Shown: positions 1 to 37,075 of the stretch, piece after piece
Layout: each line of letters opens with the position of its first letter
Numbering within the stretch: position 1 is the first letter of the stretch
Assembly: GCA_029862085.1 (NCBI GenBank)
Contig: JAOTXZ010000011.1
Span: forward strand, 1-37,075
DNA length: 37,075 nt
Origin: Candidatus Nitrosopumilus sp.
GTDB lineage: Archaea > Thermoproteota > Nitrososphaeria > Nitrososphaerales > Nitrosopumilaceae
Reading direction: 5' to 3'
Translations under genes and position numbers: made by a program
The notes under the pieces: generated by a model
Databases searched by the model: none
What the model saw: only the letters and a program-made list of their open reading frames with translations
Told to the model about the DNA's origin: nothing

Positions 1-1556
1 AGTTGGCCTGTGATAATAAATGTAATCAAACCACCAATTAATAAACCGACAATTATGGCAGGGTTTGTTAAACTATAATCTAGTACTAAAATACCTTCAA
101 AAACATGGGCTGCTTCAAATTGAAATGCCTGAATCATAGCAAGTGCAGCTAGAGCAGCACTGGCAATTGCAAATCCCTTCGTAACTGCTTTAGTTGTATT
201 TCCAACAGCATCAATTTCATCAGTAACTTTACGATTTTCTTCACCCATTCCGGTCATCTCAACAATTCCACCGGCATTATCAGCAATTGGACCAAATGCA
301 TCAATACTAAGAACTATTCCTGCAAGACTCAACATTGCCATTGCAGTCAATGCAGTTCCAAAGATTCCATAAAGCACAGGGTCTGCACCTTCTGGGGCTG
401 CTGCTGAAGCGATGCTATAAGACAAAATAATTGCAACAACTAGTGCAATCATAAAGGGCCCAGTAGATTGCATTCCTTTGATAATACCCATCAAGGTTAA
501 GGATGCATATCCCCATTTTGCAGAATCTGCAATTTCCTGTACAGGTTTTTGTTTGTAACTAGTATAGTAGTCAGTAATTTTTTGAATTACAGGAACCAAA
601 ATTACACCTAGTATAGTAGAACCAAACAAGGCATATGACGCATCAGAATGGCCAATAAATTGTGTAATAAAGACAAAGTTTAACACAATAGCAATTGCTG
701 CCGAAACATAAAATGAACGATTAAGGGGTTTCATCACATCAGTGATATTCTTAGAGCCAACAATGACAACACCAATTATTGATGCAATCATTCCAGAAGA
801 ACCAATTAAAATAGGATATAAGAAAAAGTTTGGCGCTCCAATTAACGCAGCAATTAGTAAGGCTGCAAGCATTGTAACAATATAAGATTCATAGACATCT
901 GAACCCATCCCAGCTGCATCACCTACATTATCTCCCACATTATCGGCAATAGTTGCTGGATTTCGTGGATCATCTTCCGGAATGTTTACTTCAACTTTTC
1001 CTACTAAATCTGCACCCATGTCGGCTGCCTTGGTAAAGATACCCCCTCCAATTCTTATGAATAGTGCAATAAGACTCGCTCCAATTCCAACCCCTGCAAT
1101 TGTTATTGGATCTGGATAAATCATGTAAAGTCCAGTAATGGCCAAAAGTGCCATTGCGGGTACCGCTAGACCAACTGTTGCTCCACCTCTGAAGGCCATA
1201 GCAAATGTCTTCCCTAGACCACTGCCGCTTAGGTTTGCTGCTCTAACTGCGGCTTTAACGGTAATTTTTAACGAAATAATTCCTGCAACTGCTGAGAGTG
1301 CTGCGCCTACTGCAAATGCGATACCATTTGATGGTTGAAGGAATATGGCAATAATAAGCGATAATGCTATTGCAACAGGAACAATAATTTTCATCTCCCT
1401 TTTTAGAAATGCTGCTGCTCCTTCTTTGACTGCGTTCGAGATATCCATCATCTCTTTTGTTCCAGAAGGTTGTTTTGTAATCCATGCAACCAAACCACCT
1501 GCAACTAAAAATGATGCAATTCCTGCCACAAATGGTAGGATTTCAGCAATTTCCAT
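1..1556 (-). CDS. hppA: Membrane-bound H+-translocating pyrophosphatase, K+-independent type (3' end cut by window)
   Basis: This integral membrane enzyme hydrolyses cytoplasmic pyrophosphate and pumps protons outward. The reading frame is open from an ATG at 1556 to the window edge, giving about 518 codons of a family usually near 680-700 residues, so the C-terminus is missing. Visible signatures are the substrate loop ADNVGDNVGDAAGMGSDVYE (about 897-953), the loop DAFGPIADNAGGIVEMTG (about 252-305) and GNTTKAVTKG (about 175-206). In that last motif Lys and Thr stand where K+-dependent enzymes carry Ala and Gly, which marks the K+-independent class by established family rules. The N-terminus has a hydrophobic helix after MEIAEILP. 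It lies 36 nt downstream of the SprT-like gene on the same strand. The family call is firm; sequence beyond the edge cannot be judged. Confidence 0.95.
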   Translation of the reverse strand, partial: MEIAEILPFVAGIASFLVAGGLVAWITKQPSGTKEMMDISNAVKEGAAAFLKREMKIIVPVAIALSLIIAIFLQPSNGIAFAVGAALSAVAGIISLKITVKAAVRAANLSGSGLGKTFAMAFRGGATVGLAVPAMALLAITGLYMIYPDPITIAGVGIGASLIALFIRIGGGIFTKAADMGADLVGKVEVNIPEDDPRNPATIADNVGDNVGDAAGMGSDVYESYIVTMLAALLIAALIGAPNFFLYPILIGSSGMIASIIGVVIVGSKNITDVMKPLNRSFYVSAAIAIVLNFVFITQFIGHSDASYALFGSTILGVILVPVIQKITDYYTSYKQKPVQEIADSAKWGYASLTLMGIIKGMQSTGPFMIALVVAIILSYSIASAAAPEGADPVLYGIFGTALTAMAMLSLAGIVLSIDAFGPIADNAGGIVEMTGMGEENRKVTDEIDAVGNTTKAVTKGFAIASAALAALAMIQAFQFEAAHVFEGILVLDYSLTNPAIIVGLLIGGLITFIITGQ

Positions 1557-1592
1557 AGTATACTCAGCTTGCCTAAATCTGGGAAATATAAA

Positions 1593-2039
1593 TCAAATAC
1601 CAGAAACTTTGCTTCTTTTTTTGTATGGCAAAAATGTTTTTCCCCTTAATCCCTGTCTTACTAGTTTGTTGAATCTCCTACCATGAGCGAGGTAAGGAAA
1701 TCTCAAATGGATTAGTTCATGCACCAAGGTATCTTCAAGATTTTTTTCATCAGGAATTTTTCTTACATTAATGAATATCAGATTATGCTGGAAATATGAT
1801 ACTCCATAATATTTGTAGGCAGAAGTTCTCCTACCTTCAGTCATTTCTTTGGGCATATCTAAAACCTCTTTTGTGGTAAGAAGAACTTGTGGTTCTGGAA
1901 TAGAAAAACGACTTGAGTAGATCCCAATTTTTTCTAATATCTGTAACCTTAGTTCAGGATCTAATTTCACAATTATTTTCCAAATTATTGATGTATATCC
2001 TACAAAGTTAATTTTTTGCACAAATTGAGTATAACGCAT
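1593..2039 (-). CDS. SprT-like zinc metallopeptidase-domain protein
   Basis: A 148-residue protein with the zinc-binding motif HELIH followed seven residues later by another His (HELIHLRFPYLAHG), then RRFNKLVRQG. This resembles the SprT/Wss1/YgjP-like metallopeptidase group, where the downstream H-G-x-x-F supplies the third ligand and part of the fold. Family members act on DNA-protein crosslinks or have unknown substrates; I infer only a small cytoplasmic zinc peptidase-like fold. There is no signal peptide and no additional DNA-binding tail is visible. The C-terminus is basic (PYKKRSKV). The first Met at 2039 gives a plausible N-terminus, although the start could lie a few codons inside. 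It precedes hppA on the same strand; a functional link is not evident. Confidence 0.75.
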   Translation of the reverse strand: MRYTQFVQKINFVGYTSIIWKIIVKLDPELRLQILEKIGIYSSRFSIPEPQVLLTTKEVLDMPKEMTEGRRTSAYKYYGVSYFQHNLIFINVRKIPDEKNLEDTLVHELIHLRFPYLAHGRRFNKLVRQGLRGKTFLPYKKRSKVSGI

Positions 2040-2180
2040 TTGATATAGCCGCCATCAGGTTATTTTGAGAGTTTAATGAATAAATTGAACTTGAGAAAAA
2101 AATCCTCCTACTTCCCATGCATGATTTTTCCGGAGAGATTAACCTTGAGAGATTATTATGATTGGTTGAAAAATCAATCC

Positions 2181-2561
2181 TCAATTAGAGATAACATTCA
2201 CAAGTTTTTCAAGGTCTACTGGTTTTTCCAAAAAACCATTAACCCCATCTTTTCTTAGTAAATTCTTTAATTGTATTTCTGGAAGATGTTTTCCAGAAAA
2301 TATAAAGATATTTTGATCTTTAAGAATATCAGCTACCGCTAACATTTCTAATACACCAAATCCGGTGACGATAGGCATATTGACATCCAAAAGAATGACA
2401 TCAAATTGTTCCCTTCTGATTTTCTCCAGTCCCACAATAGGATCATTTGTTACTATGGTTTCAAAACCCTGCCCATTGAGGAATTTTGAGAGCATGTTTG
2501 TGGTCTGTTCATCATCATCAATTACGAAAATTCTCACAAATAGTTTGATTTGTTTCCCCAT
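2181..2561 (-). CDS. Stand-alone response regulator receiver (CheY-like) protein
   Basis: A 126-residue single receiver domain. Visible landmarks are the acidic pocket in FVIDDDEQT, the phospho-acceptor Asp in ILLDVNMP, a Ser in IFIFSGKH at the position of the switch Thr/Ser, and the conserved Lys in FLEKPVD. No output domain follows, so it would act by protein contact (CheY/Spo0F style) or as a phosphate relay. No histidine kinase is encoded next to it, making it an orphan regulator here. The ATG at 2561 is used; another start a few codons inside is possible because MGKQIKLFVR precedes the usual first strand. A perfect inverted repeat lies 53-69 bp upstream and may be its operator. Confidence 0.9.
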   Translation of the reverse strand: MGKQIKLFVRIFVIDDDEQTTNMLSKFLNGQGFETIVTNDPIVGLEKIRREQFDVILLDVNMPIVTGFGVLEMLAVADILKDQNIFIFSGKHLPEIQLKNLLRKDGVNGFLEKPVDLEKLVNVISN

Positions 2562-2613
2562 TTAGGAAGGCGTTTGTTCATCTAAACAAAATTTTTTCAA
2601 TTTTCCAGTGTCA

Positions 2614-2630
2614 TATCATTCGAAATGATA
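2614..2630. promoter_or_regulatory. Perfect 7-bp inverted repeat upstream of receiver gene
   Basis: TATCATT and AATGATA flank a CGA spacer, giving a 17-bp dyad. It lies 53-69 bp upstream of the receiver gene start, just beyond where the core promoter should sit. Position and symmetry fit a binding site for a dimeric regulator; that is inference. The rest of the spacer (2562-2769) is AT-rich and shows no gene. Confidence 0.3.
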
Positions 2631-2769
2631 AAAAATAATGACTTGCCTAAAAAATTTCAAAAAAAATCAAATTTTTTTTTGAAATAAAAGGTTAAGGGTG
2701 AATTAACGGGGTCAGAGTCTTTTGTAGTGTAATCACGAATCATACAGCCACCGTCTCATCACTCCCCAA

Positions 2770-3267
2770 TTATTCCATTAAATCAAGTAGTTTTTGTGTT
2801 TTATTTCTAATTTCTGGAGTTACTTTTACAATTACCAATCCCTCGTTTGGTTGGCCGTACATTACTACTGAGTTTGGAGGGGCCAAAATACACACGGGCA
2901 ATACTAAAAGATCCTCCTCTCCTTTTACCATTATTCTGACTGGAGTTTGGGAATTGAATGCTTTTTTTATTGTATCAATGCTTTGTGGGGTTATTTCTGC
3001 TGGGGGATTATTACAGGTTAGTAAAGTAGAGATTCCTAAATTTTCTGGAATAGTGTGTTTAATTCTTTTTTCCTGACCGTCGATTATCTGTACAGATGGC
3101 ATCATATCAAATTCCATCATCTTTTGCGTGGTTCTATCACCAACAGTTATGACAAAACTGTTTTTTTCAATTAATTTTTGGATATTTTGTTTGGTTGTAT
3201 CTTTTTCAGGCAATAAAATACCAAGGGGATTTTTCATCTTGTCCCTTTGGGAATCAGGTAATTTCAA
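2770..3267 (-). CDS. GTP-dependent dephospho-CoA kinase (DUF359 family)
   Basis: A 165-residue protein matching the archaeal DUF359 family, shown in Thermococcus to be the GTP-dependent dephospho-CoA kinase that carries out the last step of coenzyme A synthesis. Family landmarks in order: VGDRTT near residue 43, the IIDGQEKR segment, NPPAEIT, GEEDLLVLPV near residue 116, and YGQPNEGLVIV near the C-terminus. The acidic GEEDLL motif is the most diagnostic. The extreme start is TTG at 3267; an ATG at 3237 (MKNPLGILLP) is an equally plausible start. It begins 8 nt after the mrp-like stop, so the two are probably co-transcribed. Unlike bacterial CoaE, this family is not a classical P-loop kinase. 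Confidence 0.88.
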   Translation of the reverse strand: MKLPDSQRDKMKNPLGILLPEKDTTKQNIQKLIEKNSFVITVGDRTTQKMMEFDMMPSVQIIDGQEKRIKHTIPENLGISTLLTCNNPPAEITPQSIDTIKKAFNSQTPVRIMVKGEEDLLVLPVCILAPPNSVVMYGQPNEGLVIVKVTPEIRNKTQKLLDLME

Positions 3268-3275
3268 AATAAAAA

Positions 3276-4388
3276 TTAATTAGTACTTGCCTCTGGAGCA
3301 GGTTCATCAGTTTTACTTTCATTCGCCATCTCTTCTTGCAATCGTGATGCAAGAATACTACATTGTCCTGCGATATTTTTTGCAGCACTTTGAAATGCAA
3401 CAGCACTTGGAGAATCAGGATTTGAAATCATTATTGGTTTTCCTGAATCAGAACCAGACATTATGCCAGAGTTTAATGGAATTTCTCCTAGGAAAGGAAT
3501 TTTAAATTGTTCACTGATTTTTTTGGCACCACCGTCACCAAAAATATAGTGCTTGTCGTTACAATTAGGACAAACAAAATGACTCATATTTTCAACAACA
3601 CCAATAATTGGAACGTTTAGTTTTTCAAACATGCCAATTGCCTTTACTGCCACATTACTTGCAACCTCTTGGGGAGTGGTTACCACTAAAATTCCAGTAA
3701 TGGGAATTGTTTGCGCCAAGGTTAAAGGAATATCACCCGTTCCTGGTGGTAGATCTACAATTAGATAATCCAAATTAGACCAATTTGTATCTACTAAAAA
3801 TTGTTTTAAAATTCCAGAAATGATTGGTCCTCTATAGATTGCTGCCTGATGAGATTGTTCTGCAAAGAAACCAAAGGATACCACCTGGATTCCATTAGAT
3901 TCAGCGGGTTGAAGTTTATTTTCTTCTACTTCCATAAATCCATCCTTCATACCAAGCATAAGAGGAATACTTGGACCATAGATATCTGCATCAAGCAATC
4001 CAACTTTAGCTCCTGTTTGAGATAAAGCCAAAGCTAAATTCAGGGATACCGTAGATTTTCCAACACCACCTTTTCCACTTGCGACTCCAATAATATTTTT
4101 GACAGTTTTCATTGCCGTGTCGTCATCAAGTGAGCGACCTTCCATAACTTTGGCCGTTACATTTAGATCAAAGTTCTTTACTTCAGACATTTCACCGATT
4201 ACTCGCCTAACATCATCCTCAATCTCAACATTAAATGGACAAGCAGGTGTGGTAAGTTCTAAAGTAAATTTTAAGTTGCTATCATTAAGTTCAAGGTCTT
4301 TAATCATTCCCATTGAAACAATATCTTTTTTCAAATCAGGGTCGATAACAGTACTAAGTTTTTCAAGAACTTGATCTATCCCAACCAT
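3276..4388 (-). CDS. Mrp/ApbC/Nbp35-family ATPase with N-terminal MIP18 (DUF59) domain
   Basis: A 370-residue cytoplasmic P-loop NTPase of the MinD/Mrp class, thought to bind and deliver Fe-S clusters to apoproteins. The N-terminal 90 residues form a MIP18/DUF59 domain (IVSMGMIKDL, TTPACPFN). The deviant Walker A GKGGVGKST lies near residue 105, followed by LLDADIYGPS and the Walker B-like LIVDLPPGTGD. A CPNC pair near residue 270 (HFVCPNCNDK) corresponds to the bridging Fe-S ligands at the dimer interface. The C-terminal tail is acidic and low-complexity. Its customers here could include the window's Fe-S enzymes, quinolinate synthase and the methylthiotransferase; that is inference. The dephospho-CoA kinase gene follows 8 nt downstream. 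Confidence 0.93.
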   Translation of the reverse strand: MVGIDQVLEKLSTVIDPDLKKDIVSMGMIKDLELNDSNLKFTLELTTPACPFNVEIEDDVRRVIGEMSEVKNFDLNVTAKVMEGRSLDDDTAMKTVKNIIGVASGKGGVGKSTVSLNLALALSQTGAKVGLLDADIYGPSIPLMLGMKDGFMEVEENKLQPAESNGIQVVSFGFFAEQSHQAAIYRGPIISGILKQFLVDTNWSNLDYLIVDLPPGTGDIPLTLAQTIPITGILVVTTPQEVASNVAVKAIGMFEKLNVPIIGVVENMSHFVCPNCNDKHYIFGDGGAKKISEQFKIPFLGEIPLNSGIMSGSDSGKPIMISNPDSPSAVAFQSAAKNIAGQCSILASRLQEEMANESKTDEPAPEASTN

Positions 4389-4502
4389 TGCGTGAAAAAG
4401 TCATTTTACTTTATTTAAACATAAGTCAAACTTCTAAAAAAGTCCCCTAAAATTTGTAATTTTCATAAAATCTTTCGTAAAATCAACCTGAATTACCCAA
4501 AG

Positions 4503-4514
4503 ATTCATAAATTG
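4503..4514 (+). promoter_or_regulatory. Putative TATA box for rpo7-spt4
   Basis: The AT-rich element GATTCATAAATT is centred about 28 bp before the TTG at 4537. This is the spacing expected for a leaderless archaeal transcript, and it supports the TTG start. Confidence 0.4.
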
Positions 4515-4536
4515 AAATTAGTGAAATCCATCACAG

Positions 4537-5142
4537 TTGTTTTCTATATCCACACTAGGTGATGTTGTTAGGATTCCCCCAAGCTTGTTTGGGACCACTC
4601 TAAAAAAGGCAGCCTTGAACATTCTCAAAGAAAAGTACGAGAGTATGATTAATGTAGATTTGGGTTACATTATCATGATCTTAGATGCCAAAGTCGAAGA
4701 AATAGGTAAAATGATAGCAGGCGATGGAGGAACATTTCATAAAGTGGAATTTGACGCATTAACGTTTTATCCCAAACTTCAAGAAATTGTTAACGGAGAA
4801 ATTGTAGATATTACAGACTTTGGAGCGTTTGTAAGAATTGGTCCAACAGATGCATTATTGCACTTGTCACAAGTTATGGATGATTACCTAAAGAGTGATG
4901 TAAAATCTGGAATGATCTTAGCAAATCAAAGTGGACGAACATTAAAAGTTGGTTCAATTTTGCGCGCAAGGATCACAGCAGTCTCATTGGGTAAAGCCGC
5001 AACAATGGGTAAAATTGGAATTACATGTCGACAGCCATTCCTTGGAGCACATGAATGGATTGAAGAAGAGATCAAAAAAGCAGGTGAAGGTTCAAATGAA
5101 TCAGAAAAACCAGCCAAAGAAGCAAAAGCTGAGGCAAGTTAA
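4537..5142 (+). CDS. rpo7: DNA-directed RNA polymerase subunit Rpo7 (E')
   Basis: A 201-residue homologue of archaeal Rpo7/RpoE', the counterpart of eukaryotic Rpb7, which forms the polymerase stalk with Rpo4. The N-terminal RNP-like half has VRIPPSLFG, NVDLGYIIMILDA and GDGGTFHKVEFD. The C-terminal S1/OB half has GEIVDITDFGAFVRIGP and LLHLSQVMDD, a typical S1 RNA-binding strand pattern. The tail after residue 180 is Lys/Glu-rich and probably disordered. The start is TTG at 4537 because the family begins MF.I..L.D.VRIPP and no ATG fits; a TATA-like element lies 28 bp upstream. The spt4 start follows after 2 nt, a conserved archaeal pairing. Confidence 0.95.
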   Translation: MFSISTLGDVVRIPPSLFGTTLKKAALNILKEKYESMINVDLGYIIMILDAKVEEIGKMIAGDGGTFHKVEFDALTFYPKLQEIVNGEIVDITDFGAFVRIGPTDALLHLSQVMDDYLKSDVKSGMILANQSGRTLKVGSILRARITAVSLGKAATMGKIGITCRQPFLGAHEWIEEEIKKAGEGSNESEKPAKEAKAEAS

Positions 5143-5144
5143 AG

Positions 5145-5333
5145 ATGGCACGAGAAATGGCTTGTAGAAAATGCAAGTTTGTGACCATCGGAAAAGTTTG
5201 CCCAAATTGTAAATCTTCAGATTTAACCCCTGATTGGAATGGAGTAGTTTTAGTAGTGGAACCCACAAACTCACAGATTGCGGCAACTCTGGGTATCACT
5301 ACAAAAGGCAAGTACGCAATAAAAGTAACATAG
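5145..5333 (+). CDS. spt4: Transcription elongation factor Spt4 (RpoE'')
   Basis: A 62-residue zinc-ribbon protein, the archaeal Spt4/RpoE'' that binds the NGN domain of Spt5 and clamps RNA polymerase during elongation. Two CxxC knuckles are visible: ACRKCK near residue 7 and VCPNCK near residue 19. The downstream DWNGVVLVVEPTNSQIA matches the family core. Length is normal (about 60). The start ATG is 2 nt after the rpo7 stop, so translation is probably coupled and stoichiometry shared with the polymerase stalk. Spt5 is not in the window. Confidence 0.95.
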   Translation: MAREMACRKCKFVTIGKVCPNCKSSDLTPDWNGVVLVVEPTNSQIAATLGITTKGKYAIKVT

Positions 5334-5396
5334 AAATTTACTTAAAAAAAATCATTTACCAAATCATTAAAATCACAACTAAACCATATCAAATTA

Positions 5397-6215
5397 TTGG
5401 AGTTTAATTTAAAAAAAGAATTACAAAGTTTTCTTTCTGAAGATATAGGTAAGGGCGATATTACAAGTTCTCTTTTATCCAAGAAAAAAATATCTGCCAA
5501 AATAATATCCAGAGAAAAGGCCGTTGTTGCAGGGGTAAAATTTGCCAAGGAGATTTTCAACCTCAAAGGATGTACCGTTAGAATTCTAAAAAAAGATGGC
5601 CAGAAAATAACTCCCAATCAGGCAATAATGATTATTTCAGGCGATGCTAGACAAATTCTCACCTGTGAAAGAACTGTTTTGAATCTATTAACCAGAATGA
5701 GTGGAATTGCCACACAAACACATAACCTAGTTGCAAAGATGCCCAATAAAAAAACTAAAATTTTTGCAACAAGAAAAACTGCCCCTGGCCTTAGATTTTT
5801 TGACAAAGAAGCAGTAAAAATTGGAGGAGGAGAAAAACATCGATTAAGATTAGATGAGATGGTCATGATAAAAGATAATCATATAGCAGTAAGTAATTCT
5901 CTTTTGAATTTAATAAAAAAAGCAAAAAGACGATACAAAAAATTTGAAGTGGAAGTAGAAAATAATTCAGATGCCATACTGGCGGCAAAAGAAGGGGCAA
6001 CAATAATTATGCTTGATAATTTTTCACCAGGACAAATTAAAAAAACTATTCAAGATCTAAAAATAAGAAGGTTACGTAACAAGGTAAAGATTGAAGCCTC
6101 GGGAGGAATATCTTCAAAAAATATATCTCAATATGCAAAAACGGGTGTAGATATAATTTCGGTGGGAAGTATCACCAATTCTGTTAAAGGAATAGACATG
6201 AGTTTAGAAATCTAG
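5397..6215 (+). CDS. nadC: Nicotinate-nucleotide pyrophosphorylase (quinolinate phosphoribosyltransferase)
   Basis: A 272-residue NadC that converts quinolinate plus PRPP to nicotinate mononucleotide, CO2 and PPi, the third step of de novo NAD synthesis. Landmarks: SEDIGKGDITS near the N-terminus, ERTVLNLLTRMSGIAT in the middle, FATRKTAPGLR (PRPP/quinolinate site), GGGEKHRLRLDEMVMIKDNH, EVEVENNSDA, and EASGGISSKNI plus VDIISVGSIT in the phosphate-binding end of the barrel. The start is TTG at 5397 (MEFNLKKEL), which gives full family length. It lies 63 nt after spt4 and its stop codon directly abuts the convergent TPR gene stop. nadA and nadX are just beyond on the opposite strand. Confidence 0.95.
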   Translation: MEFNLKKELQSFLSEDIGKGDITSSLLSKKKISAKIISREKAVVAGVKFAKEIFNLKGCTVRILKKDGQKITPNQAIMIISGDARQILTCERTVLNLLTRMSGIATQTHNLVAKMPNKKTKIFATRKTAPGLRFFDKEAVKIGGGEKHRLRLDEMVMIKDNHIAVSNSLLNLIKKAKRRYKKFEVEVENNSDAILAAKEGATIIMLDNFSPGQIKKTIQDLKIRRLRNKVKIEASGGISSKNISQYAKTGVDIISVGSITNSVKGIDMSLEI

Positions 6216-6617
6216 TTATTTTTTTGCTGACTCAATTTTTTCTAGCAATTCCACTACAGCTTTGTTTTTAGGATCGATTTCTTTAATGGTGTCACAGCAG
6301 ATAACTGCCTGTTTAAAATTGCCTAATCTGAAATGTGAATTTGCATTAAGAATCAAGACTTCAACATCGTGAGTGCCAATCTGAAGAGATTTTTCAAAAT
6401 GTGAAATGGCTGCTCGATATTTTCCCTTCATATAATAAATTCCACCGATAATAAATAAAACATCATTTTCATCTGGATTTTTTTTTAGAATTTCAGATCC
6501 TATTCTCAAGGCGGAATCATATTTCTTTTCTTTAACTAATTTTCGTAGTTCTTTCTTTTTTTTCGAAATACTTTTTTTCCCTGGATCCTTTGACCCTAAC
6601 CCAAAAAGTCCAACCAA
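6216..6617 (-). CDS. Small TPR-repeat protein
   Basis: A 133-residue protein with a strongly basic N-terminus (DPGKKSISKKKKELRK) followed by about three tetratricopeptide repeats: YDSALRIGSEILKKNP, YYMKGKYRAAISHFEKSLQ and FRLGNFKQAVICCDTIKEIDP. TPR helices usually act as protein-binding scaffolds; no enzyme domain is present and no partner can be named. The start at 6617 is TTG. The stop lies immediately next to the nadC stop, so the two genes converge with no spacer. A link to NAD synthesis is not supported by sequence. Confidence 0.8.
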   Translation of the reverse strand: MVGLFGLGSKDPGKKSISKKKKELRKLVKEKKYDSALRIGSEILKKNPDENDVLFIIGGIYYMKGKYRAAISHFEKSLQIGTHDVEVLILNANSHFRLGNFKQAVICCDTIKEIDPKNKAVVELLEKIESAKK

Positions 6618-6708
6618 CCTATGTTGAGCTAATCATACCCAAATAATACCCTTAATGAGGCCAAAAAATCAAATATTTGAGAATGGAGTTTGAAGGTAAT
6701 TTCAGGGT

Positions 6709-7665
6709 TTAACTAATTGCAAGCATTCTATCTATTGCCAATCTTGCCTTGTCGGCAATTTCTTTTGGAACAGTGACCTCATATTTGTCCTCGACTAATG
6801 AATCATAGACCTTCTCCATAGTATTCATCTTCATGTATTGACATTCTGCTTTTTCGGATGCTGGAACAAATGTTTTTCCCGGATTTTCCTTTTTCATCCT
6901 ATATAATATTCCAGTTTCAGTTGCAACTACAAAGTTTTTTGCGTTAGAATCTTTTACATGATTTAACATTCCCTCCGTTGAAAGAATTGAAACATTTCTA
7001 TCATCAAAACTTCCAGATGCCAAATCATACAACATTGGAGTGGTACAGCTACATTCGGGGTGAATTACAAATTCAGATTCTTTCATGGAATCTAATTTTT
7101 TGTTTACATCATCTGGAGTAATGCCAGCATGAACATGACATTCCCCTGCCCAGATACTCATATTTTTTCTTCCTGTCATTTTTGCAACATAAGAACCTAA
7201 AAACATGTCCGGTAAAAATAAAATTTCTTTATCTTTTGGAATTGCCTTTACTACATTTACTGCGTTTGAAGAGGTACAACAATAATCCAATTCAGATTTT
7301 ATTTCAGCTGTGGTGTTTACGTAACCAACTGTAATTGCTCCAGGATGACCTTTTTTCCAATTTTTTAATTCATCTAAAGTAATAGAATCAGATAGTGAAC
7401 ATCCCGCTTCCAAATCAGGTATCAATACTTTTTTGTGAGGACTGATAATAGCAGCAGTTTCTGCCATAAAGTGAACACCACAAAAGAGAATTGTTTTCTG
7501 ATTAACCTTTGCAGCTTGCCTTGACAAACCCAACGAATCACCTGTAAAATCTGCCACATCTTGAATCCCAGGAATTTGGTAATTATGTGCAAGAATTACC
7601 ACATCTTTTTCTTTTTTTAGGCGTAAAATATTTTCTTTTAATTTTGAAGTATCTTGAACTAACAT
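6709..7665 (-). CDS. nadA: Quinolinate synthase A (4Fe-4S)
   Basis: A 318-residue NadA that condenses iminoaspartate with dihydroxyacetone phosphate to quinolinate using a 4Fe-4S cluster. Family motifs: LAHNYQIPGIQDVADFTGDS near residue 25, FCGVHFMAETAAI (first cluster Cys), PDLEAGCSLSD, YCCTSSNAV (second cluster Cys) and HPECSCTTPM (third). The length is that of the compact archaeal/thermophile type. The start ATG at 7665 fits the family N-terminus. It lies 94 nt downstream of nadX on the same strand, so the two first steps of the aspartate route are adjacent. The cluster is typically oxygen sensitive, notable in an aerobic ammonia oxidizer, but this is common in aerobes too. Confidence 0.96.
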   Translation of the reverse strand: MLVQDTSKLKENILRLKKEKDVVILAHNYQIPGIQDVADFTGDSLGLSRQAAKVNQKTILFCGVHFMAETAAIISPHKKVLIPDLEAGCSLSDSITLDELKNWKKGHPGAITVGYVNTTAEIKSELDYCCTSSNAVNVVKAIPKDKEILFLPDMFLGSYVAKMTGRKNMSIWAGECHVHAGITPDDVNKKLDSMKESEFVIHPECSCTTPMLYDLASGSFDDRNVSILSTEGMLNHVKDSNAKNFVVATETGILYRMKKENPGKTFVPASEKAECQYMKMNTMEKVYDSLVEDKYEVTVPKEIADKARLAIDRMLAIS

Positions 7666-7759
7666 AGTCCAACGAGAAATGGCGTTGTAGAGAATTTAAA
7701 GACTAAGAACATGCCCATAATTCTATCTGATTTTCGTAATAGTGGCAATATTTGCCATA

Positions 7760-8578
7760 TTACGTACCAATTTGAATCTCGTTAGAACAATATTTTCTCA
7801 GGGTTTCTATCGCAGATAAAATTGCCAACCTACTAGTTTTAGGATTATTTGAATCAGGGTAATTTTCAATGGTAAAAGTCATTTTTCCAAAAGTTCCAGA
7901 TGCCTCAATATGATGAGTATTCTTATCAGTATTTGGGTCTGCAACAATTTTTACTTTAGTTTGTTCACTTCCAATTCCCGAAAGAGAAAGTAAAGCAGCA
8001 ACATTGATGTTTGCAGGGAATAATGAAACAGCTTCTTTTGCATTTCCTTGAAAAACTACAGTTTCTGATTCAAGTGAATCTAAGTTGATGTCAGAGTTTT
8101 CAAAAAATTTTGCTCCTTTTAGTGAGCGTGGGTGTTTTCTGGTGGTAATCGATAAATTTTCTAATTCGTTTTGAACAGATTTAATTCCATCCAAACCAGC
8201 AATGGCTCCAGAGGGAAGATAAATAGTTTTTTGAAAATCTTTACAGGCCTCGGATAAAATTTCATAAATGGATTCATCAAGCAATGCACCAACACTCATG
8301 ATCATCAAATCTTTTTTATTTTGCAAAACACTTAATGCAACATCTTTTACTGCGTCTTGTGATGCGGCTTCAACAACAATATCAACTTGATTTGAGGATA
8401 GCAAATGAGGGTTTTCAACGATTACAGGTTTGTTTTTTAATTTTTCAACTAGTCTCAAGGAAGCATCTTTTGATCCGTCATAAACGTGTGTTAGTTTGGC
8501 AGGAAATTTTTCAGAATCTATTGCCAAAGATATCTGAGTCCCAATGGCTCCACATCCTAACAACGCAACTTTCTTCAT
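7760..8578 (-). CDS. nadX: L-aspartate dehydrogenase
   Basis: A 272-residue NAD(P)-dependent aspartate dehydrogenase that makes iminoaspartate for quinolinate synthase, replacing the flavin aspartate oxidase NadB. The N-terminal Rossmann motif LLGCGAIGTQI is followed by VEAASQDAVKD. The C-terminal catalytic domain contains LPSGAIAGLDGIKSVQ, TTRKHP and FPANINVAALLSLSGIG, all characteristic of the NadX family. The start ATG at 8578 leaves a full family-length protein. It is followed by nadA (94 nt) and preceded by a PEFG-CTERM gene only 23 nt upstream on the same strand. No nadB-like sequence appears in the window. Confidence 0.93.
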   Translation of the reverse strand: MKKVALLGCGAIGTQISLAIDSEKFPAKLTHVYDGSKDASLRLVEKLKNKPVIVENPHLLSSNQVDIVVEAASQDAVKDVALSVLQNKKDLMIMSVGALLDESIYEILSEACKDFQKTIYLPSGAIAGLDGIKSVQNELENLSITTRKHPRSLKGAKFFENSDINLDSLESETVVFQGNAKEAVSLFPANINVAALLSLSGIGSEQTKVKIVADPNTDKNTHHIEASGTFGKMTFTIENYPDSNNPKTSRLAILSAIETLRKYCSNEIQIGT

Positions 8579-8601
8579 CGAGATAAACTAGAAAATGTTG
8601 C

Positions 8602-9189
8602 TTAATTAATGGTAGTCAAATTGGTGTAAAAAGCCGATTTTTTAACCAAATAAATTGTGCCAAATAAGGCAAAGAAAAAAATCAAAATTGAAAGAGTTCC
8701 AAATTCGGGTATAACGGTGGTTCCAACTATTTCTATATGCTCGGTATTCTCATGAATGAATACTCCAAATACATAGTCATTTGGAAATTTCATGAGATCG
8801 TAGCCAGTGTCGACTCCATCAACTAGTATTTGGTAATTCTCTTTTTCTGCGGAAATTACCTCAAAAGGTACCCTAACCCAAAAATCAGTTCTCTCAGGAA
8901 CCTCAATCATTGTAATTTCCAAAGACTTTCTCTCATTGTTTACAATTATTTCAGAAAGAGTAGGGTCTTGAAAATCGCTTCCCATTGCATCCAAACTCCC
9001 ATGATATCCATAATAGAGATCATATGAATTCCCATCAATTTCAAGAACAAATTTGTCAGATTCTAATTGAGAAATATCAAGATATTGGGCAAAGGCCTCC
9101 ACATCTAATACATGCTCTGCATCAGCTTTTGAAGTGGGAAGTAACATCAAGAAAAAAATAGGTACAAACAAGAATCTTTTGTCAATCAA
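8602..9189 (-). CDS. Secreted PEFG-CTERM surface protein
   Basis: A 195-residue protein of unknown activity with an N-terminal signal peptide (hydrophobic FLFVPIFFLMLLP followed by a likely cleavage after SKADA). Its C-terminus is tripartite: VIPEFG at about 159-164, a transmembrane stretch LSILIFFFALFGTIYLV and a basic KK. That is the PEFG-CTERM sorting signal known from Thaumarchaeota, inferred to be processed by an archaeosortase-like enzyme and used for surface anchoring. The body (about 25-155) is predicted beta-rich and shows no recognisable catalytic motif. The start is TTG at 9189. It lies 23 nt upstream of nadX, so the two could share a transcript although their roles appear unrelated. 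Confidence 0.8.
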   Translation of the reverse strand: MIDKRFLFVPIFFLMLLPTSKADAEHVLDVEAFAQYLDISQLESDKFVLEIDGNSYDLYYGYHGSLDAMGSDFQDPTLSEIIVNNERKSLEITMIEVPERTDFWVRVPFEVISAEKENYQILVDGVDTGYDLMKFPNDYVFGVFIHENTEHIEIVGTTVIPEFGTLSILIFFFALFGTIYLVKKSAFYTNLTTIN

Positions 9190-9292
9190 TTTATTTCATA
9201 ATTAAATTCCTTTGATCTAATATAATCAATACACGGATTCTCATGGTTGATTTTTGTGTCTGAATGTAATTTGACAAGTAGGATTTATCACC

Positions 9293-9304
9293 AATATATT
9301 TATG
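9293..9304 (+). promoter_or_regulatory. TATA box for the 9326 secreted-protein gene
   Basis: The run AATATATTTATG is centred about 29 bp before the ATG at 9326. The in-frame ATG at 9302 overlaps this box and would lie upstream of the expected transcription start, so it is unlikely to be used. Confidence 0.5.
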
Positions 9305-9325
9305 ATAAAAAAAGGAAGTAATTGT

Positions 9326-10345
9326 ATGAGTTTATCATCTAAAAGTACGGTAATTTTTGGATTTACATTATTTCTCCTATTCTCTTTGGCAATTCCGGTG
9401 GATGCAGAGGTTGAAGCACCAAAAAAACAATTAAAGAAAGGGATTCCAATTGAGGGCATTGTTTGTAAAACAGGTCTCGATCTGATAATTCGAAATAATG
9501 GAGCACCTGCTTGCGTAAAGCCAACTACTGCCGAAAGATTTCAAAGTTTAGGTTTGGCAGTTATTCCAATCAAGATTACCGATGTGGAAAACAAAACAGA
9601 GCAACCACAATTAGATGAAAAAACATCTGTTAAATTCAAAGATGCACAAAATGAAATTGAAAATATTCCTGCTTCGGGTGGATCATTTGTGAATTTCTAC
9701 ATTACAGATGATGATTTGAATATCGCACATACGGGAGTAGAAATAGTATCGACCATAGGTTTACTCGAATTTACAATTAATGGAATACCAGTTGAAGGTC
9801 CTGAAAGAATGATCGAAACAGGCCCTGATACTGGCGTATTTTTTGCAAAGTTGGAATTGCCGGATACAATTAACGGAAGGCCAATCAATCAAGAAGATAT
9901 TGTGGAGGTAAGATATATGGATGAATCAGATGCAGCAGGAGAACCACGAATTCTTGTAAAATCCATTCCCCTGCAGAAAACATATGCACAAATTCAAACG
10001 TCTTCAGACAAAACAAGAATAGGGCATGAGTTTACTGTGCGTCTTTACGAACCTGATGCAAATAGAGATTCTCAAGACGTTGATAGGATTCCAATAAACC
10101 AATTAGAATATCGAGGGGAGGGAGGGATCAGAATTACTCTAGCAAATCCAAGTTTTGATGCAAATTCAAGTTATCTTCTTGAAACCGGAGAAAACACGAA
10201 CATCTTTGAGGTTAAAATTAAAATTCCTCGCCTATTAGATGGAGAGGTTGTCCATATTGGGGATTGGTATGAGATTAGATACATCGATACTTCAACGCCC
10301 TCTGGAACTGATGAGAAAATTATCCTGAAAGGAAAAATTGGATAA
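9326..10345 (+). CDS. Secreted protein with two related beta-sandwich-like repeats
   Basis: A 339-residue exported protein. The N-terminus SKSTVIFGFTLFLLFSLAIPVDA is a signal peptide. A short segment, VCKTGLDLIIRNNGAPACVKP plus TTAERFQSLG, resembles a segment I recall from many thaumarchaeal secreted proteins, with two Cys probably disulfide-bonded. Two related domains follow: the first has YITDDDLN, ETGPDTGVFFAKLELP and VEVRYMDESD; the second has LYEPDANRD, ETGENTNIFEVKIKIP and YEIRYIDTS. The acidic turns could bind Ca2+. This arrangement resembles repeats in thaumarchaeal S-layer-type proteins, but no family name can be assigned firmly. The start at 9326 is chosen over 9302 because of the TATA box position. 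Confidence 0.8.
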   Translation: MSLSSKSTVIFGFTLFLLFSLAIPVDAEVEAPKKQLKKGIPIEGIVCKTGLDLIIRNNGAPACVKPTTAERFQSLGLAVIPIKITDVENKTEQPQLDEKTSVKFKDAQNEIENIPASGGSFVNFYITDDDLNIAHTGVEIVSTIGLLEFTINGIPVEGPERMIETGPDTGVFFAKLELPDTINGRPINQEDIVEVRYMDESDAAGEPRILVKSIPLQKTYAQIQTSSDKTRIGHEFTVRLYEPDANRDSQDVDRIPINQLEYRGEGGIRITLANPSFDANSSYLLETGENTNIFEVKIKIPRLLDGEVVHIGDWYEIRYIDTSTPSGTDEKIILKGKIG

Positions 10346-10387
10346 CCATTATTTTTTATAAACCATTTAGAGACAAAAATATAGTGG

Positions 10388-10594
10388 TTGTTTTTCGTGT
10401 TAATATTGGAAGTTGGGAATTTATTCTTAGGAATAGGGCTTGTAGCCATGGGGATAATCATCGTGTTTGTAGGACATTACTTTAGGAAAAAAATCGGGGT
10501 ATTTCATATATTGATTTACTTTATGGCATCCTTTGTGTTATTGACAGGAGTCTTGTTACTTTTTGTGTATGACAGACCTCCCATTTTTTTCTGA
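10388..10594 (+). CDS. Small two-helix membrane protein, unknown
   Basis: A 68-residue ORF from TTG at 10388, 42 nt after the upstream secreted-protein gene. It has two clear transmembrane stretches, LGIGLVAMGIIIVFVGHY and ILIYFMASFVLLTGVLLLFVY, joined by a short basic loop (FRKKIG). There is no recognised family. A GTG at 10397 could be the real start. The membrane-like composition and position suggest a genuine small gene, but no homology can be shown from sequence alone. Confidence 0.5.
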   Translation: MFFVLILEVGNLFLGIGLVAMGIIIVFVGHYFRKKIGVFHILIYFMASFVLLTGVLLLFVYDRPPIFF

Positions 10595-10736
10595 AAAAAC
10601 TTCTACTTTATCAAAAATTTTTCTGCGTGTCCCTAGTCTTTGAATCTTTTTGAGTCATAGATATTTTCTCTTGTTGAAAGTTAAAAATAAAAAAACTCCC
10701 TAAATTATCATTGATTATAATAAATAACTTGGGTGA

Positions 10737-10991
10737 TTAAGCGTTTTTCTTTGCGTTGACTACTGCTCTTGCAACTAAAATCGTTAGAATAACTGCTGCA
10801 ACGGTTACTACTATTGCATAAATTAGCAATGGACCAATAGCTTCGGCAGTTCCAAAGATTTCTTTGAAAATTGCCTTGATTGCCTCATTCCATGCCAGAG
10901 CTGCCACTAGACCAAACGCTGCAGTTATTAGAGCTGCAATTTTGTCAAGAGCTATTACCTTTAGTGGTTCCTCTTTAACTTCGTCTGCCAT
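10737..10991 (-). CDS. DUF5654-family small membrane protein
   Basis: An 84-residue protein with an acidic N-terminus (MADEVKEEPL) and two transmembrane helices: ALITAAFGLVAALAWNEAIK and IGPLLIYAIVVTVAAVILTI. The AAFGLVAALAWNEAI signature matches the DUF5654 family, common in archaea and of unknown function. The ATG at 10991 gives normal family length. It stands alone, with about 140 nt of AT-rich spacer on the 3' side (10595-10736, nothing evident) and a divergent promoter region shared with nurA upstream (10992-11176). Confidence 0.85.
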   Translation of the reverse strand: MADEVKEEPLKVIALDKIAALITAAFGLVAALAWNEAIKAIFKEIFGTAEAIGPLLIYAIVVTVAAVILTILVARAVVNAKKNA

Positions 10992-11176
10992 TGTAAATTC
11001 TTACCCTAATTATCAATATTAAAGCATTTTTAAAAATAGGATAACCTAATGTATTAATTTATGAAAAAATAGGCTCAAAAATAAAATCCCCTATGTGGGG
11101 AATTTAAAAAATCAGAATTCATTTGTCAACATTTAGTATAACCTAAAGATTTTATTCAAAAAAACTAACCATTTTT

Positions 11177-12013
11177 GTGCTCAATACTGTCTACAAAGAC
11201 GCAATAATGAATAGAGAAAAAATACTCTCTGTTCTAAAAGGACCAAAATTTGAGCAAATCCTCCAAAAAGCCAGAGAAAATTGGATAGAATACCAGCCTG
11301 CAAAACACGAATCTGTGATTGCTGGAATTGATTCCAGTTTTAATAATACAAAATTTCAGGGAATAGAACTTTGGGCAACGACTGCAGTTTCTGTAAAATC
11401 TGACGGGGAGATACTAGCAGATTTACATGATTCTGGTCTGGGTTCGGATATTGATATTTCAAGAATTGCAAGCAAAATGGAGATAGAGGCATGTGAAAAA
11501 ACCATAGAGGGAGTAGATTTAGTTTTAATGGATGGATCTCTTCATTCTCAATTTATGACTAGACAATCAACTTTAGATTCTTTGGTGGTTAAGACGATGA
11601 AAAAGAAAAACAACGTGATATTCATAGCAAAAACTTCGAATACAAAAAAACAGTTTGAAAATTTGGGATCACTGGCTGGAGATATTTTTTATTACAATCA
11701 CATAACAAATTCTCCTGGATTCTCAAAATTATTTGTAGAAAAAAAGTATGGTTCTGACAAGACAATTGCATCTACCTTTGTGAGATTAAGTGAGTCTACA
11801 CCAATTATCAAATTGGAATTTTTGGGAGAGGATCACCCCGAAAATGAAATAAAATCCGTATTGAACAAATTATATAAAAATAGTGTTGGAGGGTATCCGT
11901 ATGCGCTTAAACTTGCTCACAATAACTGTAAAATATCCGACAAGGAACTTGCAAAGATGGTAAGCCTTTTGGGGTTAAGTAATGAAATTGGATCACGGGA
12001 GGTTCTAGGATGA
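11177..12013 (+). CDS. nurA: NurA-domain 5'-3' nuclease
   Basis: A 278-residue NurA nuclease, which works with the HerA translocase in resecting DNA double-strand-break ends. Visible metal-binding motifs: VIAGIDSSFN near residue 50 (first Asp) and LVLMDGSLHS near residue 117 (second Asp), followed by FIAKTS and a C-terminal GYPYALKLAHNNCKIS, where the family has its late conserved His/Asn. The listed start is GTG at 11177; a TATA-like GATTTTATTC lies about 24 bp upstream. An internal ATG at 11207 (MNREKI) is an alternative. Its stop overlaps the herA start by 4 nt (ATGA), so translation is coupled in a four-gene repair operon. Confidence 0.92.
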   Translation: MLNTVYKDAIMNREKILSVLKGPKFEQILQKARENWIEYQPAKHESVIAGIDSSFNNTKFQGIELWATTAVSVKSDGEILADLHDSGLGSDIDISRIASKMEIEACEKTIEGVDLVLMDGSLHSQFMTRQSTLDSLVVKTMKKKNNVIFIAKTSNTKKQFENLGSLAGDIFYYNHITNSPGFSKLFVEKKYGSDKTIASTFVRLSESTPIIKLEFLGEDHPENEIKSVLNKLYKNSVGGYPYALKLAHNNCKISDKELAKMVSLLGLSNEIGSREVLG

Positions 12014-13542
12014 GCTTAGGTTATGTTATTGGAGAATCAAAACCAACTTTTGTAACTGCCCTTACCTCAAGACCTCTTTCCGTTGGAGAATATGTAATAA
12101 TTGATACTGAAGAAGGAAGAATACTAGGTTTGGTTGAAAAATCCAAAATATCAAGTGCAGCATTTACAGATGTTAGAAATTATGACGAGGCAGCAGAAAG
12201 TATTGAAATTGCAGAAATTAACAAAAGAGACAAGACCTTTACTTCAAACATTGGAATTTTAGGATTTTTAGATAATTTGCAAAAGGGTCAATCAATTATT
12301 CCCGCCATTCCCCCAATCCCAGGCACGGAAATAGCCCAACCCGAAAAACACGAATTGGAAAAGATTTTCAGTTCCTCCAAGGAAGGTTGGATAAAAATTG
12401 GAAATCTGTTAAGGAATAAAACAATTGAAGCCAAAGTCAACTTGGATAAGATAGTCTCTAGGCATTTAGGAATTTTAGCAATGACGGGGATGGGAAAAAG
12501 TAATCTTGTTTCTTTAATTACAAAACAAATTGGAAAACTAAAGGGAACTGTAATCATTTTTGATTATCATAATGACTATACTACACTAAATATTCCTAGA
12601 ATCAATGTAGTGGATGCAAAAATTAATCCACGATTGTTAGATGCAGACCAGTTATCAGAAGTATTAGAAATAAGGGATGGTGCAAATGTACAGCAAAGAG
12701 TTTTACGAATGGCTTTTACCAAAAGTGTTAAAGAATCAAAGGAATTTTGGAATAAATTAGAAAATGAATTAGAATTTATCGTAAACGCTGAGGATAAAAA
12801 ATTAAAAGAAATAAGAACATCAGCCTATCGTGTGCAGGATATTGTAGAAGAAGCACAAAAAAGATTTGAAGATATTTTAGATCCTGACATGGGAGATCCC
12901 GTGAGTTTCATAAAAGAAGGGAAAACAAATGTTCTAAACATTTCAGAACTGTCAGAAAAACAGGCCAACGTAGCAGTTGCATTTTATTTACAGCAGTTAT
13001 TAAAAGATAGGAAAGATGCAAGCATTGCAAAACATGGGAGATCAAAAAGAGAACGAAACTACAAGTTTCATTCACCAATTTTTGTAATTATAGAGGAAGC
13101 CCATGTGTTTATTCCAAAAGATCACGATACCAGTGCGAAGTATTGGGCAGCTAAAATTGCAAGGGAAGGAAGAAAGTTTGGATTAGGTCTTGGAATTGTT
13201 TCTCAAAGGCCTAGAAGTGTAGACCTTAATGTTCTCAGCCAAATGGGCTCTTTTGCCATAATGAAGATAATTCAAGAGGACGACCAACGTCAAATAGCCT
13301 CAGCTACAGAATCGACCAGTCGTGAATTGATTTCTCAATTAACCTCATTGAATGTAGGAGACGCTATACTTGTAGGCCAATGGGCAAACCTTCCATCCTT
13401 GGTTCATGTCGATGAGGTCAAAGAGAAGATCATGGGTTCTGATCAAAGTGCTGTAAATGCATGGGCAAATGCTGAAAAGATGAATGAGATTGCTGCAGAG
13501 TCCACACAAGGATTGGTTCAAAAAGATTTGTTGTTAGATTAA
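12010..13542 (+). CDS. herA: HerA hexameric DNA translocase/helicase
   Basis: A 510-residue HerA/FtsK-superfamily ATPase that forms a hexameric pump driving NurA during end resection. The N-terminal HAS beta-barrel spans about residues 1-130 (VGEYVIIDTEEGRILGLVE). Walker A GMGKSN is at about 160-165 (LAMTGMGKSNL), Walker B FVIIEEAHVF at about 357-367, and a likely arginine-finger/sensor region at KIAREGRKFGLGLGIVSQRP. The C-terminal part ISQLTSLNVGDAILVGQW is typical of HerA. It overlaps nurA by 4 nt and abuts mre11 with no spacer. Length is normal for the archaeal family. Confidence 0.95.
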   Translation: MSLGYVIGESKPTFVTALTSRPLSVGEYVIIDTEEGRILGLVEKSKISSAAFTDVRNYDEAAESIEIAEINKRDKTFTSNIGILGFLDNLQKGQSIIPAIPPIPGTEIAQPEKHELEKIFSSSKEGWIKIGNLLRNKTIEAKVNLDKIVSRHLGILAMTGMGKSNLVSLITKQIGKLKGTVIIFDYHNDYTTLNIPRINVVDAKINPRLLDADQLSEVLEIRDGANVQQRVLRMAFTKSVKESKEFWNKLENELEFIVNAEDKKLKEIRTSAYRVQDIVEEAQKRFEDILDPDMGDPVSFIKEGKTNVLNISELSEKQANVAVAFYLQQLLKDRKDASIAKHGRSKRERNYKFHSPIFVIIEEAHVFIPKDHDTSAKYWAAKIAREGRKFGLGLGIVSQRPRSVDLNVLSQMGSFAIMKIIQEDDQRQIASATESTSRELISQLTSLNVGDAILVGQWANLPSLVHVDEVKEKIMGSDQSAVNAWANAEKMNEIAAESTQGLVQKDLLLD

Positions 13543-14685
13543 ATGATATTTTCACATATTTCAGACACACATTTGGGATTAGTACAATATGCATCAGAAG
13601 AGCGAGAACAAGATGTTTATCAAGCTTTCAATGAAGCAATAGATACAACAATTAAGGATCATGTAGATTTTGTGATATTTGCAGGAGATATTTTTCATGT
13701 CCCTAATCCCAGTGGGACTGCGATTGTTCAAATGGCAAATGGCCTAAAAAGATTAAAACAAAACAACATTGACTCATTTTTTATTTTAGGAGAACACGAC
13801 ATTAGTAGGGTTCGTACTACTCCTATCCCTTATGTTTATCACAACTTAGAATTTTCAAGATACATTGGACAGGGAAAACCTATCGAATACAAAGGAATAC
13901 TCTTGGCAGGTTTTGATAAAATTAGAAAAGCTGAGATTTCAAAGTTTGAAGAAAAATTTATGGCAGTTGATAAATTAGCTAAAGAGCATTATGGACATAA
14001 AATTTTAGTACTTCACCAAGGAATTACTGAATTTAACAAGTTTGCAGGAGAATTACAATCTACTGATCTTCCAAAAAATTTTTCATATTATGCATTGGGA
14101 CATCTTCATGACACAGACATTAAAAATTTTAATCATCTTTCAGGTCCTGTGGCATATCCAGGATCCATTGAACTCACAACAAGTGAGGGAATCCAAGAAA
14201 GTAAAAAAGGATTCTTTGAGGTAGATATTTCAGAAAAAGAGGCAACTCCAAATTGGATTGAACTGAACACTAGACCACAATTTTCATTCAAAACAAACTA
14301 TGAAGAATTGGGAGAATTGGTAAATGAGATTTCAGAAAAAATATCAGATTTAGAACGAAAACCAATTGTTGAGATAAAAATTCAAGGAGAAAATATAGAA
14401 ACTGACCATATTCAGGCACAGATTAGTCGGCTTCAGGCACAAACATTGAGATGTTTTTGGAGAATTATATCCAAGGAAGTTTTGGATTCATCTGTATTTC
14501 TTGATAGACCAAATGTGATTGACGATGAGATGTTTAGATTATCAGTAAATGCATTAGGATCTGAACAAATTGCAAACTTCGCTATTAGGGAGATCCTCCC
14601 ACCGTTGGCATTAACACAAATCAAAGAGGCAACACAGATTGTTTTAGAAAGTTTTGAAAAATTCAAAGAGGAAAAAAAGAAATGA
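13543..14685 (+). CDS. mre11: Mre11 DNA repair nuclease
   Basis: A 380-residue Mre11, the Mn-dependent nuclease of the Mre11-Rad50 complex. Phosphoesterase motifs: SDTHLG (D8, H10), FAGDIFH (D49), LGEHD (E84, H85), VLHQG (H158) and ALGHLHD (H187, H189). Residues 8, 10, 49, 84 and 85 match Pyrococcus furiosus numbering. However, position 84, a metal-coordinating Asn in the usual GNHD motif, is Glu here. All His ligands are intact, so activity is likely though metal geometry could differ. The C-terminal part (about 270-380) is the cap and the Rad50-binding helices. It starts directly after the herA stop and its last 4 nt overlap the rad50 start. Confidence 0.94.
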   Translation: MIFSHISDTHLGLVQYASEEREQDVYQAFNEAIDTTIKDHVDFVIFAGDIFHVPNPSGTAIVQMANGLKRLKQNNIDSFFILGEHDISRVRTTPIPYVYHNLEFSRYIGQGKPIEYKGILLAGFDKIRKAEISKFEEKFMAVDKLAKEHYGHKILVLHQGITEFNKFAGELQSTDLPKNFSYYALGHLHDTDIKNFNHLSGPVAYPGSIELTTSEGIQESKKGFFEVDISEKEATPNWIELNTRPQFSFKTNYEELGELVNEISEKISDLERKPIVEIKIQGENIETDHIQAQISRLQAQTLRCFWRIISKEVLDSSVFLDRPNVIDDEMFRLSVNALGSEQIANFAIREILPPLALTQIKEATQIVLESFEKFKEEKKK

Positions 14686-16760
14686 TTACCTCAATTGAAC
14701 TAGGGGATTTTTTATCACATTCTGAAACAAAATTAGACTTTGAAAATGGAGTAACTGTGTTTGTGGGAACTAATGGAGCTGGTAAATCCAGCATAATAGA
14801 CGCTCTAACTTTTGCTTTATTTGGTCACCATACAAGAAAATCAAATAAAGGTTTGATAAAGCGGGGGACAATACAAGGATTTTCAAAAGTTGAATTTTCA
14901 ATTAATGGAAAACAGTATCAAGCGGTTAGAAAAATAGATAGTAAAGGAGGATTAGCAGCAAAGTTTTCTGAAAAAGTCGATGATGGAATTGTAGAAATTG
15001 CAGCAGGAGAAAGAAAACAGTTTGGAGAGTCAATGACACATGAAATTGAAAAAATTATTGGTTTGGATTTTGAAAAATTAAAAATTGCATCTATAGTTCA
15101 ACAAGGAGAACTAAATTCAATAATTAAATCCAAACCAAAGGAATTCAAAGAATTACTAAATGCGGTAATTGGTATTGATAAGCTCGATGTTGCTTCCAAT
15201 TCAATGAAAGAAGTTACTAAAGATTTTCGGAAAAAAATTAGAGATAAGGTAGGATATGATGATACCCATACAGATATTCTGCAGCGAGACTTGGAAAAAA
15301 ATCAACATGAACTTCAAGAGACTAAACCAAAAAAAGAAAATCTACAAAATAGCCAGAAAAAATTACAACAGGAACTCACAAACTTACGTCAAAAAGTAGA
15401 AGAAGAAACACCAAAAATTGATAAAATAAAACAATTAGAATTAAGAAAACAAGAGCTGCAATCTTACGCAAGGGAAGCTATTAGAGAAATTCAGCAAGAA
15501 ATTGCTCAAAATGAGCGTAAAATACAAGATTGTGAAGGCTGTTTTCAAAATGTGGAATTGAAAACCAGTTTAGAATCAAAAAGTGAGAAAGTAGATTCTG
15601 CATTGGAAGGGGTCCAAAAAAAAATCCAAGAATTGTCTAATAAGGCAGCATCCCTTAAAGAAAAACTTGTGCTTGCGGCCACACTTCAGTTACATGATAA
15701 CAAATGTCCTGTTTGTGATTCAGAGGTTGAAAAACTCAATCCATTGTTTCAAGAAGAACATCTAAAGGAGGAACTTGTTGTAATACAGAAACAGATAGTT
15801 GCTTCTAAAAATGAACAGGAAATGTACACCAACAAAAGATTAGAGTTTGTAAGGAAATTACAAAATGCAAGAGATGCAGAAGCACTATTGAAAGCTCATT
15901 CAATCACAAATGAAGCGGAGTTAAAAAAAATCAAGGAAGAGTTAGAAATTAAAAAAATAAACGTACAGAAAATTCCTTTCTCCTCAAATGGTAATCTTTT
16001 AGAAATTTCTCAGATTGATTCACATGCTAAAACTATTTTTGAAAATATATCCAAATTGGAAGGAGAAGTCAAAGGATTTGAGGAAAATAAATTCAGGAAA
16101 CTTAAAAATTCTATAAATGAAAAACAAACCCAACTTTCGGAAATTGATCAGCAGTTAGGAGCGGTGATGGAAAAAATTTCAAAAAATGAAACACAAATAA
16201 AAACAATCCAAAAAGCAATAATCGAATTAAAAACTGTAAAAGAATACATGGTTCAATTAGATTCTATCCAATCAAATGTATTCAGCAGAGACGGCTCTGT
16301 TGCAACCAGCTTAAGATCATGGGCCCTAAATACCATCTCAATTAAAGCCTCAGAATACCTTACCCTTCTTAATACGAAAATTCAAAGAATACAACTTTCA
16401 GAAAAGTTAAGGGATATCACTATTACATGCTATTCCAAAAAGGAGACTCTAGATTTAGAATCCCTGAGTGGAGGTGAACAAGTGAGTGTTGCTCTGGCTT
16501 TGAGACTAGGTATGGCTAAACTTTTAGGTTCATCAAATCTTAACTTAATGGTACTTGATGAACCTACAACTCATCTTGATGCTGAAAGAAAAAAATCATT
16601 GGTAGAAGTTTTGTCACAACTATCAAATATTTCAAATTCCGAGATGCCAATGCAATTCATTATAATTACTCATGATGCAGAAATTTTTGAAGATTCTTCT
16701 GTTGAAAAAATTTACAGATTTGAATCAACTGAACAAGGAAGTAAGGTTACAGCTCTTTAG
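14682..16760 (+). CDS. rad50: Rad50 SMC-like ATPase
   Basis: A 692-residue Rad50, the ATP-driven DNA-tethering partner of Mre11. Walker A GTNGAGKSS is at residues 29-37 and the Q-loop IVQQGELNS follows near residue 140. Two long coiled-coil arms flank a zinc-hook CPVC at about 342-345. ABC signature LSGGEQ is near 595-600 and Walker B LMVLDEPTTHLD near 620-632. The hook is close to the centre of the chain, as expected. The arms are short: archaeal Rad50 proteins are commonly near 850-900 residues. It overlaps mre11 by 4 nt and ends 3 nt before the convergent cupredoxin gene. Confidence 0.96.
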   Translation: MITSIELGDFLSHSETKLDFENGVTVFVGTNGAGKSSIIDALTFALFGHHTRKSNKGLIKRGTIQGFSKVEFSINGKQYQAVRKIDSKGGLAAKFSEKVDDGIVEIAAGERKQFGESMTHEIEKIIGLDFEKLKIASIVQQGELNSIIKSKPKEFKELLNAVIGIDKLDVASNSMKEVTKDFRKKIRDKVGYDDTHTDILQRDLEKNQHELQETKPKKENLQNSQKKLQQELTNLRQKVEEETPKIDKIKQLELRKQELQSYAREAIREIQQEIAQNERKIQDCEGCFQNVELKTSLESKSEKVDSALEGVQKKIQELSNKAASLKEKLVLAATLQLHDNKCPVCDSEVEKLNPLFQEEHLKEELVVIQKQIVASKNEQEMYTNKRLEFVRKLQNARDAEALLKAHSITNEAELKKIKEELEIKKINVQKIPFSSNGNLLEISQIDSHAKTIFENISKLEGEVKGFEENKFRKLKNSINEKQTQLSEIDQQLGAVMEKISKNETQIKTIQKAIIELKTVKEYMVQLDSIQSNVFSRDGSVATSLRSWALNTISIKASEYLTLLNTKIQRIQLSEKLRDITITCYSKKETLDLESLSGGEQVSVALALRLGMAKLLGSSNLNLMVLDEPTTHLDAERKKSLVEVLSQLSNISNSEMPMQFIIITHDAEIFEDSSVEKIYRFESTEQGSKVTAL

Positions 16761-16763
16761 AGT

Positions 16764-17852
16764 TTAATTTACAATTACTTTACCAGTCATCCATGGATGA
16801 AGCATACAATGATAATCATATTCTCCAGATTCAGCAAAATTATGCTCCCAGGATTGATTTACCATCATCATTCCTGAATCAAAAAGGCCATCATGATTTG
16901 ACGGTGTCCCACTTGTTACTGTGTGAGCTGCAGAATCAACATTATTCCAAATTACGGTTTCACCTGAACTAATTTCAATCTGATAAGGAAGATAGCATTC
17001 ATTCGATTCTTGGCATCCTGGTGCACCAGAACCTATTGCCATTAAAACTTCGGCAGGACCTGAAGATATCTCTTCAACCATTGGTTCTTCAGAGGGTTCT
17101 TCTGGAGTTGCTTCTTCTGGAATCACGACCATTTCTTCAAATTCAATTACAATTATTTCACCTGTCATCCAAGGATGCACCATACAAAAGTAAGGATAAG
17201 TTCCTGCTTCATCAAAAGTAAATTCATAAGTATTTCCTGACATGAACAAACTACTATCAAAAACACCTGATGGGCCATCAGCGGAACTTCCTGCAGTTAC
17301 TGTGTGGGCCGCAGAATCAATATTATCCCAAGAAACAGTATTACCCACCCAAATTTCTATCGAGTATGGAAGATAGCATTCATTAGTTTCTTCACATCCA
17401 GGAACTCCGCTTCCTTCTGCTAATGATACAACGTGAGTTTGAGGCGCTATAGGTGCTGCCATAGTGGAACTTTCTGGTGTTGGTTCTGGTGTTGGTTCTG
17501 GTGTTGGTTCTGGTGTTGGTTCTGGTGTTGGTTCTGGTGTTGGTTCTGGTGTTGGTTCTGGTGTTGGTTCTGGTGTTGGTTCTGTCACAGCACCAGTTGT
17601 TCCTGGTTCAGCGACAACGCATTCACCAGGATAAGATAATTCAACATCTGCAACATGCAACATACACAAATTGCCATACGTATTTCCATCCACACCACAT
17701 TGGGGTAACCACTCCATTGTACAAATAGTTGGTTTTTCTCCAGTTGGCATTGCAGGAGCTTCTGAAAGATAACCAGGATCTGCTGCAATCATACCTAAAA
17801 TACCTGCAATGAGCAAACCAACTACTATAATTATTCCATATGTAAGATTCAT
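16764..17852 (-). CDS. Secreted Kazal-like plus tandem cupredoxin protein with PEPT linker
   Basis: A 362-residue exported protein with an unusual domain string. A hydrophobic N-terminal helix (residues 4-23) is followed by a Kazal-like domain at about 41-80 with Cys 44, 52, 63 and 78; the core spacing C-x7-C-x6-Y-x3-C is that of Kazal protease inhibitors. Next is a PEPT linker (91-127), then two plastocyanin-like domains. Type 1 copper ligands are complete in both: H183, C223, H226, M229 and H310, C349, H352, M355. Each also has a nearby Cys pair (153/159, 280/286) likely to be a disulfide. It would sit outside the membrane and could shuttle electrons, as small blue copper proteins are thought to in ammonia-oxidizing archaea; the Kazal function is unknown. 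It starts 1 nt after the HEAT gene stop. Confidence 0.9.
   Translation of the reverse strand: MNLTYGIIIVVGLLIAGILGMIAADPGYLSEAPAMPTGEKPTICTMEWLPQCGVDGNTYGNLCMLHVADVELSYPGECVVAEPGTTGAVTEPTPEPTPEPTPEPTPEPTPEPTPEPTPEPTPEPTPESSTMAAPIAPQTHVVSLAEGSGVPGCEETNECYLPYSIEIWVGNTVSWDNIDSAAHTVTAGSSADGPSGVFDSSLFMSGNTYEFTFDEAGTYPYFCMVHPWMTGEIIVIEFEEMVVIPEEATPEEPSEEPMVEEISSGPAEVLMAIGSGAPGCQESNECYLPYQIEISSGETVIWNNVDSAAHTVTSGTPSNHDGLFDSGMMMVNQSWEHNFAESGEYDYHCMLHPWMTGKVIVN
17473..17583. repeat. Perfect 12-bp tandem repeat, nine units (PEPT linker)
   Basis: The plus-strand unit TCTGGTGTTGGT repeats nine times without a mismatch from 17473 to 17580, then the next partial unit begins. On the minus strand it encodes Pro-Glu-Pro-Thr repeats. 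The lack of even synonymous differences suggests copy-number change by slippage. The same unit recurs near 25121-25206 in another gene. Confidence 0.95.
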
Positions 17853-17853
17853 C

Positions 17854-18342
17854 TTATCCCCCCGTTAATTTAGCAAACTTTTCATTTTTACTAAGTTTCT
17901 CCATAAATTGAATATTAGATAAAGCTACTACCGCAGATTCTACAACTGGTTTATCAGGATCATTTAGAGCTTGTTCTAAAGCGTTTTTTGCATCTGTTGA
18001 ACCAATGACCCCAAGTGCAATTGCAGCTTCATGTCTTACAAACATACTAGGATCATTTAGAGTTGAATTAACAAGTGGAGATATTCCACTAGAAAGACAC
18101 ATCTGCCCCAATGAAAATGCAGCTTCATGTCTTACCAGCTCATTTTCATCATGTTTGAGAACTTTGGCAATATAGGGAACTTTATCTTCGCCACCAAAGT
18201 CTACCAAGATGCAAGTTGCTCTCGTTCTAATAACATAATCAGGATGGTCTAAAAGATTTACAAAATATTGTGTATCTTTTTGTTCATATTTAGCCTCCAT
18301 TGCTGCAAAAAGTTGAAGTCTATCTTCGGTTACTACTTGCAT
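17854..18342 (-). CDS. HEAT-repeat protein with paired His-Glu motifs
   Basis: A 162-residue all-helical protein of about four HEAT/PBS-lyase-like repeats. Two consecutive repeats carry the motif RHEAAxxLG: VRHEAAFSLGQM (H72, E73) and VRHEAAIALGVIG (H104, E105), 32 residues apart. In eukaryotic deoxyhypusine hydroxylase, four His-Glu pairs in HEAT repeats bind a di-iron centre, and each half has two pairs 33 residues apart. This protein therefore resembles one half of such a site. Whether it binds metal, dimerises or only scaffolds is inference. A TATA-like element lies about 28 bp upstream of the ATG at 18342. The Kazal/cupredoxin gene follows after 1 nt, so they are co-transcribed. Confidence 0.85.
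   Translation of the reverse strand: MQVVTEDRLQLFAAMEAKYEQKDTQYFVNLLDHPDYVIRTRATCILVDFGGEDKVPYIAKVLKHDENELVRHEAAFSLGQMCLSSGISPLVNSTLNDPSMFVRHEAAIALGVIGSTDAKNALEQALNDPDKPVVESAVVALSNIQFMEKLSKNEKFAKLTGG
17857..17863 (-). promoter_or_regulatory. G-rich ribosome binding site for the cupredoxin gene
   Basis: The last codons of the HEAT gene read GGGGGGA, followed by the stop TAA, one G and the cupredoxin ATG. The purine run is 4 nt from the start codon and could serve as a Shine-Dalgarno element for reinitiation. Confidence 0.4.
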
Positions 18343-18364
18343 TTGATTTTGGAGGTTTTTGTGT

Positions 18365-18375
18365 CCTATATTAGG
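18365..18375 (-). promoter_or_regulatory. TATA box for the HEAT-cupredoxin operon
   Basis: CTAATATAGG on the minus strand is centred about 28 bp upstream of the HEAT gene ATG, consistent with leaderless initiation. Confidence 0.45.
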
Positions 18376-18552
18376 CTAATCAAACTATTCAATTTTTAAT
18401 TTTTATTCTGAGAATAAACACATTTCTTAAATTTGATGAACATGTAATGATGTCAAGGTAACGACCTGAACCAAAAAAGACCAGAATTTACGGTTAATCC
18501 CTATTGTAAAAGAGGATTTGAATCTAAAAATTGATCTTAAGGAATTGAAATA

Positions 18553-18672
18553 ATGTTTGTTTGTCGAAAGTGTGGAAAAGAAATAGAGGAAAAGGAAATT
18601 TCTCATGAATATCAGCTAGAGCATCGTAGAGGAAAAGTTTCAAGTGACAAGATTTGTTCTGAATGTAATTAG
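18553..18672 (+). CDS. Tiny zinc-ribbon protein (39 aa)
   Basis: An ATG-started ORF of 39 codons plus TAG. It begins MFVCRKCGKEIEE and ends DKICSECN, so two CxxC knuckles flank a charged centre (HEYQLEHRRGK). This is the layout of a one-domain zinc ribbon, and four Cys in 39 residues is unlikely by chance. The function is unknown; such miniature zinc ribbons are frequent in archaea. It lies alone in a 424-nt spacer between the HEAT gene promoter and the thioredoxin-like gene, 94 nt upstream of the latter on the same strand. The remainder of the spacer shows no other gene. Confidence 0.6.
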   Translation: MFVCRKCGKEIEEKEISHEYQLEHRRGKVSSDKICSECN

Positions 18673-18766
18673 TAGATAAAAAATATAAAAATTAAAAGTA
18701 ACTTTTCTCGAAGGAATGGATCTAAAAATTTTAGATATGTATTTAATGGAAAAAATGTGATTATTT

Positions 18767-19435
18767 TTGTTGAGCGCAGTAATAGGACAAAAATCGCCCA
18801 ATCTAGGGGTATCAGAATGGATTCAAGGAGCTCCAACTAGTTTAGAGCAGGAAAAAGACAAGATTGTTTTAGTTGAGGTGTTTCAAGTAAATTGTCCTGG
18901 ATGCTTCATGAATGCAATTCCAGAGGCAATAGAGATTTACAACAAGTACAAAGATGATGGAGTAAGAGTTTTAGGAATAGCAACAGCTTTTGAGGATTAT
19001 GATAAAAATACTCTAGAAAATTTGAAAATGTTGGCAGAAACGGGAGAAGTAATCGGAGAGACAAAAAAAGCACTTTCGATGTATGGACAATTACAGGATG
19101 GTAACAAATTGCCTTTCAAAATTCCTTTTCCTCTAGGGATGGATAATTTATCCAAAGTTGATGGAGAAGCAAGCCAAGAACAGATTATGAAATTTATTTA
19201 CGCTCAACTTCCAGAGTTTGACTCACAACCTGAAGATTATAGAAACCAAATTATTCAAAGAGTAAAGGATCATTTTAAATCAAAAGAATTTTCTGCAGAA
19301 ACCTTTGAGAAATTTTCATTGCAAGGAACTCCATCTACAATCCTTATTGATAGAAAGGGAATCCTAAGGGATGTCTCATTTGGAGGATCTGGACATTTAG
19401 AGTCAATGATTCAAAAATTAATTGCTGAAGGATAG
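18767..19435 (+). CDS. Thioredoxin-like (TlpA/redoxin-type) protein
   Basis: A 222-residue thioredoxin-fold protein. The active-site motif CPGC (C43, C46) sits in EVFQVNCPGCFMNAIPEA. A central insertion runs from YKDDGVRVLGIATAFEDYD to the helical region near residue 180. The cis-Pro region is GTPSTILIDRKGILRD, typical of TlpA/AhpC-TSA-like redoxins. No signal peptide or membrane anchor is visible, so a cytoplasmic disulfide reductase or peroxidase-like role is inferred. The start is a TTG at 18767 with no strong support; the conserved domain begins around residue 15-25, so a slightly later start is possible. Confidence 0.85.
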   Translation: MLSAVIGQKSPNLGVSEWIQGAPTSLEQEKDKIVLVEVFQVNCPGCFMNAIPEAIEIYNKYKDDGVRVLGIATAFEDYDKNTLENLKMLAETGEVIGETKKALSMYGQLQDGNKLPFKIPFPLGMDNLSKVDGEASQEQIMKFIYAQLPEFDSQPEDYRNQIIQRVKDHFKSKEFSAETFEKFSLQGTPSTILIDRKGILRDVSFGGSGHLESMIQKLIAEG

Positions 19436-19498
19436 TATCAAATTAAACTATTCACCAATTTTTGTTTTGGAATTTTTTAAAACTTGTAATTAGAGATA

Positions 19499-19579
19499 TT
19501 ATTGAAAAAATACAATTGCCAGTGATAATGAAACCACTATACAAAACCCTGCAATTAAGGCAATTTTATCATTTTCCAT
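19499..19579 (-). CDS. Putative 26-aa single-span membrane peptide
   Basis: An ATG ORF of 26 codons plus TAA: MENDKIAL then a hydrophobic run (IAGFCIVVSLSLAIVFF) ending in Q. The pattern of short charged N-terminus and one membrane helix resembles a real micro-protein, and it lies downstream of another such ORF on the same strand. Chance cannot be excluded in an AT-rich spacer. Confidence 0.3.
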   Translation of the reverse strand: MENDKIALIAGFCIVVSLSLAIVFFQ

Positions 19580-19672
19580 AATTTCCCATAGATTTTTTAT
19601 AATAAAAACAATGCATGTTGAAATTTAAACAATACAAAATACTAAATCAATAATCTTCAAGTAAAATTTTGA

Positions 19673-19759
19673 TTAAAGTCTATACAATAATGACATTATT
19701 GAATAATAAACTACTACACTTATCGCAATAATTATAACTCCAATCTTTGACCTTTTCAT
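19673..19759 (-). CDS. Putative 28-aa single-span membrane peptide coupled to the CFI-box gene
   Basis: The ATG of this ORF overlaps the stop of the upstream 277-residue gene in the arrangement ATGA, a classic sign of translational coupling. The peptide starts MKRSKIG, continues with a hydrophobic helix (VIIIAISVVVYYSIMSLL) and ends YRL before TAA. A positively charged N-terminus followed by one helix fits an inner-face-anchored membrane peptide. There is no known family. Confidence 0.45.
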   Translation of the reverse strand: MKRSKIGVIIIAISVVVYYSIMSLLYRL

Positions 19760-20589
19760 CTCTTGCTTAACCTTACTATAATTAATGCAGGAGTAACAAA
19801 ATACATTCCTATATTCAATAAAATAATACTAATCCCATATCCAAGAACCTCAATCTCTGAGTTCATGTCTACACTATTCAAAATTGATAGTGAAAAAAGT
19901 AAAGGAGTTATAGAAATTTTCACGGTTTCTCTAAACAATGGATTTTCCCTTTCCAAATCAGCCACTTGGGGGCTAAAGGAATAATAGAAATTATTGAAAG
20001 CAGACATAAAATCAGAACCTGACTGGGTTTGTAACAATTCGTTGTCTCGTAATTCTCTCAATTGTTGGACTTGGGGAGAAAGTTCAGAACCAAAGGTCGC
20101 AGTGGCAATTAGACATCCACCATTTTCTGAGGGAGGGGTTTCATTTCCAGTTACATTCTCTTGATTCCCAGATTCATCTACTTTATCCAAATCTTCCAGA
20201 TAGTTTGTGGCAATCACATCTAATTTGTTATCACCTGAACCAGTAAAATTTAGCGTAATAAAGGAAATTTTCTTATTCGAGTTTATTTTTGGCTCAAATA
20301 GTTGATCATTTAGATAGAACGTAAAATTTCCACTCAAAAGTTTTTGTGGAATAATTAGTTCACCCAAATTTTTTTCTAAACTACTAAAGATGTAAAGAGT
20401 GATTTGTTTTTGATCTTTATCAAACTCCACTTCATCAACATCAAAATTAGCAGTTGTCGTTATTTCAAATATCTGTCCCCCGGTTTCAATATCGAATCTG
20501 TTTACAAGACCTGTAGCATCAGAAATTGCACCAAATGCAGGAGTGAATACAAGTATCAACAAAGATGGAAGTAATAATTTAAAATTCAA
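19756..20589 (-). CDS. Secreted/membrane CFI-box-type protein
   Basis: A 277-residue protein with a signal peptide (KLLLPSLLILVFTPAFGA) and a beta-rich extracellular region (about 25-140). A Cys-led box follows, GGCLIATATFGSELSPQVQQ near residue 158, continuing LRELRDNELLQT and YYSFSPQVADLERENP. This is the CFI-box C-terminal module found in many thaumarchaeal surface proteins; its function is unknown. Two C-terminal hydrophobic segments (ITPLLFSLSIL and YGISIILLNIGMYFVTPALIIV) end in a basic tail. The start is TTG at 20589, 2 nt after the L15e stop, and a 28-aa ORF overlaps its stop. Confidence 0.82.
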   Translation of the reverse strand: MNFKLLLPSLLILVFTPAFGAISDATGLVNRFDIETGGQIFEITTTANFDVDEVEFDKDQKQITLYIFSSLEKNLGELIIPQKLLSGNFTFYLNDQLFEPKINSNKKISFITLNFTGSGDNKLDVIATNYLEDLDKVDESGNQENVTGNETPPSENGGCLIATATFGSELSPQVQQLRELRDNELLQTQSGSDFMSAFNNFYYSFSPQVADLERENPLFRETVKISITPLLFSLSILNSVDMNSEIEVLGYGISIILLNIGMYFVTPALIIVRLSKR

Positions 20590-20591
20590 TT

Positions 20592-21050
20592 TTATGCAGC
20601 TGGTGCACCGACTCTATTTCTTAATTCTTTATCCTGAGCAACTCGTGGATGCTGGGGATCAGCTAGAATTATTTCAAACCAATAATGCATACCGTCTTTG
20701 TATACAAAGTATGAACCCAAAAGTTTCATGTTTGGATATCTTTCAAGAACTCTTCTTTCAGAGACCGTTTTCATGTTATCATCAGCCTTTATTCGAGTTA
20801 CACCAAGATGTTTTGGTCGTCTTCCCCCGCGTGGTCTTTGCTTTCTCATACCGCCAGTTCCAACTCTCATTCTAACTACTACAATGCCCTGTTTTGCCTT
20901 GTAACCCAGGCGTCTGGCTCTTTGAATACGACTAGGTCGGTCAATTCTGGTAATGGCATTTTGCTTTCGCCAACCAACTACTCGATCTCGAATATCGGGA
21001 GAATTCTCATTCCAGAGTTTCACCCAAATCTTATCTTGCAAACCAGGCAT
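20592..21050 (-). CDS. rpl15e: 50S ribosomal protein L15e
   Basis: Archaeal/eukaryotic L15e, a large-subunit protein that contacts 23S rRNA. Core motifs: ITRIDRPSRIQRARRLGYKAKQGIVVVRMRV (split by region), GGMRKQRPRGGRRPKHLG, then ERYPNMKLLGSYFVYKDGMHYWFEIIL. I prefer the ATG at 21050 (MPGLQDKIWVKLW), because archaeal L15e proteins begin near this point before the WR-x-N-A-I-x-R segment; the frame extends upstream to a TTG at 21113, adding 21 residues unlike the family. A purine-rich AAAGGGGAT lies about 16 nt before the ATG. The CBS gene is upstream on the same strand and the CFI-box gene directly follows. Confidence 0.92.
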   Translation of the reverse strand: MPGLQDKIWVKLWNENSPDIRDRVVGWRKQNAITRIDRPSRIQRARRLGYKAKQGIVVVRMRVGTGGMRKQRPRGGRRPKHLGVTRIKADDNMKTVSERRVLERYPNMKLLGSYFVYKDGMHYWFEIILADPQHPRVAQDKELRNRVGAPAA

Positions 21051-21124
21051 ATCGGCACTAATAAAATCCCCTTTAATAACTGTAAATTCAGGCTTATTTT
21101 CACATTTTTTCAAGAATTGAAAAA

Positions 21125-22009
21125 TTAATTTGATGTTTTCACATCTGCCAAGACGTTAACGATATCTGTTTTTGTCACTATTCCAACTAATTTTTCGTTT
21201 TTTATTACTGGAATTCCACTAATGCCATGTCTTATCATCAAAATTGCTGCGACATAAACAACAGCATCAGGAGATACTACAAAGGGATTTTTTGTCATAA
21301 TATCTTTTGCAGAAAAGGTAAGCAGATGACTTAATTGATTTGCATTAACATCATTGATTTGAGAACTCTGAGCAAATTCTGATGGATCTGTAAATTCTGT
21401 AAACGAATCAAAAGTCTTTGCTGGAATAAAATCACGATATGTAATGATTCCTACTGGAATCTTATTTTTTGTGACAACTACTCTTCTAATTGCATTGTTA
21501 AATAAAACACTCTCTACTTCAAACAAGGATTCATCTGGAGAAACAGTGATTACTTTTTTTGTCATTATTTTGGATATTTTTAATGATGCCGTACTTTGAA
21601 CTAAAAAGGTTGATACAAGATCAGTTTTTGTCACAACCCCAATCAGTTTATGCCTATTATTCACCACAACGACAGAACTAATCCCATGCTTTTTCATCTG
21701 TTTGGCACATTCATGTATCGAAGCATCAAGAGAAACCGTAACCAGGTTTTTTGACATGATATCTCTGACTAGAATTTTCCCTATCGGTTTTGTACTATAT
21801 ATGGAGACACTTTTTGCAATATCTTTTTCAGTGATAATTCCTACCGGTTTTTTATCAAACTCTATAACTAATCTTCCAATTCTATGTCGAATCAAAATAT
21901 CCCTTGCATCCAATACTGAGGTATTTGGAGGAATGGTTATGGGGGTTTTAACTATCGATGTTAATGTTACTGGAATATTTTCCAATATTTTTGTTGCTTT
22001 CTTTTTCAT
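21125..22009 (-). CDS. Four-CBS-domain protein
   Basis: A 294-residue protein consisting of four CBS motifs (two Bateman modules) and nothing else. Repeated signatures: RIGRLVIEFDKKPVGIITEKDI, then GISSVVVVNNRHKLIGVVTKTD, RRVVVTKNKIPVGIITYRDF and GISGIPVIKNEKLVGIVTKTDI, with DIMSKN/KIMTKK/DIMTKN linkers between them. CBS pairs bind adenosine nucleotides and act as energy or ligand sensors; the target is unknown. A TTG precedes the ATG at 22009, and the ATG fits a TATA-like box about 26 bp upstream. It is 74 nt upstream of the L15e ATG and may share its transcript. Confidence 0.92.
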   Translation of the reverse strand: MKKKATKILENIPVTLTSIVKTPITIPPNTSVLDARDILIRHRIGRLVIEFDKKPVGIITEKDIAKSVSIYSTKPIGKILVRDIMSKNLVTVSLDASIHECAKQMKKHGISSVVVVNNRHKLIGVVTKTDLVSTFLVQSTASLKISKIMTKKVITVSPDESLFEVESVLFNNAIRRVVVTKNKIPVGIITYRDFIPAKTFDSFTEFTDPSEFAQSSQINDVNANQLSHLLTFSAKDIMTKNPFVVSPDAVVYVAAILMIRHGISGIPVIKNEKLVGIVTKTDIVNVLADVKTSN

Positions 22010-22029
22010 CAAATGTAGAAAATACTTGT

Positions 22030-22041
22030 GTCTATATCAAG
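22030..22041 (-). promoter_or_regulatory. TATA box for the CBS-domain gene
   Basis: TTGATATAGA on the minus strand, centred about 26 bp upstream of the ATG at 22009, fits leaderless transcription. Confidence 0.45.
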
Positions 22042-22203
22042 TGGAGATAAAATATCACTATTGAAAATCATATCATAGATTAAAATTAAAAATTAATGGA
22101 GATTGGATAATTTTTATTTTATGAAATCTAAAATATGTTTTGGGAAGGCGGATTTATGACAAATTGTTCCTTGAGACAAAAACTGGGTGAAATTCTCGTT
22201 GTA

Positions 22204-22743
22204 TTAACGGGCCCATTTAGCGTTCTTGTATTTTTCCTTGAACTGATCTACTACACAATCCAAGAATGGAATGACATCTTGACATTGGTCAATTATCTTC
22301 TTTTTACTTCCCATGTTTTGAAACATCTCCAATGCTTTTCCTCTAAACTCAACTTCCGGATCAGTATAGATTTCAATTTCAACTGTATCAATCGATGTTA
22401 CCCAATCATCACTTACCCTTAATTCGACTACGTAAAGTCCAACTATATCAGGTGTAAAATTTACATTAACATATGTCGGAACGGGCCAAACCGGCATTGT
22501 AAGATTACTTCCCTCTGGCACTGAAATGAATGACCACAAATATGATAAATTATCTCCATCTGGATCATACGAACCTGTTCCATTCAATGTAACAACAAAT
22601 CCGCCAACTGGTACCATTTGATTTATTCCAGCATTAGCAATTGGTTCTGTATTTGTATCTGATTGAGGAGTTACTGCAGTAGCACTTGAAAACGTTAAGA
22701 TCGCCAGGGCTACGAGTACAAAATCCATTATGCCACCCTCCAT
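22204..22743 (-). CDS. Secreted PKD-domain protein
   Basis: A 179-residue exported protein. The signal peptide is MDFVLVALAILTFSSATAV, probably used from ATG 22743 or 22728. One PKD (Ig-like) domain spans about residues 33-128: IANAGINQMVPVGGFVV, then GTGSYDPDGDNLSYLWSF and DIVGLYVVELRVSDDW. The C-terminal 45 residues are helical and contain two Cys (DQCQDVIPFLDCVVDQ) that could form a disulfide. PKD domains mediate surface protein-protein or protein-glycan contacts. No anchor or sorting motif is seen. Confidence 0.82.
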   Translation of the reverse strand: MEGGIMDFVLVALAILTFSSATAVTPQSDTNTEPIANAGINQMVPVGGFVVTLNGTGSYDPDGDNLSYLWSFISVPEGSNLTMPVWPVPTYVNVNFTPDIVGLYVVELRVSDDWVTSIDTVEIEIYTDPEVEFRGKALEMFQNMGSKKKIIDQCQDVIPFLDCVVDQFKEKYKNAKWAR

Positions 22744-22960
22744 GATTCTGAATTTTTCACAAAGTGTTTTGCTACAGAAATGTCTTGGCCCAATGATTTC
22801 ATCGACTGATTTTTTGTATATAGCGCTAAAAGATGTTGAGTGAACAAATATTACATAGAAAACGAAAAATACAAACTTTTTTGGAATTTGGGAGTAAATA
22901 AAAATAAAATTGTAATAATTTTTTAGCTACAAAATTTGTAGATTTTTTTTGAAATAAAAG

Positions 22961-23335
22961 TTAATCTAGAAAACGAATACGAGTTTCTATTACTTTATTC
23001 ACCAATTCATTAACATCAATATCAACTTCTGTAGTCATTAAAATAATTCCGTCATTACCATGCGAAATTGTTATTCGATTTACCTTACCATACTGAGCCA
23101 TTGCAAATTTTGGTGCCCCAATTTTAGAACTCATTTTTTTACGAGAAGTCCATCTATTCTGAGCCTCAGATAAGGATGATTTAATTTCTTCATCTTCAAA
23201 ATATCTCTCTACACCTTCTCGAAATTTGGCCTTAAATTGTCCATCATAAATTGCCACCAACCTAATGTTTGGATCAAGTTTAATGGCCTCATCTAAAAAT
23301 TTTCGATAATCGATGTCATTTACCAGTTTTGACAT
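22961..23335 (-). CDS. DUF6659-like thaumarchaeal protein
   Basis: A 124-residue soluble protein. The pattern LDPNIRLVAIYDGQFKAK, RWTSRKKMSSKIGAPKFAMA, QYGKVNRITISHG and ILMTTEVDID resembles DUF6659, a roadblock/longin-like family expanded in Nitrososphaerota. The fold would be a small alpha/beta sensor or scaffold domain; no activity is known. The ATG at 23335 is supported by the family-like N-terminus. It stands alone, with a 331-nt spacer upstream shared with the divergent secreted-protein gene. I assign the family by remembered pattern, so moderately. Confidence 0.7.
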   Translation of the reverse strand: MSKLVNDIDYRKFLDEAIKLDPNIRLVAIYDGQFKAKFREGVERYFEDEEIKSSLSEAQNRWTSRKKMSSKIGAPKFAMAQYGKVNRITISHGNDGIILMTTEVDIDVNELVNKVIETRIRFLD

Positions 23336-23528
23336 TTCTTTTCGCCCAAAATTGTATCAAAGGAAATATTACTTAAGGATAATCCCAATTTTTAGATTGA
23401 TTACTTGATTTTATAAGGTGATTTTGCCAATATTCGTTTTTAATAATTAAATAATGTGTATTTAATATCAGTTCAAAATCAGCACTTTTCTATTTGAAAA
23501 ATAACTAAAAAAGAAATTGTTTAAAATG

Positions 23529-23562
23529 CTCTTAGAGTGGGATTTTGCCCGCACTCAAAGAG
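23529..23562. other. Strong hairpin in a 331-nt spacer
   Basis: CTCTTAGAGTGGG pairs with CCCGCACTCAAAGAG across the short loop ATTTTG, with one mismatch and one bulge. The spacer 23336-23666 holds no gene; apart from this element it is AT-rich. The hairpin lies about 105-138 bp upstream of the GTG at 23667. It could be a leader structure, a small RNA or a protein-binding site. Confidence 0.45.
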
Positions 23563-23666
23563 TTGTATCCGTAGAAAACTCGATAACTGATTTGTAGCTC
23601 AGATATTAAAAAAGATTTCTTGTAAATTAAACCAGTTTTTATTACCAATGAAAGATAGTTTCCTAT

Positions 23667-24293
23667 GTGAAAATTGGATTTCTTGTCCTAGGAATTTTTG
23701 CAATAAGTATTTTCATTGTAAATGTATCGGCTGCTCCAACAATTCAGATACTAATGAACCAAACAACTTTTGGCTATGGTGAAAAATTGGTTTACACAAT
23801 TGAAGTAAGTGAAGTAACAGGAGATTTAGCAATTATTCACATCAGAGATGATTTAGGGAAGGGCAGCAGTGCAATACCTATTGAAATTTCAAAATTAAAA
23901 ACGGAAATTCCATCCCCATATCCGTTTGAAAAACAAGTTTTTCAAGAAGGGAAATACTTTATCGATTTAGAGTATTCCGGGGCACAATATACTGCTGAAT
24001 TTACCTTGGTTGATTCTGGAGGTGTCGTTATTCCATATTACACCAAACAAATAGCTGCTAGTTGGGTTAACAATGAAATTTCTGGAGGATTTTTAATTGA
24101 TGCAATACAAAAAACTGTCGAAAAAGATGCAATCAATATTCCATACATAATCGATAATGAACAATTGGGAAATATACAAATTCCAGAATGGGTGAAAATA
24201 ATTACTGTTTGGTGGCTTGAAGAAAAAATCTCAGATGAAACTTTTGCAAATGCATTTCAACATTTAATTGATAAAAAAATTGTGACAGTATAG
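23667..24293 (+). CDS. Secreted protein with IPxWVK-type C-terminal repeats
   Basis: A 208-residue exported protein from GTG 23667. The signal peptide is KIGFLVLGIFAISIFIVNVSA. The middle is an Ig-like beta region with TTFGYGEKLVYTIEVS and GKYFIDLEYSGAQYTAEF. The C-terminal part has two copies of a helical module: a diverged IPYYTKQIAASWVNNEISGG and a canonical IPEWVKIITVWWLEEKISDE ending FQHLIDKKI. The same module occurs twice in the 34.4-35.3 kb protein. The module's function is unknown. A membrane protein gene follows after 4 nt. Confidence 0.8.
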   Translation: MKIGFLVLGIFAISIFIVNVSAAPTIQILMNQTTFGYGEKLVYTIEVSEVTGDLAIIHIRDDLGKGSSAIPIEISKLKTEIPSPYPFEKQVFQEGKYFIDLEYSGAQYTAEFTLVDSGGVVIPYYTKQIAASWVNNEISGGFLIDAIQKTVEKDAINIPYIIDNEQLGNIQIPEWVKIITVWWLEEKISDETFANAFQHLIDKKIVTV

Positions 24294-24297
24294 AAAC

Positions 24298-24816
24298 ATG
24301 AATAAATATTCCCTTATTACTGCAGTTGCAATAATTGTAATTATTATTCCTGTTCTTTATGGAGTTTGGAGTATTTTTTCTGTTGAACAATTACAACTTG
24401 GAACTCCAAATATTGAATTTAGTTATTTTGACATGGCAAGTTATGAAACAATCCAAATTTGTAATCCAATGCCATTTTTTGTTAGTTTCAATGGATTTTC
24501 AATTGCAACGTACTATGTACAAGATCTTAAAGGAATTTTTGAGGCAGGACCAACCACGATTGATCCGAATACAATCGAGGTTTTAGAGTTGAATTTTTAC
24601 TCGGAGAATTTTGCTGAATCCCAGTATCTTTTTATGCATATGGATGGACAATTTGATGGAGAAGTTCCGGTCCGACTTGACCCAAGTAGCATGATAGTAG
24701 TTACAACCTTTGATACCAAAATAATTGGAGTAATACCATATCAGAGCACCATCACACAATCTGGTTTTGATTTTTCCAAAATGATGAATGAGAAATCTTC
24801 TTGTGAAAATGATTAA
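24298..24816 (+). CDS. Membrane-anchored protein, unknown
   Basis: A 172-residue protein with an N-terminal transmembrane helix (SLITAVAIIVIIIPVLYGVW) and an extracellular beta-sandwich-like region. Features such as YETIQICNPMPFFVSFNGFS, a long NFYSENFAESQYLF stretch and VRLDPSSMIVVTTFDTK look like a LEA-type or Ig-like domain, but no family is certain. Starting 4 nt after the secreted IPxWVK gene, it is almost certainly in the same operon. Its 3' end overlaps the convergent gene's stop by 4 nt. Confidence 0.75.
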   Translation: MNKYSLITAVAIIVIIIPVLYGVWSIFSVEQLQLGTPNIEFSYFDMASYETIQICNPMPFFVSFNGFSIATYYVQDLKGIFEAGPTTIDPNTIEVLELNFYSENFAESQYLFMHMDGQFDGEVPVRLDPSSMIVVTTFDTKIIGVIPYQSTITQSGFDFSKMMNEKSSCEND

Positions 24817-25670
24817 GAAGATTTACTCGCTTTAGCCATTATTCCAAGTATTACTCCAACTGTTCCAGCAATGACAAACGCTGCAATGGTTCCATAAACT
24901 AATTCCTTGCCCAAGGATTTAGAAAACGAAATACCTGTTGATGATGATTCAACTACACAAATTCCATTTTTTAGAACAGTACCTGGACCACACCTTTCAT
25001 CTAATTGACAAACACCGTCTTTTAGGATTGTACCTTGACCACATTCAGTCCGTGGTTTATCAGGATCTATAACATCTTCTAATGGTGTAGGAGTAGGATC
25101 TGGTGTTGGAGTTGTTGTTGGCTCTGGTGTTGGTTCTGGTGTTGGTTCTGGTGTTGGTTCTGGTGTTGGTTGTGGTGTTGGTTCTGGTATTGGTTCTGGT
25201 GGTGGCTGTCCAAATACCGAACCAATTATTTCAACTTCATCGGTTCCGGAGGGAAGTGTGATATTCAAAGTCCTAGAACTTGGAGTAGTTTCAGTTTCAG
25301 AATAAGATGGTTCATCACCATCAGCTAATACAATAAAAGCATCATCACTTCCTTGGTATACAGAATCAAAGAAACTTCTCTCAAATGTAACCTCCAATGT
25401 CCCTGGAGAGGTAATGACATCAACACTAAAAATCAACGAGACAAAATCTAAATCTGGTTCAACGCCAGAAATTGATACTCCCTCTCCAAGGTAATCAATA
25501 TCAAAAGTATTTCCCTCAACATTTACTTGTGCCGTTTCAGCATAACCCAAATTCGAAGATAAAATTGCAATAACCATTAATCCAAGTGAAATTTTTAGTG
25601 AAGAGTTAAGACTTGGTATACTTATACGAAATGGCGATAGTAAATTTTCTATGCCCTGATTTTTCAACAA
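24813..25670 (-). CDS. Surface protein with PEPT linker, paired Cys repeats and C-terminal membrane helix
   Basis: A protein of up to 285 residues. The mature region begins after ISLGLMVIAILSSNLGYA, a signal peptide. A beta domain (about 45-150, NVEGNTFDIDYLGEG and FVSLIFSVDVI) is followed by a Pro-Glu-Pro-Thr linker and two copies of a short Cys motif, ECGQGTILKDGVCQ and RCGPGTVLKNGICV. A C-terminal helix (LVYGTIAAFVIAGTVGVILG) then anchors the protein in the membrane. The longest frame starts at TTG 25670, but the signal peptide suggests a start nearer ATG 25577. No ligand is identifiable. It ends overlapping the convergent gene by 4 nt. Confidence 0.78.
   Translation of the reverse strand: MLKNQGIENLLSPFRISIPSLNSSLKISLGLMVIAILSSNLGYAETAQVNVEGNTFDIDYLGEGVSISGVEPDLDFVSLIFSVDVITSPGTLEVTFERSFFDSVYQGSDDAFIVLADGDEPSYSETETTPSSRTLNITLPSGTDEVEIIGSVFGQPPPEPIPEPTPQPTPEPTPEPTPEPTPEPTTTPTPDPTPTPLEDVIDPDKPRTECGQGTILKDGVCQLDERCGPGTVLKNGICVVESSSTGISFSKSLGKELVYGTIAAFVIAGTVGVILGIMAKASKSS
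25121..25206. repeat. 12-bp tandem repeat encoding PEPT linker (imperfect)
   Basis: Seven or so units of the same TCTGGTGTTGGT repeat as at 17473-17583, with variants TGTGGTGTTGGT and TCTGGTATTGGT near the right end. On the minus strand it encodes Pro-Glu-Pro-Thr with Pro-Gln and Pro-Ile variants. Confidence 0.85.
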
Positions 25671-25769
25671 CGATTAACCTCAAAATAGGTGTTAAAAAGA
25701 ATAAGATGACATTTAATCACGTATCAGTCAAGCTTTTTTAGTTATTTTTACCAAAGAAAAAATCTACTC

Positions 25770-26702
25770 TCAAATTACGCCTCGGAGAATTTGAACTATT
25801 TTTTCTCCAATTACATTTGCTGCTAAAGATTGTGCCTCTTTTGTTTGCGCACCAATATGAGGAGTCAGAATTACATTATCCAATTCAGTTAATTTATTAT
25901 CAGTTGCAGGTTCTTTCTCAAAAACATCTAATGCTGCACCACCCAAGTTTCCATTTTTGAGTGCCTCATAAAGAGCATCTTCATCTATAACCCCACCCCT
26001 GGAGGTGTTGATTATTTTTGCAGTTTTTTTCATTGTGGATAATTTTTGAGAGTCAATCAAGTGATATGTAGAATCTAAAAGTGGAACATGTATTGATACA
26101 TAATCAGAACTTTGTAAAAGAGTATTAAGGTCAGCCTTCATCAAACCAACTTCTTTTGAAAATTCTTCATCGATTGGAATAACATCATATCCAATAATAT
26201 TCATGTTTAATGCTTTGGCCACTCTTCCCAATCTTTTTCCAATATTTCCCATTCCAATTATCCCAAGATATTTTCCTCGAAGTTCGGTTCCTTTCAATTC
26301 TTTTTTAAGCCATTTACCATCGCGTATTGCCCTATCACCTCTGGCAGTTTGTCTAGCTAAAGAAAGCATTAATCCTAAAACCAATTCAGCTACTGCATTC
26401 ATTGCACCTTCTACGGCATTAATTACACGAATGTTTCTTCCTTTGGCAGCTTCTTGATCCACATTATCCAAACCTACGCCAACACGTGCAATAATTTTAC
26501 AGTTCTCAGCTTTTTCGATAATTTCTTTCGTTATTGTAGTCCTACTTCTTACAATGACAATATGGAAAGCAGAGATTTTTTCCAGTATTTGCTCAGGTGA
26601 TATTGTTGGTTCATAAGAAACTTTCAAACCATTATCTTCCAAAATTTTATTTAAAATTGGATCAACCTCATCACAAATTAAAACAGATTCTTCAAATCCC
26701 AT
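25770..26702 (-). CDS. serA: D-3-phosphoglycerate dehydrogenase-type 2-hydroxyacid dehydrogenase
   Basis: A 310-residue NAD-dependent D-isomer 2-hydroxyacid dehydrogenase, most like SerA without the C-terminal ACT domain; it would oxidise 3-phosphoglycerate for serine synthesis. Motifs: SVLICDEVDPILNKI at the N-terminus, ARVGVGLDNVD, the Rossmann GMGNIGKRLGR, catalytic Arg in INTSRGGVIDE, Glu in DVFEKEP and His in LTPHIGAQT. The frame extends to 26822, but the ATG at 26702 (MGFEESVLICDEV) fits the SerA N-terminus and a TATA-like element 25 bp upstream. A related hydroxyacid substrate cannot be excluded. No other serine gene lies nearby. Confidence 0.88.
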   Translation of the reverse strand: MGFEESVLICDEVDPILNKILEDNGLKVSYEPTISPEQILEKISAFHIVIVRSRTTITKEIIEKAENCKIIARVGVGLDNVDQEAAKGRNIRVINAVEGAMNAVAELVLGLMLSLARQTARGDRAIRDGKWLKKELKGTELRGKYLGIIGMGNIGKRLGRVAKALNMNIIGYDVIPIDEEFSKEVGLMKADLNTLLQSSDYVSIHVPLLDSTYHLIDSQKLSTMKKTAKIINTSRGGVIDEDALYEALKNGNLGGAALDVFEKEPATDNKLTELDNVILTPHIGAQTKEAQSLAANVIGEKIVQILRGVI

Positions 26703-26721
26703 GACATTGCAAACGAACCAC

Positions 26722-26732
26722 TGAATATATTT
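26722..26732 (-). promoter_or_regulatory. TATA box for serA
   Basis: AATATATTC on the minus strand is centred about 25 bp upstream of the ATG at 26702. Upstream in-frame codons would lie within or beyond this element, which supports the shorter protein. Confidence 0.45.
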
Positions 26733-26947
26733 CATTAAAGAGTGAGGTGGATTTCGTATTAAAAATAAATTTTTATCAAGGTTTACCTCACAAATTTTTA
26801 TCTTATTTGAAAATATTTTCAAAAAATAAGGAAAAATTTAGCTGAAGAAAAGCCTAATTTGTGACTAAATGAGGTGTTAACGAGTTTTTCGACAACCAGA
26901 CCAATTAGAACTTGATAGAAAATTTAGTTTTCATAGAAAAAAGTTAT

Positions 26948-29878
26948 TCATTCAAGAAACAAAGTCCAGACAGCCCCACGGTTTCCTCCTCCATCGTTAT
27001 CCCCAAAAGCTCCAACAATTAAATCAGTTATACCATTTCCATCAATGTCCCCCATATTGGTCAAACTATTTCCAAATCGATCATTATCAAGAAGAACTCC
27101 ATTAAAGTTACCTTCAATATCTGAAATCTTTTGGTGAGATTTTACGGTTCCATTAGAATTTAAAAATAGTATCCATACTGCCCCATGCTGGCTTCCTCCA
27201 TCAGCGTCTCCAATTGAACCAACAGCAATGTCTGTTACACCGTTGTTATCCAGGTCACCTATGTTAGAAATCGCTATTCCAAAGGCATCTCCATCATGAA
27301 GGTTTCCAGTAAAGTTGCCTGCAGTATCTGAAATCTTTTGGTGAGATTTTACGGTTCCATTAGAATTTAAAAATAGTATCCATACTGCACCTCGGTTTAT
27401 ACCACCATCATCATCTCCTAAAGCTCCTACAACTAAATCTGTGATACCATCTCCATCAAAATCATCCATAATAGTAGCCCCATTGCCAAATTGATCGTTA
27501 GCATCAAGAGCTCCAGTAAAGTTGCCTGCAGTATCTGAAATCTTTTGGTGAGATTTTACGGTTCCATTAGAATTTAAAAATAGCACCCATAAATCCCCAA
27601 CTATTCCATTATCATTATCTCCAGGGGATCCAACGATAATATCAGTAACACTATCGCCATCAAGATCTCCAATGGAAGAAACTGATGATCCAAAAAGAGA
27701 AGCAGTGCTAAGAACTCCAGTAAAGTTGCCTGAGGTAGAGGAAATTTTTTGTGGGGATTTTACGGTTCCATTAGAATTAAGAAGAAGTATCCATACTGCT
27801 CCATTAGCATTAAATCCATCATCGATTAACCGAGCACCTACTGCAATATCAGTAACACCATCGCCATCGAAATCCCCAATATTCGAAATCGCTGTACCAA
27901 ATTCGGAAAAACTTAATAGATTTCCAGTAAAGTTGCCTGCAGAATTTGAAATCTTTTGGTGAGATTTTACGGTTCCATTAGAATTTAAAAATAGTATCCA
28001 TACTGCCCCACTATTTTGACCACCATCGTCATCATGTGCTGCCCCTACACCCAAATCTGAAACACCATCGCCATCAAGATCACCTAAATTTGACACTGAA
28101 TAACCAAAAAGATCAGTATTGTCAAGAACACCAGTAAAGTTGCCTGAGGTAGAGGAAATTTTTGTTTCAGATGCTACAGTCCCATTTGCAGGGATTTTTA
28201 CATTCCCGAATTTTATCGGACCTAGAGCAAGACCTTCATCTGGGTTAAATGGAACATCGATAAAGCCATTTGTGCCATTAATGTTTGGAATCCATCCCGA
28301 TAAAGGATCCTCAGAAATTGTTAAGTTTTGCTGCTTATTTGCCGTTTTAAATTGAAAAGTAAAATTCCCATTAAGATCTGATGTGTCATTGGTTCCAGAT
28401 GCTCCAAATGGTAAAAGTGATGAACTAGCAGAAGCAATAGTGAAAATAAATCCTTCTAGAGGTTCTTCTTCTGGCAAATCATGAAAACCGTCGTTGTTTT
28501 TATCATGGAATTTATGACCCATAACGAATACTGTTGGATAAAGAAAATTAAGAAGGTTTACAACCTGATCTCGGACAAAATCAACTAACGCTTTTGCACA
28601 AGTTTGACTTTGAAGACAAATCATTATTGCGATAGAAACAGTGAGATTGGCAAATCCTAGTAATGGAGCAAGAACAAATGTATTTCCTGTACTAGGATGA
28701 TAAGCTCCAATGGCACCCAGAACAAGGGCGTTCGATGAATCATCATCACCTGAAGAAATAATTTCCTCAACTAGTTCTAAAGATCCATTAATGAGAACTA
28801 CTTGATCATCAAAGGATAATTCTCCAGTTGTTCCTTCAAATTCATCAATTATTCCAAATGAAGTAAATACTGCTAGAGTTCCATTTGGAATCTGCTTATC
28901 AAATAATGGTTCCAAGGTTTGATCATCAAAAAATGATACTGTTCCAACTGCTGAACCTGAAATTATTTGTGATGTGGCATTACCATCAAAACCTAAATTC
29001 TGTAATTCAATTACAATTTCTTCAATCCTATCAAGGTCAGCTTTGGTATTATTGATAAAACTTTGAGTTACTGTAGTACTGTTTATTACAAGACCCACGG
29101 TGTTTAACTGATCAATTAAATCCATATACTCGTTGGCTAAAACTGCCTCTGGTCTGTCATAATGGATAATTAATTCTGGATTGTTTGCAGTTCCTTCCTT
29201 TGACGTAAATGAAACAGTACCTGCACCTTCATTGTTTTGTTTTTTCATCAACCAACCAAAGTCAGTAGAGTTTGAATTTAGAATTGATTGAACATCTCCA
29301 GTTAAATTAAACTCTACAAATTGACCTCCAAGAGAATTCGTCAGAGTAATAGAATCGGAAACAGTTGCGTTAAAATTTCCACCACCCCACTGGATTGAAC
29401 AGTCCGGTCCATTATCAGAAATGTCTGAATCAATTGGACACTTCCAGGTAACTCCTGAACCTGAACCAGGAATACTTCCCCCAGATTTGGCTGCATTTCC
29501 CTCTTCCCATATTTCGTTTAGTTTGTGAAGATTGGTTTGCTGGCCGGAGCCCAAGTTGCCGCCGATATCCGCAATGAACAGTCTTAGAGTTGCATTAATT
29601 ATTGGTCTGTCGGAAATGGTTTGCTCCATTTGTGTCTGATTAAATGCAATTACTGGTCTTGCATTTCCCTTTAGCTGTAAAATAGAGTTTGCCCCCTCGT
29701 TTACGTTTCCATTCCCATCTTTGAGAAAAGCATCTTTCTCTGGGTTCATAATCAAAACGCCAGTCTCAGGTACCGTTTGTGAATAAGCTGGATGAATAGA
29801 GATTGCAACAGTAGAGGTCAGTAAGATTACTGAGAAAAATAAAACTGTAAAGGATCTAGAAAATTCTTTTTTGTTCAT
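26948..29878 (-). CDS. Large secreted FG-GAP beta-propeller surface protein
   Basis: A 976-residue exported protein. The signal peptide is SFTVLFFSVILLTSTVAISI, cleaving near AYSQ. Residues about 40-245 resemble a DNRLRE/CBM-like beta domain (ATLRLFIADIGG, FVEFNLTGDVQSIL). A helical or uncertain middle is followed by an SdrD-B-like domain at about 455-555 (GHKFHDKNNDGFHDLPEE). The C-terminal 400 residues hold six FG-GAP repeats with FG-x-x-x, GDLDGDGVSD-type Ca2+ loops and GAVWILFLNSNGTVKS connectors, i.e. an integrin-alpha-like propeller. The frame opens at TTG 29884, but the ATG at 29878 fits a TATA box 29 bp upstream. No sorting motif is seen at the C-terminus. Probably an adhesion or surface-layer associated protein. 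Confidence 0.88.
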   Translation of the reverse strand: MNKKEFSRSFTVLFFSVILLTSTVAISIHPAYSQTVPETGVLIMNPEKDAFLKDGNGNVNEGANSILQLKGNARPVIAFNQTQMEQTISDRPIINATLRLFIADIGGNLGSGQQTNLHKLNEIWEEGNAAKSGGSIPGSGSGVTWKCPIDSDISDNGPDCSIQWGGGNFNATVSDSITLTNSLGGQFVEFNLTGDVQSILNSNSTDFGWLMKKQNNEGAGTVSFTSKEGTANNPELIIHYDRPEAVLANEYMDLIDQLNTVGLVINSTTVTQSFINNTKADLDRIEEIVIELQNLGFDGNATSQIISGSAVGTVSFFDDQTLEPLFDKQIPNGTLAVFTSFGIIDEFEGTTGELSFDDQVVLINGSLELVEEIISSGDDDSSNALVLGAIGAYHPSTGNTFVLAPLLGFANLTVSIAIMICLQSQTCAKALVDFVRDQVVNLLNFLYPTVFVMGHKFHDKNNDGFHDLPEEEPLEGFIFTIASASSSLLPFGASGTNDTSDLNGNFTFQFKTANKQQNLTISEDPLSGWIPNINGTNGFIDVPFNPDEGLALGPIKFGNVKIPANGTVASETKISSTSGNFTGVLDNTDLFGYSVSNLGDLDGDGVSDLGVGAAHDDDGGQNSGAVWILFLNSNGTVKSHQKISNSAGNFTGNLLSFSEFGTAISNIGDFDGDGVTDIAVGARLIDDGFNANGAVWILLLNSNGTVKSPQKISSTSGNFTGVLSTASLFGSSVSSIGDLDGDSVTDIIVGSPGDNDNGIVGDLWVLFLNSNGTVKSHQKISDTAGNFTGALDANDQFGNGATIMDDFDGDGITDLVVGALGDDDGGINRGAVWILFLNSNGTVKSHQKISDTAGNFTGNLHDGDAFGIAISNIGDLDNNGVTDIAVGSIGDADGGSQHGAVWILFLNSNGTVKSHQKISDIEGNFNGVLLDNDRFGNSLTNMGDIDGNGITDLIVGAFGDNDGGGNRGAVWTLFLE
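26950..28170. repeat. Tandem ~205-210-bp repeats within the FG-GAP gene
   Basis: Six direct repeats correspond to the FG-GAP blades. A roughly 50-bp core (plus strand TTTTGGTGAGATTTTACGGT and following bases to AAAAATAG) is identical at about 27126, 27337, 27541 and 27953, with a diverged copy near 27746. The flanks between cores vary much more. Confidence 0.9.
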
Positions 29879-29902
29879 TTCCAAATTTGGGTATGATAGG
29901 AG

Positions 29903-29913
29903 CTATAAAAAAT
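29903..29913 (-). promoter_or_regulatory. TATA box for the FG-GAP gene
   Basis: TTTTTTATAG on the minus strand, centred about 29 bp upstream of the ATG at 29878. Confidence 0.45.
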
Positions 29914-30025
29914 AATTTTAAAGTACGATGATCGCATAATAAGAAGTCATGAAAATAAAGTCAAAAAATAATTTAAATTTTCAATGATATTTCTTTAAAA
30001 ATAAAAAGAAAAAGAAGTTAAAGTA

Positions 30026-31432
30026 TCAAGAAAGCATCTCTGCTACTACAGGAATTACTTCCCATAATGGAATTGCACCATTTTCTTGCATTTCAGAAGC
30101 TACTTCGTCAGTGTACAAACCGTGAATGTTGACTGCAGGGTGTGCAATACTGTTCATTCCCATTGGTGGTACAGAATCACTTGGATTACCTAATGCATAT
30201 GCATAAGATGCCACTGGGGCCTCAATTACACCTTTTTCAACTAAAACTGGGTTCAAGCCGAAAGGATCTCCTGCTACCCAAATTGAAGCTGCACCAGTGT
30301 AAATTGCTGCATAGTCGTGATTAACTCCTGCGTATACTCCCGGTTCATCAAATACCAAATCAATGATTGCACCTTGTGATCCTCCTATCAACCATGTTTC
30401 AGTGGCAGCAGATTGTACTCTGTTACCTTGGGTTACTCTATCCAGAATTTCTCCAACAATGTGGAAGTATACTGGTTCGTTACCCTGGTTTTCAATAAAG
30501 AGTCTCACATGTTGATCATTTTCAACAAACATGAGTTGTGATTGGTATTGCTTGTTTTCAAGTCCATTCCATGGTTGTGCAACAAAGATGTTCTTGTTGG
30601 TATCACCATTTACAAGTAGGTTATGAGCCATGTTTGGTACATAACCAAATTGCATTCCATTAACAACTGTTGCAGTGTTATGATGTTGGAACATTGCTCC
30701 TGCATCATAATTGCCTTCAGGTGTAAGGTACAACTGATTGTATTGGAGTTGGAACTCTAATGCATCAGCAGAATAGAACTTTCTGTCAAGTTCACCGCTA
30801 CCACTGGTCTTTTCTACCATTAGTTTCTTGTATCCATTGGCTGGATCAACGATTGCAATTCCGTACATGCCGGAAAGTACGTGTTGGTCCATACCAACTA
30901 GTTTAACACCAGAACAATGGTATTTGAAAATACCTGCTGCTTCAGCGATGTAACAATACTGACTTGTTTCACCAGGATTGACAGACTCAAATGCGCCTGC
31001 AGAAATTTGTGATGCGTGCATGTCATTACCGTGACCGGTAACTTCCCAATCTGGAATGTGTAGAGTCATCTTTACAACGTCACCTTGTGTAACTCTTAAT
31101 GTTGGTCCTGGGACCTGTCCATTAAAGGTCATGGCATTGAAAGTTTTGCCGCCCATAATTGGTAGCTCAACACTATACCCTTCCAAATTGAACTCTACGA
31201 CATTACGTCCAGAGCTTTCTAACACGCCACAATCAGTCTCTGCAAATGCTTGAGGCATTACAAGCTGTAAACCACCCATCTGATGGATTTTCTCCATGAC
31301 ATCAACATCTAATTTTGATACGTCAAGAGATTGACCAGCAATCTGGGTTTGTGTGTATGTGCTTCCGAATAAGGTTACTCCCATTACAGCTACTGCTGCG
31401 ATACTAAAGAGCATACTAGTACGCTTATTCAT
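30026..31432 (-). CDS. nirK: Copper-containing nitrite reductase, AOA type
   Basis: A 468-residue two-domain multicopper oxidase with a signal peptide, resembling the NirK of ammonia-oxidizing archaea. Type 1 copper ligands are H134, C173, H184 and M189. Type 2 ligands are H139, H172 and H372 (in GVNHDY), and the catalytic Asp and His are D137 and H324 (in YFHIVG). Spacings match the Alcaligenes enzyme except for a two-residue insertion between C173 and H184. It would reduce nitrite to NO outside the membrane, NO being a proposed intermediate in archaeal ammonia oxidation. The C-terminus extends past the second cupredoxin domain (about 395-468) without further copper motifs. A TATA box lies 28 bp before the ATG. 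Confidence 0.93.
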   Translation of the reverse strand: MNKRTSMLFSIAAVAVMGVTLFGSTYTQTQIAGQSLDVSKLDVDVMEKIHQMGGLQLVMPQAFAETDCGVLESSGRNVVEFNLEGYSVELPIMGGKTFNAMTFNGQVPGPTLRVTQGDVVKMTLHIPDWEVTGHGNDMHASQISAGAFESVNPGETSQYCYIAEAAGIFKYHCSGVKLVGMDQHVLSGMYGIAIVDPANGYKKLMVEKTSGSGELDRKFYSADALEFQLQYNQLYLTPEGNYDAGAMFQHHNTATVVNGMQFGYVPNMAHNLLVNGDTNKNIFVAQPWNGLENKQYQSQLMFVENDQHVRLFIENQGNEPVYFHIVGEILDRVTQGNRVQSAATETWLIGGSQGAIIDLVFDEPGVYAGVNHDYAAIYTGAASIWVAGDPFGLNPVLVEKGVIEAPVASYAYALGNPSDSVPPMGMNSIAHPAVNIHGLYTDEVASEMQENGAIPLWEVIPVVAEMLS

Positions 31433-31454
31433 TAAGCACGATGACTAGGGATTC

Positions 31455-31466
31455 CTATATAATAAT
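31455..31466 (-). promoter_or_regulatory. Strong TATA box for nirK
   Basis: AATTATTATATAGG on the minus strand is centred about 28 bp upstream of the nirK ATG at 31432. The transcript is expected to be leaderless or nearly so. The 105-nt divergent spacer to fumC holds both promoters. Confidence 0.55.
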
Positions 31467-31537
31467 TGCCATTACAGATATTGTATGAATTTATGAATAA
31501 TCCTGAAAAACAATGAATATGGGGAAAATAAAGACTA

Positions 31538-32905
31538 ATGGACTTGAAATTTCGGTTAGATCAAGATTCTCTTGGAAAAGTCAAAATCCCTTCAGATGCA
31601 TACTATGGCGCCTTTACTGGAAGAGCAATTCAACAATACAAGGTCACAGGGAATAGAGCTCATAGGAATCTGATTAATTCTTTTGTAATGATAAAGCGAT
31701 CAGCAGCTATTGCAAATATGAAAACAAAAGCAATAGATACAAAACGAGGAAAAGCAATTGTAACTGCTTGTGATAAAATACTAGCTGGAAAATACATTGA
31801 TCAATTTGTAGTAGATATGATAAATTCTGGTGCAGGAACTGCATTTAACATGAACTCAAATGAAGTAATCTCAAATGTTGCATTAGAAACACTTCACAAG
31901 AAAAAAGGGCAATACCAGCACCTCCATCCAAATGATCATGTAAACATGTCACAATCAAGTAATGATACATACCCTACTGCAATGCATGTGGCAATTCTAA
32001 TGAATCTCAAAGAGGTAATCCCAGCAATTGATAAATTAATCAAATCATTAACAAAAAAATCAAAACAATTCTCCTCATTTAAAAAAATTGGAAGAACTCA
32101 TTTGATGGATGCTCTTCCAGTAACCCTTGGAAATGAGTTTGCAGCATATGTTACATCTATCTCTAAAGCAAAAAATTCAATTATTGTAGCTCAAAAAGAA
32201 TTACAATATGTTGCACTTGGGGGAACTGCTGTCGGAACAGGCGCCAATACTCCCAGAGGATACAGGAAAATTGCCATATCAGAACTTGCAAAAGTTTCTA
32301 AACTTCCAATAAAACCCGAAAAAGATATGCAGTATTCACTGCAAAGTAAATTTGCAGTATCAAATCTTTCTGGAGCATTACGTAACTTGGCCATTGAAAT
32401 CAACAAGCTTTCAAATGACATTAGATTAATGGCCTCAGGACCAATAGCAGGATTAGCAGAGCTAGGCATACCTGCAGTTCATGCAGGCTCATCAATTATG
32501 CCGGGTAAGGTAAACCCATCATTAGCAGAGTGTATGAATATGATTTGTTTTAACATAATTGGAAATGACACAGCTGTTTCTAATGCAGCCCAAGCAGGTC
32601 AATTTGAGCTAAATGTAATGTTACCTGGAATGTTAAAGTGTATGTTAGAATCCACCGACATGTTAAAAAATTTCTTGCCAATATTTTCTGAAAACCTAAT
32701 TGATGGATTAACTGCAAATAGAGAAAAACTGAAAGGAGACATTGAAAACAGCCCGGTTATTGTTACTCTTCTTACACCAAAAATTGGATATCTCAAATCT
32801 GCAGAATTGTTTAAAGAATCTTTGAAGACTGGAAAAACAATAAGAGAACTAGTCGTCTCAAAGAAACTAATGAGTAACAAAGAAATCGACTCTTTGTTTG
32901 GATAA
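31538..32905 (+). CDS. fumC: Class II fumarate hydratase (fumarase/aspartase superfamily)
   Basis: A 455-residue member of the fumarase/aspartase superfamily, a homotetramer that adds water to fumarate. Signatures: HPNDHVNMSQSSNDTYPTAM near residue 128, IGRTHLMDALPVTLG near 185, LGGTAVGTGANTPRG near 227 and the catalytic loop AGSSIMPGKVNPSLAE near 315. The GGTAVGTG form is more like fumarase than aspartase (usually GATAIGTG), although LMDALPVTLG recalls aspartase. Fumarase is therefore favoured, with aspartate ammonia-lyase the alternative; this matters because nadX in this window uses aspartate. The start ATG at 31538 gives normal length. It is followed by the methylthiotransferase after 3 nt. 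Confidence 0.88.
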   Translation: MDLKFRLDQDSLGKVKIPSDAYYGAFTGRAIQQYKVTGNRAHRNLINSFVMIKRSAAIANMKTKAIDTKRGKAIVTACDKILAGKYIDQFVVDMINSGAGTAFNMNSNEVISNVALETLHKKKGQYQHLHPNDHVNMSQSSNDTYPTAMHVAILMNLKEVIPAIDKLIKSLTKKSKQFSSFKKIGRTHLMDALPVTLGNEFAAYVTSISKAKNSIIVAQKELQYVALGGTAVGTGANTPRGYRKIAISELAKVSKLPIKPEKDMQYSLQSKFAVSNLSGALRNLAIEINKLSNDIRLMASGPIAGLAELGIPAVHAGSSIMPGKVNPSLAECMNMICFNIIGNDTAVSNAAQAGQFELNVMLPGMLKCMLESTDMLKNFLPIFSENLIDGLTANREKLKGDIENSPVIVTLLTPKIGYLKSAELFKESLKTGKTIRELVVSKKLMSNKEIDSLFG

Positions 32906-32908
32906 ACC

Positions 32909-34183
32909 ATGGCAAAAATTTTTGTCGAAGCCTACGGGTGCTCTGCTAGTTTTTCAGATTCAGAGATGATTTCCGGATTGATTTTAAATGGCGGACACAC
33001 CTTAGTTGATAATTCTTCAGAGTCTGACTTGAACATCGTAGTGACTTGCTCAGTTAAAGATGCGACTGCAAATAAAATGATTCATCGAATAAAATCCTTA
33101 AAAACCAAACCCCTCGTGGTCGCCGGTTGTCTTCCAAAAGCTGAAAAATCTACTGTGGAGAAATTCTCAGAGAATGCAAGTATGTTGGGACCCAATTCCC
33201 TTGGAAAAACCCTTCAAGTAATAGATTCTACCTTAAAGGGGACAAAGAAAATTGCATTGGAGAACTCTGACCTATCTAAAGTTGGACTTCCAAAGGTAAG
33301 ATTGAATCCCGTGGTAGGAATAGTAGAGATTGCAAGTGGTTGTATGAGCGAATGCACCTTTTGCCAGACAAAACTATCCAAAGGTGATTTGTCAAGTTAT
33401 AGAATTGGCGATATTGTAAGGCAAGTCCAAACTGAAATCAATGATGGATGTAAAGAAGTTTGGTTAACCTCAACGGACAATGGATGTTATGGATTTGATA
33501 TCAATACAGATTTACCTACTCTAATCGATACAGTTGCAGATATTCCCCATGAATTTAAGATTCGAGTAGGTATGATGAATCCCATGTACATGGCCCGAAT
33601 AAAGAATTCTTTGATAAAGTCATTTGAGAATGATAAAGTCTTCAAGTTTCTCCATATCCCCGTACAGAGTGGTAGTGATAAGGTGCTAAACGATATGAAA
33701 CGAGGGCATACTGTTGAGACATTCAGAGATATTGTAAAAAAAGCGCGAGAAGGATTTCCTAAATTTACAATTTCCACTGATATTATAGTTGGTTTTCCTT
33801 CTGAGACAAATGAGGACTTGGAGAGAACAAAAGAATTGTTAAAAGAAACAAGACCTGATGTAGTTAATCTTTCAAAGTATAGCGCAAGACCAGGTACAGA
33901 AGCTTCTGAATGGGAGCAAATAGATGCTTTAGAAGTAAAAAAGAGAAGTAAGGAAATTTTTGATGTTATAAATCAGATCGCCCTAAAGAATAATCAAAAA
34001 TGGATTGGTTGGAAAGGGAAGGTATTGTTTGATGAGAAAACAGACGAAGGAATCAAAGGAAGGAATTTTGCATACAAACCAATTCGTGTAGATGACAAAG
34101 TAAAGATGGGGCAGACTAAAAATGTGGAGATTATTGATGTTACCTTGCACAGCCTTGTTGGAAAAATAATTTCAAAATCCTAG
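32909..34183 (+). CDS. tRNA threonylcarbamoyladenosine methylthiotransferase (e-MtaB type)
   Basis: A 424-residue radical SAM methylthiotransferase of the archaeal/eukaryotic CDKAL1-like group, expected to make ms2t6A at tRNA position 37. The N-terminal UPF0004 domain has EAYGCSASFSDSE, VVTCSVKDAT and VVAGCLPKA, whose three Cys bind the auxiliary cluster. The radical SAM motif CMSECTFC is at about 145-152, followed by IPVQSGSDKVLNDMKRG and STDIIVGFPSET. A C-terminal TRAM domain covers about 355-424 (GWKGKVLFDEKT, VDVTLHSLVG-like end). The ATG at 32909 is 3 nt after fumC, so they form an operon, though with no evident functional link. Confidence 0.93.
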   Translation: MAKIFVEAYGCSASFSDSEMISGLILNGGHTLVDNSSESDLNIVVTCSVKDATANKMIHRIKSLKTKPLVVAGCLPKAEKSTVEKFSENASMLGPNSLGKTLQVIDSTLKGTKKIALENSDLSKVGLPKVRLNPVVGIVEIASGCMSECTFCQTKLSKGDLSSYRIGDIVRQVQTEINDGCKEVWLTSTDNGCYGFDINTDLPTLIDTVADIPHEFKIRVGMMNPMYMARIKNSLIKSFENDKVFKFLHIPVQSGSDKVLNDMKRGHTVETFRDIVKKAREGFPKFTISTDIIVGFPSETNEDLERTKELLKETRPDVVNLSKYSARPGTEASEWEQIDALEVKKRSKEIFDVINQIALKNNQKWIGWKGKVLFDEKTDEGIKGRNFAYKPIRVDDKVKMGQTKNVEIIDVTLHSLVGKIISKS

Positions 34184-34298
34184 TAGAGATTATCATGAAG
34201 AATGTAGATTTCATGCGTACAACTTAATTTTATTTCACAAAACCAGACACGATAATTTCTAAGAAATCATTAACTGTAATCAAAACTAATCCAGCTTT

Positions 34299-34357
34299 GG
34301 ACCAGAACGATCCCTTGATTATTTCTAGTGCGCTTATTCATTGTGTGAATCTGGTCC
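34299..34357. other. Inverted repeat GGACCAGA/TCTGGTCC in a convergent spacer
   Basis: A perfect 8-bp inverted repeat (34299-34306 and 34350-34357) encloses 43 nt, inside the 224-nt spacer between two convergent gene ends. The spacer 34184-34407 has no ORF of note. It could be a structured small RNA or a bidirectional 3' element; no known RNA family is recognisable. Confidence 0.3.
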
Positions 34358-34407
34358 GTTATTCTCATCCTTCCCAAAAAATAATTTCAAAATTAATTTA
34401 GAAAAAG

Positions 34408-35331
34408 CTAGACTCGAATAATTCCTTGTCTAACTAAATATTCAATCCCATATGCAAAATCTCCGTCTGTAATCGATCCATCAGACCACCAACAAGCATT
34501 ATTTTTTACCCATTGGGGAATTTCTTGAGAACCACCATAACCCTCAAAAGTTGCCGGAACTACAATAATGCCGTTATCAATAAGATATTGAATTCCTTCT
34601 ACAAAGGAGTCATCATCAATTTCATTTTCACACCAGAATGCTGCTACATTTTTCACCCAATTAGGAATAATTGTTCCTGGAGGATTTACAGTAATTGTAA
34701 AGGAGACAGGAGATGCAAAATGTCCTGCAGAGTCTTTTGCAGTACATTTTACTATAGTATCACCTATACCAAACAAGTAACCAGAATTGGGTTTACATAT
34801 AGGCTGAATTTTTTTATCAAAATCATCTTCTGCGGTAACATCAAAGGTAACTTTTGTAACTCCGTCACTGGTTTCTGCCTCAACTACAATGTCACTGGGT
34901 TGTAAAATTATTGGAGGTGTGACATCTATCGCTACAGATTCTCCCCCACTCAAAAACATTGGAATTTCAGCCTCAATTGAACCAAAGAACAATTGTATTG
35001 GATAACTACCACTTAGCTCAAAGAGATCTCCGCCCGCAAGAAAATTAAAACTAAAAGAACCATAAGGATTTGGTGCCGTCTGTCCAGAAGTTACCATATC
35101 CCCTTTGGGATTTGTAACATTATAGGCCAATGTGAAATTAGAATGAACATTAGTATCATAGTTTTTTATTTTACCATTAACAATTATCATCTCGCCGTAA
35201 TCATAGAAACTTTTGTTGGTATTAGCATCTATACTGGCAGGGGGTTCATCTTGTGCGTTTACAATTAAAGTAAATCCACTGACTAAAATCAGCAAAGGAA
35301 AGAAAATGAAAAGTTTAGTTTTACCACTCAA
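34408..35331 (-). CDS. Secreted HYR-domain protein with two IPxWVK repeats
   Basis: A 307-residue exported protein from TTG 35331. The signal peptide is KLFIFFPLLILVSGFTLIVNA. An Ig-like domain (about 30-130, YDYGEMIIVNGKIKNYD) is followed by a HYR domain at about 137-222 with DVTPPIILQPSDIVVEA, IGDTIVKCTAKDSAGH and two Cys that likely pair. The C-terminal 80 residues hold two copies of a helical module: IPNWVKNVAAFWCENEIDDD with GIQYLIDNGII, and IPQWVKNNACWWSDGSITDG with GIEYLVRQGII. HYR and Ig domains suggest surface adhesion; the module is a recurrent thaumarchaeal C-terminal element of unknown role. Confidence 0.85.
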   Translation of the reverse strand: MSGKTKLFIFFPLLILVSGFTLIVNAQDEPPASIDANTNKSFYDYGEMIIVNGKIKNYDTNVHSNFTLAYNVTNPKGDMVTSGQTAPNPYGSFSFNFLAGGDLFELSGSYPIQLFFGSIEAEIPMFLSGGESVAIDVTPPIILQPSDIVVEAETSDGVTKVTFDVTAEDDFDKKIQPICKPNSGYLFGIGDTIVKCTAKDSAGHFASPVSFTITVNPPGTIIPNWVKNVAAFWCENEIDDDSFVEGIQYLIDNGIIVVPATFEGYGGSQEIPQWVKNNACWWSDGSITDGDFAYGIEYLVRQGIIRV

Positions 35332-35386
35332 TTATAATAAAATAACTTTGGCAAAGTTAACCCTTTCTAATCGTCATTCTTAAAAT

Positions 35387-35731
35387 TTAACAATTATCTT
35401 TTGGTAAGGGCATTTTTTCCAGAATTTCAATTTGACAACCATCAGTCCAGCCGAGATGAGGATGTCCCTTAAGCAAATCTTCTGCTTCTGACATTTCATT
35501 AGCCTGTAGAATAGAATATCCTACAACTCCCTTTTGACTTTGTGAAACGCCAGATGGGTTGATCTCTTGTCCATTCCCAAGCGGATTTCCCATCTCAACT
35601 AGGTGTTCTCCACATTTTTCAGCCCATTTCATCCATTCTTCCATTCCTTTTTTCATTTCTTCAGAACTAGAATTTTGCATTTTCTCCATGGCCGAATCAG
35701 GAGCATAATAAAGAACAACAAATTGTTTCAT
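35387..35731 (-). CDS. YCII-related domain protein
   Basis: A 114-residue protein of the YCII/DGPF family. Landmarks: KQFVVLYYAPDSA at the start, EKCGEHLVEMGNPLGNG in the middle, VGYSILQANEMSEAEDLL and KGHPHLGWTDGCQIEILE near the end. The GHPH segment is in the position of the family's conserved His-Pro. The fold is a small ferredoxin-like dimer; activities are uncertain and many members are not enzymes. The start ATG at 35731 is clear. It is divergent from the FtsZ-like gene across a 233-nt spacer. Confidence 0.85.
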   Translation of the reverse strand: MKQFVVLYYAPDSAMEKMQNSSSEEMKKGMEEWMKWAEKCGEHLVEMGNPLGNGQEINPSGVSQSQKGVVGYSILQANEMSEAEDLLKGHPHLGWTDGCQIEILEKMPLPKDNC

Positions 35732-35932
35732 TTTTTTATCTCTGAATTAAGATAATTTGGCTAGTATTAAAATCAGAAAGTAACTAGAAGGTAAGTTGAC
35801 TAGACAATTCCTTATCTAGACAAAGAAGGAAAATAATTTCCAATTAGGATTAAGATTCGATGCCAAGTCAAAATTACGATATTTGAGTTAAATTTTTTAG
35901 ATCTGAAATTTGATTAAAAAAACGTAAGAAGG

Positions 35933-35946
35933 TTTTTTATCTAAAT
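35933..35946 (+). promoter_or_regulatory. TATA box for the FtsZ-like gene
   Basis: TTTTTTATCTAAAT is centred about 26 bp before the ATG at 35965. Upstream, CTAGACAA occurs twice in direct orientation (35800-35807 and 35816-35823), 16 bp apart. Confidence 0.4.
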
Positions 35947-35964
35947 GATGGAATAGGTCATAGA

Positions 35965-36915
35965 ATGAGTTTTCAAGTCAAGGAACCGATCTTAGTCGTA
36001 GGTTTAGGCGGTGCAGGCTCAAAACTAGCAGTTCAAGCTAAAGATATTGTAAATTCGGATTGTCTGATTATTAGCAACGATCAAAAAGATCTACAAGTAG
36101 AATGTCAAACTATCAAAGTCTCAACTGACTCTATTGTGAACCCTTCAGTTCAATTGATTCGAGGTTCAACTTACAAAGTTTCTGAAGATATCAAGTCAAG
36201 AATTTCAAAATATTCAACGGTAATCATAATGGCCAACCTCGCAGGAAAATCAGGCTCAGCCATTTCCCCTGTGGTATCTGAAATATGTAGAGAATCCAAT
36301 GTTGGGCTTATGTCCTTTGCCATTATGCCCTTCAAATATGAAAAAGATAGAATTTTCAACTCTGGTATATCTCTAAAAAGACTCAAAGCAGATTCAGATT
36401 GTACGATAGTTTTGGATAATGACTCACTTTTGGAGAGTAATCCTGATCTAAGCACATCAGCCTGTTATGAAATTGCCAATTCAGCCGTGATAAAAGTAGT
36501 AAACTCCCTTCATTCATCTGAAATTTCTACTGAAACAAATATCATAACATCTAGTAAAGAAGGACAAAATATTGAAGAAGCACTCCGGGATTCACTCAAG
36601 ATGCTTTATGGAACCACCTTTCCAAATTCCGTAAAGCGTTCAATTCTATATGTGGCAGGAGAAAACATTCCTGTGGGAGTATTAAATTCTATCACAAATA
36701 TGACTAGTGGGATATTAAATGAAAATAATTCCCAAGTTGGTTTGGAAACGTCTTCTTCAGAAGAATCAAAAATCGTAATGCTTTCTTCAATTCAGGGAAT
36801 GACAAAGTTTGAAAACTATGATCCATTAGGAATAATCCCACAAGAAGATACTCTTGATTGGTCAAATCCGGATTGTAGTATTGATTGCAAACTTGACTTG
36901 TATCAATTAGAGTGA
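35965..36915 (+). CDS. Divergent FtsZ/tubulin-like protein
   Basis: A 316-residue protein that follows the FtsZ architecture: the T1 loop VVGLGGAGSKLAVQA at the N-terminus, IISNDQKDL where FtsZ has its NTDxQAL, MPFKYEKDRIFNSGISLKRL where FtsZ has PFxFEGxxR, and TIVLDNDSLLE where FtsZ has IPNDRLL. The nucleotide signature GGGTGTG is replaced by NLAGKSGSA, and the T7 catalytic NxDxxD is not recognisable (TNIITSSKEGQNIEE instead). GTP hydrolysis is thus doubtful. Thaumarchaeota divide mainly by the Cdv/ESCRT system and carry such an FtsZ-like protein of unknown role. A normal C-terminal activation domain is present but shortened. Confidence 0.82.
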   Translation: MSFQVKEPILVVGLGGAGSKLAVQAKDIVNSDCLIISNDQKDLQVECQTIKVSTDSIVNPSVQLIRGSTYKVSEDIKSRISKYSTVIIMANLAGKSGSAISPVVSEICRESNVGLMSFAIMPFKYEKDRIFNSGISLKRLKADSDCTIVLDNDSLLESNPDLSTSACYEIANSAVIKVVNSLHSSEISTETNIITSSKEGQNIEEALRDSLKMLYGTTFPNSVKRSILYVAGENIPVGVLNSITNMTSGILNENNSQVGLETSSSEESKIVMLSSIQGMTKFENYDPLGIIPQEDTLDWSNPDCSIDCKLDLYQLE

Positions 36916-36944
36916 CAGAATACCAAAATTATTAAATTTAAAAA

Positions 36945-37075
36945 CTAATCTTTCTTTGGAGCTTCTTTCTTTGGAGCTTCTTTCTTTGGAGCTTCTTTCT
37001 TTGGAGCTTCTTTCTTTGGAGCTTCTTTCTTTGGAGCTTCTTTCTTTGGAGCTTCTTTCTTTGGAGCTTCTTTCT
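36945..37075 (-). CDS. C-terminal KEAPK repeat tail of a gene cut by the right edge
   Basis: Minus-strand reading frame ending in the stop TAG at 36945-36947, open to the window edge. Only the last 42-43 codons are visible, and almost all consist of a repeated Lys-Glu-Ala-Pro-Lys pentapeptide ending APKKD. Such basic, Pro-spaced tails are flexible and often bind nucleic acid or decorate ribosome- or chromatin-associated proteins, but nothing of the folded part is visible, so no function can be given. It converges on the FtsZ-like gene with a 29-nt spacer. Confidence 0.7.
   Translation of the reverse strand, partial: KEAPKKEAPKKEAPKKEAPKKEAPKKEAPKKEAPKKEAPKKD
36958..37075. repeat. Perfect 15-bp tandem repeat, about eight units
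   Basis: GGAGCTTCTTTCTTT repeats with no mismatch from 36958 to the end of the window and presumably beyond. It encodes the KEAPK tail on the minus strand. Perfect identity including wobble positions points to recent expansion. Confidence 0.95.

Follow-up and report, generated by a model that had tools for sequence, protein, structure and literature searches.

A single-arm HEAT-repeat protein of Nitrososphaeria with two conserved His-Glu pairs as a candidate dimerising relative of deoxyhypusine hydroxylase

The window, by which we mean the whole stretch of 37,075 nucleotides that was analysed, carries a gene for a small HEAT-repeat protein, here called A, whose two His-Glu pairs raise the question of whether a chain of 162 residues could supply one half of a di-iron site of the kind found in deoxyhypusine hydroxylase (DOHH). 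The gene lies on the minus strand at 17854..18342, where its reading frame opens with an ATG and where the plus strand of the same frame contains many stops. Computed from the start of the frame at 18342, the first pair, H72-E73, is encoded at 18124..18129 (minus strand) within the motif LVRHEAAFSLGQM, and the second, H104-E105, at 18028..18033 (minus strand) within the motif FVRHEAAIALGVIG. An earlier note on this DNA had described a HEAT protein with these two pairs 32 residues apart, and had likened them to the pairs of DOHH, spaced by about 33 residues in each half; the former description is confirmed by our reading of the frame and by the orthologues discussed below, and the latter agrees with the human enzyme, in which His-Glu begins at residues 56, 89, 207, and 240. 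The genome containing the window is 1.3 Mb in size and 79% complete, and its closest named relatives are Nitrosopumilus and Nitrosarchaeum.

A is assigned to HEAT_2 by Pfam (E 3.6e-31), and no NCBIfam model scores it above the model's own cut-off, the best being NblB with 40 against 300 bits. The AlphaFold2 model of A, made from a 32-row alignment with a mean pLDDT of 92.8, has helices at residues 24-30/36-49, 52-64/68-81, 84-96/100-113, and 116-125/131-149, which in this prediction form four HEAT repeats making up one arm; one His-Glu pair falls in the B helix of repeat 2 (68-81) and the other in that of repeat 3 (100-113). DOHH is described as an enzyme of four His-Glu sites whose eight HEAT repeats are split evenly between two arms (PMC8153317). 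A further paper lists the pairs as H56-E57, H89-E90, H207-E208, and H240-E241, has the diiron centre anchored by six residues, and gives G65 and G214 as substrate-binding residues (PMC9117371). The LGQ motif of the human DOHH sequence itself has its glycine at G63 (N arm) and G214 (C arm); the equivalent glycine of A, G79, is invariant.

The conservation of the pairs was read from open reading frames matching A at E up to 1e-20, which came from 221 loci and gave 138 distinct sequences once a broken-gene copy (L026) was excluded; the 138th, L243, has 70 residues, stops short of the motifs, and was set aside to leave 137 sequences with 41-100% identity to the A of the window (P0001). Both His-Glu pairs are present, 32 residues apart, in all 137 distinct orthologues that reach the motifs, and no orthologue lacking either pair, a finding that the earlier note would have counted against a half-site, was seen among them. 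Invariant positions number 22 of 162 and include R71, G79, Q80, R103, and G111 as well as the four named His and Glu positions, whose joint invariance has p = 2.6e-4 if positions are exchangeable. Position 108 is I, V, or A, and the first motif of six deep relatives, HEA(A/S)YSLGQLG, is near the HEVGYVLGQL of the DOHH C arm. At E below 1e-25, A was found in 42 of 61 genomes, the window's own included; this threshold was of our own setting, and the next weaker match, at 4e-18, is a fragment of 37 residues. Of 300 genomes sampled from the phylum, 56 have A (four weak matches to other proteins omitted). In the class, with E up to 1e-20 allowed, the figure is 287 of 400, which rules out a broken or strain-specific gene. 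The sole orthologue seen with in-frame stops (one TGA and one TAA; copies L026 and L243) is that of G011, where they reflect either sequencing error or a decayed gene; this genome was dropped from the pair count and kept among the 42 A-bearing genomes.

Other HEAT proteins were used as controls. HEAT_2 loci from relatives contain 29 HEAT reading frames. A pair with the 32-residue spacing is seen in 17 of them (15 A and two of a paralogue, B); the remaining 12, which belong to other HEAT families, have no His-Glu pair, nor does any of 14 frames at 12 HEAT loci on plasmids from bacteria and euryarchaea. The window's own genome also encodes a HEAT family of similar size (190 aa; L046/L246) that is free of His-Glu. 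These controls, together with the invariance across 137 sequences, rule out a generic HEAT protein with a chance His-Glu. The plasmid search gave no match at 1e-6, and the viral contigs searched yielded no relative. In three of the plasmids (L269, L270, and L274, from Methylobacterium, Pseudanabaena, and Nostoc) a pair-free HEAT gene of about 320 aa as annotated stands after a small ferredoxin/4Fe-4S gene, and in two of the three a Mrp/NBP35 gene then follows it.

Among the natural proteins of the PDB, DOHH (4D4Z, E 4.8e-21) matches the A sequence best, preceded overall by six sequences with designed alphaRep parts, and with the A profile as query DOHH comes only eighth, after alphaReps and a designed HEAT trimer. 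In the reverse direction, human DOHH finds a match at E up to 1e-5 in 57 of the 300 phylum genomes: in all 56 that bear A, where A outranks its paralogues each time, and in one other (G330), whose single match is weak. The profile comparison with DOHH that the earlier note had proposed comes out in favour of kinship also when the His-Glu letters are hidden. On their best domain, 39 A rows score 48.0-77.6 bits against a DOHH-arm profile built from both human arms and 32.6-61.5 bits once their His-Glu is masked as XX, compared with 8.9-30.0 bits for six His-Glu-free HEAT proteins of the phylum, 7.9-22.6 bits for the 12 pair-free frames of relatives (one of which is the same protein as one of the six), and 6.6-37.1 bits for the 14 plasmid frames from 12 loci. 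Of the masked A rows, 37 of 39 exceed every His-Glu-free control and two fall below the top control, and masked rows of the paralogues B and C, at 2.2-31.9 bits, do no better than controls. By whole-protein score, long His-Glu-free HEAT arrays reach 66.8 and up to 87.4 bits and equal or exceed A, because several weak domains add up. A tree of 35 rows with the His-Glu columns kept joins the two DOHH arms and A with 93/90, and one of 34 rows with the four His-Glu columns removed joins them with 96/88 and sets them apart from B and from the His-Glu-free family; B_L203 was left out of the second tree for its long branch, and the trees are to be read with caution, as the DOHH rows are long-branched and odd in composition, and the sampling is narrow, without bacterial and other eukaryotic HEAT proteins. 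The alternative topology of B with DOHH is not rejected (p-AU 0.143). At the level of sequence, these comparisons make A a relative of DOHH beyond the generic HEAT repeat and beyond the His-Glu letters.

The predicted fold is a weaker guide. Foldseek returns DOHH as the best natural match of the A model (E 1.1e-5, TMq 0.73, rmsd 4.2 over 139 columns). By VIA-align, A and DOHH align over 140 residues with Z 13.7. AP-2 beta and the PP2A scaffold reach the same level, and YibA (14.6) and CpcF (14.3) stand slightly above DOHH, as designed alphaReps also do; since DOHH is thus tied with other HEAT/ARM chains, the fold alone does not discriminate. The idea of the earlier note that A is half of a DOHH-like site is supported in part, through the conserved pairs, the half-architecture, the rank of DOHH as best natural match, the masked similarity, and a neighbouring deoxyhypusine synthase gene in one genome (below), and gains nothing from VIA-align.

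The same genome encodes two paralogues of single-arm HEAT type, each with a His-Glu pair 32 residues apart: B at L045:1919-2422 (G000:C35, minus strand) and C, a 192-aa frame, at L204 (G000:C36, minus strand). Both pairs are kept in all ten rows of an alignment of B and C. B and C retain the second-motif Glu (HExxE) of DOHH, and by profile they are less close to DOHH than A is; DOHH is the top PDB match overall for B and for a profile of B and C, and the B model, superposed on DOHH over 141 columns, fits to 2.1 A, a match whose TMq is the highest of the 50 listed by Foldseek. Of the 61 genomes, 10 carry B and 4 carry C, all of them A-bearing, and in G006 (L205) the two lie about 2 kb apart. 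With B in 10 and A in 42 of the 61 genomes, an obligate A-B heterodimer is unlikely as a general rule, and a heterodimer is possible where both genes occur. B and C may be further half-site di-iron oxygenases and may also pair with A.

The genes of a substrate pathway for such a site are present. Of the 61 genomes, 60 have the deoxyhypusine synthase (DS) family (PF01916), usually as two copies, and the aIF5A of the window's genome has the modifiable lysine in SKPGKHGAAK (PGKHG). In one deep relative (G184), 75 bp separate A (L195:3042-3542, plus) from a divergent DS gene (L195:1932-2966, minus), with a second DS gene further out (L195:1026-1949, plus), both confirmed by Pfam (E 4.2e-90 and 6.1e-91). 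This linkage is seen in that one genome only: no DS gene stands in the flanks of the other A loci examined, which extend for at most about 1.5-4 kb and are often ended by contig ends, and four f72 matches (G346, G358, G362, and G364) do not enter this reading of neighbours. The two DS-family genes of L195 are only about 25% identical, so one copy may have another substrate. On the opposite side of A, the same stretch (L195:1026-5757) has LDcluster4 (SLOG), ferritin-like, and SCO1 genes. Heme-copper oxidase subunit I is found in 40 of the 42 genomes with A and in 11 of the 19 without it (Fisher p 7.7e-4, uncorrected for ancestry), the two A-bearing exceptions being 72-79% complete; in the order of G184, a second clade, the oxidase is over its family cut-off in 5 of 6 A-bearing and 19 of 38 A-lacking genomes, a difference that is not significant (p 0.20). 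The association is consistent with, and no proof of, an oxygen-dependent enzyme.

Two papers state that no archaeal DOHH orthologue is known, though some archaea have hypusine (PMC5178350, PMC6105217), and a 2021 review repeats that absence (PMC8153317). No report of an archaeal DOHH was found in PMC papers under open licence, a set without preprints, and a PBS lyase HEAT-like family, arCOG02966, is mentioned in PMC6697440. Sulfolobus is described as making hypusine (PMC9599864). The S. acidocaldarius control genome has no HEAT_2 match, so A cannot serve this step in archaea at large, and hydroxylation in Sulfolobus probably uses another kind of protein.

From these data a model may be assembled by which A could act. 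Each chain is, by sequence and predicted model, a four-repeat HEAT arm with one His-Glu pair in each B helix of repeats 2 and 3, and two chains would oppose one another in the manner of the two DOHH arms, N and C, such that four His-Glu pairs surround an O2-activating di-iron centre. The likeliest substrate would be deoxyhypusine on aIF5A, the product of the genome's own deoxyhypusine synthase, in which case the DOHH activity missing from archaea would, in ammonia oxidisers and aerobic archaea related to them, be that of A. Eukaryotic DOHH, tentatively and on the strength of one small tree, may then have arisen when such an arm was duplicated and fused. The parts of this proposal differ in strength. 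That A is a metal-binding half-site, taken alone, we consider probable; the full reading, a single-arm DOHH relative of which two chains form a di-iron oxygenase, probably acting on aIF5A, is quite plausible without being something we would yet expect. The most specific version, in which A is the homodimeric, unduplicated DOHH of Nitrososphaeria with an arm of ancestral type, and B and C are half-site di-iron oxygenases that may pair with it, is possible and must be held rather doubtfully. As the A chain has neither four His-Glu pairs nor two arms, we call it a DOHH relative of single-arm kind, not a DOHH.

The alternative that survives best keeps the chemistry and changes the target: A would be a DOHH-like di-metal HEAT homodimer, or a heterodimer with B or C in genomes that have them, that acts on a protein side chain other than that of aIF5A or on a small molecule. 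Three paralogues with His-Glu pairs in one genome suggest more than one job, the close fit of the B model to DOHH and the lack in A of the second-motif Glu of DOHH point the same way, and the neighbours of A in its own family include no hypusine genes. Yet it is A, and not B or C, that comes nearer to DOHH by profile and adjoins deoxyhypusine synthase in G184, and B and C are confined to a minority of the A-bearing genomes; we regard another substrate as unlikely, if still worth serious consideration. A second alternative would have A as a non-catalytic HEAT scaffold or adaptor, its His-Glu pairs being structural or partner-binding and free of metal. The level ranking of AP-2 beta and similar scaffolds with DOHH in VIA-align speaks for this; however, the invariance of two pairs at DOHH-equivalent positions across so many orthologues, their retention in every B and C row, and their absence from the other HEAT proteins examined weigh against it, and we judge it improbable.

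A third alternative arises from the surroundings of the gene. A secreted copper-protein gene (16764..17852, minus strand) has its start codon 1 bp after the A stop, and by eye encodes two cupredoxin-like domains, with a tandem PEPT repeat between these and an N-terminal cysteine-containing part; a divergent gene at 18767..19435 (plus strand), thioredoxin/AhpC-like by eye, is the usual neighbour of A in its own family. The survey of neighbours used 12 of 80 named-relative loci, L041 being among those left out, and 20 further loci; the loci treated as own family or close relatives number 20, namely eight assigned to family f1 by the tool and 12 from named relatives for which the tool states no family. 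In these 20 loci a rad50-like gene often lies tail to tail with A, and the redoxin-like gene is beside A in 18, one of the two misses (L154) having almost no DNA on that side. The copper protein adjoins A in 13 of the 20, and neither gene does so in any of 12 loci from other families. The earlier note was right to name an operon partner in the window, but the partnership is not conserved, and the role in copper assembly that it had raised is weakened accordingly; as a main reading it is rejected for this reason. That A matures the adjoining copper protein or another redox centre, as the 1 bp spacing and the frequent redoxin-like neighbour might suggest, is very improbable given this patchy linkage and a DOHH site that is described as binding iron (PMC9117371).

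The reading of A as a single-arm DOHH relative provides a concrete candidate for the archaeal DOHH step, being a conserved half-DOHH in aerobic Nitrososphaeria that is adjacent to deoxyhypusine synthase in one lineage. Its half size may explain why searches for a two-arm enzyme missed it, and A may further serve as a model for how a HEAT scaffold turns into a di-iron oxygenase by duplication and fusion.

Three known systems help to place A. The 190-aa HEAT_2 family without His-Glu (L046/L246) shares its repeat family and approximate size; it differs in having no His-Glu in the copies read and in scoring 8-23 bits on the best domain against the DOHH-arm profile, where His-Glu-masked A scores 33-61. 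The phycobilin lyase CpcE/CpcF and NblB resemble A in their short HEAT_PBS repeats, and CpcE pairs with CpcF in a complex of two chains (5n3u), with CpcE matching A weakly in sequence (E 0.06); to our knowledge the organism of the window is no phototroph. DOHH (human, PDB 4D4Z; yeast Lia1) differs in that it consists of two fused arms with four His-Glu pairs, whereas the 162-aa A chain is one arm with two, and none of the A matches listed, in the 61 or in the 300 genomes, lies in an open frame of more than 237 aa. The second-motif Glu of both human DOHH arms (HEAGEALG and HECAEALG; HExxE) is absent from A, and a Tyr of DOHH is Phe in most A sequences and Tyr in 6 of 137. What A and DOHH have in common is the four-repeat HEAT arm with His-Glu in repeats 2 and 3, at a spacing of 32 residues in A and 33 in DOHH, the LGQ after the first motif, the RxRAxxxL..GG of repeat 1, and an identity of 31-40% between A rows and human DOHH, mostly over DOHH residues 23-134.
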